A stretch of DNA of 64,000 nucleotides from Deltaproteobacteria bacterium (GTDB lineage Bacteria > Myxococcota_C > UBA6777), in NCBI GenBank assembly GCA_002731275.1, contig PCBK01000112.1, positions 62,001 to 126,000 on the forward strand. The letters run 5' to 3'. The position numbers and the translations under genes are program-made. Positions 1 through 64,000 of this stretch are shown in pieces; the first letter of the stretch is position 1; each line of letters opens with the position of its first letter. The notes beneath the pieces were generated by a model. It worked only from the letters and a program-made list of their open reading frames with translations. It was not told where the DNA came from and searched no databases.

Positions 1-1125
1 TGGAACAGCCATAAAGCTCGTAAGCAGAGCGTATTGGGTCGCTGTAAAAGCTTTGTTCGTCGAACGCGCCATAAAGGCCACAAAGGCAGCAGAACCGAGT
101 CCTACACCGAGATATTCGAGCCCAACGACGACACCCAGTACGATGGGTGAGGGTCCTGCCTCGGAGAGCACTGCAAACCCCAGGATGGTCACGATCTGCA
201 CGAGCCCAAACACCCACAGCGCTCTGTTGATCCCAATCCTCACCATCAACAAACCACCCACAACGCCACCAGCGATTGAAGCCCACAAACCGACGAGTTT
301 GGCGATCGTACCGATTTGAGTCTTGGTGAAGCCGACATCCAAATAGAATGGCGTCGAGAGTGATGTTGCCATCGTGTCACCGAGTTTGTAGAGGAACAGA
401 AAGGCCAAAATCAACAGCGCACTTTGCACACCATTGCGTGTGAAGAATTCCTTGAAAGGCTCGATCACAGCATCCTTAATGGAGGTCGGTGCGGAGACGG
501 TCTCTTTGGGTTCAGGTGCGAGGAAGCTCGCGATCACCCCAATCAACATAAAGGCCGCCGTGATCACAAAGACAGAGCTCCAAGGCATACGGTCAGCGAG
601 GACGAGAGAGACTCCACCGGGGATCAAGCCAGCGACACGGTAGGCATTAACAAACATAGAGCTGCCCAAGCCCAACTCATGGTCGGGTAGGATTTCGCGT
701 CGATATGCGTCGAGGACAATATCCTGACTTGCGCTGAAGAATGACACAATCATACACAGATAGGCGATGGTCCAGATGCTCTGTTTAGGAGAGAAAAATC
801 CGAGGCCTCCTATTAACAACATCAACAGGATCTGTGTGATCAACGCCCAACCTCTTCGACGTCCGAGAAGAGGTGGGATAAAACGATCCATCATGGGAGC
901 CCACAAAAACTTCCATGTATACGGAAGCTGTAAAAGCGCAAACATGCCAATGGTTTTCAAATTGACGCCCTCAGAGCGGAGCCAAGCGGGGATCAGTTGT
1001 AAGAGCAGATACAGTGGCAATCCCGACGAGAAGCCCATCAGGATACAGGCCAACATCCTGCGGTTAAAGAACGCCTCGATCAGGCTTATTTTTTGAGGAG
1101 ACTCAGAGGGGTGAGAATCGGACAT
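1..1125 (-). CDS. ampG: AmpG-family muropeptide MFS permease (3' end outside window)
   Basis: Inner-membrane permease of the AmpG group, which imports GlcNAc-anhydroMurNAc (peptides) from the periplasm for cell-wall recycling. The frame starts at ATG 1125 behind AGAGAG and runs off the left edge after 375 codons, so the C-terminus is missing. Family-typical stretches are visible: GFSSGLPLYL at residues 31-40, KFLWAPMMDR near 72-81 and LGRRRGW near 87-93, followed by many hydrophobic helices. Seen: the motifs and hydrophobicity. Known: the AmpG role in muropeptide recycling and beta-lactamase signalling. Inferred: the substrate. A general acetyl-CoA/MFS transporter of the same subfamily is the main alternative. 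Confidence 0.85.
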   Translation of the reverse strand, partial: MSDSHPSESPQKISLIEAFFNRRMLACILMGFSSGLPLYLLLQLIPAWLRSEGVNLKTIGMFALLQLPYTWKFLWAPMMDRFIPPLLGRRRGWALITQILLMLLIGGLGFFSPKQSIWTIAYLCMIVSFFSASQDIVLDAYRREILPDHELGLGSSMFVNAYRVAGLIPGGVSLVLADRMPWSSVFVITAAFMLIGVIASFLAPEPKETVSAPTSIKDAVIEPFKEFFTRNGVQSALLILAFLFLYKLGDTMATSLSTPFYLDVGFTKTQIGTIAKLVGLWASIAGGVVGGLLMVRIGINRALWVFGLVQIVTILGFAVLSEAGPSPIVLGVVVGLEYLGVGLGSAAFVAFMARSTNKAFTATQYALLTSFMAVP

Positions 1126-1273
1126 ATGGGACACTCTCTTGCTTGTGGGACATTCATCCCGGAAGTGGGTTGCTTGTTGGCGACGTGGGCCAAAGTTCAA
1201 CGGAGAGTGTAATCAACAAGGGAAGAGAAAGAAAAAAACCTACCAACATACGACAAAGGTTGTGCAGCGGCGG

Positions 1274-1753
1274 TCAGGAGTCCATGTACGATTGGAGTTC
1301 ATGTTCGAGTTTGTTGCGGTTCCCTGATGGGACGAAGAAAAAAGCCCCCTTGTAACTCTTGCCGCCTTGCTTGTGTTTTTTGATCCTGATAACAACGCGC
1401 TTTTCACTGTCGACGAAGACCTTCTTGATGTGTGTCCAGGGAATGAGCAGGACAACTCTTTGGCCGATCTTATCGTCACCTTTATTCCGCAAAAAAGGAA
1501 AGATCACAAGCACAAGAGGGAGGACCATGACAAAGCGCGGCATGTCCTTCCAGACAAAACCAAGCGCGATGATACCGGCATACGCCAAAAAGAACAGCCC
1601 CACAAGCATCGTGCTGTTGAGGAGATTCTTTTGTTCGAATCCTTCGAGGTGAAGACCTTCGGGAGCAGGTCTACAGAGCCCCTCTCCAGTGATTTTGATG
1701 GGGACATCGTTATTGGCAATGACAGGTGGGACAAATTTTCCAGGGAATTCCAT
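1274..1753 (-). CDS. Small two-helix membrane protein of unknown function
   Basis: 159 residues. The ATG at 1753 is preferred over the longer open frame (to 1966) because GGAGG lies six bases upstream and the sequence before it looks non-coding. There are two hydrophobic segments in the middle (around LVGLFFLAYAGIIALGFVW and FVMVLPLVLVIFPFL), separated by a short charged turn, then a basic, beta-strand-rich C-terminal domain (VVLLIPWTHIKKVFVD, RVVIRIKKHK). That layout resembles proteins carrying a cytoplasmic PH-like domain behind two helices, but no family is recognised with confidence. It is convergent with nothing and stands alone between AmpG and the gene pair at 2019. Confidence 0.6.
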   Translation of the reverse strand: MEFPGKFVPPVIANNDVPIKITGEGLCRPAPEGLHLEGFEQKNLLNSTMLVGLFFLAYAGIIALGFVWKDMPRFVMVLPLVLVIFPFLRNKGDDKIGQRVVLLIPWTHIKKVFVDSEKRVVIRIKKHKQGGKSYKGAFFFVPSGNRNKLEHELQSYMDS

Positions 1754-2018
1754 GGGTGGCCTCCATAACAGATAGAGCATCAAATTGAAGTCATTACGCA
1801 AACCAACACACTTCCTTCCCATCCTATTCCGGCTCGACATATCAAAAAATGGCGTAAAAGTGAACCTTTTGTGTGTCGGGCCTGTTTTTGGATAGAGTGG
1901 ACCCAATCTTTGGCACCTTGAATTTACAAAAAAGACCTTGAAAAAGGATTTCAGGCCCCAAAACATCCACTAGACCAAAAAAGCAAAGGAGAGCAAAACC
2001 ATTCACACAATAGAACAC

Positions 2019-2480
2019 ATGTTTGCCCAAGCGCTGCGTGACATCCTTCAGCCATTGCCACCAAAGTGTGACATTCCGCAGGATGAGCAGCTTCAGGAGG
2101 CGATGAACACACTTGAAGTCATTGTATCTTTGCTACTTAAGGAACAGTTTGACACTTGGCGCTATGAAGCTCTTGATGGGATTTTGCTCACGGTGGCCCA
2201 AAGAAGAGATGCAGACACAGCATTTTTTGGAGGTGATTGTATCCTTATCACGGACCAGACAGTGAGTCCCATTGAAGTTGAAGTGACACTTGGGGGTGGC
2301 GGAGCGGGGCTCGTGCGGGTATGTTGTCGAGTCGGTGAGAAGCAAGATGGCAAGCTCATGCGCCATTCATACGACAAAGAACATCGCTACCGTACGCTCA
2401 TATGGCAGGAGCGAGACCCTCATCATGAGTTGGAGTGGATGTATTTTGTGGAGCGTATGTACGACGAGAATGGACGCTGA
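2019..2480 (+). CDS. Hypothetical cytoplasmic protein, coupled to slyD
   Basis: 153 residues, soluble, acidic, no signal peptide or helix segment. Not recognised. The N-terminal part is helical with leucines (LEVIVSLLLKEQF); the centre has a glycine run (LGGGGAGLVRV) between beta-like stretches. Its stop overlaps a possible ATG of the next gene (TGATG at 2478-2482), which suggests co-translation with the SlyD-type isomerase. There is no strong ribosome binding site directly before the ATG, so the start is uncertain. Confidence 0.5.
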   Translation: MFAQALRDILQPLPPKCDIPQDEQLQEAMNTLEVIVSLLLKEQFDTWRYEALDGILLTVAQRRDADTAFFGGDCILITDQTVSPIEVEVTLGGGGAGLVRVCCRVGEKQDGKLMRHSYDKEHRYRTLIWQERDPHHELEWMYFVERMYDENGR

Positions 2481-2569
2481 TGTCTCTCACAACAAACAAC
2501 GATCGGACGGGGCAGCAGCTTGTTGCTCGGGTCTTTGCTCATGTACACCTATCCAGTCAGGAGAATGAC

Positions 2570-3052
2570 GTGGAAATCACAAAGCACAAAGTGGTCACAA
2601 TCCAATACATCCTCACTTCAGACCAACAAATCGTCCAAGAGACGACAGAGGATGATCCTTTCACCTTTCTCTTTGGTGTGGGTGAGACGCTGCCGTCTTT
2701 CGAGGCGCAATTGGAGAACAAGGTGAAAGGTGACAAGGTATCTTTTGCCCTAACAGCCGAAGAAGCATACGGTGAGCGTGTTGATGAGATGGTTCAAGAG
2801 GTCGACATGGAGGCTTTTCAGGGTGCGCCGGAGGGTGCATTGGAGGTTGGAAAGATCTTGCCCATGCAGATGGTCGATCCCAACACACATCTCTCACAGA
2901 CGGTCTTTGGTACAATCTTGGAGATCAACACGGAGTTCGTAAAGATGGACTTCAACCACCCTCTCGCAGGACAGCCTCTTGAGTACGAAGTCGAGATCCT
3001 CGACGTCCGCGATGCGACCCCCTCTGAAATTGACCACGGGCATGTCCACTAA
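2570..3052 (+). CDS. slyD: SlyD-type FKBP peptidyl-prolyl cis-trans isomerase
   Basis: 160 residues from a GTG start with CAGGAG six bases upstream. Cytoplasmic prolyl isomerase/chaperone of the SlyD group: short FKBP domain with an inserted flap. Recognisable are FLFGVGETLPSFEAQLE (the family's 'G.G..I.G.E.AL' segment), KVSFALTAEEAYGER, the insert-in-flap region in the middle, and NHPLAGQPLEYEVEILDVRD near the end. The C-terminus ends in HGHVH, a very short version of the His-rich metal-binding tail of E. coli SlyD. An in-frame ATG at 2480 would add 30 residues unlike SlyD and is less likely. Probably an operon with the gene at 2019. Confidence 0.88.
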   Translation: MEITKHKVVTIQYILTSDQQIVQETTEDDPFTFLFGVGETLPSFEAQLENKVKGDKVSFALTAEEAYGERVDEMVQEVDMEAFQGAPEGALEVGKILPMQMVDPNTHLSQTVFGTILEINTEFVKMDFNHPLAGQPLEYEVEILDVRDATPSEIDHGHVH

Positions 3053-3099
3053 GATAACAATGTCATCCACGTTTTCTATATCCAGCGAACGAATACCTC

Positions 3100-3945
3100 T
3101 TACCCACTAAGACCGTCCTCCACATTCTCTTGCACGGCCCCAAAAAACGCATTCTTCAACATGTCGTACACATTGAACGATGTAAAGGACATCCCAACCG
3201 AACCCACACACAACGCAAACAGCAAAATCCACCGGCCCTTCTCGTACCAAAAGCTATACACAGGCCGAAACCCCATCCTCTCAACATATGCAGGCTTGAA
3301 CACACGAATCTTCCCCTTCTCCTGCGCTGGATAGTAAAACTTCCCACGCTCCGACTTCACGATATAGGTCCAAAAAATACGCCCGTAAAACAAACGCTCT
3401 GGCAAATACCTCACCCCCTTCTCCTCGATCAATGCCTTCCCACGCTCATCTGACGATGTCACCGCCAAACTCCTATCTCCTCCATACAAAACTTGCACCC
3501 CAAATCCCATAAACAAGAAGACGAGCATCCACGCCCCAACACGAAAAATAGGCTCTAACGCCGACAGCAAAGGCGAAGAAGCTCCTCTCTTCGAGGCCGA
3601 CACAACACGCTGGATCGGAACCTCATAGCTAAAATGAAGTTCACTCTCCACACTCTTATCCTCACCAAAGGAGATCGAACCATCATCCGTCTCCACGATC
3701 AACACGATCTTCGCAGCACCAAGAGCATCACATCCTGCCGCAGGTATATTCACAAAACGGACAGGCTGCTCCCCCCTCCTCAACAACAAACCCTCCTCAC
3801 CATCAAAATAAAAGGATGGTTCATTTGGCTCACCCTCCTTCACCGAGAGAACGACCATCACCGTCTCTGTGTTATTCTCAATCACCTGAAAATACGGCTC
3901 AATGACCTCATGCTCTTTTGCATACGAAGGAAATGTTTGCATCAT
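3100..3945 (-). CDS. Two-helix membrane protein of unknown function
   Basis: 281 residues starting at one of two adjacent ATGs (3945 or 3942) behind AGAGGAG. The N-terminal ~130 residues are soluble and beta-rich. A transmembrane helix follows (VGAWMLVFLFMGFGVQVLY), then a ~70-residue loop with aromatic residues (YGRIFWTYIV, GKFYYPAQEKGKIRVF), a second helix (GRWILLFALCVGSVGMSF) and a short tail. The layout resembles DUF3592-like bacterial membrane proteins, but I could not confirm a family. It is convergent with slyD and has 190 bp of empty sequence upstream. Confidence 0.55.
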   Translation of the reverse strand: MMQTFPSYAKEHEVIEPYFQVIENNTETVMVVLSVKEGEPNEPSFYFDGEEGLLLRRGEQPVRFVNIPAAGCDALGAAKIVLIVETDDGSISFGEDKSVESELHFSYEVPIQRVVSASKRGASSPLLSALEPIFRVGAWMLVFLFMGFGVQVLYGGDRSLAVTSSDERGKALIEEKGVRYLPERLFYGRIFWTYIVKSERGKFYYPAQEKGKIRVFKPAYVERMGFRPVYSFWYEKGRWILLFALCVGSVGMSFTSFNVYDMLKNAFFGAVQENVEDGLSG

Positions 3946-4135
3946 ATCGCTCCTCTGACATATGGTGAACTTCATTCACAAATGCACGCCAAGAGCATAC
4001 AAACTCTCCCAACACATCCCTTGATACAAATCAACCTAAGCAGAACACCCCATAACACCCTTATGCAACGACACAAACAACTTTCTACAGGGATTATTCT
4101 TTTCAGCTCTCAAACACCCAATGTACAGGATGAGA

Positions 4136-5440
4136 TCACCCCAAAGATTTTTGGATGTAAGCGGTAAATGTGGTCCCCACACCCTTTTGGCTCGTGACGG
4201 TGATATCCCCCCCCATAAGCCGAGAAAATTGCTGCGCGATGGAGAGTCCCAATCCTGTCCCCTGTCGTTTTCCATGACGAGACGACCCCACCTGTTTGAA
4301 CACATCGAAGAGTTTGCCGATTTCCTCCTCGGAGATCCCTACACCATTGTCTTCCACTTCGAAAACATAGTGCTGCTCATTTTGACTGACACGCAGCTGA
4401 ATATGTCCGTTCTCTGTAAATTTGGCGGCGTTACTGAGCAAGTTCAGCAAAATCTGTTCGAGTCTCTGTTTATCCGCTGTGATCAGCTCGATTTTTTCGT
4501 CAAGTTCCATCGAGAAGGTGTTCTCATGCTGCTCAACCATCGGCAAAATCGTGTTGTGTACGTCCGTAAAAAAACTCTTGGTCTCGAAAGACTCGATATT
4601 CAGCTCCATCTGCTGGGCTTCGATTTTTGAGAGGTCGAGCAAACTGTTGATCAGCGTAAGGAGCTTGTGTCCGGACTTATGAACACGGCCGAGATCATCC
4701 ATGATCTCCTCCTCCTCTAGCTCACCGAATTCTTCCTGCAAGATCTCCGTATAGCCGAGGATAGCGCTGAGTGGCGTACGCAGCTCATGACTCATGTTCG
4801 CCAAAAAGCGCGACTTGGCTTTCAGCGACTCTTCAAGTTCAGCTTCGATCTGGTCGTGCAGCCACGACCAATACAACGCACCAGAGATCAACAAACCAAA
4901 TGCCGTAACCTCCAATGTATGACGAAGAATCGCCGTCTGAGAAGGAGTCAGTGGGAAGTGAAGAGGTAGTGAAAAAGAGGTCGTACTCAGCAACGCGTAG
5001 AACGTCATCGAACACAACACACCAAAAAGAATCCCTCCAATCCGATTGAGCCCAAAAAACAACATCGGGAACATCACAAACGGAAAGTACAAGATCTCAG
5101 CTTTGATCCCCTTACCGAGCATCAGAATAATCACAAACAACGCAAAATTGCTAAAGAAGACATAGTAGTAACGTGCCAAAACGCTTCGTTTGAAGTAAGT
5201 GAGCAACAGCACCAGCGCATGTGACAGCTCAACACCGATCATAATCCACATCACGATCTTGGAGCCTATCAACGCGTGAAAGATGACGTGTGGAAAGGCC
5301 ATCACCAGCGACAAAAAGGATAGAAAGTTGCACAGCGATATCTGCTTCCTCTCCATCCGCGAATGATGAGGTTCAATCCCCCAACGAATCCGCTCTCGCC
5401 ATCGATCCCAAAAACCAACTCTTTTCTGAACGCTCTCCAT
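4136..5440 (-). CDS. Membrane sensor histidine kinase, paralogue A
   Basis: 434 residues. About six hydrophobic helices (residues ~35-195) are followed by a HisKA/HATPase_c core. Phospho-acceptor H218 lies in FLANMSHELRTP; N-box LLNLLSNAAKFTENG at 331-345; G1 VEDNGVGIS at 362-370; G2 GTGLGLS at 394-400. There is no HAMP or PAS domain, so the membrane part is presumably the sensor. The start at 5440 (GAGGAG ten bases upstream) gives exactly the length of the paralogue at 7307-8611, with which it aligns without gaps; the open frame to 5515 adds unlike residues. No response regulator is adjacent, so its partner is elsewhere. Confidence 0.9.
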   Translation of the reverse strand: MESVQKRVGFWDRWRERIRWGIEPHHSRMERKQISLCNFLSFLSLVMAFPHVIFHALIGSKIVMWIMIGVELSHALVLLLTYFKRSVLARYYYVFFSNFALFVIILMLGKGIKAEILYFPFVMFPMLFFGLNRIGGILFGVLCSMTFYALLSTTSFSLPLHFPLTPSQTAILRHTLEVTAFGLLISGALYWSWLHDQIEAELEESLKAKSRFLANMSHELRTPLSAILGYTEILQEEFGELEEEEIMDDLGRVHKSGHKLLTLINSLLDLSKIEAQQMELNIESFETKSFFTDVHNTILPMVEQHENTFSMELDEKIELITADKQRLEQILLNLLSNAAKFTENGHIQLRVSQNEQHYVFEVEDNGVGISEEEIGKLFDVFKQVGSSRHGKRQGTGLGLSIAQQFSRLMGGDITVTSQKGVGTTFTAYIQKSLG

Positions 5441-5885
5441 GCTCACCACACTCCTCTCCGTACACCAAATCCATGCGAGAAGATCCATTCTCCAGGCTCT
5501 CAAAAAAGCCCGCACTCACCATCTGTAACGCAGTATACCAAAAATTGAAAATACAACAGCCACAAAGCACACGAAAAACATGACAAAGTCGCCGATACAA
5601 GGCTATTGGAAAAAAAGACCTGACAAGAAAAAAGGACAAAAGAGTCCACAAAAGCGCACCGAGCGACGATGTTTGCGCGCTCAGAGGCAGTCTCTGCACA
5701 TTGACGTGCTCTGTTGTGGTGACTAGCTTCCCGTGCAAGTTTGTGCTCCCGGCAAAGAACACCGGGGGTCAGGCCAACAGATGCAAAAAGACGACAGAAG
5801 AAAATGCGCCAGCAAGAGGACGTTTTTTTCCATCCAGTGGCCTAAAAAGTATGTTTGTTGTATTTTTGTATGGAATGACGAAGTG
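5441..5885. other. 445-bp intergenic region between divergent genes
   Basis: It separates the kinase at 4136-5440 from the lipoprotein at 5886-7280, which diverge from here, so promoters for both are expected. On the minus strand a TATACT sequence (5532-5537) could be a -10 element for the kinase, but no convincing -35 pairs with it. No coding sequence or RNA gene was seen. Confidence 0.5.
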
Positions 5886-7280
5886 ATGAAAAATGTAAGC
5901 ACCAGTAAGCCCACCCCATCCCCAACAAATTCAAAGACCAAGAGAGGATTTCGTTTTTACCTGTTGCTCACGTTATGGCTCCCACTCGCAGGCATACACC
6001 TTCACTGTAGCCCTTCAACCTCACCCAATGAACAACAACAAGAAACACCACAGAAAGAAGCTCCTCTTCAAGACGCCTCGACAGAAGCTGATAACTCCGA
6101 CGCAAGTACAAAAGAGTCGATCGAGCCTGTGTATGATGAGGGGACACAGCCTGACAGCTCCGAACCCCCACAAGAGAGCATCACTGAAGAGGTGACACCG
6201 GAGTTACCAGAGAGCACAGACACAGTGGAGACAACACCACCTCCCTCACCGAGATTGCTCGCGCTAGGTAAACAGGGACAGATCGCAGCTCTTGCGCTCA
6301 CTTCACCGTGGAGTATCCAATCGACAGGTGATCTCAAAAAGCGCTCCGTCAGTGCGCGGTGTGCAGGTCGTCACTGTATCGTCGTCCACCCTTCACCTGA
6401 GGACGCGCTCAGCCTCTTCGACCCACAAGATCTGTCCAATGTCACGACGATCAAACTCGACACAGGTGCAGATCCCCGTGATGTCGTGTTTATCGATTCA
6501 AACAGAGTTGTGGTCAGTCAATACGGGACATCGAAACTTCTCCTCCTCACACTCGACACACAACAAAAGACCAACATCGACATGAGTCCTCTCGCCGACG
6601 CCGATGGAAACCCCGAGACGCTCAGGCTGGCGCACTGTGGCGAGCGTGTCTTTGTGCAGCTCTTACGCCTCGATCACAAGACAGAGGCGCCGACAAAAGA
6701 AGGTGCTGCGATCGGTGTCATTGACATCCCGAAAGGTGGCACCCCCACCATTATCGATACAGACCCAAACACCGCTGGCGTTCAACCGCTCAAGCTCGCA
6801 GGCCAACCCAAATTTGACATGCCCGTCAATTGCACGTCAGGTATCCTCTACATCGCCGAACCGAAACCGCTGATGCAAGGAGGTGGTGCGTACGAAAAGG
6901 TCGACCTCAAAACCCTCACTGTCAGCACACTCAAGCTGGACCACGGTGCAGAAGTTGGTGGATTCGCAGTCGTCCAACACGGCCTTTACTGGGTGATCAG
7001 CCACACAGCAACAGGTCCAGCGGGCAACTCAACGCACCTCAACCTGATGGGAGGCCCAACACACAGCACTTACAACACATTTGCGGACGACAAACTCGAT
7101 GAGCTGATCCTGGACCCACAACAAGACCTGCTCTTCTTCCCTGACAACTGCGAAAAGAGCCCACAAAACCAACAGTGTGTCTCGGGAATACATGTCTTTC
7201 ACGCACGCACAGGCAAGGAGCAAGCCGGAGGTGTGATTTCGCTTGGATTCCCTCCAATGGAGGTCGCAATCGCCCAGTAA
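5886..7280 (+). CDS. Lipoprotein with YVTN/beta-propeller-like repeats
   Basis: 464 residues from ATG 5886. A long basic n-region, a hydrophobic stretch and the sequence GIHLHCSPS suggest a lipoprotein signal with C41 as lipidated residue, although H at -1 departs from the usual lipobox. A low-complexity linker rich in E, S, T, P and Q follows (~residues 42-125), including SDAST. The rest has recurring blades such as IKLDTGADPRDVVFIDSN and VVVSQYGTSKLLLLTLD, typical of YVTN-type propellers. Role unknown; probably a surface binding protein. It is flanked on both sides by the paralogous kinases, and the stop lies 26 bp from the stop of the second. Confidence 0.7.
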   Translation: MKNVSTSKPTPSPTNSKTKRGFRFYLLLTLWLPLAGIHLHCSPSTSPNEQQQETPQKEAPLQDASTEADNSDASTKESIEPVYDEGTQPDSSEPPQESITEEVTPELPESTDTVETTPPPSPRLLALGKQGQIAALALTSPWSIQSTGDLKKRSVSARCAGRHCIVVHPSPEDALSLFDPQDLSNVTTIKLDTGADPRDVVFIDSNRVVVSQYGTSKLLLLTLDTQQKTNIDMSPLADADGNPETLRLAHCGERVFVQLLRLDHKTEAPTKEGAAIGVIDIPKGGTPTIIDTDPNTAGVQPLKLAGQPKFDMPVNCTSGILYIAEPKPLMQGGGAYEKVDLKTLTVSTLKLDHGAEVGGFAVVQHGLYWVISHTATGPAGNSTHLNLMGGPTHSTYNTFADDKLDELILDPQQDLLFFPDNCEKSPQNQQCVSGIHVFHARTGKEQAGGVISLGFPPMEVAIAQ

Positions 7281-7306
7281 CAAAAGGACCAAAAGGTACA
7301 AATGGC

Positions 7307-8611
7307 TCAAGCTGGGACTTTTTGGATATGGACGGTGAATGTGGTCCCGACACCCTCCTCGCTTGTAACGGTGATATCGCCACCCATCAGTCGAGAAAAT
7401 TGCTGCGCGATGGAGAGCCCCAATCCCGTCCCCTGTAGCTTTCCATGACGAGGCGCCCCCACCTGCTTGAACACGTTGAAGAGCTCAGCCAATCCCTCCT
7501 CAGAGACACCAATACCATCATCTTCCACTTCGAAAACATAGCGCTCTTCATCTTGATGGACACGTAGTTGGATGTGTCCATTGTCTGTGAATTTGGCGGC
7601 GTTACTGAGCAAATTCAGCAAAATCTGTTCGAGCCTTTGTTTATCCGCGGTCATAAACTGAAGCGTCTCATCAACTTCGATCGAAAAGGTGTTGTTGTTC
7701 TGCTCCGCCATCGGCAAAATCATACTATAGATATCCTTGAAAAAGCCCTTACTTTCGAATGATGCGATGTGCAGCTCCATTTGATGGGCTTCGAGCTTTG
7801 AAAGATCAAGCAGATCGCTGATCAGTCCGAGAAGTCTGTAGGTTGCCTTGTGAATGCGTGCCAGATCTTCTTGGACTTCTTCTTGCGTCATCTCCTCAGA
7901 TTCTTCCTGCAAAATCTCCGTATAACCGAGGATTGCATTGAGTGGCGTACGCAACTCGTGACTCATGTTCGCCAAAAAACGCGACTTCGCCAGCCAAGCG
8001 TCTTCTAGCTCCGCCTCAACTTGATCGTGTAACCACGACCAATACAGAGCACCTGAGACCAGCATGCCAAATGCCGAGAACTCAAGCATGTGGCGGAGCA
8101 ACGCTGTTTGGGTAGGAGTGAGTGGGAAATGAAAGGGCGTCGCAAAATTTGTGGCAAGCAACAACGCATACAAAGACATCGAAAACAGAACACCAAAGAT
8201 GATCCCACCGATGCGATTGAGACCAAAAAACAACATTGGAAACATCACGAAAGGGAAGAACAACAGGTGCCCCATAATCCCCTCACCAAGCACCAAAATA
8301 ATCGTGTACAACGCCACATTGCTGAAGAACACGAAAAAATAGCGCGCGAGCACCGTTCTCTTGAAGTAATTCAAAAGTAAAACGATGGGGTAAGAGACAA
8401 CTGCTCCAATCAAAATCCACATCACAGCAGCAGAACCAAACAACGCATGAAAAACAACGTACGGGAACGCGAAGAGAGGCAACAAAGAAGACAAAAAGTT
8501 ACTCAAAGAGATCTGCTTTTGTTCAATCCGTGAGCTTCCAGACTCCACCCCCCACAAAATGACTTTTCGCCATACATTCATAACCATTTGAAAAAATTGT
8601 TGACTCTTCAT
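7307..8611 (-). CDS. Membrane sensor histidine kinase, paralogue B
   Basis: 434 residues from ATG 8611, with GGGAG nine bases upstream. Same architecture as the kinase at 4136-5440: about six membrane helices, then HisKA with H218 (FLANMSHELRTP), N-box LLNLLSNAAKFTDNG, G1 VEDDGIGVS and G2 GTGLGLS. The two proteins align without insertions along the full length; FPFVMFPMLFFGLNRIGG is identical in both membrane domains. The longer open frame (to 8848) is rejected because only the part from 8611 matches the paralogue. No receiver protein is adjacent. A recent duplication with partly changed linker residues (around 225-260) is the simplest reading. Confidence 0.9.
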   Translation of the reverse strand: MKSQQFFQMVMNVWRKVILWGVESGSSRIEQKQISLSNFLSSLLPLFAFPYVVFHALFGSAAVMWILIGAVVSYPIVLLLNYFKRTVLARYFFVFFSNVALYTIILVLGEGIMGHLLFFPFVMFPMLFFGLNRIGGIIFGVLFSMSLYALLLATNFATPFHFPLTPTQTALLRHMLEFSAFGMLVSGALYWSWLHDQVEAELEDAWLAKSRFLANMSHELRTPLNAILGYTEILQEESEEMTQEEVQEDLARIHKATYRLLGLISDLLDLSKLEAHQMELHIASFESKGFFKDIYSMILPMAEQNNNTFSIEVDETLQFMTADKQRLEQILLNLLSNAAKFTDNGHIQLRVHQDEERYVFEVEDDGIGVSEEGLAELFNVFKQVGAPRHGKLQGTGLGLSIAQQFSRLMGGDITVTSEEGVGTTFTVHIQKVPA

Positions 8612-8938
8612 CCAAATACGCTCCCACACATCAAAATGATGTACAACTGAAAGAGAGTGGACATCTACCAACATGTAGAACGACACTTTGCACGCCTTTT
8701 TCAAGAAAAATGATGACAAAATGCCTTCACATGGTATTTTCAGGATTTGATTGTAGAAGCGATAGAGTCGCAAACATACTAGAAGTAGCCCTCTCACCAA
8801 AAAACGTACGACACAAAAGTCGACAAGAACCTCAATTTTGCCGAACAAAAATGCAACATAGTGTTCGCTCTCTGACTTCGCGAGGGAACCACCTGAGCCG
8901 TTGAGTGAATCGTACGCTTCAAAAAACGCACAGACTCA
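8612..8938. other. 327-bp intergenic region
   Basis: It lies between the 3' end of the methyltransferase gene and the start of kinase B, both read leftwards. It presumably holds the promoter of kinase B. An open frame continues into it from the kinase but shows no protein-like composition. Nothing else was recognised. Confidence 0.5.
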
Positions 8939-9547
8939 TCATGATGTTTTGCGAGCAGTCACGAGAAAAATCGGATAGGCCTTCTCTTCTTTCTGCACTT
9001 CACAGGCCGTCACAAATGACACGTCTGTAAAGCCGGCCTCTTCAAATAACGGAACCAAGGTCTCGCGCTCAAACCCATCGTGATACACACCTTCGACATC
9101 TGCCGGGTGAAAGTCTCCATCTTCTTTATCAAGGTCTGCGATCGCGATGGTCCCACCTGCGTGCATATGTGAGGACAGAGTGTGTAGTAGCTGTTGTGTA
9201 TCTTCAACATGATGCATTGCCATCGCGCTGACGACCAGATCGACCTTTTGGGACAATGGTGTCTCCAAAATATTCTGGCAAAAGGTCTCGACTTTCTCCT
9301 TCAACTCGATCTTCTCACAGAGCTTCTCCAACATCGCAGCTGAGATGTCGACAGCATAGACCTGCTTCACAAGTGGTGCGAGCTTTGAACAGATCAAACC
9401 TGTCCCCGCTCCAAAGTCCATCACAGTCATCGAAGGCGACAGAGAAACGTTCTCTTGTATCGCTTGAAAGACCCCTTCAGAGATCTGCGCGGGGACAGGC
9501 CGCTTGTCCCACTCTTCGGCTTTGTGTGCAAATAAGTCAGTCATCAT
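8939..9547 (-). CDS. Class I SAM-dependent methyltransferase
   Basis: 202 residues; cytoplasmic. The SAM-binding motif I is VMDFGAGTGLI (residues ~42-52), followed by the acidic strand end VYAVDIS and a motif IV-like VDLVVSAMAMHHVED. This is the Methyltransf_11/25 pattern of small-molecule methyltransferases. Two ATGs are adjacent (9547 and 9544), with GGAGG three or six bases upstream, so translation may begin at the second. The substrate cannot be told from sequence. Single gene with its own upstream region shared with the divergent gene at 9698. Confidence 0.85.
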   Translation of the reverse strand: MMTDLFAHKAEEWDKRPVPAQISEGVFQAIQENVSLSPSMTVMDFGAGTGLICSKLAPLVKQVYAVDISAAMLEKLCEKIELKEKVETFCQNILETPLSQKVDLVVSAMAMHHVEDTQQLLHTLSSHMHAGGTIAIADLDKEDGDFHPADVEGVYHDGFERETLVPLFEEAGFTDVSFVTACEVQKEEKAYPIFLVTARKTS

Positions 9548-9697
9548 CTTCCTCCAAATGTCAAAAGTTTGTGTCCATTATGAACGTACAGAGAGACATC
9601 AGCAACTCGTATGGAGGCTTTTTGCTCACGAAATAGATTCCGTATTGGTAAGGTTGTCCACCTTGTAGACAAACTATAACGAGACAAAGGAGCCGTC

Positions 9698-10510
9698 ATG
9701 GGATCACTTCACGTCAAGGTGATGAGCTTGAATATCCGATACGACAACCCACACGATGGGTCAAACAGTTGGCCTCACAGAAAAACTCTCGTGTGTGATG
9801 TCCTGCGAGAAAATGCCCCTGACTTTATTGGACTCCAAGAGGCGCTCAAACATCAACTAGAGGACATCATACATGCGCTCGAAGGATACGATGGATACGG
9901 ACGTTCAAGAAGAGCCTATACAGAAGATGATGAGTGGAGTCCGCTGTGCTATGACAGCAAGCGCTGGTGGCTCGATCAACGACAACGTGGGACGTTCTGG
10001 CTCTCAGACACACCAGATCATGAAGGCTCACAGAGTTGGGGCAGTAGCCTCCCGAGGATTGTGACGTGGGCGCGCTTCATTGAGAAACAAACAAACGAAG
10101 GAATCTATGTCTACAACACACACTTCGATCACCGCTCCTCAGAGGCGAGACTTCAGAGCGCCAAACTTTTGATCCAACGCATCCAGTCGCGAGAGTGCCA
10201 ACACGAACCATTCTTATTGATGGGTGATCTCAACGCCGGAGAGAACACCCCACCGCTCCGATACCTCAAGGGAAATGAGCACACCATGCCGCTCGTTGAC
10301 ACCTTTCGCGAGAAACACCCAGATGAACGAAAAGCTGGGACATTTGGAGGCTGGAGCGGAAGCAAAAGTGGTCCAAAAATCGACTACATTTTGATCGACG
10401 CACATGCACAGACCACCCTTCACGACGCACAGATCATCTACACTTCAAAAGATGGACGTTATCCGTCTGACCATTTTCCAATCACTGCAGAGCTGACTTT
10501 TTCAGGCTGA
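9698..10510 (+). CDS. Endonuclease/exonuclease/phosphatase-family hydrolase
   Basis: 270 residues, no signal peptide, AAGGAG seven bases before the ATG. All hallmark segments of the metal-dependent EEP fold are present in order: MSLNIRYDN (Asn ligand), FIGLQEA (Glu metal ligand), YNTHFDH (catalytic His), LMGDLNAGE (Asp/Asn), KIDYILID and YPSDHFPI (Asp-His pair). The NIRYDN start and the DHFPI end resemble the subgroup annotated as metal-dependent hydrolases acting on phosphodiesters or inositol phosphates; nuclease, phosphatase or sphingomyelinase activity cannot be separated by sequence. Cytoplasmic location is inferred from the lack of a signal. Confidence 0.87.
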   Translation: MGSLHVKVMSLNIRYDNPHDGSNSWPHRKTLVCDVLRENAPDFIGLQEALKHQLEDIIHALEGYDGYGRSRRAYTEDDEWSPLCYDSKRWWLDQRQRGTFWLSDTPDHEGSQSWGSSLPRIVTWARFIEKQTNEGIYVYNTHFDHRSSEARLQSAKLLIQRIQSRECQHEPFLLMGDLNAGENTPPLRYLKGNEHTMPLVDTFREKHPDERKAGTFGGWSGSKSGPKIDYILIDAHAQTTLHDAQIIYTSKDGRYPSDHFPITAELTFSG

Positions 10511-10635
10511 CTTTTCAAGGAAGAGCACATAGAGGGGAAGAGAAGAAAAAGGCAGGAAAGAACTAGACGCAAAACCCGACTCTACAGGATGAAACAACAT
10601 GACACCATCATCCACAGACGCGGCGAGAGCACCAC

Positions 10636-11145
10636 TTATCCTTTGTACTGGTAGATACCACGACCTCTCTTTTCGACTTGTGGAAGTCGCGCCAATGTCG
10701 CAGCGACAGTCCCCTTGGAGGTCTTCTTGAGAACCCCTCGAAGACCTGGAAAGCGCTTGAGTTGGTAGCGAAAGACACGAAGCATTTTGTAAAGTTTGCC
10801 AGCCATACCATTGAAGCGCTTGAACTCTCTCTGGTAGGCCTTTTTCATCTGATTGATCTTGGCAGGACGGAAGGTCCGACCTCGGTGTCGTCTTCTCAGC
10901 TTGAGCTCACGTGTGAGGAGCTTTTGAATCGCAGATACTTTCATCTTTTGGCGACGAATACGAACATTCAAGAGCGTAATTTGTCCCAAAAGATTCCGCG
11001 CACTACGAAGCACAGCCTTATTCTTCCAGCGCAAGATCTTCGAGAACTTCTTCGCCTTCACAGCTGTTTTCGGAGGGCTCGCAAACGCCGCTCCTGCACA
11101 AAGACCCAACACCAACATGACGACAAAGCTCACTTTATGTTTCAT
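10636..11145 (-). CDS. Small, very basic secreted protein
   Basis: 169 residues with an AAAGGAG site. The N-terminus is a clear signal peptide (KHKVSFVVMLVLGLCAGAAFA, cut probably after AFA). The mature part is extremely rich in Lys and Arg, with few acidic residues, and looks helical, with Leu spaced for coiled-coil or helical-bundle packing (e.g. LLGQITLLNVRIRRQKMKVS, LTRELKLRRRHRGR). No family recognised. Such a charge suggests binding to nucleic acid, LPS or another polyanion in the periplasm or outside the cell, but this is inference. It is a single gene with empty flanks. Confidence 0.65.
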   Translation of the reverse strand: MKHKVSFVVMLVLGLCAGAAFASPPKTAVKAKKFSKILRWKNKAVLRSARNLLGQITLLNVRIRRQKMKVSAIQKLLTRELKLRRRHRGRTFRPAKINQMKKAYQREFKRFNGMAGKLYKMLRVFRYQLKRFPGLRGVLKKTSKGTVAATLARLPQVEKRGRGIYQYKG

Positions 11146-11303
11146 TCCGCAACTCCTTTCCTGAGTCGTATCTTTCGTCCAGCGGCCAAATACATGTGGT
11201 CACCAAAAGCAGCCTTCCGGCAATAAGACAAGTAGGTGCTTGATAGAGCACGTTTATGGTGTGATATGAGACTGGAGCTCCCCTCTCAATATTCAATCAC
11301 AAG

Positions 11304-11332
11304 GAAAAAACCCCTGGAGTCCGATGACTCCA
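11304..11332 (-). terminator. Rho-independent terminator after the MFS antiporter gene
   Basis: On the minus strand a 7-bp stem (TGGAGTC, loop ATCG, GACTCCA; positions 11332-11315) is followed by AGGGG and six T (11310-11305). It sits about 20 bp beyond the stop of the gene at 11353-12813. Confidence 0.7.
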
Positions 11333-11352
11333 AATCGCTCCGCAATCCCGTC

Positions 11353-12813
11353 TTATGGGTTCGGTTCGGGATATGTATTGCGCCCTCTGATCCACCACGT
11401 GATGCCGAGCAAAAACATCGCAGTAAAGGCTGAAAACAGAATCAAGAAGATCACATATCCCCATGCTTGCTCGATCCCCACGAGTTTTTGTTGCTCTTTG
11501 AGCAGCGTACCAAAGCCTTTGGCCTGGACGGTCCGACCGATATAACCGAACAAACCGATAAATCCAGCGGCAGCCCCGATGGCTTTCTTGGAGGTCAGGT
11601 CGAGGGCGAGGATGACGATCAAGTTGATCACAGGATAGATAAAGAAGCCGATACTCGCGAGCATCGCCATGTCCAACCAGAGATAGCCTGCAGGGGTCAT
11701 CACCATCACAGCAAAGGCACCAATAATAGGAAGCATACAGATCGCCGCGAGCAGCTCACGTCGCCCCCCCATTCGGTCGGAGACCCATCCCAAAAAGATC
11801 GTCGAAGGGATCCCGCCAAACTCCAACACCAACACAGCAAATCCACCACTCGCCAACGTCGCCTGTTTGACCTCTCTCAAATAAGTCGGTCCCCAGTCGA
11901 GCATACTGTAGCGCGCGATGTACGCAAAGAAGTTGGCAAACGCCAACAACCACACGTACTTGTTGGTCAATACATGCCCAAACAAGATCTCTTTGAAGGT
12001 CAACTCACGCTCTTCCTCCAAGACTTTCCCGGACGTCCCATCTTGCGCCTCTTTTGCATCTTCATGAACACGATCGGGATGTTCGACACGTTCTCGTAAC
12101 GCATCGTACTCTTCGATGGGAGGCAGCCCAACAGATTGGGGTGTGTCTCGTAAGCGCCAAAAGAGATAGGCCGAACCAATGGCCGCAATGACCCCTGGAA
12201 CGATGAAGGCGTATTGCCAGCCTCCGTACGTTGCCACGCCCCATGCGGCGAGCATACCAGCGATCCCGCCGCCGACATTGTGGGAGGTGTTCCAGACGCT
12301 GAACATCAAGCCGCGCTCTTTTTTTGTATACCAGTGCCCCATCGTACGACCACAAGGCGGCCACCCCATCCCCTGAATGAAGCCATTCATCGACCACAGC
12401 ATCAAGTGCAGCGAGTAATTGGCGACGCCCCCGAAGGCGAAGTTACACAGCGCCGTTAACAACAGACCAAATGCCATGAAGACACGGGGGTTACTGCGGT
12501 CTGAGAGTGTCCCCATGATAAACTTACCGAGACCATAACTGATCGCCGTAATCGCGAGGATGTTCCCGACCATCGCGTGGTCGTACTGCAGCGCGTTGCT
12601 CATATCCTTCGCAACGACAGAGAGGTTGTTGCGGACGAGATAGAATGTTCCATAACCGATGAAGGTCGCTTCCATCATCTGCCAGCGGTACATTGGATAC
12701 TGACGGGCAGCTTCTTTGTCAGGGAGCCGCTCTATCGCTGGCGCCGGTCGAAATGGGTTCTTCAAGATCTTGCTCACTTTCTTGATATGGTTGAAAGAAG
12801 GTACATTGCCCAC
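11353..12813 (-). CDS. Organophosphate:phosphate antiporter-type MFS transporter (GlpT/UhpT/PgtP-like)
   Basis: 486 residues, twelve expected helices. The N-terminal FRPAPAIERLP before helix 1, then GTFYLVRNNLSVV, and the long loop GMGWPPCGRTMGHWYTKKER are characteristic of the OPA family, which exchanges glycerol-3-phosphate, hexose phosphate or phosphoglycerate for inorganic phosphate across the inner membrane. A large cytoplasmic loop between helices 6 and 7 is acidic. The start is a GTG without an obvious ribosome binding site, so the N-terminus is uncertain. Divergent from the M23 peptidase gene. No UhpB/GlpK-like partner is nearby, so the substrate stays open. Confidence 0.85.
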   Translation of the reverse strand: MGNVPSFNHIKKVSKILKNPFRPAPAIERLPDKEAARQYPMYRWQMMEATFIGYGTFYLVRNNLSVVAKDMSNALQYDHAMVGNILAITAISYGLGKFIMGTLSDRSNPRVFMAFGLLLTALCNFAFGGVANYSLHLMLWSMNGFIQGMGWPPCGRTMGHWYTKKERGLMFSVWNTSHNVGGGIAGMLAAWGVATYGGWQYAFIVPGVIAAIGSAYLFWRLRDTPQSVGLPPIEEYDALRERVEHPDRVHEDAKEAQDGTSGKVLEEERELTFKEILFGHVLTNKYVWLLAFANFFAYIARYSMLDWGPTYLREVKQATLASGGFAVLVLEFGGIPSTIFLGWVSDRMGGRRELLAAICMLPIIGAFAVMVMTPAGYLWLDMAMLASIGFFIYPVINLIVILALDLTSKKAIGAAAGFIGLFGYIGRTVQAKGFGTLLKEQQKLVGIEQAWGYVIFLILFSAFTAMFLLGITWWIRGRNTYPEPNP

Positions 12814-12889
12814 ACATGCAACAACAGATCGCCGAGAAGATCAAGCGCAGAGAAAGAACTATCTTCTTTTCCATCCCACTTGTGATACA

Positions 12890-13927
12890 ATGCGAACGAC
12901 ATTCACAGATTGTGTCTCCCCAACAACCCCTTATGTGGAGAGAGCAGGTTTGAAATCGACAGAAGTACAAAAGTACGAGAAGCTAAAGTTTTCGGAGATG
13001 ATGGGTTTATCCCCCTGGCGAGAGCGCTTTCGTCAGGCGATGATCGCGTTGAGAGGCGAAGAGGATGTGCCCCCCTCGCGTTTTGGTTTGTCGAGCTTAC
13101 GCCAATTACGACCACGGTATGGCATTCCGCTATGGTTGGGTAAACAACCCGTCCACAGGAAGGTCTTGCTCACCAACCTCTGGAACCACACACAAACACC
13201 TATCGAAGATGGTTGGTCTGTGAAAAAGACACAGGTCAAGGATTTTCGAGGTCGTCGTTTGACTTACGATAGTCACAACGGGACGGACTTCTCGATCCCA
13301 ATTGGGACACGTGTTTTAACCGCCGCGCCCGGCGAGGTCGTAAGTGTGATGTCCGAGTTCAATCGCGGTGGACTCAAGGTCTTCATCGATCACGGCGAGG
13401 GGTTGATGACCTGCTACGCACACCTCGCACGTAACCTCGTACAGGTCGGCGACCGCGTGACACGAGGACAGGTCATCGCGCTCTCTGGTTACAGTGGTCT
13501 CGACTCACTCGTGACCTTCCCCTTTGGTGTGCCTCACGTCCACTTCAACACATGGCTTAACAACGAATCGATCGATCCATTCGCCTTTCAAGGAGAGACC
13601 TCGATGTGGCGAGGTGGTGGCCTCCCCCAGCCCTGGGATGGTGAAGAAGAGAAAGATGAGGTACCGTTTACCCCTTCGCACTACAACGAAGATGTCCTTC
13701 GGGAGGTGATCGAAGCGTGCAAGACCCCCTCCGTTCGAGAGCACTTACTCGCCATCGAAGACCTCTCTCTACGGGCTGCACAGACGATCATTCAGATGAA
13801 TTACTACCCCACCCGCTTCCCCAAAAAATACAATCTCTACGACAAAACATATCTCCGCTCCCCTCGCATGGATCTACCATTCTCCAGAGAGGACTTTGAC
13901 GGCGTTGCCTTCGTCGATGAACTCTAG
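12890..13927 (+). CDS. M23/LytM-type metallopeptidase without signal peptide
   Basis: 345 residues from ATG 12890. The zinc-peptidase core is intact: H129 and D133 in SHNGTDFSIPIGT, H178 in TCYAHL and the H216-x-H218 pair in GVPHVHFN. This family cuts peptidoglycan cross-links or Gly-rich peptides outside the cytoplasm, yet no signal peptide or membrane helix is visible from any of the possible starts (12890, 12950, 12998), and none has a strong ribosome binding site. About 120 residues precede the core and ~100 follow it; the tail (GLPQPWDGEEE, FSREDFDGVAFVDEL) is acidic. A role as lipoprotein-free exported enzyme or cytoplasmic hydrolase is unresolved. Confidence 0.8.
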   Translation: MRTTFTDCVSPTTPYVERAGLKSTEVQKYEKLKFSEMMGLSPWRERFRQAMIALRGEEDVPPSRFGLSSLRQLRPRYGIPLWLGKQPVHRKVLLTNLWNHTQTPIEDGWSVKKTQVKDFRGRRLTYDSHNGTDFSIPIGTRVLTAAPGEVVSVMSEFNRGGLKVFIDHGEGLMTCYAHLARNLVQVGDRVTRGQVIALSGYSGLDSLVTFPFGVPHVHFNTWLNNESIDPFAFQGETSMWRGGGLPQPWDGEEEKDEVPFTPSHYNEDVLREVIEACKTPSVREHLLAIEDLSLRAAQTIIQMNYYPTRFPKKYNLYDKTYLRSPRMDLPFSREDFDGVAFVDEL

Positions 13928-13947
13928 CCCCCACTATCCACCAACGA

Positions 13948-14883
13948 TTACCCCCACGTATAGGTCACTTTGGTAAGTTCTTCTGAGACCTCCCAGAGTC
14001 GCTTTGCGTCTTCGAGATTATGAGAGGCTTTGTTGGAAGAGACGACGACAGGGAACCCGGCAATCTCCATGAAACCTCTCGGTCCATAATACTCTGCAGG
14101 TTTTGCGTGTGGATCGACGCAGGCTCTGAGACTCGGCAACGCGCCCAGATCAGCGCTCTGCATCATTCTTGAGACGAGCGGATCCACCAGCTTAAAGAAC
14201 AACCCCTTTTTCAGATGATTCCCAAGGTTTGTATCGGAACCACCAGGATGCGCAGCGAGCGCCATCGCGTCGATGTTGTGTTGAGCAAAGCGGCGTTGTA
14301 ACTCGTAAGTGAAGAGCAAGTTGGCGAGCTTGGAGCGTCCATATGCAGCAATTGGAGAGTATCGTCTGCCACCATTGAACATCAAATTATCGAAGTTCAT
14401 CGTGCCCATTCGATGTCCACTACTGCTGACATTGACGACACGCGCACCAGGGGTCTTTTTGATCGCGTCGAGGAGCAAACCAGTGAGAGCAAAGTGACCG
14501 AGATGATTGGTCCCCAATTGTCTCTCAAAACCGTCTTCAGTCGTACCATAAGGGACCATCATGATCCCAGCGTTGTTGAGTAACACATCCAATTGATCGT
14601 GTTTAAAGAGAAATGTCTCAGCAAATAAGCGTACGGAGGCCAGACTCGCGAGATCCAGCTCCATGACCTCGACAGACGCATCAGGGATGGCTTGCAAGAT
14701 GGAATCCTTGGCTTTCTCTGCCTTCTCCATGTTGCGACATGCCATGATGGTCTGTGCGCCCTTGCGTGCGAACTCTTTGGCAGCTTCAAAGCCAATCCCA
14801 CTGTTGGCACCTGTGACAATGATGATCTTTCCAGTCAGGTCGGGGATCTGTTCAGCTCCCCAGGTTTCTTTTTGTTTTCCCAT
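13948..14883 (-). CDS. Short-chain dehydrogenase/reductase (retinol-dehydrogenase-like)
   Basis: 311 residues, GGGAGGAG-type site before ATG 14883. Classical SDR with the dinucleotide loop TGANSGIG (~24-31), NNAG (~106-109), catalytic Ser in VVNVSSSGH and YxxxK as YGRSK. The R in MACRNMEKA after the second strand favours NADP(H). Sequence style (TTEDGFERQLGTNHLGHF, AHPGGSDTNLG) is that of the broad retinol dehydrogenase/WW-oxidoreductase-like group, whose bacterial members act on varied alcohols and carbonyls. Cytoplasmic, single gene; its stop is 20 bp from the convergent M23 gene. Confidence 0.87.
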   Translation of the reverse strand: MGKQKETWGAEQIPDLTGKIIIVTGANSGIGFEAAKEFARKGAQTIMACRNMEKAEKAKDSILQAIPDASVEVMELDLASLASVRLFAETFLFKHDQLDVLLNNAGIMMVPYGTTEDGFERQLGTNHLGHFALTGLLLDAIKKTPGARVVNVSSSGHRMGTMNFDNLMFNGGRRYSPIAAYGRSKLANLLFTYELQRRFAQHNIDAMALAAHPGGSDTNLGNHLKKGLFFKLVDPLVSRMMQSADLGALPSLRACVDPHAKPAEYYGPRGFMEIAGFPVVVSSNKASHNLEDAKRLWEVSEELTKVTYTWG

Positions 14884-15263
14884 GTTCTCCTCCCAAAAAA
14901 TGCTTTGTGATCAGCCTCATCGAAAAGAGCCTGATGAACAACAATGTCGTGGGTATGATATACCAATGTCAACCTCACAAGTGCCATATGCACAAAGATA
15001 GCCTTTGTGCTGGAGCAATAAACATCCAATTACAAAAAAATGTGTTTCGTTTGGTAATCACTTTCACACAGCCATAAGAAACAGAGAGAACTCTCCCCTA
15101 GCGCGACATACAAAAATTAACCTTATAAAAAGGAAAGATACAACACATGGCATATTTTATGCCTTATGAGCGGGGCATCGTCGGATTGAACCGAACGACA
15201 AAAAGAGTTGGATGCTTTGGAGAGCAAGCTTCGGAGTAACAAACAACTCAAGGAGGAATCACT
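14884..15263. other. 380-bp intergenic region between divergent genes
   Basis: AT-rich sequence between the dehydrogenase and the DUF4382 lipoprotein. It should contain both promoters; TATAAA at about 15124 could be part of one. A small palindrome GGCATA-TTT-TATGCC (15149-15163) could be an operator. No gene recognised. Confidence 0.45.
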
Positions 15264-15830
15264 ATGAGAAAGGTGTTATTTGTATTGAAGAGTGTGTTGT
15301 TTGTATTGGGTATCAGCCTTGTGGGTTGTGGCATGGACACAGGCACAGTGAAGGTGACTCTCCAGGATGCCCCGGCGAATGTCGAGAAATTGGAGGTTCC
15401 TATTGTAGAAATTGCCGTACACTTTGTCCCCAAGGGCAGCGATAAAAAAGCGGCAGACGAAGATCCGGCAGAGGCCTCAAACGATCCCCAAAAAGCAGGC
15501 TGGAGAAGCATCCTCCTGGAAGAAAAGACATTTGATCTGATCGCGCTGAAAGACAACCCTGTTGACATTGGTTCATTGCAATTGGGTGAAGGGAAAATCA
15601 CACAGATCCGCCTCGTTATCTCTCAAGAGAAAAAGACAATGGTCACCATTTCGGGCCAACAATTTGAGGTCTCAGTCCCATCCAACGTCGCTCGTATCAA
15701 CAAAAACATCGACGTGGTCATTGGGCAAGAGACTCTTATTCCCCTCGACTTTGACGTTGAAACAGCGTTGAAAGAGACAGGAAAAGACACCTATAAGCTC
15801 GATCCAGTCCTCAAACTCGTCGAAAAATAA
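15264..15830 (+). CDS. DUF4382-type lipoprotein
   Basis: 188 residues with a strong AAGGAGG site. Classic lipobox SLVGC places the lipidated cysteine at C22. The mature part matches the DUF4382 pattern: GTVKVTLQDAPANVEKLEV at the start, the WRSILLEEKTFDLIAL segment, then LGEGKITQIRLVI. Such domains are small beta-sandwiches on cell-envelope lipoproteins of unknown function. An acidic/Ala-rich insert (DKKAADEDPAEASNDPQKA) interrupts the early part. Single gene ahead of a convergent ATP-grasp gene. Confidence 0.8.
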   Translation: MRKVLFVLKSVLFVLGISLVGCGMDTGTVKVTLQDAPANVEKLEVPIVEIAVHFVPKGSDKKAADEDPAEASNDPQKAGWRSILLEEKTFDLIALKDNPVDIGSLQLGEGKITQIRLVISQEKKTMVTISGQQFEVSVPSNVARINKNIDVVIGQETLIPLDFDVETALKETGKDTYKLDPVLKLVEK

Positions 15831-15843
15831 GAACATCAGACAA

Positions 15844-16731
15844 TCACAAGAGTTCCCTTAACCTATTCCAAAAGGGTAACAATGGGATCTCGCTGTATCC
15901 TGAGAATTGTCCGTCACCAGTCTCAATCACGATCCAATCAAGCGCCTCTGTTTGCCCAACATCCACGGAGATATAAGAGGAAGGCAACGCTTCCGCAGCC
16001 CTTTGTGCGAGCGCAAGGACATGTTGTTCTTCTTCTTTGCTCAGGTCACGGAGTGGATCGTCCCCCTCCCAATAGTAGCCCCATCCCACGATATGTCCCT
16101 GATAGACAAAGACCCGATATTCTCGTCCGAGAGGAAAGTCCGATGCGCGCCTTGTATGGCGTAATTGAGCAAGCTCTCTGACGATCACCTTGCCACGAGA
16201 GCGATTCTCCAGCGCGAAGAGTTGCGTCGCGAGCTCGCGCAGTTCTTGTAAGCTCTCAGCCACACAAAAGCTCCACCCTTTCGATTTTCTCGACTGAATT
16301 GCGCCTTTTACAAAAACAGGAAACATAAGTTCTTCGGCGATCATCTCGCACTCTTCGACGCTTTGGATGACAAGACTCTTTGGGGTCAGATCAGCGATAT
16401 ATGGATAAGCTCGATCGAAGACCTGCCCATTCAGGTGCTCATCTGGTGTGTTGAGTAGCCTGATATTTTTATCGAGTGCAGCCTCGTAGATCTCGGTGTA
16501 TCGTTGTGCAGAAGGGATAAACCCAAGCCAAAGACCGGGTGTTTCTTCGGCCTGTTCGGGGACATAGGCGAGCGCATTTTCTGCGTTCTCACAGCGGGTG
16601 TAGTCAGGTGGGATCGAGTACACCTGAAATCCAGACAACTTCGCCGTCTCTGTTGCGTGGATGAGATCACGCAGGCTCGGAGAGTCATTCATTTGCGCAT
16701 AGGCTTCGGTCAAGATGAGAGGTCTTTTCAT
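15844..16731 (-). CDS. ATP-grasp domain protein
   Basis: 295 residues from ATG 16731 (a TTG at 16743 would add four; AAGGA lies 12 bases before the ATG). The central and C-terminal parts look like an ATP-grasp fold: FVKGAIQSRKSKGWSF (ATP-binding lysine strand), IVRELAQLRH, EYRVFVYQGHIVGWGYYW and ISVDVGQTEALDWIVIE, the last resembling the metal/phosphate-binding end of RimK-like enzymes. ATP-grasp enzymes join a carboxylate to an amine or thiol through an acyl phosphate. Substrate unknown. Divergent from the membrane gene at 16825. Confidence 0.75.
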   Translation of the reverse strand: MKRPLILTEAYAQMNDSPSLRDLIHATETAKLSGFQVYSIPPDYTRCENAENALAYVPEQAEETPGLWLGFIPSAQRYTEIYEAALDKNIRLLNTPDEHLNGQVFDRAYPYIADLTPKSLVIQSVEECEMIAEELMFPVFVKGAIQSRKSKGWSFCVAESLQELRELATQLFALENRSRGKVIVRELAQLRHTRRASDFPLGREYRVFVYQGHIVGWGYYWEGDDPLRDLSKEEEQHVLALAQRAAEALPSSYISVDVGQTEALDWIVIETGDGQFSGYSEIPLLPFWNRLRELL

Positions 16732-16824
16732 TGGCGCGTTCAATCCTTATTCGAGACGATACTCCAAGAGATACGACGTATAGTGTAGGATGGAGTTCCT
16801 ACACCGAAGCAAAAGGAGCATAAC

Positions 16825-17202
16825 ATGATAACAAGCACCATGCTCGCAAAGACCATCGCGATCATATACACCGTAACGGGAATCGCGGTTTGTCTCGACC
16901 AACTCGACTTTCACAAACTCGTACATGAGTTGGAGCGTTCGACAGCGCTCACATACTTTGCAGGCATCATTGGAGCGGTCGTGGGATTTTTGCTCACACA
17001 ACACCATAACCTTTGGGCGATGCATTGGAGTCTCCTCATCACACTTATCTCGTGGGGGATGTTTGTTGGTGGGCTCACTGTTGTCCTCTGCCCCAAAGCA
17101 CTCTCACTCGCGCTCAAATGGTATAAGCACTCGCCACTATGGGGTGTGTTCATGATTGGATTTGGTGCGCTCTTTGGCTATTTGGGGTGGTTCGGAGGCT
17201 AA
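16825..17202 (+). CDS. Small integral membrane protein, about four helices
   Basis: 125 residues, AAAGGAG site seven bases before the ATG. Four hydrophobic segments: LAKTIAIIYTVTGIAVCL, ALTYFAGIIGAVVGFLL, LLITLISWGMFVGGLTVVLC and PLWGVFMIGFGALFGYLGWF, separated by short polar turns. No family recognised with certainty; an inner-membrane location is inferred. Confidence 0.6.
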   Translation: MITSTMLAKTIAIIYTVTGIAVCLDQLDFHKLVHELERSTALTYFAGIIGAVVGFLLTQHHNLWAMHWSLLITLISWGMFVGGLTVVLCPKALSLALKWYKHSPLWGVFMIGFGALFGYLGWFGG

Positions 17203-17322
17203 CGTTGGAGACAGTACAAACCAGACATATATCCGTGTGGCCCTCGCAGTACACACCAAAGGCAAACGCGATCACAGGCGCCTCAAACACCGATACACGG
17301 TGAAGACAATGCACACACCCAC

Positions 17323-17553
17323 TCACGAAGGCGTGTAGAATTGGTTCACATATCCCTCTACCCAATGGACACGATCGACTTCGTACTCATCGACAAAGAA
17401 GTCATCAGGACGCTCGCAGAATCCGGGTTGCAAAGACAACCGTTTGATCGCACCCCTGGCGGCATTATCAGAAGAGAACACACCGATAAACTTTGTCTCA
17501 TCGCATCCTTCAGCGTCCTCATACGAATGTTGAACCACGTAAACCTTCCGCAT
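17323..17553 (-). CDS. Small DUF7336-like protein
   Basis: 76 residues; the ATG at 17553 has GGGAG five bases upstream, whereas the longer frame to 17637 has none. The whole length reads like the small domain often annotated DUF7336: KVYVVQHSYE, ETKFIGVFSSDNAARGAI, LQPGFCERPDDFFVDEYEVD and HWVEGYV. These proteins are widespread, compact and of unknown function. Single gene. Confidence 0.6.
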   Translation of the reverse strand: MRKVYVVQHSYEDAEGCDETKFIGVFSSDNAARGAIKRLSLQPGFCERPDDFFVDEYEVDRVHWVEGYVNQFYTPS

Positions 17554-20337
<2,784 letters not shown>

Positions 20338-20366
20338 AATCCCCTCCCCTCTACTCCACAAGCTCC

Positions 20367-21371
20367 TCACTCAGGCCAACACATTGCTCTCTTGCAGATC
20401 TTACGTGGCCCGCAATGCTCAGGAATACAATCGGCGTCGGTGCGACAAAAATCCGTACACATCTTGTCCGTCGTCGTACAGGAGCGGGTATCCCGATTAC
20501 AAAATCGATTGTCACCACAACCACTCACAGCACAATCCCTGTGTTCATCACATGAGCTAGGGCATTGACCGGACTTGCGCTCCTCGCACTTTCCTGTTCG
20601 TCCGATATAATCGATATAACAAAAGGAAAACGTTCCACAGCGTCTCGCGTCACAATCTCCATCGTTTGTGCAAGAGTATGGACACACTTGTTCACGCTCG
20701 ACACACTTTCCGAGTTGGGTATTGCAATATGTACGCTTTGCACAATCCTCAACCCAACAATCCGAAGTTTGTGTACATGTTACAGGGCAGGAAGCTGCAG
20801 AGCTTCTGTTTTGACATCTGCCTGTCTTTTCTGAGACAGCTCTCTGACAAAAAGGACGCGCACCACAAAGACTTGCGGGACAGTGGATGTCGAGCAAGCA
20901 GGTGAAGGGACAAAGTTGTCCAAATGGCACACATTTTTTCAAAGTTGTGTTGCAGTATAACGCCTGCCCACATGCTTCGACCTGGCAATCTTTGTCTTCC
21001 TTACACGTCGAAGGACAATCTTCACACGTTCGCTTTCCCACACAACTCCCTTGCCCTCCCTGCCAATATGGAGCCAACTTGCAAAAGGATTGTGCACCAC
21101 ATGTTCGCTTACACTCCTGATCCTCGTTGCACTTCTGATCATCACAACTTGGCGCTTTTCCGTCCGCGATACAAAGCTTTTCCTCGATCGTTTCTTCAAC
21201 CAGCGACTCTCTCCCTCCTCCGTCAGGGGCCGTTTCAGAACGCACCTCCCTCAACAGCTCATGACCAGGTTCATCGAGTCCAGCTCCAGGACATCCAACG
21301 CTCACAAATAGACAACATAGAACACCGAGAAAGATTCCTAAAGTACGTACATATAGGAATTGTGCAGGCAT
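20367..21371 (-). CDS. Cys-rich repeat lipoprotein
   Basis: 334 residues from ATG 21371 (GGGAGG upstream). Lipobox VSVGC with C27. After a short acidic linker come about seven Cys-rich units of the pattern CPxxCxxDxDCxxxxCGxxxxC...C (~residues 75-334). The units alternate: odd ones end in a longer loop (QGGQGSC, EKTGRC, GRTGKC) and even ones in CNTTLKKC, CNTQLGKC or CNRDTRSC, so the protein grew by duplicating a two-unit block. Probably an extracellular, disulfide-rich surface protein; no named family is claimed. Convergent with katG. Confidence 0.75.
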   Translation of the reverse strand: MPAQFLYVRTLGIFLGVLCCLFVSVGCPGAGLDEPGHELLREVRSETAPDGGGRESLVEETIEEKLCIADGKAPSCDDQKCNEDQECKRTCGAQSFCKLAPYWQGGQGSCVGKRTCEDCPSTCKEDKDCQVEACGQALYCNTTLKKCVPFGQLCPFTCLLDIHCPASLCGARPFCQRAVSEKTGRCQNRSSAASCPVTCTQTSDCWVEDCAKRTYCNTQLGKCVEREQVCPYSCTNDGDCDARRCGTFSFCYIDYIGRTGKCEERKSGQCPSSCDEHRDCAVSGCGDNRFCNRDTRSCTTTDKMCTDFCRTDADCIPEHCGPRKICKRAMCWPE

Positions 21372-21578
21372 AAGACCTCCCATCACATCGAGCAACGATT
21401 TTCAAAGTATCTTCTATCGTTAAAAACAGCCTAAACAAAGATAGACTACCCAATACCATCAACAAAACCCACACAATCTTTCCTTGATATGAGGGTGAAT
21501 ATCACAACACAATATTTTACTTGAAACAAAAAACAAAGTGGGTATGCTATATCGAAAACGATCACAATAGGAAAAAAC

Positions 21579-22766
21579 ATGGACCCAATAATCTTTAGAC
21601 GTAAGCTGCGCCTCATCTTACAACAAACGATGGGGCTCGCAGCGGCAGGCACGCTCGCATCACAGATCGCATGCTACACCTCCCCCTCCTATACTCTAAA
21701 TGATGGTGGGACGCAAAAGGAGAGAGTGTACACCACAGAACGCTCCCCTTCAGAACAACATCCTCCAGTTGACGCAGGTCCATACTCAGGGGACTTCGTG
21801 CCCAAAACGACCATCCATTGCCCCTACGACATCCATTATCTCCCCGGAGCAAACTCTGAAGATTGTACATCAAAAAAGGCAGGGGAGTACCAGCTCATCC
21901 TTCCAGAAGACTATACACCCGAGTCATATGGAAATTGCTTTCGTATTTGTCATGACAAAATCACCTCGATCTGTCAAGGTCGAGATGGCTCAACATATAG
22001 CACAATATTTAGTTCAAATATTGAACAATGTAAAGAAGTCTCTCTACCCAACAACCAAAAGATGATCGATTGTAAGTTCACTATCAAGAGACACTGCTCG
22101 GTTGCAGGTAGACGTCCAAATGGACTCCACACTTCAGATAAAGAGGTGGATGAAGTCATCCATCCGTCTTCATTACAGGAGGTGGGCGCTTTCTTTGCAG
22201 AGCTTGCCTATTTAGAGGAAGCTGCGATCACGGCTTTCCAATATCTTCACCAAGAACTACAAGCGTACGAAGCCCCTCAAGCACTTATCGAACAAGCTCA
22301 CAAGAGCATCCAAGAAGAGATCGAGCACGCAACATTGATGACAATGCTCGCCAAACGCTACGGCAGCACACCAGAGCCTGTGCAAGTCGCTTCATTCTCT
22401 TTGCGACCGCTGATCGAGATCGCGTGTGAAAATGCAAAAGAGGGCTGCATTCGCGAGGCCTTTGGTGCCCTGTTGGCAATGTGGCAGGCCGAACACACAG
22501 AAGACAAAGCCGTACAAGCCGTCATGAACAGGATCGCATATGAGGAGAGTGAACACGCGGCCCTGTCCTTCGCCATTGACGAATGGGTTCGCCCTCTTCT
22601 CTCTGCAGATGAGCTGCTTCAGCTCGAAGACGCACACAACCAAGGTCGCGAGAGCTTGTACACAGAGCTTTCCAAAGAACCATCAAAAGCTCTCGTCCAA
22701 TTTGCAGGATTTCCCACAGTCTCCGAAGCACAAACCCTCTTTCAGGCGCTACAACAAACCTGTTAA
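21579..22766 (+). CDS. Secreted ferritin-like diiron lipoprotein
   Basis: 395 residues. The N-terminus (RRKLRLILQQTMGLAAAG, SQIACYTSPS) is an export signal with probable lipidation at C32; the RRKLR may be a Tat-type pair. Residues ~75-175 contain eight cysteines. The C-terminal half is a ferritin-like four-helix domain with diiron ligands in place: E214 (AYLEEAAITAF), E247-x-x-H250 (QEEIEHATL), E305 (QAEHTED) and E323-x-x-H326 (YEESEHAAL). Comparable cell-surface ferritin-like proteins are common in myxobacteria; their reaction is unknown. Expected in the envelope next to KatG, perhaps in iron or peroxide handling (inference). Confidence 0.78.
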   Translation: MDPIIFRRKLRLILQQTMGLAAAGTLASQIACYTSPSYTLNDGGTQKERVYTTERSPSEQHPPVDAGPYSGDFVPKTTIHCPYDIHYLPGANSEDCTSKKAGEYQLILPEDYTPESYGNCFRICHDKITSICQGRDGSTYSTIFSSNIEQCKEVSLPNNQKMIDCKFTIKRHCSVAGRRPNGLHTSDKEVDEVIHPSSLQEVGAFFAELAYLEEAAITAFQYLHQELQAYEAPQALIEQAHKSIQEEIEHATLMTMLAKRYGSTPEPVQVASFSLRPLIEIACENAKEGCIREAFGALLAMWQAEHTEDKAVQAVMNRIAYEESEHAALSFAIDEWVRPLLSADELLQLEDAHNQGRESLYTELSKEPSKALVQFAGFPTVSEAQTLFQALQQTC

Positions 22767-23001
22767 AGCTGCTCCACACACTCACAGAGAAACAACAGCC
22801 ACTCACAACAACACCCTCTCCATGCTCCGGAGAGAGCTTCATCAACGACACCTACCTTCGCAAAGTCCACCATTAATCCGAGCATTCCGAAAAGACATAA
22901 AAACATTTGAAGAAGAACACACCTCCAAACAACAAACCTACAAACGTGCTCAACAGCTGTTGTTGATGCAAGATTTGTAGGAATGAATACGGAGGAAATC
23001 G

Positions 23002-24468
23002 ATGAAATTCCGTCAATTGTTTTTGATCACGCTAGGCCTGTTTCTCCTTGGAAGCCCTCACTTTTTAGCTGGTTGTGCAGCTCCACGTTGTGGTGATGGT
23101 GTCATTCACAAAGACGTCACTGACGCAGATGGTAACACCCTCAACGAAGAATGTGATGACGGCAACAGCGATAACAACGACTCCTGTACCAACCAATGTA
23201 CCATCGCAAAGTGCGGTGATGGCATCGTACAAGTCGGCATCGAAGAGTGTGACGATGGCAACAAGGAAGACACTGACGCCTGCACGAGCCAATGCAAGCT
23301 CGCGACTTGTGGTGATGGCTTTGTCCAAAAAGACAAAGAAGCCTGTGACGATGGCAACAAAAATAACAACGACGCCTGCCTCAATACCTGTGTAGAGAAC
23401 ACATGCGGTGATGGATTCCTCAACAAAGACAAAGAAGAATGTGACGACAAAAACTACAACGACAACGACAGCTGTCTCAACAACTGTAAGCTCGCGACCT
23501 GTGGAGATGGAAAGCTCCACGTAGGCGTCGAACTCTGCGACGATGGTAATAAAGATGATAAGGACACTTGCTTGAGCACCTGCACCCTCTCCACCTGTGG
23601 TGATGGCATCGTACAAGCAGGCGAAGAGTGCGACGACGGAAACAAAAACAACAACGACGAGTGCCTCAACACCTGTGTCAAAGCCACCTGCGGTGATGGA
23701 TTTGTTCAGACAGGTACAGAAGAGTGCGACGACGGCAATAAAAACGATAATGACAGCTGCTTGAGCACGTGTAAAAACGCCACCTGTGGTGACGGAAAAG
23801 TCAACAAAGGCGTTGAAGAATGTGACGATGGAAACACCGATGATGATGACCTCTGCACATCAAAGTGCAAACTCGCGACCTGCGGTGATGGCATCAAGCA
23901 ACCAGGCGAAGAATGTGATGATGGAAACAAAAATGACAACGACGCCTGCCTCAACACCTGCAAAAACGCGACCTGTGGTGATGGTGTCATCCAAACAGGT
24001 AAAGAAGAATGTGATGACGGAAACACCAAAAGCGGTGACTGGTGTGATAGCTCCTGTAAAAAAGAATGTACGATCGGAAATGCCCGCAAGTTAGACGGAA
24101 ACAGCTGCTATGTGAAGTTCAACACTGCGCTGAGTTGGCGTGATGCGTCCGCAGCATGCTCGATCCTCGGTGCACACCTCGTCAGCATCGGCTCTGGTGG
24201 CGAAAACACTATCGTCGCAGGTCTTACAGGAAGTAGCCCCGCGTGGATCGGCCTCACAGATCAATACAGCGAAGGTACTTTCGTCTGGGATGAAGGCAAT
24301 AACAAATACATTACAATGACATACAGCGACTGGGCGGCCAATCAACCAGACAACGGTCCTGGCGGAAACGCCGACTGTACAGAGATCATCTCTAGCGGAA
24401 GGTGGTCCGACCGCGCCTGCACCGGCCTCCTCAACTACATTTGTGAATACGAGTGGCCCAGCAAATAA
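23002..24468 (+). CDS. DUF4215-repeat lipoprotein with C-terminal C-type lectin domain
   Basis: 488 residues, CGGAGG site. Lipobox FLAGC (C25). Ten tandem Cys-rich units CGDGxxxxGxEECDDGNxxxxDxCxxxC (DUF4215, ~residues 31-353) form an Asp/Asn-rich, probably Ca-binding stalk. From ~356 follows a C-type lectin-like domain: CYVKFNTALSWRDASAAC, AWIGLTD, NQPDN, DCTEI and GRWSDRACTGLLNYICE. The QPD motif plus WSD are the residues that bind calcium and favour galactose in animal lectins of this fold. Likely a surface adhesin. Followed by the larger DUF4215 gene at 24617. Confidence 0.88.
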   Translation: MKFRQLFLITLGLFLLGSPHFLAGCAAPRCGDGVIHKDVTDADGNTLNEECDDGNSDNNDSCTNQCTIAKCGDGIVQVGIEECDDGNKEDTDACTSQCKLATCGDGFVQKDKEACDDGNKNNNDACLNTCVENTCGDGFLNKDKEECDDKNYNDNDSCLNNCKLATCGDGKLHVGVELCDDGNKDDKDTCLSTCTLSTCGDGIVQAGEECDDGNKNNNDECLNTCVKATCGDGFVQTGTEECDDGNKNDNDSCLSTCKNATCGDGKVNKGVEECDDGNTDDDDLCTSKCKLATCGDGIKQPGEECDDGNKNDNDACLNTCKNATCGDGVIQTGKEECDDGNTKSGDWCDSSCKKECTIGNARKLDGNSCYVKFNTALSWRDASAACSILGAHLVSIGSGGENTIVAGLTGSSPAWIGLTDQYSEGTFVWDEGNNKYITMTYSDWAANQPDNGPGGNADCTEIISSGRWSDRACTGLLNYICEYEWPSK

Positions 24469-24527
24469 TCCCTCCCTCCGGAGGTCAAGCCCCCAAAACT
24501 TTGTGTTTTGGGAATGATGGTTTCTCA

Positions 24528-24600
24528 TGTGGTGCGCTTGATAAACAAACATATGAATGAGAGCGGCGAGCTTGTCGCTCTCATAGCTCATCGCACCACA
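24528..24600 (+). promoter_or_regulatory. Nested hairpin in the leader of the DUF4215-kelch gene
   Basis: An outer 9-bp stem, TGTGGTGCG (24528-24536) with CGCACCACA (24592-24600), encloses a perfect 9-bp hairpin ATGAGAGCG (24557-24565) / CGCTCTCAT (24576-24584). The outer stem ends only four bases before the GGGAGG ribosome binding site of the next gene. A further hairpin CCCAAAAC/GTTTTGGG (24492-24512), without T run, lies just upstream. Confidence 0.5.
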
Positions 24601-24616
24601 CATCGGGAGGAAGAAA

Positions 24617-27600
24617 ATGAAACGACTCATCCTGGTCCTTTTTGCAGGCTTCGTGCTCTTTTCGCACGGCTGCTCCTGTAGTGGACCTGTATGTGGCGAT
24701 GGGATCCTTCAAGAAGGCGAAGAGTGCGATGATGGCAATCAAGACAACAACGACGCCTGCTTGATCACCTGTCAGATCGCTAAATGTGGCGATGGGGTCC
24801 TTCGCAAGAAAACGGAATTATGTGACGACGGAAACGCAGACGACAAAGATGGATGCACCTCAAAGTGTACCCTCGCCACCTGTGGCGATGGCATCGTCCA
24901 AACCGGCGAAGAATGCGATGACGGAAACACGAGCAACCTCGACGAATGCACCACAACCTGCGTCAAAGCCTCTTGTGGCGATGGCTTCAAGCAACCAGGC
25001 GAAGAGTGCGACGACGGCAACCAAAACAACGACGACTACTGTACCAATGACTGCAAACTCTCCTCCTGTGGTGATGGAAAAGTCCAACAAGGTGAAGCCT
25101 GCGACGATGGTAACAAAGTCGACAATGATGGCTGTTCCAATCGCTGCACGCTCCCTGTCTGTGGCGATGGTATCGTCCAAACAGGCGAAGAGTGCGACGA
25201 CGGCAACAAAAACAACAACGACAGCTGCCTCAACACCTGCGTCAAAGCACGATGTGGCGATGGTATCGTAAACAGAGATAAAGAACTCTGTGATGATGGC
25301 AACCAAGATCGCGATGATGGGTGCACAGAACAATGCACCCTGCCCACTTGTGGAGATGGTGTCCTTCAAGACGGCGAAGCCTGTGATGATGGAAACGCCG
25401 ACAACACAGACGGATGTCTCAAGACCTGTGTCAAAGCCAACTGTGGCGACGGATTTGTCCAGGCAGGCAAAGAAGAGTGTGACGATGGCAACAAACGCAA
25501 CACTGACGCTTGCCTCAACACCTGCAAACAAGCCACCTGTGGCGATGGTATCATCCATGCAGGGATCGAGGGATGTGACGACGGAAACAAGGACAACAAC
25601 GACGCCTGCCTCAACACCTGCAAAAATGCCACCTGTGGCGATGGGTGGGTGAACAAAGGCGTCGAAGATTGTGACGACACCAACCGTGACAATACAGACG
25701 GTTGCCTCGTCAATTGTCGTGCCTTCGATCCTTGTAAAGACTTTGCGATCAAAGAACTCAAACCTGCTGTCGCCTGTATCGTCAGTGTCCCCAATCAGAC
25801 CCGCATCATAGGCGATGGCTTCCTCAAGATCGATGGAAAACAACCCTCCGTCACCTTCCAGGCCCAGCCTGCACAGATCCTGAGTATGAGTGGTTGCCAA
25901 CCTGTACAAGGTGTCTTCGCACAAGTCGAAAAGTGTACGGAGATCACCATCGCGCTTCCAACTGGTCTGACACTTGGAAATTACCAAATCGAAGTGACCA
26001 ACCCCAGCACAAAGCAATGTCGTGCGACGGCAACCTTTAGTATCGGCCCTGCGCCGAACATCGCGAGCGTCACACCTGTCGAGCTTTGTGAAGGACGTCC
26101 CGGAAACTTCGTGATCAAAGGCAGTGGCTTTACCGCCTCTACTGAGGTCACCTTCGACAACCTTAAACCTGATAACGTCCAATTTGTCAGCGCAACAGAG
26201 CTTCACGTCGCCTTCTCAAAGCTTCCGCCGGGTCGCTATGATGTCACCGTCGCAAATGGTTCGAGTTGCAGCACGACAAAGAAAGATGTCGTCACGGTCT
26301 ACAAAAACCCCATCGCGTTCTTTGTCGATCCAGAGGTCGAGTACAACGCCATCAGCGTGAACTCGACGATCTACCTCTCGGGACTTAACGGACCCAATCT
26401 CGTCTTTGTCGGGATTCGTCCTTCAGGTGGAGCGGCGACGTATACGTCCCTCAACTTCACGTTTGACGTCAATCGACCGAATATCGCACAGGCAACGATC
26501 CCCAAAGGTTTGACACCTGGAAAATACGAGCTGTTGATCCGTGACGGTAAAACATGTGAATTTGTCCTACCTGACGCGATCAACATCACCAACACTGTCG
26601 ACATGGCGCTCTCCAGCGTGACTCCACCCTTTGGTTGGACACAAAGTCAGACACCTGTCACACTCAACGCTGACAACCCCCCACCTACAGGAAAGAAGTC
26701 CTTCCAAAATGGTGTGCGTGTCTACTTCAACCCATCAGGAGGTTCGGGGCTTGCGACATCTCTCACTGCGGTCGCCTATGTCAACCCAGGTTCTACAACC
26801 GCAGTGGTCCCCAAACTCCCAGTTGGAGAGTACGATGTGATTGCGGTCAATCCGGACGGCTCCGTCGGTGTTCTCACCAAGGGCTTTAAGGTCACGACCA
26901 ATCCACCTCCCACGATCGACGCGATCTCACCGGGCTCGATCGCCAACAAAGACACCCCCAACGTCCGAATTGATGGCGGTGGATTTGCGACGACAGGTAC
27001 ACTTCAGGCCCGCCTGACCTGCCGTGCACCTTCAGGCGCCACCTCCACTCACACACCGACCATTGCCTCGCGTACGACATCACAAGTAAACATCACGATC
27101 AGCTCGGCTGCGACGCTACTCGAAGGCAGTGTGTGTATTATCAGAATCACCAACCCTGATGGGACGTATGCCGACTATTCGGCCCTTGGTGTCACAGGTC
27201 CATCACTTAATATCTCGGCTTTCAAAGCTGGAAAAGATATGGTGACTGCGAGACGCGCCCCTGCCACAACATCAGGACGCCCAACACGTGCTGCGCGCTT
27301 CTTGTACGCAATAGGTGGTGACAGTGGCACGACAAGTGGCGCACTTGACAGTATGGAGACCGTCTCTGTCGATCGCTTTGGTGCGATGAATACATGGCGT
27401 ACGCTCCCCACAAAGCTTCCCGAAAAGCTGACCTTTGCAGGTGTACAACGGATCGGTCGCTTTTTGTACCTGACAGGCGGAAACAACGGCAGCAACACCT
27501 CCAACAAGATGTACAGAGCCAAGATCCTCGATCCTGGCTTTGCACCACAGATCAACGATGTATCCCTCAGCGTCGAAACAACAGGTGTTGGTGTAGGGCT

Positions 27601-28591
27601 TTGGTACTACAGGGTCTCAGCGGTGATGGGTAACACCGATCGAGACAATCCCAATGGAGAGACACTCCCAGGCGATCCACAGCCCATCAAGATACCAGCG
27701 ATTCTCCAGCAAAAAGTCCACATCAAGCTCACCTGGAATGCTGTCCCCGGCGCGGTTCGATACAGGATCTATCGTAGCCCCACACCAGGACTCGTCTCTG
27801 GAAAGGAAACGTTGCTCGCAACTGTGAGCGCGCCGACGACGACATTCACTGACAAGAACACACAGACACCACAGAGCGACATCCCACGTGTCCTTGGTGA
27901 TCTTGGAGAGTGGCGTCAGATAGGTAACATGACCACTCCCAGAGAAGGTCATGGGCTCGGCATCGCCAAAGATCCTACAACCGCGAATGTTTGGTATCTA
28001 TACGCAGTCCTTGGACGTAGCGGTAGCACCAACCACCGCTCCTACGAATACCTACGTGTGTCTGTCGACAGTCAGGGTGTTCACACTGTCGGTAATTGGA
28101 CCGCTGACGCAACAAACCTCGTCCCAACAGGACGTTGGCAAGTGGCAGCGTTCTCCGTCGATCGAGTGGCCTCAACACGTGTGGGTGCCAGTGACACCTA
28201 CATTTACGCAGGTCCAGGCATTGGCGCTCTGTCCGCTGTCCAGGTCGGGAAAGTCCAGGCAGGCGGAAAGTTGAGCAGCTGGCAGACAGTCTCAACCGCA
28301 ACGCCCGGCTATGCAGGCTATGGCTACGCTGCCGCAGCAGACCAACTGTTCATCTTTGGTGGACAGGCTAGCGCACCTGATACATCGAGTAAATCGACGG
28401 AGATTTGTGGAACGGGCAGCAAGTGCAAAAAAAGCGCTGTTCCTCCTGAGATCCGAGGTTGGAACGCAGGTATCAGCTTACGCACAGCCCGTTACTTGAT
28501 GGGGACAGCGATTGAGAGCGCCCATATCTACATCATCGGCGGAAACAACGCTTCTGGTCCCATGAAGACGACAGAAAGCACCGTTTGGTAA
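24617..28591 (+). CDS. Large DUF4215 - IPT/TIG - kelch-like surface lipoprotein
   Basis: 1324 residues. Signal with FSHGC (C19, probable lipidation). Eleven DUF4215 units [16 protein letters not shown]...C (~26-368) are followed by four or five IPT/TIG-like Ig folds (~373-860; e.g. [36 protein letters not shown]). The C-terminal part has kelch-type blades ([45 protein letters not shown]), interrupted at ~979-1084 by a fibronectin-III-like stretch ([26 protein letters not shown]). Probably an extracellular binding or adhesive protein; no catalytic motif seen. Units are closely related to those of the gene at 23002. Confidence 0.88.
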
Positions 28592-28650
28592 CACTCCACA
28601 CGTCCCCCTCCCTCACTTTTCTCTCAGCCTCCTAATCCCTCCACAACGCT

Positions 28651-28684
28651 CACAAAAAAACGATGCCTTCGCATCTTTTTTGTG
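28651..28684 (+). terminator. Bidirectional-type terminator hairpin
   Basis: CACAAAAAAACGATGC, loop CTTC, GCATCTTTTTTGTG: a GATGC/GCATC stem flanked by complementary A and T runs, about 60 bp beyond the stop of the kelch gene. The T run on the plus strand fits termination of that gene. Confidence 0.75.
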
Positions 28685-28825
28685 TTACATAATCCGATCC
28701 AACGAAAACAAAACGCATACGAGGTGCGATATCCAATCCCCTCATAGACGAAAAAGAGAAGCTCCACAGCCCATCCAAACGAGAGGTCGGACTGTGTGGG
28801 CCAATAAACGAAAGGTGTTTGATTG

Positions 28826-29983
28826 ATGACAATACAAGGTGGTGTACTTATCGCGTACTGCATACTGATGCCGGTACTATCGATCTTTTTGGCGCGTCGG
28901 TTTGCCTGGGCCAAGTTCCTCGGTCCTGTATTGCTCAGTTGTGGCTTTGGTATCATCGTCGCCAACCAACCGATCTTCGCGGTCAGTACAGAGCTTGCTG
29001 CGATCATGACCAAAACCTCCAAACTTATCAGCCAAATCACGATCCCACTCGCCATCCCACTCCTGCTCTTTCAATCGGATATGTCCGACCTCAAGACACA
29101 AGGAAAGTCGTCGATCATCTCCTTCTTTATCTCGGTCTTCTCGGTCTTTCTTGGGACATTTCTGGTCTTCAAATACTTTGGCGGTCAGCTCGGACCAGAA
29201 GGCGGAAAACAAGCAGGCATGTTGATGAGCGTCTACATTGGCGGTATCCCCAATCTCGTCGCTGTACAACGCGCCATCAAAGCTTCAATGGACTCCTTTG
29301 TCATCGTCCAAAGCACCACGATGTTCGTCTCGACCTTCTACCTCCTCTTTGTGTTGACACTCGCCAAGCCGCTGCTCTCCAAAATCTTCCCTGCTCACCC
29401 AGACCCCGAACCCTTTCACACAACAGATGAATTGACTGAAGCTGATGGGAGCCCATCGACACTCAAACAAAAACTCGTACACGGTGGACAAAGTATCGGT
29501 GCAAGTATCTTATGTGTTGTGATCAGCGCAGGTATTACGATCGCTCTCACAGGAAAAGCCGGCTCTCTCGGTGTCGTACTTTGCATCACAACGCTCGCTA
29601 TCATCGGTAGCTTCTGGAAAGCCCTACGCGACATCCCCACACACGAAGCTATCGGCACCTTCTTTATCCTGATCTTTTGCGTCAGCGCTGGCACACAATT
29701 GAACATCCAAAAACTCCTCGCGTCAGGCTCTTTGTTTTTGACCTTCACACTGATCTCCGTCGTCGCCTTGTTGATCATCCATTACGCTCTCAACCGCCTC
29801 GCTCGCATCGACGTCGACACAGCCATCACCATGAGCATGGCCACGATGTTTGGACCCCCCTTTGTCCCCGTCGCGGTCCAGGCGCTCGACAACCGCACCG
29901 TCCTGCTCCCCGGCATGACGATGGGTTTTCTTGGCTATGCCGTCGGCACCTACCTGGGAATCGCCGTCGGTTTGTGGCTGTAA
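28826..29983 (+). CDS. DUF819-family membrane permease
   Basis: 385 residues from ATG 28826; the in-frame TTG three bases earlier is unlikely. About ten to eleven helices. Matches the DUF819 pattern: TKTSKLISQITIPLAIPLLLF, the QAGMLMSVYIGGIPNLVAV segment (family signature 'YTGGS.N..A'), and a second half ending with MFGPPFVPVAVQAL and LPGMTMGFLGYAVGTYLGI. The two halves resemble each other in the way of inverted-repeat transporters. Substrate unknown in the family. Single gene. Confidence 0.82.
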   Translation: MTIQGGVLIAYCILMPVLSIFLARRFAWAKFLGPVLLSCGFGIIVANQPIFAVSTELAAIMTKTSKLISQITIPLAIPLLLFQSDMSDLKTQGKSSIISFFISVFSVFLGTFLVFKYFGGQLGPEGGKQAGMLMSVYIGGIPNLVAVQRAIKASMDSFVIVQSTTMFVSTFYLLFVLTLAKPLLSKIFPAHPDPEPFHTTDELTEADGSPSTLKQKLVHGGQSIGASILCVVISAGITIALTGKAGSLGVVLCITTLAIIGSFWKALRDIPTHEAIGTFFILIFCVSAGTQLNIQKLLASGSLFLTFTLISVVALLIIHYALNRLARIDVDTAITMSMATMFGPPFVPVAVQALDNRTVLLPGMTMGFLGYAVGTYLGIAVGLWL

Positions 29984-30179
29984 GACCTTAGAATCGAAAA
30001 AGCTTCCCCCTCTCAACTCACCTCCACATCCCCCTTCACGCTGTCGATCGAGACCAAGCCCTCCAAAGAAAACCACACCAAAAACAATCCAATGACGAAA
30101 AAATCACAATCTTCAACTCAAAATTGGATACAATGGCTGCCGAGTTAAATGAACCATGATTCAGGAGGAACGATCCGAC

Positions 30180-31856
30180 ATGCCAAAGTTGTTCGCAGAT
30201 CTTCATTGTCACTGCACGATGTACGGCTTCAACCGTATGCGCAATACGCCCGAGATTGAGCAAAATCCAGAGAAGTTTAACCCCTGGACACCGCTTCCAG
30301 AAAATTACAAACATATGGCCGCAGGGAGTCGAGGCGCGACGTACTCACAGTCCGACATGCCCAAGCTCGCGAAGGCCAAAGGGCGCTTAATGTTCGCCTC
30401 GATCACCCCGATCGAGAAGGAATTCTTTGGCTACGCCGAAGGTGACGAACGCCACCACTATTTTCTCTGGGAGCTCTTGCTGCTTGTCACGATGATCACC
30501 CCGATCCGCGTTCTCTTCCAATGGCTCAGAGGGGACAAGGCCAAAGCACTCAAGACGCTGACAGCCGTCCTGCGAAATCACAGCCCTCTACGCGCCTTCG
30601 TGCAAAAGCTGATCATGGGTTACAGTCCTGCCCGGATCAAACACCTGCAATCTGATAAGTTCGACTACTGGGACGAGTATCTCAGGGAGTACGAATTCTA
30701 CAAAAACAAAGACGGCATCCCCACAGAGACAAGATTGACTTACGCGATGCCAGACGGTAGCTACCATGAAGAGCGACTTACAGGTTGTTATCACCTGATC
30801 AAAGAGCGTTCACAGCTCATGGGCATCCTCGACGATCCAGACAACGAAGAGATCGGCATCGTCCTGACCATCGAAGGCAGCCATGTCACCTCGATCGATC
30901 CAAAGCTCAACCGCGTCCCAGAAGACGTACTTTTCGAACGCATCGAGTCACTCAAGACACAACCTCATCCCATCTTCTTTATCACCCTCGCGCACCACTT
31001 CGACAACGGATTGTGTGGACACGCGCACAGTGTCCCAGGCAAACTCTCCATGCTTCTCGACCAAAGTCACCGCATGAATGAAGGTTTTGTCGAAGAGAAC
31101 GATCTCGGCTTGCGCGCCGCGAGAGCTTACCTCGACCTCGATGAAGACCTCGAACCACTCGGTGGCAGAAGGATATTGCTCGACATCAAACACATGTCCG
31201 CGCTCACAAGACAGCAATACTACGAAAAAATCATTCGTCCCTATAGAGCGAAGTGGAAGACTTGGTCTGAGGACAAACAAGCTCGCTACCCAGCCATCCC
31301 TCTCGTCGCAAGCCACGCATGCTACTCAGGTATCCGTACACTCGATGAGATGCAGCGCAACGTCGAAAAAGAAGACGACCACTGGCACGCCCCCCCCTTC
31401 AACGCGTGGAACATCAACCTCAGTGACGAGGATATGGTCGAAGTCTTCGAAAGTCGTGGTGTCGTCGGGATTTGCTTTGAACAACGCATCGCCGGTGTCG
31501 CCCCCAAACAGCACGTTCACCCCGAACAATACGCCTACCTCATCTTGCAACATGTCATCGGCCTCGTCGACGCCGTCTACCAGGACGAATCACGCCCCCT
31601 CGAAGAGCGCAAAAAAGTCTGGGATTGTATCTGCCTTGGTACGGACTACGATGGCTTCATCGATCCTGTAACAGCCTATCCAACAGTCCTCTCACTCGAT
31701 GAATGGGCCGAAGATCTTCGCCGACACCTTCAAGCCATCTCCCACACCCGCTCCATTGGCGACATTGGTGTCGATGAGCTCGTCGAAAAGATCGCATGGC
31801 GCAACGCGTACGACTTTGTCAAAGCCAACTGGCCTGTCCACGAAGACCAAAAATAA
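30180..31856 (+). CDS. M19-type (membrane dipeptidase-like) amidohydrolase
   Basis: 558 residues from ATG 30180, AGGAGG about ten bases upstream. TIM-barrel metal hydrolase: metal ligands H9 and H11 in FADLHCHCT, the acidic ligand in LTIEGSH, ITLAHHFDN, the ILLDIKHMS strand (family 'DLSH'), LVASHACYS and the final LGTDYDG. This is the order found in peptidase M19 renal-dipeptidase enzymes, which cleave dipeptides. It is longer than usual (~350-420): an insert at ~80-220 contains a hydrophobic stretch (LWELLLLVTMITPIRVLF) and the helical region after it. No signal peptide. The DUF4336 gene follows within 37 bp, suggesting co-transcription. Confidence 0.8.
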   Translation: MPKLFADLHCHCTMYGFNRMRNTPEIEQNPEKFNPWTPLPENYKHMAAGSRGATYSQSDMPKLAKAKGRLMFASITPIEKEFFGYAEGDERHHYFLWELLLLVTMITPIRVLFQWLRGDKAKALKTLTAVLRNHSPLRAFVQKLIMGYSPARIKHLQSDKFDYWDEYLREYEFYKNKDGIPTETRLTYAMPDGSYHEERLTGCYHLIKERSQLMGILDDPDNEEIGIVLTIEGSHVTSIDPKLNRVPEDVLFERIESLKTQPHPIFFITLAHHFDNGLCGHAHSVPGKLSMLLDQSHRMNEGFVEENDLGLRAARAYLDLDEDLEPLGGRRILLDIKHMSALTRQQYYEKIIRPYRAKWKTWSEDKQARYPAIPLVASHACYSGIRTLDEMQRNVEKEDDHWHAPPFNAWNINLSDEDMVEVFESRGVVGICFEQRIAGVAPKQHVHPEQYAYLILQHVIGLVDAVYQDESRPLEERKKVWDCICLGTDYDGFIDPVTAYPTVLSLDEWAEDLRRHLQAISHTRSIGDIGVDELVEKIAWRNAYDFVKANWPVHEDQK

Positions 31857-31893
31857 GGCTCCCCATCTGGCTCGGGGACCGGAGACAACGACC

Positions 31894-32568
31894 ATGACTG
31901 GAAATCCATTGCGCGAGGTCTGTCCAGGCCTTTACGTCGCAGAAGCAAAGCAACGGTTCTACGGACTCGAAGTCGGCGCTCGCATGACGATCATCCAGCA
32001 TCATGGGACATTGTTTGTTCACTCACCTATCGCCATCTCACCAGCTGACGTCGCCCACCTCGGGACACCAGGACAGGTGCTCGCCCCAAACCTGCTCCAT
32101 CATCTGTATGTTGGTCCCTGGATAGACGCAGGCTACGAGGGATGGGCCGCACCTGGACTCCCAGAGAAACGTAAGGACGTTCACTTTCACGGTGTGATTA
32201 CGCCTGGTGTGCAGCCTTTTGGGGAAGATATCGAGGTCTTGCCAATGGCCTGTTTTGCGATGACCAACGAGGTCGTCGTGCTCCACAAACCAAGCCGCAC
32301 ACTGCTCGTGACAGATCTGGTCTTCAACCTCTCGCCAAAAGCGCCATGGATGACACGTACAGCCATGCGCTGCCTTGGAGGGTATCCGGGCTGTAACGTG
32401 ACACTGCTCGAACAAGTCGGGATGAAACGTGATGTCGCTCGAAGAGAGCTGGGGATCATCGCAGAGTGGGATTTTGACCGAGTGATCATGGCACATGGTG
32501 AGATCATCGAGACAGGTGGGAAAGAGACGTTCTTTCAAGCCTTCCAGTGGGTGCTCATCGGGACATAG
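31894..32568 (+). CDS. DUF4336-family (metallo-beta-lactamase-like) protein
   Basis: 224 residues from ATG 31894 (GGAG nine bases upstream); the longer frame overlaps the previous gene without protein-like sequence. Recognisable DUF4336 segments: REVCPGLYVAEAKQRFYG, ARMTIIQHHGTLFVHSPI, VLAPNLLHHLYVGPW, PGLPEKRKDVHFHG, EVVVLHKPSRTLLVTDLVFN and IMAHGEIIE. DUF4336 is related to the metallo-beta-lactamase fold but lacks the classical HxHxDH; function unknown. Cytoplasmic. Confidence 0.8.
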   Translation: MTGNPLREVCPGLYVAEAKQRFYGLEVGARMTIIQHHGTLFVHSPIAISPADVAHLGTPGQVLAPNLLHHLYVGPWIDAGYEGWAAPGLPEKRKDVHFHGVITPGVQPFGEDIEVLPMACFAMTNEVVVLHKPSRTLLVTDLVFNLSPKAPWMTRTAMRCLGGYPGCNVTLLEQVGMKRDVARRELGIIAEWDFDRVIMAHGEIIETGGKETFFQAFQWVLIGT

Positions 32569-32611
32569 ACAGCTCCAATGCCCCTCTTTGTCATATCAAA
32601 AACATTCGCAA

Positions 32612-33289
32612 TCAGGGTTCATCGAGAGGGACGAGACCATGTTTGATCGCGTAGATAGCAGCTTGTGTGCGATCTGCAACATCGAGCTTGGCGAGGACGT
32701 TGCTGACGTGTGTTTTGACAGTCTTCAAGCTGATGTACAGCGCTGAAGCGATATCTTTGTTACTGTACCCCCGCCCCAAACATTCGAGGACCTCTTGTTC
32801 GCGTTGTGTCAGCGAAGAGATCGCAGCGTCAGGAGAGACTTGTTTCTCTTCGGCTTGCGGCTTTTTTTGGAGCTGTGACATGAGCTTCTTCGTCACTTTT
32901 GGATGAAGTGGTGATTCGCCTTGATGGATCGACAGGATCGCTTGGATCAAGTCATCTGGCGATGTATCTTTCAGCAAATAACCTTGCGCACCCGCTTCCA
33001 ACGCAGGGAAGACCTTTTCGTCTTCGATGAAACTCGTGAGGATCAGGATCTTTGCATGTGTATTCTTCGCTCGGATATGCTTTGTTGCCTCGATCCCATC
33101 GAGTTCTGGCATCACCAAATCCATCAACGTCACGTCGGGCTGCAACGCCTCAAACTGTGCCAACGCTTGCATCCCATTATCGGCCTCGCCAACGACCTCC
33201 ACTTCGTCAGTCAGCTCCAGGAAAGACTTGAGTCCCTGACGGACCATCGCATGATCATCGACGAGTAGTACACGAATTTTCGACAACAC
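32612..33289 (-). CDS. NarL/LuxR-family response regulator
   Basis: 225 residues. Receiver domain with acidic pocket VDDH (D11, D12), phospho-acceptor D57 in LMDLVMPELDG, T85 and K107; LuxR-type HTH at ~155-220 (LTQREQEVLECLGRGYSNKDIASALYIS split over two helices, then KTVKTHVSNVLAKL). Start GTG 33289, or TTG 33286, behind GGAGG. It is 46 bp downstream of the kinase at 33336-34547, its evident partner. Binds DNA as a dimer when phosphorylated (family knowledge); targets unknown. Confidence 0.93.
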   Translation of the reverse strand: MLSKIRVLLVDDHAMVRQGLKSFLELTDEVEVVGEADNGMQALAQFEALQPDVTLMDLVMPELDGIEATKHIRAKNTHAKILILTSFIEDEKVFPALEAGAQGYLLKDTSPDDLIQAILSIHQGESPLHPKVTKKLMSQLQKKPQAEEKQVSPDAAISSLTQREQEVLECLGRGYSNKDIASALYISLKTVKTHVSNVLAKLDVADRTQAAIYAIKHGLVPLDEP

Positions 33290-33335
33290 AGACCTCCTTC
33301 ATCGTGAGCTTTTGGTGGGTAAGACTGCTTTTTTC

Positions 33336-34547
33336 CTACACTCTTTTTTTCTTGCAGTAGCCTAAGGTCACGCGAATGAGTGTACCTTTTCCAGGCGCAG
33401 AAGAGAGAAAAAAATCAGCCCCCATCAACGCAGCTCGTTCGCGCATACTCGATAATCCCATACTCTCTTCGGCCAATGTAAGCTTCTCTTCGTCAAAGCC
33501 CACACCCTCGTCTTCGATGGAGAGCACACACTTGTCTTCATCGACCTGCAGGCGCACGAAAGCCTCTTCGACACCTGCGTATTTGATGATGTTGTTGAGG
33601 GCTTCTTGTGTAATCCGAAAGAGTTTGTGAGCCTGCTCGTTGGAGAGCGCGGGCTCATCTTCGGCTTCCAAGACCACGCGAAGAGCGTGCTGTCGCTCAA
33701 GAAAGTCGACATGTTGTTGAATCGCCGGGAGCAAGCCCTTTTTACTTTGTCCGCCCGGTCGCAATTGTGCGATCAAGTGCCTCATCTCAGAGAGCGCGTC
33801 TTGGGCGAGTTGTTGGAGCTGTTCGAGGTGGCTGCGCAACTTCTCAGGTTGTTTATCGAGTAACATCAAGGCTGTCTTGGACAAAATGCTGATCGCGAAC
33901 AACATCTGCGTAGCAGAGTCATGAAGCTCACGGGCAATTGCGTTCCTCTCGGCGCTCGCAGCGAGCTCCTCGGCTTGTGAAGCGTGCTCTTTGAGCTGTG
34001 CGTACGCCTGCCTCAGCTCCAACAACAATGTATGGCTTTGCTGTGCGGATTCTCGCTCTTTTGCGAGCAGAAATGAGTATGAACCGACAAACAAAAACGC
34101 CGCCCCATACGTGAAGGAGCTCGCGAGCCCCATCGGGACCCCGTAAAGTTCAAACTGCAAGACAACCATCACCACAGTGAACCCAAGAATCCACTGTAAC
34201 CCTTCGCGCCTCGACAGCAGCATCACTGCCTGGATACACAGAGGGATAAACAGGATGGACATGTTCTCCTTGCGAATGGTCCATGAAAGGAAGACGACGA
34301 TCGCGGTCTGTGCGAGGAAATAAGGAGAAAGCCACCGCGTCGTGTGACGAAGAAAGAGACTCCAAGTCAACAAGACAAGTTGAAGCCCAAACACCAACCA
34401 CAACACCGTGCGTGGACACCATTCGACACACGGTCCAAAGACCCCACGGATCGCGACAGAGAACGACAACGCATACACGATCACCAGCACAACTGGAGAA
34501 CGCATCGAGTCCATCATCCCTACGTCTTCTTGATCCAAACGTCTCAT
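33336..34547 (-). CDS. NarX/DesK-type sensor histidine kinase
   Basis: 403 residues from ATG 34547 (GAGG six bases upstream; a TTG at 34562 is less likely). About six N-terminal helices (to ~165), a coiled-coil linker (LLELRQAYAQLKEHASQ), then a HisKA_3 dimerisation domain with H209 in AIARELHDSATQ and a HATPase with ITQEALNNIIKYA, IEDEGVGFD and GLSSMRERAALMG. Small-ligand or membrane-state sensing is likely because there is no periplasmic domain. Phosphorylates the adjacent NarL-type regulator (inference from gene order and subfamily). Confidence 0.92.
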   Translation of the reverse strand: MRRLDQEDVGMMDSMRSPVVLVIVYALSFSVAIRGVFGPCVEWCPRTVLWLVFGLQLVLLTWSLFLRHTTRWLSPYFLAQTAIVVFLSWTIRKENMSILFIPLCIQAVMLLSRREGLQWILGFTVVMVVLQFELYGVPMGLASSFTYGAAFLFVGSYSFLLAKERESAQQSHTLLLELRQAYAQLKEHASQAEELAASAERNAIARELHDSATQMLFAISILSKTALMLLDKQPEKLRSHLEQLQQLAQDALSEMRHLIAQLRPGGQSKKGLLPAIQQHVDFLERQHALRVVLEAEDEPALSNEQAHKLFRITQEALNNIIKYAGVEEAFVRLQVDEDKCVLSIEDEGVGFDEEKLTLAEESMGLSSMRERAALMGADFFLSSAPGKGTLIRVTLGYCKKKRV

Positions 34548-34571
34548 GTACAACCTCGACAAACCAATGAC

Positions 34572-34841
34572 CTACCAATAGAAGAGCACACTCTCAGTAA
34601 ATCGTTCCTCTTGTGTGTCCTTTTTCTCTGTCTTCTCATGTTTTTGTCCGTTTGTCGAACAACGAACGGACACGCCCGCTCGTTCACCAGACAGGATCGG
34701 CGTACATTGCTCCCACTTCAGCGCGCCGTTGGCTCCACGTGTGACAGTCGCTGCGCAACCGGAGAGCACGAGAGACAAAAACAACGCGAAGAAAAGGGTG
34801 TGAAAGATATTTTTTTGGGGGGCTTGTGCTGTGTATTTCAT
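34572..34841 (-). CDS. Small lipoprotein upstream of the two-component pair
   Basis: 89 residues from ATG 34841 with GAGGAG six bases upstream. Hydrophobic stretch and lipobox LVLSGCAA define a lipoprotein (C29). The mature part is only ~60 residues, polar, with two cysteines (EQCTPIL, VRCSTNG) that may pair, and a charged tail ending ...FYW. Not recognised. It lies 24 bp before the sensor kinase in the same direction, so the three genes may form an operon and the lipoprotein could be an envelope accessory to the kinase (inference). Confidence 0.65.
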   Translation of the reverse strand: MKYTAQAPQKNIFHTLFFALFLSLVLSGCAATVTRGANGALKWEQCTPILSGERAGVSVRCSTNGQKHEKTEKKDTQEERFTESVLFYW

Positions 34842-35075
34842 CGTAGACTCCTCTTTCAAAACATATTGCGTTTCGGGCCTTCATATCCTCCCGACAACAC
34901 ACAGTATAGTGAGAAGCTAAATTGCAATCATCGTGCCTTGTAATGATTTTACTTCATCTTTTAGTAGGATATCGGATCTAGGACTAAAGTCTGAGAGAGG
35001 GAGACCACATAGGTTTGGAAAAAGTATGAAAGCTATGGTACAAAGAGACAGAATACACGCAGGAGCCAAAGGATC

Positions 35076-35636
35076 ATGAAAAGTACACGTGCACACTTGC
35101 ACGACGAGACAGCCCCCATACACAAACAGCTCGATCAGCTCATCAGCACGTCCTCGCCTTTTGCCGATGAGGAAAAGTACGCCCTCTACCTCACGCGTAT
35201 GGAGCAGCTATACGTTCTTTTCTCCACACCACTCGATGAGATCGCCCAAAGAATATCTCTCCCTGTGATGTCATCGCACATCAAAAAGAGCATTGAGCAA
35301 GACAAGGCGACCTTACCAAAGATCGCTCTCTCTCAAACACTCCCCATTCAATGTTGGTCTCTCGACGAAAGCTGGGGCATCACCTACACACTTGAAGGTT
35401 CGACGATGGGCGCGAGATATTTGTTACGCACCGCGCGTGAACAGCTCCCCCACCGCTCACATACCTTCCTTGAGCAGGTCGCACAAACAGGAAAGGAGCG
35501 ATGGCCTCGCTTCTGTGAAGCGCTTGAGTCCTCTGGATGTACTCGCGAGCAAGCGACACGTGGCGCACAGGCAGTCTTCCACACAGCGCTGACACTCTTC
35601 GAATCCACGCACGACACCACAGAGGACGTGATATGA
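35076..35636 (+). CDS. Biliverdin-producing heme oxygenase
   Basis: 186 residues; AGGAG ten bases before the ATG. Degrades heme to biliverdin, CO and iron. The proximal ligand is H16 in LHDETAPIHKQLD; the distal helix glycines are in TYTLEGSTMGARYL. This is the bacterial HemO/BphO type found beside phytochromes. Its stop overlaps the start of the phytochrome gene (ATGA), so enzyme and apo-photoreceptor are made together and the biliverdin should serve as chromophore. Confidence 0.9.
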   Translation: MKSTRAHLHDETAPIHKQLDQLISTSSPFADEEKYALYLTRMEQLYVLFSTPLDEIAQRISLPVMSSHIKKSIEQDKATLPKIALSQTLPIQCWSLDESWGITYTLEGSTMGARYLLRTAREQLPHRSHTFLEQVAQTGKERWPRFCEALESSGCTREQATRGAQAVFHTALTLFESTHDTTEDVI

Positions 35637-38164
35637 CAGACCATTCAAATGATCACATCACACAAGTCGCGCTCTCCAACTGTGACAAAGAACCTGTCCA
35701 TATCCCTGGACGCATCCAGTCCTTTGGCTCGATGTTGGGCTTTGACCTCAAGACAGGAACGTTGCGTTACTACGCGGAGAATATCGGGACGCTGTTTCCG
35801 GAGCTCTCCTCGTTAACGTTTGGTACGCATTTTGAGAAAGTGTTTGCCAACAGATATATCGTCCACGCGATAAGAGGTGGTCTGGGGCTGCCAACGCTCC
35901 AAAATCACAGAGAACGCCTGGGGTCGTTCGAACTAGGACACAAACACGTCGATATCGGTATGTACACAAGCGATGGAACGTTTGTCCTAGAGTTGGACCC
36001 CATCCCTCCTCCGAGTGGGGTATTGCGCTCCCCCATCCACCTCGTTCAAGACCTTTTGTCGACATTGACGACCAACCAAGGCATCTCACCTCTCCTCGAC
36101 TCGGCAGTGCAAGCATTCCGCCATCTCACGGGCTTTGATCGCGTCATGGCCTATAAGTTTCTGGACGACGGCGCAGGCGAAGTTGTAGCCGAAGCAAAAG
36201 CACCAGGACTCGAACCTTTCCAGGGCTTGCGATATCCAGCATCGGATATTCCGCAGCAAGTCCGCCAGATCATGCTGCGTATGCCTTTTCGAACGATCGC
36301 AGACACAAACGCTCCTGCGACGTCTATCATCGCACAAGACGACACCCCCCTCGATATGACCCTTGGGCACCTGCGCGGTGTCTCCCCCATCCACATCGAA
36401 TACTTGGGAAACATGGGTGTACAAGCGACGATGAACGTCTCGATCCGCGTGCGCAACCGACTTTGGGGACTCTTTGCCTTTCACCATGAGCTCAAAAAGG
36501 TCCTCACTCCAGACGAACGCTCCACGTGCGAGATCTTCGGCCAACTTGTCTCGATGTTGATCCAACAAGAACTCGAAAATGAAGGTCTACAAGCTCGTCA
36601 GAGAGTCCAGTCACTCGTCCGCAGTCTCTCCACCAGGCGCATCGAGGTGGACCTCTTTCTTGCGGAGTACGCAGAGCCTTTGATGAAAGCACTTCATGCA
36701 GATGGGATCTGTGTAAAGCAAGGCGAAGAGTATGTAATGCAAGGTCAAACACCGACCAAAGAGATCACGCAAAAGCTCATAGAGCTTCCCTCACAAGGAC
36801 TCTTGGCGCTCGACTCTCTCAAGAGGGTCAAAGGCTTACATACAGCCTCGTTAAACACCACCGCCGGAGCTCTGGTGATGAAAATCAGCGCTGACACTTA
36901 CTGTATCTTTTTCAGGCAGGAAGTACTCCAACACATCCGCTGGGCAGGGGACACACAAAAAAAGATCGAATACGGTCCAAACGGTCCAAGGCTCAGACCA
37001 CGCTCCTCCTTTGAAGAGTACAAAGAGACCGTCGCAAATCGCAGCGTGCCCTGGTCTGCTGCCGATGTCTCCGTCGCGAGCGAGCTACGGCACGCTTTGT
37101 GGCGAGTCCTACTCCCAAAAACAGAAGGCTACTCGCTGGAGTGGGAGCAGGAGCGACGGTTACGTGACCTGTTGATCGCAGAACTTAACCACCGCGTTCG
37201 CAACACGCTCTCCTTGGTCAATGCCATCGCACAGCAGTCCAAACACTCCGCGACTTCCGTGGAGCATTACGTCAACACACTTGAAAAACGCATCAACTCA
37301 CTCTCAACAGCACACTCCTTCATCGGCACTGGGCTACAGTGGGCACGTATTCAAGATTTCATTACGATGGAACTGCAACCATACAAACACGGAGACTTCG
37401 ACCTGCACGTCGAAGGAGAAGATGTCGCCGTTCGCGCAGATATCGCGCCCATCATCGCACTGCTCTTTCACGAGCTCAGCACAAACTCCGTCAAATACGG
37501 CGCGCTGTCGAGTAAAAAAGGTTCTCTTAGTATCACATGGCATCGACAGGATGGAGGATACCTCATCCAATGGCATGAACAACTCGAAGCGCCTATCGCT
37601 CCCCCCACACGAAAAGGCTTTGGGTTGACTCTGATCGAACGTGCTATCGACTTCGAGTGTAAAGGCCACTCCAGCATCCGCTTCGAAGAGGAGCGTGTCT
37701 CAATCGATATCTGGCTGCCTTTGGAGCTGATCATGGATGTCGACAGCGAACCTTCCTCTTCGGAAACGCTCCAACCCCCCAAGCCGCTCGAAAAAAGAAC
37801 CCTCTCCTACCAATCTGTCCTAATTGCTGAGGACAACTTCCTCCTCGCGATGGAGTTGGAGAAACAGCTTCAACAACTAGGTTGTAAAGAGATCGACATC
37901 CACGCCAACACAACATCGCTCAAACAAGCCCTTGAAAGACACACATACGACGTCGCCTTGCTTGACATCCAGCTTGGCAATGAGACCTCTTTCGAGGTCG
38001 GCTTGATGCTGCTCGCGAAGGGAACCAAGATCGTCTTTCTCAGTGGATACGAACGACGAGATGATTGCCCACCTGCTCTAAGACAATGTGTACACCTTAT
38101 CAAACCCGTCGATAAAGTTGATCTGCTTTTCGCGCTCTCAAACCAGGAAAAATCCACCCCATGA
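35633..38164 (+). CDS. bphP: Bacteriophytochrome hybrid histidine kinase
   Basis: 843 residues. Red/far-red photoreceptor. PAS domain with the biliverdin-binding Cys at C17 (SNCDKEPVHIPG); GAF domain with PASDIP (202-207), H246 and H254 in HLRGVSPIHIEYLGNMGV; PHY domain whose tongue has PRSSF (456-460). The output is an HWE/HisKA_2 kinase: H520 in AELNHRVRNTLSL, FHELSTNSVKYGA and GFGLTLIERA. A C-terminal receiver follows (~725-843; D778 in VALLDIQLG). Start ATG 35633 overlaps the heme oxygenase stop, and the stop overlaps the next kinase start, both as ATGA. Receivers fused to HWE phytochromes can accept or drain phosphate; direction here is open. Confidence 0.95.
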   Translation: MTDHSNDHITQVALSNCDKEPVHIPGRIQSFGSMLGFDLKTGTLRYYAENIGTLFPELSSLTFGTHFEKVFANRYIVHAIRGGLGLPTLQNHRERLGSFELGHKHVDIGMYTSDGTFVLELDPIPPPSGVLRSPIHLVQDLLSTLTTNQGISPLLDSAVQAFRHLTGFDRVMAYKFLDDGAGEVVAEAKAPGLEPFQGLRYPASDIPQQVRQIMLRMPFRTIADTNAPATSIIAQDDTPLDMTLGHLRGVSPIHIEYLGNMGVQATMNVSIRVRNRLWGLFAFHHELKKVLTPDERSTCEIFGQLVSMLIQQELENEGLQARQRVQSLVRSLSTRRIEVDLFLAEYAEPLMKALHADGICVKQGEEYVMQGQTPTKEITQKLIELPSQGLLALDSLKRVKGLHTASLNTTAGALVMKISADTYCIFFRQEVLQHIRWAGDTQKKIEYGPNGPRLRPRSSFEEYKETVANRSVPWSAADVSVASELRHALWRVLLPKTEGYSLEWEQERRLRDLLIAELNHRVRNTLSLVNAIAQQSKHSATSVEHYVNTLEKRINSLSTAHSFIGTGLQWARIQDFITMELQPYKHGDFDLHVEGEDVAVRADIAPIIALLFHELSTNSVKYGALSSKKGSLSITWHRQDGGYLIQWHEQLEAPIAPPTRKGFGLTLIERAIDFECKGHSSIRFEEERVSIDIWLPLELIMDVDSEPSSSETLQPPKPLEKRTLSYQSVLIAEDNFLLAMELEKQLQQLGCKEIDIHANTTSLKQALERHTYDVALLDIQLGNETSFEVGLMLLAKGTKIVFLSGYERRDDCPPALRQCVHLIKPVDKVDLLFALSNQEKSTP

Positions 38165-40449
38165 AGGACCAAACAACGCGGCACAAGACACAACCCATCG
38201 TCTTACTGGTGGAGGATGATCTTGTCCTCGCACGTCACTGGCAGCAAGCCCTGGAAGCTCAACAATTCCGAGTTCTCCACGCGGACTCCGCATCGCATGC
38301 GATCGATATCATTAACAAGAAGTCCCCTCACGTCGTGATCACCGACATCCTCGTCAAAGATCTCGAAGGGAAAGTGACGATGCTCGGCGGTGTTTTGATT
38401 CTCTCCCACATCGCCTTGTTAACAGAACAATCCCCCAAGGTACTTGCAATCACAGGGATGAGTACAGACTCGTCCTTCTTCGCGTCCTTTAAGCTGCTCG
38501 AAAACACAAACGCCGTGCGAAAACCAGTCACCGCTGATGAAGTCGTCGAAAAAGTCAGCGCCCTCGCAGCTCAATTCGAACAAGAGAAGGAACAGGAACG
38601 AGAAAAACAACGTATCCAACAGGAATTGGTACACATCAGCGAATCCAACCGCGCCATGCTCGATTTGCTCGGAGCATCCGACGGAGTATGGGATTGGCAC
38701 GTGGGGACCGATGACATCACCTTCGCACCAGGATGGCGAAAGATGCTCGGCTATGATGGAGACGACGTCACCAACGTCCCCAACTCCTGGAAAGCCCTGA
38801 TCGCGTCCATCCACAAACAAGATCAGCAAGCCTTTCAAAGCTGCATCGCAGAACACATCAACCCGACCTCACGAGCAGAAAAGACACGCCACTTCTTCCA
38901 TGAGGTGCGTATCCAACACCAGGACAAATCTTTTGTCTGGCTTCGCTTTCGAGGCGTTGTCAGTTTTGATCCCCAAGGAAATGCCACAAGAGCAGTCGGC
39001 TCAGCCCACGACATTACCCAACAAAAACAAGCTGAGTTGGAACGAGATCGATTCTTTCGTTCATCCACCGATTTGTTTGGCAGCTTTCATCTGTTCCAAC
39101 ACAAGTGGCTGAAAATAAGCAAAGGGCTCTCCGACCTTGTCGGTATACCAGAAGCACAAGTATACAAAAGAACCAGCCCACAACTGCTCCACCCCGATGA
39201 CAGAGGGGTCTTCGCCAACGCACTTGAAGAGCTCAAAGCAGGCAAGTCGATACGTGGCTTGAGCACGCGCATTCGCTCACTCAAACAAAACGATTACCGC
39301 TGGCTCGAATGGTACGCACAACCACCACAAGAAGGCGAGGCACTCGCCTATCTCACCGCACGTGATACCACAGAGTTGGAAGTCTCTTTTTTGTCCCGAC
39401 TTGGCAAACTACTCCCCCTTGGACTCGTCGTGGTTGACGTGCAAGAGAACCAAACCCTCTACCACAACGGATATCTCGAACAATACACCTCCCAAAACAC
39501 CGAACAAATCTGGGAAGGCTGGCGAGATATCATGCCAGAAGATGACGTCTCACGCTGGTTACAAACCATCGAGACACTTAGAACATTGCCCGATCAACAA
39601 AGCGTCGAGTACGAATTCACCATGTACTCTGCCGAAGGCGAGCCCCACCACTTCGTAGGCTCTTACTCCCCCTTCAAACGCTCTGCAGAGGGCAACGTCC
39701 ACCAGGTGATTGGTATCATTGTGAGGCTCGACGAACTGGAAGCTCTCAAACAATACGCACGACGTCTCGAAGCTACCAACCAATCCCTCGAACAATTCAC
39801 TTACGTCGCATCTCATGACTTGAAACAGCCACTACGAGGCATCCAAACACTCGCGGAGTGGATTTGGGAGGATACACAAGACCTGCTCCCAGACGAGTCT
39901 AAGCAACACCTCAACAAGCTCCTCACAAGCGTCCAACGTATGACCAAGCTCCTCACAGAGCTGCTACACTACGCAAAGGCAGGACAAACAAACACTCCCC
40001 CAACCACCTTCAACCTCCACGACACCATCGCAGACATCATCAACTTACTCTCACCACAAATGGGATTTGTCATCACCAACAACACCCCCTCCGTCCCTAT
40101 CACGACCTCTCAAACGGAGTTCGAGCAGGTCCTGCGAAATCTCATCCACAACGCGATCAAGCACCACGATAAAGAGAATGGTCATATCGAAGTGAACGCG
40201 ATGATAGATAAACGTACCAACACCTTGGAGTTCGACGTCCAAGATAACGGTCCGGGCATCCATCCAAAATTTCACAAGCGCATTTTCGAAATGTTCCAGA
40301 CACTGACACCTCGCCACAAGACCGAAAGCACGGGGATTGGACTCACACTCGTCCAACGACTCATCCTCCTCCAAGGCGGCTCCATCAGCCTCACATCAGC
40401 GCCCGGCGAAGGCACAACGTTCCAATGTACATGGCCGCTCAGAGCATAA
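38161..40449 (+). CDS. REC-PAS-PAS-PAS histidine kinase (phytochrome-linked)
   Basis: 762 residues. N-terminal receiver is complete (D19, D20, D62 in VVITDILVKD, T98, K121). About three PAS-like segments follow: ~165-295 (DGVWDWHVGTDDITFAPGW, LGYDG, AHDITQQKQ), ~300-415 and ~420-535. The kinase core has H552 in FTYVASHDLKQPLRG, RNLIHNAIKHHD, DVQDNGPGI and GIGLTLVQRL, similar to phytochrome-type kinases. Starting with a receiver, it should take phosphate from another kinase, most simply the phytochrome encoded immediately upstream with an ATGA overlap. No stand-alone output regulator follows. Confidence 0.92.
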   Translation: MKDQTTRHKTQPIVLLVEDDLVLARHWQQALEAQQFRVLHADSASHAIDIINKKSPHVVITDILVKDLEGKVTMLGGVLILSHIALLTEQSPKVLAITGMSTDSSFFASFKLLENTNAVRKPVTADEVVEKVSALAAQFEQEKEQEREKQRIQQELVHISESNRAMLDLLGASDGVWDWHVGTDDITFAPGWRKMLGYDGDDVTNVPNSWKALIASIHKQDQQAFQSCIAEHINPTSRAEKTRHFFHEVRIQHQDKSFVWLRFRGVVSFDPQGNATRAVGSAHDITQQKQAELERDRFFRSSTDLFGSFHLFQHKWLKISKGLSDLVGIPEAQVYKRTSPQLLHPDDRGVFANALEELKAGKSIRGLSTRIRSLKQNDYRWLEWYAQPPQEGEALAYLTARDTTELEVSFLSRLGKLLPLGLVVVDVQENQTLYHNGYLEQYTSQNTEQIWEGWRDIMPEDDVSRWLQTIETLRTLPDQQSVEYEFTMYSAEGEPHHFVGSYSPFKRSAEGNVHQVIGIIVRLDELEALKQYARRLEATNQSLEQFTYVASHDLKQPLRGIQTLAEWIWEDTQDLLPDESKQHLNKLLTSVQRMTKLLTELLHYAKAGQTNTPPTTFNLHDTIADIINLLSPQMGFVITNNTPSVPITTSQTEFEQVLRNLIHNAIKHHDKENGHIEVNAMIDKRTNTLEFDVQDNGPGIHPKFHKRIFEMFQTLTPRHKTESTGIGLTLVQRLILLQGGSISLTSAPGEGTTFQCTWPLRA

Positions 40450-40611
40450 GACTTGAAGATCTGACAAAAAGTTGTCTGTTTTCGAAACATCACGCCACAA
40501 GCACACACAAACGCTTGCCCACAAAAGTCACATCCCGTACCCTCAACACACAACCAACACAACACACAGAGACTTTCTCACGCTGTTGTGCCAACGATGG
40601 AGACGTGCAGG

Positions 40612-43600
40612 ATGGACACACAATCGCAAAAGGACTTGTTTTCGGACAAACAAGAAAAATGGCTGCTCATCCTGGGCAGCGATTGGGCTGCCTCCAACGG
40701 CATCCCCCTCAGCCACCACCGTACACGCTGGTCCCCGAGTGTCAGCGACCTTGTACGCTACGAACTCTTTCGCACACAGAGCCATGAAGTCTTTGAACGC
40801 ATGGAGTCAGAGCTAGGCATCAATCGTCCCCCACTCGGCCTCATCGCCGACACCCTCGAAGCACAAAACGAATGGCTTCAACAACACATCCAAGGCACAA
40901 AACCCTCCAAAACCGCCTTTCGGCTCGCAGACCTCGCCAAAGGCGGTATGTTCTCACACGTCTTCTCAAGCACCCCCGATGACCTCTTTGAGCAAGCCCT
41001 TGACGCCCTTCATGTCCCCTACCTTCACTACGGACTCGAACACAGCCTGTCTCCAAACGCCGACGTCCTCCCCATCCTCAAAGAGTGGGACGACCGCATC
41101 TTTAACGACACAAAAGAGCGCCTTCAGAGAGAAAACCGACTCATCGAGATGCAGCTTCAACAGGCTCTCCAACACACAGACTCCATCCTCATCGTAGGAC
41201 ATCACCCCCACCCAACAGGCGTCCTCTCCGTCCTCCTCAAACAACTCGAAGAAGACACACAGCGCAAGATCGTCTGGATCTTCGAAGAAGAGCTCCTCTC
41301 CCTCCAACAAGACATCGCCGCACGAGACGACTCCCCACTCGCAATATTCACCCAAAGAGCCCCCAACTTCACCAAACACACGACAGAAGCGCTCGCCGAT
41401 TGGCTCCAAGAGATCGCAGAGATCAGGGACATCCCACAGACCCCCTTCAAGGTCATCGAACAACACAACAAAGACACCTCAAGCATCCTCAACAAGACCT
41501 ATGATCTCCGCCCCATCTTCGTCTATGTACCCGGTCTTAACATCTTCTCAAGCTACTTCAAACAAGCCCTTGAGGTCTCCCTGCGCACACTCTTGAGCGT
41601 CGCAACGCTCCTCATCCTCCTCTCAAGTGGATACCATTACTACACCTATCGCAGCTTCTCACAGAAAGAAAAACCCCTACGTGACGCGCTCACACGCCTT
41701 CAATCGCTCATCGGTACCAACACAACATCGCCGACCGCAAAAGACACGCAGCAAATCAACAAGCAAAACGAGCTCAAAGTCTTCTTACATGCCCAACAGC
41801 AGGCCTTCCAACTCGCGACAAACCTGCGAGCCTTCAAACGACCCAAACGCAGCTCACTCGTCGTCCCAATGCTCACACAACATATGCACAATCGCCTCGA
41901 TACAATAGGCAAAAAGGTCCGACATATCCTCCAACAGAAGGTCGCTCTGGGGCTTTACAGAGAGCGCCTGAAGGTCGTCTTACACGGCCACCCAAACATG
42001 CAAAGTATGGGGTACTACGACAAGCTCATGGTCAGCGCCCGCGACCTCAGTAAACCCCTCGCCGCGACACGTTACGCCCGAAACAAACTGCCGAGACGTT
42101 TGCAAAGATACCGAAGACACAAACGATACATGCTCTACTACAGAAGTGGCTCCTTCCTCCAGAATGTGATGCGCAAAGAGATGCTCGCCACACCCCAAAA
42201 ACGACTCGCCGTCTCCATTCACGTCCCCACACGACAAGAAGAGATCGTCGAGCTGATCAAGGAGAGCTTCCTCGACACCATCCAATCGCGCTCACAATAC
42301 AAAGATATCATCACGACACGTATGGTCAGACAGCTCCTCAAAAAGGGCAAAATCTCCGTCTATATCCCAACCTTCGATGCGGCAGAGAGTCTCACCAACG
42401 CCGTCGGAAAGCTCCGCGAGTTTATATCGAGCTTCCCCGACGCCCCGCTGCGACTGGGTGTCTCCCGAAAAGCCTCGAAGCAAGCCCTGCTCCCCAAACT
42501 CAAGTCCTTCACATACCTCGCCATCGAACCATACACCTACGAAGCGTCCAGGGATTACCTCAGACAAAACACCTCCTACAAATACAGCCAAAGCGTCCAT
42601 GACAACACATACCTTCGGTGGAACTGGACCGATCCACTGATCCGTACGTTGCTCATCGACACCTATCACAAAGTCGGTGAAGCCCCCAGAAGTCTGGGAC
42701 TTCTCTACCAAAGACTCCTTCAAACGATGCTCTCCAGGGGCAAGTGGAGCCAAGTCTTAAAGTTCCGTATGCTCGAACGACTCGCCTATGAAAAGTCACA
42801 GATGGAAAGACCTCTGCGAGAAGACAAGGCGATCATGTCCATCGCCAAGGCGCTCGCTGGGAGCAGTCAGCCCATGCATTACATCAAACAGGCGACCTCC
42901 ATCCTCAAAGAATGTGCCCAAAATGGTGTGCTCTTGTTCCACCCGAAAGACGGCTTGAGACTCACAGACAAACGCTTTGACTACGTCTTCCTCTCACGCG
43001 CCCTGTCAAACAAACCCCTCAAAGAGAAGAAACATCTGCTGCTGCGAATGCCCAAGGAGATGACCGCATTCTACGCTGGCCTGAGTCCCTCCGTTGAACG
43101 TCTCGTCAAGAGCTGGCTCGATGATTACAACAGCATTGAAACACTCTACCGCGAAAAGAATGTCGACCTGCTCTTCGCCAACCCATACTTTTACAACATC
43201 TCACGGTCCGTGGTCGCGGTCTCCAATGGCATCCACTCTCACACACTCACAAAACGAGTCGAGTCCATCCTGATCAAGCAGATCAACAACTGGAACACAT
43301 ACGTTCAATACCACTCCGTGCTCAACGCGATGGAGTTGCCCACACCACGTATCCAAGAGTGGTTGATCGCCAGTCTCGACAAGAACGCGCCCTACGACTA
43401 TCGCATCCCCGGTGTCATGAGAAATGTCACAAACCTGAGCTTCATCGTGTCTGTCAAAAGGTGGCTCAATCGTATCTGTACCCCCAAAGACCGAAGATTC
43501 CAGCACCGATGGCGATATGGACATCAGAAGTTACCTGTCGGACAAAGACGCCTTCAGATCAACAACAAGTGGGCGATTACACAAGCACTTGGTGCACTCG

Positions 43601-45192
43601 TCAAAATGAACACACCTGATAGCATTCGCTTCGTCAAACGATGGGCACAACGTGAACACGATAAGCGATTCCACCCTGTCGATTGGCGATACATCCGCTC
43701 ACAAGCGATGCTCAGCCTCGCACACATTGGTCTATATGGCCCCCTCAAATCACTCTACCCGACGCTCAAAAAACACCCAGAACAGTGGTGTTACTATGGT
43801 GACAGAGGCAACACGAGCCAGCGGTATTATTGTGTCATCAACAAGCTCGGTCAGGTCAACGACAAGGACACCGCGAAGCTGCTCGTCTCGCTGATGATGA
43901 AGAAGGAACCACTCACACCTTCTGTATTGCGTTACAAGAGCGAGGCTGTGACAGCCCTCGCACGAATCGATGACGAGATCGTCTTTCCACTTATCGACCC
44001 CATCTTGAAACAACCGCTCCCCAAGGAAGGTCCCGACCTACGTGTCTTTGCAGCGATGTTGTGTAGTTACAAGAACAACAAGAAGCGCTTCCCGTGGGTC
44101 AAAAAAATAGTCCGCGCCCATCTCACCTATTTTCCCACGCTCAAACACAAGCAGGCCACACAAATCCTCACGAGGATGGACATGAACGCGTTGATAGGAT
44201 TTCGCTCAAAGCGCGCGTTTGAGGTCTTCAAAGAGCTCATCTCCCACAAAAAGTGGCTAAAACGTGCGGCTCCGAACACCCTCACAGGGCTTGCATTCTT
44301 CCGTATCCCAGAGAAGACCGCCTTTATGCGCAGACTGCTCTACTGTGAGGTGCTCCCCGTCTCCTACCGAAAACAACTGTACAAGGTCATGTATCTCAAC
44401 AAGAAAGAGATCGGGTATCACGAGATGTTGAGTCGCAGCCTTCAGATGCTCGAAGAAGGTGTCGACAAGGTGCATCTCCAAACGTTATGTGGCAAGCAGA
44501 CGCCTGTGACGCTCTCGGCCAAAGAGCGTCTCATCATGATGACCAGTGGAATCGCCGCGCTCGCGAGGTTCCAACAGAGCACAGATATCGCTCGCCTCTC
44601 TGTGTACACACGTTCACCAAACAAGTACATCAAACAAGCGGCGATAAAAGCTCTTGGGACCTTCCAAACACAGCAAGCGAGTGACGCGCTCGCGAGGATC
44701 TACACCTCCAACCCCAAGCTCAAATACGCCTACCTGCGTGCACTTCATCAGCAACGTATGCCTTACAACGCCAAGAAGTTTGTCGCGATGCTCAAAAAGG
44801 AGCGCAACTTTTACTACAGGATGTATTTGTTCTACTATCTGCAAAAGGCAGGTAATGAAGATGCTCTGATAACGGTCTTCCCGTACCAGTACGCCAAGCG
44901 AAAACGCCTCAACCAGGGTGCGCGATATGCGTTCTACAAAGTTGCCATGCAGTTGAAGGGACACCTGACACAGCTCGAAGCCCTCAAGAAGCAGATCAAA
45001 GCGATGCCCAAAATGCCAGACAGCGCGAGGAAAGTGTTCTTTAACTGGCGCACCAAAGCCCTCGATAAAGCCTCCGCGAAACGAGAAGCCCGCCGAAAAG
45101 CAGCCCTTCGTCGACGTGCTGCTCATCGAAAATCCGCTCTTCGTAGACGTGCTGCCTCAAAGCCTTCGACCTCAAAAACCTCAAAGCCATAA
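40612..45192 (+). CDS. Giant degenerate SIR2-like / TM / NACHT-like / HEAT-repeat protein
   Basis: 1526 residues from ATG 40612 (GGAG nine bases upstream). Residues 18-32, LLILGSDWAASNGIP, resemble the glycine loop of SIR2-like domains; VFSSTPDDLFEQAL (107-120) sits where 'TTN.D.LLE.AL' is expected and SILIVGHHPHPTG (191-203) where 'ILF.GYS..D' is; the catalytic His-Gly is not visible. A hydrophobic helix lies at ~319-346. Residues ~507-800 follow the order of a NACHT NTPase but without key residues: YRSGSFLQNVMR for the P-loop (no GKS/T), ISVYIPTFDAAESL for Walker B, LRLGVSRK for sensor 1, LRLTDKRFDYVFLSRAL for the usual 'F.H..FQEYLAA..L'. HEAT-like helices occupy ~1000-1470 and a Lys/Arg/Ala tail the last 40. 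Domain calls are by eye. Confidence 0.6.
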   Translation: MDTQSQKDLFSDKQEKWLLILGSDWAASNGIPLSHHRTRWSPSVSDLVRYELFRTQSHEVFERMESELGINRPPLGLIADTLEAQNEWLQQHIQGTKPSKTAFRLADLAKGGMFSHVFSSTPDDLFEQALDALHVPYLHYGLEHSLSPNADVLPILKEWDDRIFNDTKERLQRENRLIEMQLQQALQHTDSILIVGHHPHPTGVLSVLLKQLEEDTQRKIVWIFEEELLSLQQDIAARDDSPLAIFTQRAPNFTKHTTEALADWLQEIAEIRDIPQTPFKVIEQHNKDTSSILNKTYDLRPIFVYVPGLNIFSSYFKQALEVSLRTLLSVATLLILLSSGYHYYTYRSFSQKEKPLRDALTRLQSLIGTNTTSPTAKDTQQINKQNELKVFLHAQQQAFQLATNLRAFKRPKRSSLVVPMLTQHMHNRLDTIGKKVRHILQQKVALGLYRERLKVVLHGHPNMQSMGYYDKLMVSARDLSKPLAATRYARNKLPRRLQRYRRHKRYMLYYRSGSFLQNVMRKEMLATPQKRLAVSIHVPTRQEEIVELIKESFLDTIQSRSQYKDIITTRMVRQLLKKGKISVYIPTFDAAESLTNAVGKLREFISSFPDAPLRLGVSRKASKQALLPKLKSFTYLAIEPYTYEASRDYLRQNTSYKYSQSVHDNTYLRWNWTDPLIRTLLIDTYHKVGEAPRSLGLLYQRLLQTMLSRGKWSQVLKFRMLERLAYEKSQMERPLREDKAIMSIAKALAGSSQPMHYIKQATSILKECAQNGVLLFHPKDGLRLTDKRFDYVFLSRALSNKPLKEKKHLLLRMPKEMTAFYAGLSPSVERLVKSWLDDYNSIETLYREKNVDLLFANPYFYNISRSVVAVSNGIHSHTLTKRVESILIKQINNWNTYVQYHSVLNAMELPTPRIQEWLIASLDKNAPYDYRIPGVMRNVTNLSFIVSVKRWLNRICTPKDRRFQHRWRYGHQKLPVGQRRLQINNKWAITQALGALVKMNTPDSIRFVKRWAQREHDKRFHPVDWRYIRSQAMLSLAHIGLYGPLKSLYPTLKKHPEQWCYYGDRGNTSQRYYCVINKLGQVNDKDTAKLLVSLMMKKEPLTPSVLRYKSEAVTALARIDDEIVFPLIDPILKQPLPKEGPDLRVFAAMLCSYKNNKKRFPWVKKIVRAHLTYFPTLKHKQATQILTRMDMNALIGFRSKRAFEVFKELISHKKWLKRAAPNTLTGLAFFRIPEKTAFMRRLLYCEVLPVSYRKQLYKVMYLNKKEIGYHEMLSRSLQMLEEGVDKVHLQTLCGKQTPVTLSAKERLIMMTSGIAALARFQQSTDIARLSVYTRSPNKYIKQAAIKALGTFQTQQASDALARIYTSNPKLKYAYLRALHQQRMPYNAKKFVAMLKKERNFYYRMYLFYYLQKAGNEDALITVFPYQYAKRKRLNQGARYAFYKVAMQLKGHLTQLEALKKQIKAMPKMPDSARKVFFNWRTKALDKASAKREARRKAALRRRAAHRKSALRRRAASKPSTSKTSKP

Positions 45193-45234
45193 ACCACATC
45201 CCTCTTGGCACAGAGTGCAAAAGTACAGCATCAC

Positions 45235-45618
45235 TTAGGAAGTTGGCAGAACCTTTGCTCTTGCGTTGTTGTAGGCAAAGCCAGACAGGATCGTGATCAG
45301 CAGAGCAGGCCCACCCATCGCAAGCATATTTTCGATGGACTCAGGAAGTAGGTACTGCACAAACAACCCGAGAAACAACAACACATTGAGTAAAAACCCC
45401 ACAAGAGAAAGTTGTAAGGTCAGTGGTGTAGCACGGAACTTCCAAATCACCGAGAGCAACAACCCCGGCAAGAAGACAAAGGGTGCGACGACGATCACAA
45501 AAAGTCCTCCCATCGCCCCTGCCCCCATAGCGCCCGAAGCAAAGGCGGTGTTCGCCAACAAAAAGACATACGCACCAAGACAACATGCTCTCTTCCAATG
45601 ATTGTGATGATCGAACAT
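45235..45618 (-). CDS. Small membrane protein, unknown
   Basis: 127 residues; AAAGGA site before the ATG. An N-terminal hydrophobic stretch (ACCLGAYVFLLANTAFAS) may be a signal peptide or first helix; further helices are GLFVIVVAPFVFLPGLLLSV, LQLSLVGFLLNVLLFLGLFV and MGGPALLITILSGFAY. A Gly/Ala/Met-rich link (GAMGAGAMGG) follows the first. No family recognised. Convergent with the giant gene. Confidence 0.55.
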   Translation of the reverse strand: MFDHHNHWKRACCLGAYVFLLANTAFASGAMGAGAMGGLFVIVVAPFVFLPGLLLSVIWKFRATPLTLQLSLVGFLLNVLLFLGLFVQYLLPESIENMLAMGGPALLITILSGFAYNNARAKVLPTS

Positions 45619-45756
45619 CGTGTTATCCTTTCTCTATCAAGTGAGTTTTGCCAACAGCTCGATGATAAGGCCGTTGGACGCAAAAAGGCAAAAGAAAAGA
45701 TAAGGAGCACGCCAAAGTCACCAAATATGAACACTTTTCTTCAGATGATGAAAGAC

Positions 45757-46407
45757 TTAGCTAAGATTGACGAAGTTTGGGAGGGATAGCTGTCGCCGTC
45801 CTTTGAGGATGGGGGTGATGCTCGTGGGAAATTCTGTCGTGAAAAGACAACCTCCGTGGAGAAGAGTTTGCAAGAACGTATCGAGCTGCCTCATCGCATC
45901 AGGCAGGATGTCGTGCAACACGATTACCGTCTCATCTTGCTGTTCAATGTCGAGTAATGCCTTCTCCAACCATCCGTCAGGGTCTTTCCAGTCCCCTGGC
46001 ACGGAGTTCCACAGGACACAAGTGAATTGATGCTCGACCAACCACGAGACACTTTGTGTGGAGAGGAGGTGAGGACCAAGGTGGCCTCCTCCACCAAAGG
46101 GACGAAAGTAACGCGGACCTGTCCAGATCTTGTCGAGCAACGTCTGTGTGCGTTGCAGCTCAGCATCCACAGCATTCGGGCGTGTATCCTCGCCCAAAGG
46201 GATCTCATGGGAGTAAGAATGATTCCCCAGTTGATGCCCTGCGTCCCTGATCTGCTCAGCCAACGCAAAACCTTCTGGGGTGTCGAGATGTTTCCCAAGG
46301 ACAAAGAACGTCGCGTGTAGATCGTAACGCTGCAACACGTCCAACACGTAAGGTGTGACGACAGGATGGGGTCCATTATCAAAAGTCAGATGAACACGCT
46401 TTGGCAT
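45757..46407 (-). CDS. Polysaccharide deacetylase (NodB-like) with altered metal motif
   Basis: 216 residues, AAAGGAG site. NodB-type carbohydrate esterase 4 fold: motif 1 is TFDNGPH (D10 present, N11 instead of the second Asp), motif 2 GNHSYSHE (H63, H67), motif 3 RYFRPFGGGGHLGP, and TVIVLHDI near the end. Members remove N-acetyl groups from chitin oligomers, peptidoglycan or similar. The Asp-to-Asn change hits the usual metal ligand, so activity is doubtful or metal use differs. No signal peptide. Lies 34 bp downstream of the VOC gene, possibly in one transcript. Confidence 0.8.
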   Translation of the reverse strand: MPKRVHLTFDNGPHPVVTPYVLDVLQRYDLHATFFVLGKHLDTPEGFALAEQIRDAGHQLGNHSYSHEIPLGEDTRPNAVDAELQRTQTLLDKIWTGPRYFRPFGGGGHLGPHLLSTQSVSWLVEHQFTCVLWNSVPGDWKDPDGWLEKALLDIEQQDETVIVLHDILPDAMRQLDTFLQTLLHGGCLFTTEFPTSITPILKGRRQLSLPNFVNLS

Positions 46408-46441
46408 ACAGGCCGACTCCTTTCAGATAGCACTCGCTGGC

Positions 46442-47017
46442 CTATGCTTTGTCACGCATCCTGCGGTATTTGTTGTTCGCTTCGGTGACACCTTCGAGCC
46501 ACTTCTTGAGGTCTTCGTGGGCTGTTTTGGCATGTTTCTCCATGATCTCGACAGTCTCGGGGACTTTCGTGGTCAGCTCGATCTGCATCCCGTTCGGATC
46601 GTGGGCGTAAATCGAATAACAATAGCCATGATCGATGAGCATGTGGTCATAACCAGCCGCTTCAAGGCGCTCTTTAAAGGCGAAGATGTCTTCCTTCTTC
46701 TCGACCTCAAGAGCGATGTGGTGATCAAATGGATCTTGTGGTCCTTTGATCGCCGACTCCTTGTACAACCCCTCCTGAAATTGGAAGAACGCCAACGCCG
46801 TCCCATCCCCCAACTCGAAGAACGTGTGAATGTAATTGGATGGCTCCTCTGTCACGGGATCTGTTGTCTCCACAAAGGTCCCAATCAATGGACATTCGAG
46901 GATATCCTCCCAGAACTTGCGCGTCGCCTCCATGTCGCTCGTGCGAAATGCGTGGTGATGGAATTGACGGATGCGGTTCTTTTTGCGTCGCTCAATTGTG
47001 TTTTTTGACTCTTGCAT
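46442..47017 (-). CDS. VOC-family (glyoxalase/extradiol dioxygenase-like) protein
   Basis: 191 residues, GAAGGAG site. Two beta-alpha-beta-beta-beta modules of the vicinal oxygen chelate fold with the His-His-Glu metal set suggested by RQFHHHAFRTSDME, DPFDHHIALEVEK and PNGMQIELTTK. The SIYAHDPNGMQIEL ending is typical of ring-cleavage dioxygenases and glyoxalases. Directly downstream (26 bp) of the FAH-family gene, so a ring-cleavage or related catabolic step is plausible. The C-terminal ~35 residues form a charged helix beyond the usual domain. Confidence 0.82.
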   Translation of the reverse strand: MQESKNTIERRKKNRIRQFHHHAFRTSDMEATRKFWEDILECPLIGTFVETTDPVTEEPSNYIHTFFELGDGTALAFFQFQEGLYKESAIKGPQDPFDHHIALEVEKKEDIFAFKERLEAAGYDHMLIDHGYCYSIYAHDPNGMQIELTTKVPETVEIMEKHAKTAHEDLKKWLEGVTEANNKYRRMRDKA

Positions 47018-47043
47018 GACATAACTCCTTCGCTTTGGTGGTA

Positions 47044-47910
47044 TTAACGGCTCACAGTCTCATCGATGACTGTGTTCTGAAGTGTTCCGATCTTCTCGAT
47101 CACGACACGACATGTCTCTCCAGGGAGTAGGAATCGCTGCGGCTTGCGCGCAAAACCAATCCCCGAAGGGGTCCCCATCGCGATCACGTCCCCTGGCACA
47201 AGCACCATCGCCTCCGACAACAACGCCAATGTGTGCGCCACATCAAAGACCATATCCCCTGTGTTTCCGTGCTGAAGACGCTCATCGCCAACGTACGTCT
47301 CCATCGACAGCCCTTTGGCACCCTCTGGTAACTCGTCTGGTGTGACAAGCGCCGGCCCCAACGCACCTGTCCCGTGAAAGTTCTTCCCTAATGTCCATTG
47401 ATTGGTCCGCACCTGAATATCCCGAATCGACCCATCATTGAAGACCGTATAACCGGCCACGTAATCAAGAGCTTTGTCGACAGGGATCCGACGACCTTCA
47501 CGACCGATCACAACGGCCAACTCCACCTCGTAATCCAACATGTGCGATTCAGGAGGTCGCAACATCGGCTCCTCATGACCAATCAACGAAGACGCCACTC
47601 GCATAAACACTTCGGGCACCTCAGGAACAGGCAAATTTGCCTCTGCTGCATGTTTGTAATCATTTAATCCCAGACACAAAAACTTGGATGGCGCTGGAAG
47701 CAACGGACGGAAACGAATCCCCTCCCCAGGGAGCTCTCTGGCTGATGATACGGCTGATGCCACACGCTGCTTCCAATCCTCGCCAGAAGCGAGTAGCATA
47801 CCAACGTCCGTACCCAACGATGGATCAGAAGATGACAGATCGAAGTAACGTTCGCCCTCTCGAAAGGCCAACACTGGACGAGTATCTACCAACAAGGATA
47901 CAAGTTGCAT
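47044..47910 (-). CDS. Fumarylacetoacetate hydrolase (FAH)-family protein
   Basis: 288 residues, AAAGGAGG site. C-terminal FAH fold with metal-binding acids in MLDYEVELAVVIGREGR, GYTVFNDGSIRD and the conserved LGKNFHGTGALGPALV, MGTPSGIGFARKP. Family members hydrolyse or isomerise beta-diketo/enol acids such as fumarylacetoacetate, acylpyruvates and meta-cleavage products. First gene of a leftward transcription unit (FAH-VOC-deacetylase), divergent from the GntR regulator with a shared palindrome between them. Confidence 0.87.
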   Translation of the reverse strand: MQLVSLLVDTRPVLAFREGERYFDLSSSDPSLGTDVGMLLASGEDWKQRVASAVSSARELPGEGIRFRPLLPAPSKFLCLGLNDYKHAAEANLPVPEVPEVFMRVASSLIGHEEPMLRPPESHMLDYEVELAVVIGREGRRIPVDKALDYVAGYTVFNDGSIRDIQVRTNQWTLGKNFHGTGALGPALVTPDELPEGAKGLSMETYVGDERLQHGNTGDMVFDVAHTLALLSEAMVLVPGDVIAMGTPSGIGFARKPQRFLLPGETCRVVIEKIGTLQNTVIDETVSR

Positions 47911-47944
47911 CAGAACCTCCTTTTTGCAATCTTTAATTCAAAAT

Positions 47945-47968
47945 GTTGACATTTTTACATATGTCAAC
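47945..47968. promoter_or_regulatory. Palindrome, probable operator of the GntR regulator
   Basis: GTTGACAT (47945-47952), 8-bp spacer, ATGTCAAC (47961-47968): a perfect inverted repeat in the 92-bp gap between the divergent FAH and gntR genes. Each arm contains TTGACA in opposite directions, so it may overlap the -35 elements of both promoters, as expected for a regulator controlling both units. Confidence 0.6.
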
Positions 47969-48002
47969 CATTTTTGAAAAATAAATGATTTTTTTGGAAT
48001 AG

Positions 48003-48716
48003 ATGGGAAACAAAATGACAGAGAAGACAGAATCAGGTGTGACAGAGGCTTCACTTGCAGCAAACAGGTTGAGAGAGGAGATTATCGAGGGGATCGTGCA
48101 GCCGGGGACAAAGTTGAAGTTGGTTCCGCTCTCACGTCGTTATGAGATCAGCAGGGGTCCTTTACGTGAGGCAGCGTTGCGTTTGTCAGCGGAGGGTTTG
48201 ATCCAGGTTGAGGAGCAGAAGGGATTTCGTGTCACCCCCATCTCCCGTGCGGACTTGATGGATATCACGAGGACACGACAGCGAATTGAGGTGTTGGCTT
48301 TACAAGACGCGATGAAGCACGGCGATTTGACCTGGGAAGGGAAGGTGATGGCGTCGTGTCATATCCTCGAACGAGTCACAGAGCACGATGGCACGCCCGA
48401 AGCGCTCAAGATCTTTGCGGGTCATCACAGAGACTTTCACGAGATCCTGGTCAGCGCGTGTCCATCGGGTTACTTGTTGTCCTTCCGAGAACATTTGTAT
48501 CAATTAACAGAGCGATACCGCAATCTGGCGATCGCGAGCTATCAGGTCGCGAGAGAGAAAAGAGATATCGCAGCAGAACATCAAGCGCTCGCGCAAGCGG
48601 CAGTCAACAGGGAGTCAGAGCTTGCATGTCGCTTGCTTGAGGAACATCTTGATAAGACAGCCACTGCGCTGATCGATTTCTATCCAGAATTATTTGGGGA
48701 GCAAAAAGATGTCTGA
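48003..48716 (+). CDS. GntR-family transcriptional regulator (FadR/VanR type, FCD domain)
   Basis: 237 residues. Winged HTH at ~15-80 (ANRLREEIIEGIVQPGTKL, YEISRGPLREAALRLSAEG, GFRVTPISRADL) and an all-helical FCD effector domain at ~90-225 (RQRIEVLALQDAM, HHRDFHEILVSACPS, EHQALAQAAVNRE, LLEEHLDKTA). The His and Asp residues typical of metal-binding FCD sites are partly present (D-x-x-x-H pattern around HRDFHE). Ligands are usually carboxylates. Probably controls the neighbouring hydrolase genes through the palindrome at 47945. Confidence 0.9.
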   Translation: MGNKMTEKTESGVTEASLAANRLREEIIEGIVQPGTKLKLVPLSRRYEISRGPLREAALRLSAEGLIQVEEQKGFRVTPISRADLMDITRTRQRIEVLALQDAMKHGDLTWEGKVMASCHILERVTEHDGTPEALKIFAGHHRDFHEILVSACPSGYLLSFREHLYQLTERYRNLAIASYQVAREKRDIAAEHQALAQAAVNRESELACRLLEEHLDKTATALIDFYPELFGEQKDV

Positions 48717-49488
48717 AAAAGCCCTTACACTTGAGATACTCACACCATCAGACAAACACTGGATCGCACAGCTCGTCGTCCACGAGGCTGTCGTTCCGAT
48801 CAGGCACGACGGAGACCTGGAACGTCGCTTCGCGCCTGATCGTCTGACCTACGTCGCCCTTCTACAAGACGAGCTCGTGGGATTTATCCACATCGCGCTC
48901 GCACAAACCTACCCCGACTCACTCGAAGATATCCTCTCAGGTCCTATCTACACAGGTGTCCCCCGTGTGGGGATCTTCTATGGCATCACCCGCACGAGTG
49001 AACAGATGAGAGGACGCGCGAAAGAGATCCTCTCTCTGGCCAGTGAGGCGCTGCTCCAGCGATGGCCTCACTTAGCGCTTTCGACGTACTCACCGATGCC
49101 AACCTTTCGGAGCTGGTTGGAGCGAGTCTACACCCAACACATCGGCAACAACACGGAACACCTCGAAGACATCGCCCGTCGATGTGCTGCAGGGGTCGCC
49201 TCTCCAGAGATGTGTATGGGCATGAGACAGATGGCGTATCTCTATCTTCATACAGAAGAAAAGCCAGGACGTCTGCTCGATCCAGTCGCACGCTTTCATC
49301 TCGGTAATGGTGCGCAGATACGCGACATTCTCGTCGGCGCAGACGGTTCATGGCACGGACTCGAACAATCGCTGGGTGTGATGGTCTCATATCAATACCA
49401 CCCACACTGCGACGGTCTCACACTGTCTCATCCCCCCATTCTCGAAGAATCCTTACACACACTCGATACAATGAAGAGAGTTGCATGA
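48709..49488 (+). CDS. Stand-alone malonyl-CoA decarboxylase C-terminal (GNAT) domain protein
   Basis: 259 residues from ATG 48709 (GGGGAG upstream), overlapping the gntR stop by eight bases. The C-terminal half matches malonyl-CoA decarboxylase: ALSTYSPMPTFRSWL (family 'LSPIPGF..WL', with Ser), DPVARFHLGNGA (with the catalytic-type His, H197) and the GLEQSLGVMVSYQY segment. The N-terminal helical domain of full-length enzymes (~400-460 residues) is absent. It may decarboxylate a malonyl-type thioester or act on another acyl-CoA. Its stop overlaps the next start (ATGA), so it is co-translated with the hydrolase. Confidence 0.78.
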   Translation: MSEKALTLEILTPSDKHWIAQLVVHEAVVPIRHDGDLERRFAPDRLTYVALLQDELVGFIHIALAQTYPDSLEDILSGPIYTGVPRVGIFYGITRTSEQMRGRAKEILSLASEALLQRWPHLALSTYSPMPTFRSWLERVYTQHIGNNTEHLEDIARRCAAGVASPEMCMGMRQMAYLYLHTEEKPGRLLDPVARFHLGNGAQIRDILVGADGSWHGLEQSLGVMVSYQYHPHCDGLTLSHPPILEESLHTLDTMKRVA

Positions 49489-50234
49489 CACAGACACACA
49501 CGCTCAGCGTCCAAGGACACACCATCCAATGTCTCCACAGTCCATCATCAGGTCCACCTGTCATCTTATTACACGGTGCAGGTGGCAACGCAGAGACGTG
49601 GCGCCCGCTCCTCTCGGCGTGGTCATGGGCTGATACGTGGTGCCTCGATCTTCCTGGCCGGTGTGGAAATCCCGGCCCTGCGATGGAAAACACCGAAGCG
49701 ATCGCATCCTGGTTACAGGAAGTGATACAAGAGAGTGGTCTACACAAACCCATCGTTGTAGGTCATTCATTTGGTGGTGCGTTGGCGTTGACGTTGGGAT
49801 TGCGGGCACCGTCACTTGTCGGTGGGATTGTGATGGTCAGCTCTGGTGCCCGGCTACGTGTCTCTCCCCTTATCCTGGAGAGTGTAGCGTCGGCATCAGA
49901 GGACGAGCCGTTGGACTTTCGCTTCGCATTTGGCGAAGACACCCCCGACGAGACCGTCGAAGCATACCAGGTCACGGCGAACAAAACACCAAACCAGACG
50001 ACTCTTGCGGATTGGCAGGCGTGTAATACATTCGATGTGCGTGAGGAGTTAGGTGCGTTGAAGCCTCGGCTGCTGATCGCACATGGCACAGAAGATGTGC
50101 TGACACCTCCGAAGTTCCAGATGTATTTGGAGGCACAGGTGGAGGGAAGTGAGCGCTTTGCTTGCGAGGCTGGTCATATGCTCCCCTGGGAAGCCTCTAC
50201 CGCGCTCGCTGATGCCGTCCAAGCATGGATATGA
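49485..50234 (+). CDS. Alpha/beta hydrolase
   Basis: 249 residues from ATG 49485, overlapping the previous stop. Oxyanion segment PVILLHGAGGNAETW, nucleophile S95 in VVGHSFGG, acid in HGTEDVLTPP and catalytic His in CEAGHMLPWE. The length and layout fit the carbon-carbon/ester hydrolases near 3-oxoadipate enol-lactonases and meta-cleavage hydrolases, which agrees with the FAH, VOC and GntR neighbours, but the substrate is inferred from context only. Cytoplasmic. A repeat element begins directly after its stop. Confidence 0.87.
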   Translation: MTQTHTLSVQGHTIQCLHSPSSGPPVILLHGAGGNAETWRPLLSAWSWADTWCLDLPGRCGNPGPAMENTEAIASWLQEVIQESGLHKPIVVGHSFGGALALTLGLRAPSLVGGIVMVSSGARLRVSPLILESVASASEDEPLDFRFAFGEDTPDETVEAYQVTANKTPNQTTLADWQACNTFDVREELGALKPRLLIAHGTEDVLTPPKFQMYLEAQVEGSERFACEAGHMLPWEASTALADAVQAWI

Positions 50235-50350
50235 CTAAGTGGTCCTCTGGCGAAGTAAGCGCATGAGCATGATGTTGCATTTTTCCCGTAGGGTCGGGCC
50301 TTGTGTCCGACCTCGATGTTGTATGTCTTTTTCGCGAGAGGACCACTTAG
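50235..50350. repeat. MITE-like element with 20-bp inverted ends and inner hairpin
   Basis: CTAAGTGGTCCTCTGGCGAA (50235-50254) and TTCGCGAGAGGACCACTTAG (50331-50350) are inverted copies with one mismatch. They enclose 76 bp that contain a second hairpin, GGTCGG...CCGACC (about 50292-50313), and no reading frame. The element starts at the base after the stop codon of the hydrolase gene. It may be a non-autonomous mobile or REP-like repeat that also ends transcription. Confidence 0.6.
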
Positions 50351-50476
50351 GCCGTCGGATCGAAAAAAGGATACGGAAAATGAGACGAACACAGCCTTAT
50401 CGAAGGGAGTCCACGATCTGCACACTCACCGAAAAAAAATACAGGGTGGACAAAGATCGGGGGATTGGCGGTGTGC

Positions 50477-51616
50477 TCAATCGGAGAAGAAGCGCCGGAT
50501 CATCCAGCGTCGTTTCCAACGCCAAGTCTTTCGGGTGAAGAGACGATAAAAGGGTTTGTATTGTGAGAGCATCCAGTTGAGGTATTCTTCGAGCGTCCAG
50601 CCGTCAGTGTAAGGCATTGCGCGCCAGCGTCGATCGTACACAGCCAGTGTCGCCTTGTCTGTCTTCCCTCTTGAGAGGGCATCCACAATCGTCTCTGCCG
50701 CAGCCGCACCAGATAACACAGCCGGAAAGATCCCCTCACCAAAGATCGGCTCAATCATCCCCGCAGCGTCTCCAACAAGCAACGCACCATCTGTCACAAT
50801 TTCATCGAGAGGCCGAGGTCCACATAAGGGTACAATCCCTCCCCCACGCCGACGCACCTCTGGCGTTGTCGTCCCCAAGATCTTATGCAATAACGGATCA
50901 GCTCGTAGAAGGTCTTTCAGCCAATTGCCATGATGTTGACCGGGCAACATCCCAACACCGTAGTTCGCCGCGTGCTTCCCGTGTGGGAAGACCCATGTGT
51001 AGCTATTGGGAAGTTCGTCTCGAAACAAAAAATGCCACGCCTCTGTCTCCTCTAACTGAAGCCCTCCGAGGTCCATCGTCGCAAAGACGATATACTGATC
51101 AGGTCGAAGACGAGGAGCCATTCCAAGACACGTACCGACCTTTGTCTTGGGTCCATCTGCGCCCACAACAAGCCGAGAATGGATCGTCTTCAGACCAAAC
51201 ACCGATGTCACCTGCGCGATAAAATCACCATCCTCATCACGCTGAAGACCATCCAAGCGAGTCTGTAGCATGATCTTCACCCCTGCTTCTTCAGCTCTCA
51301 GTGCAAGAGCCCTGTCAAACTCAGTACGAGAGACAACAATCCCCTTCCAATTTCGATAGCGTCGACGATAGGACTCATCGTTATAATAGATACGGAATGT
51401 GTCGACATGTTGCTTGATGTACCCACCCCGTCCCATCCCAACAAAGTCGAGCACAGATTCATCAACACCGCCAGCACAATTCAGGTGGGCACCAACAGCG
51501 CTTTGTTTCTCGATCACAACGCAGGGAATACCAGCCTCAGCGAGCCTCCACGCGGTCATCAAACCAGACGGTCCGGCCCCTACAATGAGGACTTGTGTTT
51601 GTAAACTCTCTTCCAT
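50477..51616 (-). CDS. FAD-dependent geranylgeranyl reductase-family oxidoreductase
   Basis: 379 residues from ATG 51616 (GGAGG seven bases upstream); the frame to 51868 adds unlikely sequence. N-terminal FAD-binding VLIVGAGPSGLMTAWRLAEAG-type Rossmann loop, LVVGADGPKTKV, and the second FAD motif ALLVGDAAGMIEPIFGEG. The PNSYTWVFPHG segment is the PxxYxWxFP signature of geranylgeranyl reductases, which saturate isoprenoid double bonds (chlorophyll, archaeal or menaquinone side chains). Here no such pathway is nearby, so the isoprenoid substrate is open. The C-terminus is basic and aromatic (RKTWRWKRRWM). Confidence 0.87.
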   Translation of the reverse strand: MEESLQTQVLIVGAGPSGLMTAWRLAEAGIPCVVIEKQSAVGAHLNCAGGVDESVLDFVGMGRGGYIKQHVDTFRIYYNDESYRRRYRNWKGIVVSRTEFDRALALRAEEAGVKIMLQTRLDGLQRDEDGDFIAQVTSVFGLKTIHSRLVVGADGPKTKVGTCLGMAPRLRPDQYIVFATMDLGGLQLEETEAWHFLFRDELPNSYTWVFPHGKHAANYGVGMLPGQHHGNWLKDLLRADPLLHKILGTTTPEVRRRGGGIVPLCGPRPLDEIVTDGALLVGDAAGMIEPIFGEGIFPAVLSGAAAAETIVDALSRGKTDKATLAVYDRRWRAMPYTDGWTLEEYLNWMLSQYKPFYRLFTRKTWRWKRRWMIRRFFSD

Positions 51617-51972
51617 CAATAGCCCTCCTTCATGCGCTTTTTTCCTTGCAGTAGCCTTATTGTACGCAACAATCATTGTATGTACAGAAACATCTGTGTT
51701 CCAAATGGGATCGTTTATGACACATTTATCCAAAAAGAGAAGATCAAATCCCACAAAAACCGCACAAACCATCTCAACATGCCTCACGATGGGAACATAA
51801 CCTCCCACACATCCCTCTTCACCTTCTATGCGCCCCACGGAGTAGATAGACCAACGTTCATTTTCCATTCTATTTCAGCAAGATACAACAGATGGAATGA
51901 GGATTGCTTTTTTGAGAGGGGCAGAAATGAATGCGAAAGAATCTTCATCATGTATCAAAAGGAGTTGATCAT
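51617..51972. other. 356-bp intergenic region between divergent genes
   Basis: It separates the reductase (leftward) from the barrel-like protein (rightward) and should hold both promoters. Open frames here are without ribosome binding sites or protein-like sequence. Nothing else recognised. Confidence 0.45.
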
Positions 51973-52527
51973 ATGTGTTGCGATAGGAAATCCCCCACGA
52001 GAAAGTCCCCACTGCTGTATACACTTGCTGTTTTTTGTATGGTGCTCACCTGCCTGAGCTTTTCGCCAAAGCGAGCCGAGGCTGCGAAGCCTGTCCTTCA
52101 TGGCGTCGAGCTTGAGCTGCCTCACTTTGCCTTCCACAACTACGGGATCGGTGGTGCGCTAGGTGGTCGACTCAACTTCCCGCTCACACATCACGGACTG
52201 ATCAGGGGCTTCTCCGACCGCTTCGCGTTGAGTATTGGTCTCGACGCATACTATACAAAACACGATCAACGATACGGTGGTGCGCTCGGTGTACCTATCG
52301 TCCTACACTGGGGACTCTACCCAACCTCCATCTTCTCGATTTACTTTGAGCTTGGGGTCAACGTCTTTCTCCACGACACGCTCAATCCGGACACGGATAT
52401 CCTCGCATATGTTCCTTCTTGGATTATGGGTGCCTTCGGGATGAAGTTCCACCTGACGAGACGCTTCGCGATCAACTTGCGCTTCGGTTCCCCCTACTCC
52501 TCGATTGGACTGTCCTTTATGTTATAA
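51973..52527 (+). CDS. Secreted protein, probably a small outer-membrane beta-barrel
   Basis: 184 residues from ATG 51973 (AAAGGAG eight bases upstream). Signal peptide with hydrophobic YTLAVFCMVLTCLSF and a probable cut after RAEA. The mature part alternates polar and hydrophobic residues and is rich in Gly and aromatics (NYGIGGALGGRLNF, FALSIGLDAYYT, YFELGVNVFLHD), ending in INLRFGSPYSSIGLSFML, the type of C-terminal strand expected for a barrel. No family recognised. Its end overlaps the end of the convergent acetyltransferase gene by six bases. Confidence 0.65.
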   Translation: MCCDRKSPTRKSPLLYTLAVFCMVLTCLSFSPKRAEAAKPVLHGVELELPHFAFHNYGIGGALGGRLNFPLTHHGLIRGFSDRFALSIGLDAYYTKHDQRYGGALGVPIVLHWGLYPTSIFSIYFELGVNVFLHDTLNPDTDILAYVPSWIMGAFGMKFHLTRRFAINLRFGSPYSSIGLSFML

Positions 52528-53169
52528 GAGGATTTGTTTCGCACATCGATGTAGCGCCTCAACATCACCTGAGACGATTATATCGAGGTGCTCTGTCACC
52601 TTCTCGATAGGCCAATCCCACCACGCGCTCTCTTCCAACATCGCGATCTCCTCATCGGAGAAGCGCTTCTTGATCACCTTCGCAGGGTTCCCCCCAACAA
52701 CGGCATACGCAGGCACATCGGAGACCACTACAGAGCGAGATGAGATAATCGCGCCATTGCCAATCCGAACCCCCGGCATGATAAGCGCTTCATAACCGAT
52801 CCAGACATCATTCCCAATCACCGTATCCCCCTTGTAAGGAAGCTCACCTTCTTTGGGCATAACTTTCTCCCAACCACCACCGAAGATCTGAAAAGGATAG
52901 GTCGAGATGCCAGACAGCTTGTGATTGGCTCCGTTCATGATAAAGCGAACACCGCGGGCGATCGCACAGAACTTTCCAATCACCAACTGGTCACCGATAA
53001 ATGGGAAGTGATACAACACATTTCTCACGAAGTCTTCTGAATCTTCGGGATCGTCGTAGTAGGTATAGTCTCCAATTGTGATGTTAGGTGCGTCCACAGT
53101 GTTCTTGATAAAGCACACTTGCGGAAATCCATCCATGGGGTGTTTGTTTTGTGGATCAGGTCCGTTCAT
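52522..53169 (-). CDS. Vat/CatB-family hexapeptide-repeat O-acetyltransferase
   Basis: 215 residues from ATG 53169 (GAGGAG six bases upstream; a GTG at 53202 is less likely). Left-handed beta-helix of the xenobiotic acetyltransferase group: ITIGDYTYYDDP, VIGKFCAIARGVRFIMNGANHK with the catalytic His, FPFQIF-like TYPFQIFGGGWE, then GDTVIGNDVWIGYEALIMPGVRIGNGAIISSRSVV (several hexapeptide turns) and GNPAKVIKKRF. Members acetylate streptogramin A, chloramphenicol or unknown hydroxyl compounds with acetyl-CoA as trimers. Length fits Vat enzymes (~210-220); antibiotic resistance is possible but unproven for chromosomal copies. Confidence 0.87.
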   Translation of the reverse strand: MNGPDPQNKHPMDGFPQVCFIKNTVDAPNITIGDYTYYDDPEDSEDFVRNVLYHFPFIGDQLVIGKFCAIARGVRFIMNGANHKLSGISTYPFQIFGGGWEKVMPKEGELPYKGDTVIGNDVWIGYEALIMPGVRIGNGAIISSRSVVVSDVPAYAVVGGNPAKVIKKRFSDEEIAMLEESAWWDWPIEKVTEHLDIIVSGDVEALHRCAKQILL

Positions 53170-53354
53170 CTCGCGCTCCTCTGGTCTGGTTTCGTCGTTC
53201 ACACCAGAAGGTGGAACACGAAAGGCTCCATGTCAACATTCGCCCATTCCCCCAGGTTTTTTGTCACTGAAAGTCGCTCACCACATCATTGACTTTCGAA
53301 TGACAAAGCTGGAACATACAGATTCACCCTGTCCACCGCTTTGGAGAACCTTCG

Positions 53355-55577
53355 ATGACCATCAGTCAGCTGACCTTTCGTGTCCTGTTTCTAGTGAGCG
53401 TTACGCTCCCATTTTTCTACGACTGTGCTCCCCCGCTCACACAAACAGAAGAAGTACACTCCGACGCCTCCACCCAAGACAGTGTGAAAACAGAGTCCCA
53501 CAGAGAGGAGAAGACACAGGAGCCAAACGCCCAAGAACCTCTAAGAGACCTCGGACCAGACGAAGCTCACGTCGAACCCACCCCAGAGTCACAGCCAGAG
53601 TCAAAACGCGAACAGATCGTCGAGCCCGTTCGCGAACAAGTCGCTGAATCAAGTCGCGAACGCACCGTTGAAAAGGGACTCCCTGAAGGAAAGTCAGAAA
53701 CACAACAAGAGCGCCTTGTCGAGTATCACGTAGAAACACCGCCAGAGCGACAACCAGAGACAGGACCACCGCTCCAGGCGAAGGCCATCTCTATCCTCAC
53801 CTCCTTTTTACAACGTTCTCCACAGAGCGGATTGATGGACCGTGTGAATGGGAGATATCAATGGGAAGGTGTCGCACCAAAAGGCACACACACCTTCACC
53901 TTTACGTTGGATGGAAAGAGCTCACAATTTGGCACAACAACGTCCTCAACACTACCGGCCTCCGGCGGACTTACCCCCAGTGCGCCCTTCTCGTTGACCT
54001 TTAGCCAGCCGACAAGGCTTCAAGTTGAGGTCACACCTGCGACAAGACGCTTCACCATGAAGGAGGTTCCAGCCCCCACAAGTGTCGACATCACAGGCTC
54101 CTGGAATGGACAATCGAACCAAGTCCTCACGCTGACAAAAAACAGCAAGGGGCACTTTTCGGCGAAGCTCGCGCTCAAAAAAGGTCCCATCTCATGGTCT
54201 TTTGTCCTGAAACATATGGGAACGACGACCCAATACGGGAGCAAGTACCCACCTCACGGCGGTTTTCCTGTAGGTGGAGTGGTACATAAGGCCGGACAAC
54301 CGATCAAAGCGACGATAGACAGAGATATGGAAGTCCAATGGACCTACCGCCCCCTCGAACACGCCTACACATTAAGAGGTCCACCCATCGACGCGATGGC
54401 TCTCTACAATCAGCTACTCGCGAACCTCAAAACGCTCACAACAACGCAACAAAAGAATGACGCGTTGCTTCGCTTCTTTGAGACGCTCAAAGCGCACAGA
54501 CAGCTCCCCATCGTCCAGGGAAACCAAGTCGTCTTCTTGCTCTGGTGGAAGATGACAGGTAACACATACGTATCCGGCGATTTTAACAGTTGGTCGACCA
54601 ACGCGCTCAAGATGACACACGAAGCAGGGACCGATTTTTACCACGTCAAAACAACCCTCACACAAAGGACCGAATACAAATTCGTCGACTCCGCGACCAC
54701 ACCCAATTGGCGTACAGATCCGTACAATCCTCGCTTCGCCTACGCACAATTTGGTCCCAACTCCGTTGTCAACCCGGCAGGTTCAAAGAAAAGTCATCTA
54801 GAGCATTGGAAAAGCTTCGCCGCGACGACGCTCAAAAATACACGCGATATCTGGGTCTACCTACCACCAGGATACAAAGACACAAACACCCGATACCCTG
54901 TGCTCTACATGCACGATGGACAGAATCTATTCGACCCCAAGGCCATCTGGGGAGGGTGGGACGTCGCCAACACCTTCGATGGCCTGTTAACAGCTCAAAA
55001 GGTCCTCCCCTGGATCATCGTAGGTGTCGCCAATACACCAAGTCGGATGGACGAATACACACAGACACAAGATATCATCAGCGGGAACACTGTCGGTGGC
55101 AAGAGCCAACAATATGCCGACTTTTTGATCAAAGATCTCAAACCCTGGATCGATGGGATGTACCGCACACTCCCAAGCAAACGCGCGACCGCTGTCATGG
55201 GTTCATCTCTCGGCGGACTCGTCTCGATGTGGTTGGGCGAGACGTACTCGGACGTGTTCTTTCGCGTTGGCGCGCTCTCGAGTACCTTTGGCTGGGGAAC
55301 CATCGGTGCCAAGAACCCAACTCTGCTCGATACGATCAAACAAAGTCCCTTTCGCAACATGGTCGTCTACCTGGACTCAGGCTCCCCACAAGACAATTAC
55401 CAAGTCACCCTACAAATGCGTGACATCCTACAGAAAAAAGGATATCTGCCCGATCTCAATATGAAACATTGGACACAGACCGGCGCCTCCCACAATGAAC
55501 AAGCATGGAAACAGCGATTGTTTCGTCCACTTACATTCCTCCTCTCGTGGCCCACTCCAGAAACACATTCTCCTTGA
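53355..55577 (+). CDS. Lipoprotein esterase (esterase D / enterochelin-esterase type) with starch-binding-like domain
   Basis: 740 residues, GGAG eight bases before ATG. Signal ending in PFFYDCAPP (C24, probable lipidation with D at -1). A ~110-residue charged linker follows, with repeats such as REQIVEPVREQVAESSRE and the SDAST motif. Beta-rich domains fill ~140-400; TYVSGDFNSWSTNALKM (~400-420) is CBM48-like. The catalytic domain has VLYMHDGQNLFDP, nucleophile S618 in MGSSLGG, an acid after VYLDSGSPQD and His in TGASHNEQAW. Such enzymes hydrolyse acyl or trilactone esters; the substrate is unknown. Single gene. Confidence 0.85.
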   Translation: MTISQLTFRVLFLVSVTLPFFYDCAPPLTQTEEVHSDASTQDSVKTESHREEKTQEPNAQEPLRDLGPDEAHVEPTPESQPESKREQIVEPVREQVAESSRERTVEKGLPEGKSETQQERLVEYHVETPPERQPETGPPLQAKAISILTSFLQRSPQSGLMDRVNGRYQWEGVAPKGTHTFTFTLDGKSSQFGTTTSSTLPASGGLTPSAPFSLTFSQPTRLQVEVTPATRRFTMKEVPAPTSVDITGSWNGQSNQVLTLTKNSKGHFSAKLALKKGPISWSFVLKHMGTTTQYGSKYPPHGGFPVGGVVHKAGQPIKATIDRDMEVQWTYRPLEHAYTLRGPPIDAMALYNQLLANLKTLTTTQQKNDALLRFFETLKAHRQLPIVQGNQVVFLLWWKMTGNTYVSGDFNSWSTNALKMTHEAGTDFYHVKTTLTQRTEYKFVDSATTPNWRTDPYNPRFAYAQFGPNSVVNPAGSKKSHLEHWKSFAATTLKNTRDIWVYLPPGYKDTNTRYPVLYMHDGQNLFDPKAIWGGWDVANTFDGLLTAQKVLPWIIVGVANTPSRMDEYTQTQDIISGNTVGGKSQQYADFLIKDLKPWIDGMYRTLPSKRATAVMGSSLGGLVSMWLGETYSDVFFRVGALSSTFGWGTIGAKNPTLLDTIKQSPFRNMVVYLDSGSPQDNYQVTLQMRDILQKKGYLPDLNMKHWTQTGASHNEQAWKQRLFRPLTFLLSWPTPETHSP

Positions 55578-55660
55578 CTTTCCAACACAACTTCCACTAT
55601 CTTCTTTTTGACACTTGAGTGCTATAAACAAAACACCAGCACAAGCACGGAGACACAGAG

Positions 55661-57004
55661 ATGGCGAAGTTGACCCCCAAGGATCTTCCGAATATACCAG
55701 TCGCGCCGGGCGCGTGGCCGATCATTGGGCACCTACCGAGTATGATGAAGAACCAATTTTCCTTTTTGTTAAAGCAAGAAGAAGACCTCGGACCGCTGTT
55801 TTGGGTCCATTCGGGGTTTGGGCAATGGTCCGTTGTCGTCACAGGTAAGCCCGCACACAAGGTCATGAAGAACAAAGAGACGCGTTCGGACGTGATGGGT
55901 GAAGACGATCCGGTCACAGGTTACATCACAGCCAACACGGTAAGTATTCATGATGGCGCACCTCACAGACGGATCCGGGGCTCGATGCAAGCGCCCTTCA
56001 CGCCCAAGGGAATGACGGCCGCGAAGATTGGTGAGGTCTTACAACAGTTGGCGGAGCAACATATATCTCGCTGGAAAGACAAGCAGGAGCTTACGATCCT
56101 CAACGAGACGAGTGAGTTTGCCCTCGACATCATCTTCAGGATGTTGGGTGTTGAGAACCTCGATCTTCCACAGTGGCGCAAGAAGTACAATCAGTTTATT
56201 GGTCCCTTTACGATCATCCCGATAGACCTTCCGGGGACACCACGCAGAAAATCGATCAAGTCGGTTGAATGGATGGACAAACAGTTCGCGAAGATGATCG
56301 AGCGGGTGAGAGAGACAGGTGACAAAGACACGATGCTTGGGGCGATTGTGCACGGGACAGATGAAGATGGGCAGGGCCTCACAGAAGAAGAACTGTACGC
56401 CAACCTGCGTATCCTGGGTCTCGCAGGTCATGAGACGACAGCCGCAACAGTGGCCTGGATGTTTATCCACCTGGCACGAGACAAGCAGCTCTGGTCGGAG
56501 ATCCGAGACGAAGTGATGGCCCAAGAGGCCCCCCCGACATCTCCCAAAGAGATGGCGTTGTTCCCCAAAGTAGAGGCGTTGTTTCGAGAGGTCTTGCGTT
56601 TGTACCCAGTCCTCTGTTTGCTCACACCTCGTCGTGTCGAGGAGCCGTTTGAAGTGCACGGCGTGACGCTCCCAAAGGACACGATCGTGGCTGCCAACTT
56701 GCTCTCTCTTTCGCGTGATCCAGAAGAGTACCCCTCGCCGGAGACACTTGACATCAGCCGTTGGACAGAGCGAGAGCGAAGTCCGCGACCTTCTGAGGCC
56801 GTCCAGTTTGGAGGTGGACCTCACTTTTGTCTGGGCTATCATCTCGCGGTCTTTGAAGGCGTCGTTTACACAGTCGTCGCGACCCGTTATCTCGCACAGG
56901 CTGGACTCCGCCTCTCACACAAAGGGGACTTTCCAACCCCCAGCTACATGCCCCTCACGCGCCCACCTTCTAAACTTCAACTTCAGTTCGAGCGTGACGA
57001 GTGA
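55661..57004 (+). CDS. Cytochrome P450
   Basis: 447 residues. Heme-thiolate monooxygenase with the I-helix AGHETT (255-260), ExxR E310/R313 in FREVLRLYP, and the Cys ligand C390 in FGGGPHFCLGYHLAVFE. The proline-rich start (IPVAPGAWPIIGHLP) is without membrane anchor, so it is soluble. No ferredoxin or reductase gene is adjacent; electrons must come from elsewhere. The Gly in place of Pro around the Cys loop (FGGGPHFC) is common in bacterial families. Substrate unknown. Convergent with the GST gene, 10 bp apart. Confidence 0.95.
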   Translation: MAKLTPKDLPNIPVAPGAWPIIGHLPSMMKNQFSFLLKQEEDLGPLFWVHSGFGQWSVVVTGKPAHKVMKNKETRSDVMGEDDPVTGYITANTVSIHDGAPHRRIRGSMQAPFTPKGMTAAKIGEVLQQLAEQHISRWKDKQELTILNETSEFALDIIFRMLGVENLDLPQWRKKYNQFIGPFTIIPIDLPGTPRRKSIKSVEWMDKQFAKMIERVRETGDKDTMLGAIVHGTDEDGQGLTEEELYANLRILGLAGHETTAATVAWMFIHLARDKQLWSEIRDEVMAQEAPPTSPKEMALFPKVEALFREVLRLYPVLCLLTPRRVEEPFEVHGVTLPKDTIVAANLLSLSRDPEEYPSPETLDISRWTERERSPRPSEAVQFGGGPHFCLGYHLAVFEGVVYTVVATRYLAQAGLRLSHKGDFPTPSYMPLTRPPSKLQLQFERDE

Positions 57005-57014
57005 ACTTCCTTCT

Positions 57015-57710
57015 TTACGCTCCCTCGTCTGACAAAAACGAATAGTGATTTGTGTTCCACAGCGCAGGCCATGTCTTTTGCACAGCGGGACGCTGCTTCA
57101 TTCGCTCAACAAAAGCAGCGAGTCTCGGGAATGTTGTTTGCAAAGACAACCCCAAATGAACAGCCGTCGCGATGTATGTAAAGACAGATAAGTCAGCGTA
57201 GGAGATGGATGTCCCTGCGAGCCAATCGCGACCTTCGAGATAGTCTTCCCAAAAACGCAACTCATTGACAAACTGATCTTTTCGCTCTCTAAGAATGTCT
57301 TTGTCCAGGGCCTCTTCTGGTGTCTTCATCAGATACGCGAAGAGCGCCATCCCATGTGACTTCAGGTGACTTGATTCATGTAGACGCAATATCGCATAGA
57401 CATGCTCATTCGTCTCTTGGGGTGCCAGGGGTTTTGAAGGATAAGCATATTCGAGATAGGAGAAGATCGCATATGTCTCGAAGAGTTGGAACTCTCGATC
57501 GGACAACACAGGGATGGTCCCTCTAGGATTACGTGCGAGCATCTCTGGAGAGCGGTGTTCTCCTCTGGCAAAAGATAACTCTTGGCATTTGTAGGGTAAG
57601 GACTTCTCTTCGAGTGCAAGCAACACCATCCACGAAGGCGGTGAGCATTCAATCACCCTCACGGAGGCATACTCCGGCATATAGAGAACGATGCCTTCTT
57701 CTCTGATCAT
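57015..57710 (-). CDS. Glutathione S-transferase-family protein
   Basis: 231 residues starting at ATG 57710 (six bases after GGAG; 57713 also possible). Thioredoxin-like N-terminal domain with ECSPPSWMVLLALEEKSLPY and the Glu/Ser site FQLFETYAIFSYLEYAY, followed by an all-helical domain (LAGTSISYADLSVFTYIAT, the GST N-capping region). Ser in CSPPS could be the catalytic residue. Cytosolic conjugation or isomerisation using glutathione is the family function. Downstream of the MDR oxidoreductase in the same direction, 104 bp away. Confidence 0.87.
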   Translation of the reverse strand: MIREEGIVLYMPEYASVRVIECSPPSWMVLLALEEKSLPYKCQELSFARGEHRSPEMLARNPRGTIPVLSDREFQLFETYAIFSYLEYAYPSKPLAPQETNEHVYAILRLHESSHLKSHGMALFAYLMKTPEEALDKDILRERKDQFVNELRFWEDYLEGRDWLAGTSISYADLSVFTYIATAVHLGLSLQTTFPRLAAFVERMKQRPAVQKTWPALWNTNHYSFLSDEGA

Positions 57711-57814
57711 CATCAGCTCCAACGTCACGATACAACACCTGGCAATATTCCTGACGTCACCCTACACCCGACATTCGCAAAAGACAAGCATCGTTGCTGA
57801 AAAAGTGAGTCCCC

Positions 57815-58795
57815 CTACAGACCTTCGCTGACAGTGATCACCACATTGCCACGTTTATGACCGGAATCCGTGTACCGATGAGCTTCCTTTGTCTCCGAGA
57901 GAGGATAGGTTTCATCGATAAAAGGCTTGATGGTACCGGCATCAAAGAGGTCGTAAAGCTGCTTCATATTCTCCTTGCTTTCCTTGGGTGTACCTGCAAC
58001 GATACGTCGATTGAATAGAGACTGAAAGATCTCCTTGAATCCGCCAGCAACAGCTGCATAACGACCATCAGGGTTCAGCACCTTTTGATACTCGGCAAAG
58101 CTGGGTTGACTCGGAACAACGTCAAATATGATGTCATAGGTTCCATGTTGTGGTTGCGTGCAATCTTCTTTGGTGTAGTCGAGCACATGGCGTGCGCCAA
58201 AAGATCGTACAAGTTCGACATTGCGAGCGCTACAGACACCTGTCACCTCTGCACCAAACGCGGAGGCGAGCTGCACGATGTAATGTCCAACGCAACCAGA
58301 AGCACCAACAACAAGGACTTTTTGACCGGGTTGTACACCGAGCAAGTCCTTGACGAAGTAAAGCGCCGTCCCTGCGCCAAAGGGGAGCGCGGCTGCCTGC
58401 TCATAGCTCGCCTCTGTCGGCTTTTTGTACAACCCGCCCTTTGCGGCGCGACAAACATACTCAGCGTACCCACCGAGCTTCATTGAATCGATCCCAAACA
58501 CGGCATCACCAACCTGAAAGTCAGTCACGCCCTTTCCTAATGAGACAATCTCTCCGGCGACCTCAGTCCCCAAGATAGGCCGCCTGGGGCGAAACAAACC
58601 GAAGACAAGACGCACCAACCAACCGGAGAGCTTGTCTGGCACCCTCGTGAAACCTCGCAAGTTCGCGTCTCCAGCTGTCGCAGTTGAGGCGTGGACCTTG
58701 ATCAAGACCTCTCCCCTCTTGGGTTGTGGGACATCGACATCTTCCATATGCAGTACATCTGGGCTTCCATACTCTCTGTATACGACGGCTTTCAT
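57815..58795 (-). CDS. MDR-family NAD(P)-dependent oxidoreductase (quinone oxidoreductase-like)
   Basis: 326 residues. Medium-chain reductase: GroES-like N-terminal domain (MKAVVYREYGSPDVL, ILGTEVAGEIVSLGKGV), Rossmann domain with VLVVGASGCVGHYIVQLA and VLDYTKED. No zinc-binding Cys/His set is visible, so it belongs to the zinc-independent quinone-oxidoreductase side. Hinge FGAGTALYFV is as in this group. The ATG overlaps the stop of the preceding small gene, so both are co-translated. Likely reduces quinones or enones. Confidence 0.9.
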   Translation of the reverse strand: MKAVVYREYGSPDVLHMEDVDVPQPKRGEVLIKVHASTATAGDANLRGFTRVPDKLSGWLVRLVFGLFRPRRPILGTEVAGEIVSLGKGVTDFQVGDAVFGIDSMKLGGYAEYVCRAAKGGLYKKPTEASYEQAAALPFGAGTALYFVKDLLGVQPGQKVLVVGASGCVGHYIVQLASAFGAEVTGVCSARNVELVRSFGARHVLDYTKEDCTQPQHGTYDIIFDVVPSQPSFAEYQKVLNPDGRYAAVAGGFKEIFQSLFNRRIVAGTPKESKENMKQLYDLFDAGTIKPFIDETYPLSETKEAHRYTDSGHKRGNVVITVSEGL

Positions 58796-59025
58796 CTCGA
58801 CTTGCTCCTCATCTTTTCTTGTGAATCTAACCGTTGGACTGTGTGTAGTTCAAGACCAAGGTCACGGATTTTGCGTAGGATCCCAAACAGTTCAGCTTGG
58901 TCTCTGATCGGTCCAATCGACTCGTTGAGACCACCTTCGATATCTCGACTCGTCCAGCCATCAAACGACACACACCAGGAGGACTTTAGGTGGCCTTTCG
59001 TACAAATCTTGTAAGTCATCATCAT
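58792..59025 (-). CDS. Small protein co-translated with the MDR oxidoreductase
   Basis: 77 residues; first of three consecutive ATGs at 59025. Its stop overlaps the oxidoreductase start (TGA within GATGA). The sequence WTSRDIEGGLNESIGPIRD and DQAELFGILRKIRDLGLEL resembles a small uncharacterised protein often found beside such oxidoreductases in bacteria. Function unknown. Confidence 0.6.
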   Translation of the reverse strand: MMMTYKICTKGHLKSSWCVSFDGWTSRDIEGGLNESIGPIRDQAELFGILRKIRDLGLELHTVQRLDSQEKMRSKSR

Positions 59026-59059
59026 CTTTTGCTACGTAATAGAGTCTCCCAGGGTATCG

Positions 59060-59079
59060 GAGTCAGCACACGCTGACTC
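59060..59079. promoter_or_regulatory. Palindrome upstream of the oxidoreductase pair
   Basis: GAGTCAGC-ACAC-GCTGACTC, a perfect 8-bp inverted repeat 35 bp before the small gene at 59025 and 120 bp after the stop of the LuxR regulator. No T run follows in either direction, so an operator is more likely than a terminator. Confidence 0.45.
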
Positions 59080-59199
59080 TCTTTGAGAAACAAAACCCCA
59101 GGTCTTCTACAGACTGACAACAACGAGTCTACACTGTCAGGTGATGACTTCGCATCGTCACATGTGATGAGATAGGTGATGATTTTGTGGAGAGGATGT

Positions 59200-61896
59200 T
59201 CAAGAAGGGAGGAGGCCGATCTCCAAAGCCCTCTGCACAGCGCCCCTTCGATTGTTCACATCGAGTTTGCTGTAGATGTTGCGCGTGTGGGTCCTCATCG
59301 TACTCAGGGAGATGTAGAGCTCGCGGGCAATCTCCGGTCCAGAGCGCTGCGTTTCGAGCATACGAAGCACTTCCATCTCCCGCTCTGTGAGCGGCTCGAT
59401 CAGGCTTTGTTGTGTACATGTCGTTGCTTCTTCTCCTGCAGCCCATGTGGTACGTAGTCGCTCCACATACGAACGAAGCTCCCCTTTGACATGCACGTCC
59501 TGTATGAGCCCTCTAAGGGACGCCCCTTCGTTGAGAAACAATTGCACATACCCTTCAGATGCAGCGAGAGCTAACGCCTCCTCAAGACACTCCAAAGCGC
59601 CCGTTTTGTCCCCTTGCACATTGTACAACAAGGACTGAAGCAGCCTGATCTCGATAAGACTTCGACCACGTTGACCTTCCGTCGCAGCATAATACATTCG
59701 CTCACACAACGTATGAAGTCGCGAGGCCAGCGCCTCATCCCAACGTCCCTGCAATCTCGCGAGCCCGACACGCACGAAGGTCATGTAATCAAATTCGTCG
59801 AGATAATGAATGGGCGCATCCAACACAAGCCCACGTTTACGCACCCACTCCTCAGCGAGGGAGAGTTTCCCTTGCTTGAGCCACACCCTCGCCATCAGCG
59901 TCTCAGCCTGTCGGACTTCTGGCAGTGGAATCTGTTGGAAGTGCTCTTTTGCTTGCTCCAAAGAAGACAAGGCGTCATCCAGGCGACCTTGCGCCATCTC
60001 GCACTGCGCCCGAGAGAGAAAAAGTCGATGAAGCCAATTGGGACGTCTGACAAGTTGTTCTGCGAGCTCTTCAGCTGTATGCAATGCGTCTTCAGCCTTC
60101 TCAAAAAGTCCCCACTCACAGTCCAGCTCAGCGCGACCACGGTAAAGATCTTCGCAGCCCATCATGAGGGGTTGTCCCCTCTCTTGTAGGGCTTGAAACG
60201 CACGCTCATAGGCACGATACGCTCGGTACAACTGGCCTCGCGAGATACGAATATCCCCTAACAGAGGCGTCAACTCGATCACATCGACGAGTGGACCGTG
60301 TCTGTAAAGATATTGAAAGAGTGAAGAGAGCAATTCATCAGCACGAACGAGACGCCCATTTGCCCAATATGCGATCGCGCTCATCGCGACGATCTGTGTA
60401 CGGCGGTAATGCTCTCTGTCTCCAAGGAGCGCAAGCGCGTCCTCAGCATAAGACATCGCTTCGGGGAGCGAGCCAAGCGCGAGAGTGATGTATAGTTGCG
60501 CGATGCACAGCGACGCAGGCAAAAACGAAGAACGTTGCTCTTCGGGGAGCGCGCGAAAGACCTCCTGTTGAGACAACAACCACTCTATCCTCCCAAGCCA
60601 ACGAGAGGATGCCTCAAGTTGACCTCGATACAACATCGTCCAGGCATACCCATCACACAAGAGAGGACGTTGCAACACGATCTCTTCGGGTAATTGAGAG
60701 GCCCAAGAGAACCACGTCGCGGTCTGGTATTGTAGCTCCATCGAAGGCCACACCTGTTCGAGCAAGTCAGCAGCTTTTTGATCGTCTTTTGCGACCAGCG
60801 CATGGTGGATCGCGTCATCGATCTGATCGTGTTGTAAGAACCACTCACAAGCGCGTGCATGGAGCGCAGAGACGCTCGCAGGGTGTGAGCGCTTCAACGC
60901 CGTCGAGAGCGCCTCCGCGAAGAGCTGGTGATACCGAAACCAATCGCGAGTATGATCGAGCGAAATGACGAATAAATTGCCACGCTCTAACGCTTCTAAC
61001 ATTACCTGACTTTCGCGACTCTGTGTCACTGCATCGCACAGTGGCGCGTGGAGACGTTCGAGAATGGATGTCTGCAACAAAAACGTCCGCACAGACGATG
61101 GTTGTTGCTGTAAGACCTCCTCAACGAGATAATCGAGGATATAACGATGACTTCCAGCGAACGCCTGAAGAAACGTCGAGCTGTCAGGATGCTCTTGGAG
61201 TGAGAGGGCCGCAAGTTGAAGACCTGTCACCCAACCTTCCGTGCGCGCAGTGAGGAGTTGAAGGTCATCTTCAGAGAGTGTAAGGGACATACTCTCCCGA
61301 AGAAAGTCCGCGCATTCTTCAGCGGTAAGGCGTAGGTCACCAGCACGAACCTCCGTGAACAGTCTTTTGCCTCGCAACTTCGCGAGGGGAAGTTGTGGAT
61401 CTTCTCTCGTCGCGAGCACGAGGTGCATGAGGGGAGGTTGATGTTGCAGCAATGTGTGGAGAAACGTATCCACCTCAGTTGACTCGACGAGATGGTAATC
61501 ATCAAGCACCAAAAAAAACGGCGCGGAGAGAGAGCGTAATTCCAGCAAAAGTGGTGGCAGGAGAGAGTGAATGGAGGGCTGCTGCGCACTCTCAAGTGAT
61601 GTGAGCAGGGTTTCCCCAAGCTGCTCATCGAGGCGTCGAAGCGCTGCGATAAGGTAGTGAAAAAAACGAACAGGATCACTCTCCTCTTCACCGAGCGAGA
61701 GCCACGCAATGTCCCTCTCTGTCTGGGCGAGCCACTGCACGAGCAGTGTCGTCTTTCCGAACCCTGCAGGTGCCGAGAGCAGTGTGAGCCTATGCCCATT
61801 CTCGACGCCTCGCTGAAGTCGCTCAGACAGACGCTCCCTGTACAAAAGCTCTCCGTGGGCCTTGGGGATGTGAAGCTTCGTCTCGAAAAGATACAT
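59200..61896 (-). CDS. MalT-type (LAL) LuxR-family transcriptional regulator
   Basis: 898 residues. N-terminal STAND ATPase with Walker A SAPAGFGKTTLL (~41-52) and Walker B PFFLVLDDYHLV (~126-137), winged-helix and TPR-like region to ~830, then a C-terminal LuxR HTH (PLTEREMEVLRMLETQRS, STMRTHTRNIYSKLDVNNR). Known LAL regulators are ATP-dependent activators triggered by a small molecule. Target and ligand unknown; it lies between the PqaA-like hydrolase (12 bp upstream, same strand) and the small protein/MDR pair, which may be targets. Confidence 0.92.
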   Translation of the reverse strand: MYLFETKLHIPKAHGELLYRERLSERLQRGVENGHRLTLLSAPAGFGKTTLLVQWLAQTERDIAWLSLGEEESDPVRFFHYLIAALRRLDEQLGETLLTSLESAQQPSIHSLLPPLLLELRSLSAPFFLVLDDYHLVESTEVDTFLHTLLQHQPPLMHLVLATREDPQLPLAKLRGKRLFTEVRAGDLRLTAEECADFLRESMSLTLSEDDLQLLTARTEGWVTGLQLAALSLQEHPDSSTFLQAFAGSHRYILDYLVEEVLQQQPSSVRTFLLQTSILERLHAPLCDAVTQSRESQVMLEALERGNLFVISLDHTRDWFRYHQLFAEALSTALKRSHPASVSALHARACEWFLQHDQIDDAIHHALVAKDDQKAADLLEQVWPSMELQYQTATWFSWASQLPEEIVLQRPLLCDGYAWTMLYRGQLEASSRWLGRIEWLLSQQEVFRALPEEQRSSFLPASLCIAQLYITLALGSLPEAMSYAEDALALLGDREHYRRTQIVAMSAIAYWANGRLVRADELLSSLFQYLYRHGPLVDVIELTPLLGDIRISRGQLYRAYRAYERAFQALQERGQPLMMGCEDLYRGRAELDCEWGLFEKAEDALHTAEELAEQLVRRPNWLHRLFLSRAQCEMAQGRLDDALSSLEQAKEHFQQIPLPEVRQAETLMARVWLKQGKLSLAEEWVRKRGLVLDAPIHYLDEFDYMTFVRVGLARLQGRWDEALASRLHTLCERMYYAATEGQRGRSLIEIRLLQSLLYNVQGDKTGALECLEEALALAASEGYVQLFLNEGASLRGLIQDVHVKGELRSYVERLRTTWAAGEEATTCTQQSLIEPLTEREMEVLRMLETQRSGPEIARELYISLSTMRTHTRNIYSKLDVNNRRGAVQRALEIGLLPS

Positions 61897-61908
61897 AGCC
61901 TTACATAC

Positions 61909-63633
61909 TCACTGACATTGTTTGGGAGGTTGGTAGGGCGCACAGGTTTTGGCAGCCAGTGGAAAGAGCACCTGAAAAGGCGAAGAGGAGGAGAGGATAT
62001 ATTCGTGCTGCCCTCGGGTGTATTTGCGCAGCGCTTCGACATACATCGCGACTTGATGACCTGCAGGTACCGATTGAGACCAACCCCCTTCAGGGAGCTT
62101 CCAACTGCCGTCAGCCTGCTTGCTCAACTTCGCCTCTTTCCAGGCCTGGGCACCACCGGGCTGATGTTCTTTGTCGTTCCAAAACGTATTGGCAGACGCA
62201 GCCACGTGAAGACGCACTTCATCAACTGCTCCATCCACTTGTACAGTGACAGAGAAGCGCCTTTGTGCGTCTGTCTCTTGGGTCACCTTGACCTTCGGAA
62301 AAGACGTTTTGTAGACCAAAGACTCGGCGACAGCAGGCAACAACGCACGTCCTCTGTCGGACTCGATCAAGCGACTCACACCAGAGGCCCCTTTCACACG
62401 CCAGTATTGCCAGTTGGGATGATTGAATTGTGCCAAAAATGCATTCTCTGCAGTGAGCGGGTAAAAACGATCGTGCTGGTTGGGTAAGGTCATATCGCCT
62501 GAGATGATGATATGACGTGGATACAGCTTGTCCTGGAATTGGCTGACGTTGGTCACTCGATCCACCATCTGCCCGGCAGGTGTGTTCTTGAGCCAATATG
62601 GCAGTCCTCGCATTAGATTGATGATGTGACTGGCTGTCGCTCCACTCAGATCAGGTGGCGATGCACACCCCCACTCTTTTTCATACGCCTTGCCCGCCGC
62701 ATGAAAGTCCTCAAACCAATGACCTCCAGGAGATGCAACCTCCAAGCGCTCGTCTACACTCGCGAGCAACCAGTGTGACCATCCTTCTTTTGAGATCCCA
62801 ACAGAACCTACTTTGTCGACCTTCCCACCAGCCTTCTCTGCGAGGCGCTGGAGTGCAGTGATTGCATACATATCGCCCTTCACGAGGGGATGGCCATTGA
62901 TCAAGAAAGACCCGTCAAAAGGTATCTTCTTGGGCTCACACGGGTACTGCTTCAGTAACTGCTCCAAAATAATGTAAAATTGGTGGGTATGGAATCCCGA
63001 TGAACCAGTCACCTTCATCGGCTCGTCAGACCAGCCGTGAAAGACGACAGGGACGCCATAATCAACGGCGATCTGTTCGGCCCACTCGCCTCGACTCCCA
63101 GGTGCTCCAGGAACAGGTGTCATGATATCGACGATCCCGTTGCTGTTGTAGTAAATGTTGTGAAAATTGTACAACAGCCCCTTACCAAATCCGGGATGTG
63201 TGCGATTGGGATAACCTGGTGGCAGGAACACAAACAGCACCTGCTCCCAAGGAATACGAACTTTCGTCCCATCTTTTTTATATGTCGTGAAAGACCACGC
63301 CTGCAGCGTCCCCGCCATCACCTTGACACCACTCTTCAGTGTTCCTTCTTTGATGAGTTTCCACTTCATATCAGTCAAAGATGCGCTGCGGATCGCAGGA
63401 TCGTTGTAGAAAGGGATGTCCCTCGGAGAGAGGGGTGCCTTCCATTCCCCTACGATTTCAGGAGTGGTCTCGTTATCAGTCTGTTGTGCCTTCTCAGTCT
63501 GGGCAGTTGATGCATCTGAAGAGACTTCAGAAATCGACTCTGTTGGGGATACAGACGGGCTACAATGGAGTGTAAAAGAGAGTGTACATATGCAGAGGAA
63601 ACAAAACACCGTAATATCTCGGAGACTACGCAT
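61909..63633 (-). CDS. PqaA-like alpha/beta hydrolase lipoprotein
   Basis: 574 residues, AGGAG eight bases before the ATG. Signal ends FTLHCSPSV (C24), then an acidic Ser/Thr linker with SDAST (~25-60). The catalytic part resembles PhoPQ-activated pathogenicity-related (PqaA) proteins: nucleophile S281 in VGSVGISKEGWSHWLLASVD and a long insertion with conserved Trp residues; GFHTHQFYIILEQLLKQYP before it fits the lid. His and Asp partners are expected near RHIIISGDMTLPNQHDRFYP. Substrate unknown. First gene of a leftward series with MalT-type regulator immediately downstream. Confidence 0.78.
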   Translation of the reverse strand: MRSLRDITVFCFLCICTLSFTLHCSPSVSPTESISEVSSDASTAQTEKAQQTDNETTPEIVGEWKAPLSPRDIPFYNDPAIRSASLTDMKWKLIKEGTLKSGVKVMAGTLQAWSFTTYKKDGTKVRIPWEQVLFVFLPPGYPNRTHPGFGKGLLYNFHNIYYNSNGIVDIMTPVPGAPGSRGEWAEQIAVDYGVPVVFHGWSDEPMKVTGSSGFHTHQFYIILEQLLKQYPCEPKKIPFDGSFLINGHPLVKGDMYAITALQRLAEKAGGKVDKVGSVGISKEGWSHWLLASVDERLEVASPGGHWFEDFHAAGKAYEKEWGCASPPDLSGATASHIINLMRGLPYWLKNTPAGQMVDRVTNVSQFQDKLYPRHIIISGDMTLPNQHDRFYPLTAENAFLAQFNHPNWQYWRVKGASGVSRLIESDRGRALLPAVAESLVYKTSFPKVKVTQETDAQRRFSVTVQVDGAVDEVRLHVAASANTFWNDKEHQPGGAQAWKEAKLSKQADGSWKLPEGGWSQSVPAGHQVAMYVEALRKYTRGQHEYILSSSSPFQVLFPLAAKTCAPYQPPKQCQ

Positions 63634-64000
63634 ATAAGGGGCTCCTGTGCCATCATGTGGTTACGGACGAGTGGGCATCTTCTTTTATAGCACAAGAGAT
63701 GTCACAATGCACTCCAATCCACAAAGCAAGAAAAGAGCTTGTCTCACAAAAGAATTTCTCCTATAAGGGAAAATCGAAAATTCGAACAACGACAAGTGCA
63801 TGGTTCTCTCAAAAGGTTACGACCTTCGAGACGTTCGAAATGTTCTCAGCTCCCCACTCCGTTCAAAAAAGAGAACATCCCCAATGGTCCGAAGCCAACA
63901 GCGATCAAAAGCTGCCCATGTACATCGTCACAAAAAGCACACATTGGTGTGTGATTCGTTGCCTGGATCGATTTGACCAGTTCCGTCAGGAGAATGTATC
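63634..64000. other. Right-end region upstream of the PqaA-like gene
   Basis: No certain gene. The part next to 63633 should carry the promoter of the hydrolase gene. The far end may contain the last codons of another leftward gene, listed separately. Confidence 0.4.
63846..64000 (-). CDS. Possible 3' end of a gene cut by the window edge
   Basis: On the minus strand the frame is open from the right edge to TGA at 63848-63846, about 51 codons, reading ...HTPMCAFCDDVHGQLLIAV and FGPLGMFSFLNGVGS. The hydrophobic/CxxC character looks protein-like, but so short an open frame can occur by chance. No family recognised. Confidence 0.3.
   Translation of the reverse strand, partial: YILLTELVKSIQATNHTPMCAFCDDVHGQLLIAVGFGPLGMFSFLNGVGS

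What the first reader, a model, noticed from the sequence alone, without database searches (positions are those of the whole stretch)
40612..45192. Giant NLR-like protein whose SIR2-like and NACHT-like modules both look catalytically dead
The 1526-residue protein has the domain order of bacterial STAND defence proteins (SIR2-like effector, NACHT NTPase, repeat sensor), but with a membrane helix between effector and NTPase. The SIR2-like part keeps the loop LLILGSDWAASNGIP but has SSTPDD where 'TTN.D' is expected and no catalytic His-Gly. The NACHT-like part lacks the P-loop Lys (YRSGSFLQNVMR) and the second acid of Walker B (IPTFDAAE). HEAT-like repeats and a Lys/Arg/Ala tail follow. I infer a membrane-anchored pseudo-enzyme, perhaps a scaffold, decoy or signalling receptor. 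The fold assignments rest on pattern reading only.
Basis: partly seen in the sequence, partly recalled or inferred. Interest (0 to 1): 0.85.

Follow-up and report, generated by a model that had tools for sequence, protein, structure and literature searches.

The report
Membrane-anchored NLR-like protein, active sites lost
A giant bacterial protein is built like an immune receptor of the NLR type, but it and its three known relatives have lost the active-site residues of both their enzyme-like parts while selection still preserves those parts, so it probably works as a membrane-bound scaffold or receptor rather than as an enzyme.

Summary
The 1526-residue ORF (40612-45192) has an N-terminal SIR2 fold (Foldseek: SIR2 proteins fill the top 20; structural Z up to 17), one predicted membrane helix, a helical linker, a NACHT-type STAND module (hhalign probability 98%, E 6e-14; structural Z about 13 to NLRP and NOD2 NACHTs), HEAT repeats and a basic tail. 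Four members are known: this gene, a paralogue in the same genome, and one in each of two related Myxococcota MAGs. None was found in samples of up to 386 species, nor in phages, plasmids or viral contigs. All four lack the SIR2 GAG, TTN and HG motifs (they read GS[HD], SS[TA]PDD, KEWDD) and the Walker A GxxxxGK[ST], whose loop is shortened by about four residues; Walker B is also degraded. These are family traits, not decay. Between the two closest orthologues dN/dS is 0.07-0.08 in both "dead" domains, and the former catalytic strands carry new invariant motifs. Most likely it is an NTP-independent, membrane-anchored pseudo-NLR scaffold or receptor. Inactive STAND proteins (iSTAND) and SAMD9 (variant Sir2 plus lysine-less P-loop) are precedents. 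The double loss with a membrane anchor and HEAT solenoid is a new variant. Its ligand, partner, topology and any defence role are unknown.

The parts
40612..45192 (+). Whole gene, 1526-aa pseudo-NLR
   Evidence: Open frame; aligns along almost its whole length with three homologues
40612..41466 (+). SIR2-fold domain (residues 1-285), catalytic motifs lost, pI about 5.3
   Evidence: AF2, Foldseek against PDB with SIR2 proteins in the top 20, VIA-align Z 13-17
40675..40710 (+). Remnant of the NAD-binding loop: GSDWAASNGIPL (residues 22-33) in place of GAGxS..SGIP
   Evidence: Alignment and hhalign register
40966..40983 (+). SSTPDD (residues 119-124) at the TTNxD position: catalytic Asn replaced by T or A, Asp kept
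   Evidence: hhalign register; all four members SS[TA]PDD
41080..41094 (+). KEWDD (residues 157-161) at the K-x-HG position, invariant in the family
   Evidence: hhalign register; invariant in four members
41566..41634 (+). Single predicted transmembrane helix (about residues 319-341)
   Evidence: Kyte-Doolittle 1.9-2.5 at the same position in four members; overlaps the long AF2 helix 324-368
41650..42060 (+). Long-helix linker (residues 347-483), least conserved part
   Evidence: AF2 helices 324-368, 377-407, 419-459; 19-24% identity to the other members
42061..43041 (+). NACHT-type STAND module with winged-helix region, nucleotide motifs lost (residues 484-810)
   Evidence: hhalign prob 98.2, E 5.7e-14 over 290 columns; Z 12-14 to NLRP and NOD2 NACHTs
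42127..42159 (+). Shortened P-loop position: YMLYYRSGSFL (residues 506-516), two-residue loop between strand and helix
   Evidence: hhalign gap of four; AF2 strand 507-510, helix from 513; motif absent
42349..42393 (+). Degraded Walker B position: KISVYIPTFDAAESL (residues 580-594)
   Evidence: hhalign register against (L)LLLDGLDE
43042..45021 (+). Helical arm and HEAT repeats (residues 811-1470), basic
   Evidence: HEAT_2 E 2.7e-12 here, 2e-18 in the G004 orthologue; AF2 helices up to residue 1010
45022..45189 (+). Lys/Arg/Ala-rich C-terminal tail
   Evidence: Sequence; part beyond the membrane helix has pI 10.4

Best explanation
It is a membrane-anchored pseudo-NLR, descended from a SIR2-STAND type protein, that no longer cleaves NAD or hydrolyses NTP. 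Shown here: the SIR2 and NACHT folds (by prediction and profile comparison), a predicted membrane helix at a conserved place, the HEAT repeats, loss of both sets of catalytic motifs in all known members, and strong purifying selection on the 'dead' domains. Inferred: the large basic NACHT/HEAT part binds a polyanionic or protein ligand. The change in shape passes along the linker helices and membrane helix, without an NTP switch, to the SIR2-fold head. The head acts by protein binding through its rebuilt, invariant SSxPDD/KEWDD face, as a scaffold or receptor.
For: SIR2 fold: Foldseek E down to 6e-7 with SIR2 proteins in the top 20; Z 17.4 over 210 residues, rmsd 3.3, to SPARSA SIR2. NACHT: hhalign prob 98.2, E 5.7e-14; Z 12-14 to NLRP and NOD2. 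Loss shared by four of four members. dN/dS 0.074 (CI 0.039-0.130) in the SIR2-like and 0.076 (0.042-0.111) in the NACHT-like part, not higher than in the HEAT part at 0.124. The positions of SSxPDD..EQA and KEWDDxIFxD hold 17 invariant residues of 21, against 84 of 285 in the domain (hypergeometric p 6e-7). Membrane helix conserved. Basic part pI about 10 in all members, against mostly 4-9 for other window genes.
Against: Lack of activity is inferred from sequence. Avs5 stays an NADase with NG in place of HG (PMC12931631), so a lost His alone proves little; here the Asn and GAG are lost too. C109 keeps a Lys-Ser near the P-loop. A single membrane helix would put head and NACHT/HEAT on opposite sides, and flanking charges do not settle the topology. 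No partner gene is conserved. Only three effectively different sequences are known.
Confidence: 0.58

Rival explanations
1. A repurposed enzyme: the SIR2 pocket has become a different active site, built from the invariant acids of SSxPDD..E and KEWDD..D.
For: Five or more invariant acids lie at the ends of the strands that form the SIR2 pocket; both motifs are among the most conserved stretches of the protein.
Against: The PDB structure searches pointed to no family with such a site on this fold; model confidence is middling (mean pLDDT 62), so the geometry cannot be trusted; conservation also fits a binding face.
Confidence: 0.13
2. A decoy or dominant-negative regulator of active SIR2 or STAND defence proteins, as proposed for inactive domains in other conflict systems.
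For: Inactive enzyme copies as decoys are a published proposal (PMC7159879); SIR2 and NACHT folds are common defence parts.
Against: No SIR2_2 protein was detected in any of the five genomes of the phylum that are held, so no obvious partner to mimic; no defence genes recognised beside the loci; no fast evolution as expected of a decoy.
Confidence: 0.12
3. A cryptically active STAND protein that binds nucleotide in another way.
For: SAMD9 lacks the P-loop Lys and may still bind NTP (PMC5445408); Avs5 has an odd Walker B (PMC12931631); C109 keeps SKSS.
Against: Here the whole loop is shortened to about two residues and its glycines are gone.
Confidence: 0.1
4. A decaying pseudogene or assembly artefact.
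For: Losses at all catalytic sites.
Against: 1526 open codons; paralogue and orthologues of 1606-1608 aa in three MAGs; dN/dS 0.11 overall between two orthologues.
Confidence: 0.02

Closest known systems
AVAST type 5 (Avs5, SIR2-STAND)
   Same: N-terminal SIR2 fold, central STAND module, C-terminal helical repeats; structural match of the SIR2 part Z 14.4
   Different: Avs5 needs the Asn and Asp of TTNxD and the Walker A Lys for defence (PMC12931631); here Asn and Walker A are lost, and a membrane helix sits between head and STAND
iSTAND of MoxR-vWA ternary systems and BREX BrxB
   Same: STAND NTPase core that has lost its Walker motifs and is kept as a proposed sensor (PMC7159879, PMC12839542)
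   Different: No MoxR or vWA neighbours; keeps the helical region after the core plus HEAT repeats; slow rather than fast evolution; a SIR2-fold head is not described there
SAMD9/SAMD9L family
   Same: Variant Sir2-like domain followed by a STAND-like P-loop domain whose Lys is replaced (PMC5445408)
   Different: SAMD9 has an AlbA_2 domain, TPRs and an OB fold; its P-loop keeps the GGT/S signature; no membrane helix described
Bacterial NACHT proteins (bNACHT)
   Same: NACHT core and winged-helix region by profile comparison
   Different: Nucleotide motifs absent; no Pfam NACHT hit
SPARSA SIR2-APAZ, ThsA and DSR2 SIR2 domains
   Same: Best structural matches of the head
   Different: Those are NADases; catalytic Asn and His absent here

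Membership tests
Avs5 (SIR2-STAND defence) | N-terminal SIR2 fold | tested here: met
Avs5 (SIR2-STAND defence) | GAGxS and TTNxD NAD motifs | tested here: not met
   GS[HD].. and SS[TA]PDD in all four members
Avs5 (SIR2-STAND defence) | Walker A GxxxxGK[ST] | tested here: not met
   Absent from all four members, loop shortened
Avs5 (SIR2-STAND defence) | Match to a defence-system profile | tested here: not met
   PADLOC: no hit up to E 10
SIR2 fold superfamily | SIR2 fold | tested here: met
   the sequence profile comparison alone is weak (prob 20%, E 1e-3)
SIR2 fold superfamily | Catalytic Asn and His | tested here: not met
   T/A and W or E in their places
NACHT / STAND NTPases | NACHT core plus winged-helix region | tested here: met
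   hhalign prob 98.2, E 5.7e-14, 290 columns; Z 12-14
NACHT / STAND NTPases | Walker A and Walker B | tested here: not met
iSTAND of MoxR-vWA systems | STAND core with lost Walker motifs | tested here: met
iSTAND of MoxR-vWA systems | MoxR and vWA genes beside it | tested here: not met
   No MoxR or vWA family in the window neighbours by Pfam; none recognised by eye among the neighbours of the other loci
SAMD9 family | Variant Sir2-like domain followed by a STAND module without the P-loop Lys | tested here: met
   in SAMD9 the GGT/S signature remains, here the loop itself is shortened
SAMD9 family | AlbA_2 domain ahead of the Sir2-like domain | tested here: not met
   The SIR2 fold begins within the first residues of the protein, leaving no room; no AlbA_2 hit
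SAMD9 family | C-terminal OB fold | tested here: inconclusive
   No Pfam hit, but the C-terminal 500 residues were not modelled
All of the above | Anti-phage activity | not testable with these tools
   Needs an experiment

The most novel reading that the evidence does not exclude
A transmembrane pseudo-NLR: an NLR-like receptor with no NTP switch, its NACHT/HEAT part and SIR2-fold head on opposite sides of the inner membrane. It would signal across the membrane by shape alone, through a former NADase pocket rebuilt into a binding site or a new active site. Loss of the P-loop would fit a NACHT part that faces the ATP-free periplasm.
Probability: 0.25. Interest if true: 0.8.

Novelty: new variant of a known kind. 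Interest (0 to 1): 0.6.

Why it matters
NLRs and STAND proteins are thought of as NTP-driven switches that turn on an effector. This family keeps the whole architecture under strong purifying selection after losing both the switch and the enzyme motifs, and adds a membrane anchor. It offers a natural test of what the scaffold alone can do, and of how pseudo-NLRs such as SAMD9 and iSTAND arise. It also warns against counting SIR2-STAND look-alikes as NADase defence genes.

Tried and rejected
Pfam, NCBIfam and PADLOC with the whole protein: HEAT repeats only. Sequence search of the PDB with family profiles: no convincing hit. Profile comparison of the head with SIR2_2 proteins: right order and register of the motifs but weak score (prob 20-30%), so the fold claim rests on the structure model. 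Search for members elsewhere: none beyond the own paralogue and two MAGs in genome scans, viral contigs, phages and plasmids; the weak hits outside the family were HEAT repeats or ordinary NACHT proteins, one checked and with an intact P-loop. Conserved operon partner: none; an ABC1 kinase gene lies near C109 and near the G002/G004 copies, but the kinases are only 31% identical and the arrangement differs. Upstream promoter or downstream terminator: nothing above chance. Rfam and tRNAs in the window: none. dN/dS of this copy against its paralogue: synonymous sites saturated. Pseudogene or assembly error: rejected. Literature: no paper found on a pseudo-SIR2 plus pseudo-NACHT membrane protein (the library lacks most subscription papers).

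Full report
Observation. The frame 40612-45192 codes for 1526 residues without interruption. The ATG at 40612 lies where the homologues also start. Library searches see only the HEAT repeats (HEAT_2, E 2.7e-12). PADLOC gives nothing even at E 10.

Family. The own genome (a 10.75 Mb MAG) holds a second, longer copy (L018:7692-12515, contig C109). Two related MAGs, deposited as Myxococcota bacteria (MAG.451 and KLAP109), hold one each. The phylum has only five genomes in the collection; the two of a third genus have none. Searches of up to 386 species at a time, of viral contigs, and of phages and plasmids found no further member. C109 is closer to the two MAG copies (55% in the head, 40% in the NACHT-like part) than to the window copy (39% and 29%), so the window gene is the divergent paralogue.

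The head is a SIR2 fold. AlphaFold2 on only four sequences gave mean pLDDT 62, with 70-86 in much of the core. Foldseek against the PDB returned SIR2 proteins in the top 20 places: SPARSA, KomC, SIR2-HerA, sirtuins, ThsA, DSR2 and Avs5 (E down to 6e-7). The second aligner gave Z 17.4 over 210 residues (rmsd 3.3) to SPARSA SIR2 and 14.4 to Avs5. Sequence profiles alone are weak (prob 20-30%), but the low-threshold and global alignments both place GSDWAASNGIP on GAGxS, SSTPDD on TTNxD, KEWDD on the HG strand and IVGHHP on the IGYS strand.

The middle is a NACHT. Profile comparison with 23 NACHT proteins from other genomes gave probability 98.2%, E 5.7e-14 over 290 columns from the P-loop strand to the winged helix. 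The same segment against SIR2, and the other segments against NACHT, gave nothing. The model (pLDDT 70) matches CED-4 and plant NLRs by Foldseek, at weak E, and NLRP14, NLRP3, NOD2 and NLRC4 at Z 12-14.

Both sites are lost in every member. The head has no GAG, T[TQS]N or HG anywhere in residues 1-330 of any member. No member has a Walker A motif. The alignment needs a gap of four in the P-loop and the model leaves two residues, R511-S512, between strand and helix. In Walker B the first Asp and the final Glu are gone. Caveats: Avs5 works with NG in place of HG (PMC12931631), so the lost His is not decisive alone; C109 keeps 'SKSS' at the P-loop position.

Not decay. G002 and G004 differ enough for a test: dN/dS is 0.074 (0.039-0.130) in the head, 0.076 (0.042-0.111) in the NACHT-like part, 0.124 in the HEAT part and 0.11 overall. 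In the head, the former TTNxD and HG strands hold 17 invariant residues of 21, against 84 of 285 overall (p 6e-7; the effective number of sequences is three). The sites look rebuilt, not merely lost.

Membrane and charge. A hydrophobic segment near residues 319-341 is the strongest in all four members (Kyte-Doolittle 1.9-2.5) and continues into long helices. A weaker segment (residues 299-315, invariant VPG..FS) precedes it and could also touch the membrane. Flanking charges do not decide the orientation. The head is acidic (pI 5.3) and the rest very basic (pI 10.4), while most window genes lie between 4 and 9. If there is one crossing and the head is inside, the NACHT/HEAT part would be periplasmic, where there is no ATP. 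That would explain the lost P-loop, but it is only a hypothesis, and the high positive charge argues somewhat against export.

Surroundings. Upstream lie a haem oxygenase, a bacteriophytochrome kinase and a second hybrid kinase; downstream a polysaccharide deacetylase and metabolic genes. The copies elsewhere have other neighbours. No defence island, MoxR or vWA gene was seen. The phylum's five genomes have no detectable SIR2_2 protein.

Precedents. Inactive STAND modules are known as proposed sensors in MoxR-vWA systems and BREX, and have been proposed to bind nucleic acid (PMC7159879, PMC8195603, PMC12839542). SAMD9 joins a variant Sir2-like domain to a STAND-like domain whose P-loop Lys is Gly (PMC5445408). 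The present family is not a member of either by the features tested. It combines both losses with a membrane helix and HEAT repeats.

Mechanism. The best reading is an NTP-independent membrane scaffold or receptor. Folds, motif losses, selection and the predicted helix are shown by computation; ligand binding by the basic part, transmission to the head, and partner binding by the rebuilt face are inferred.

Noticed in passing
window 35076-40449: Haem oxygenase, bacteriophytochrome with HWE kinase and receiver, and a receiver-PAS-histidine kinase in a row directly upstream on the same strand; the pseudo-NLR follows after 162 bases. Neighbours of the other copies differ.
   Followed up: partly
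L018:12434-12973: A macro-domain gene (PF01661, E 1.5e-23) starts at the very end of the paralogue's gene. Macro domains bind ADP-ribose, the product of active SIR2 proteins.
   Followed up: no
L018:6050-7438 and L016:3386-5056: ABC1-family kinase genes lie near two of the three independent loci, but only 31% identical and differently arranged.
   Followed up: partly
L016:13653-15857: A gene that reads like a type III secretion/flagellar export protein (SctV/FlhA) lies two genes upstream of the G002 copy (by eye).
   Followed up: no
L003: The own genome has another NACHT protein, with an intact P-loop (GEFGIGKTT), what looks like a TIR domain ahead of it and WD40-like repeats after it (by eye).
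   Followed up: no
window 23002-28591: Two neighbouring genes with 7 and 10 DUF4215 repeats, one ending in a C-type lectin domain, the other with kelch and TIG domains.
   Followed up: no
L018:12998-14406: Two adjacent similar genes for small proteins that look like DUF2202 ferritin-like proteins (by eye).
   Followed up: no
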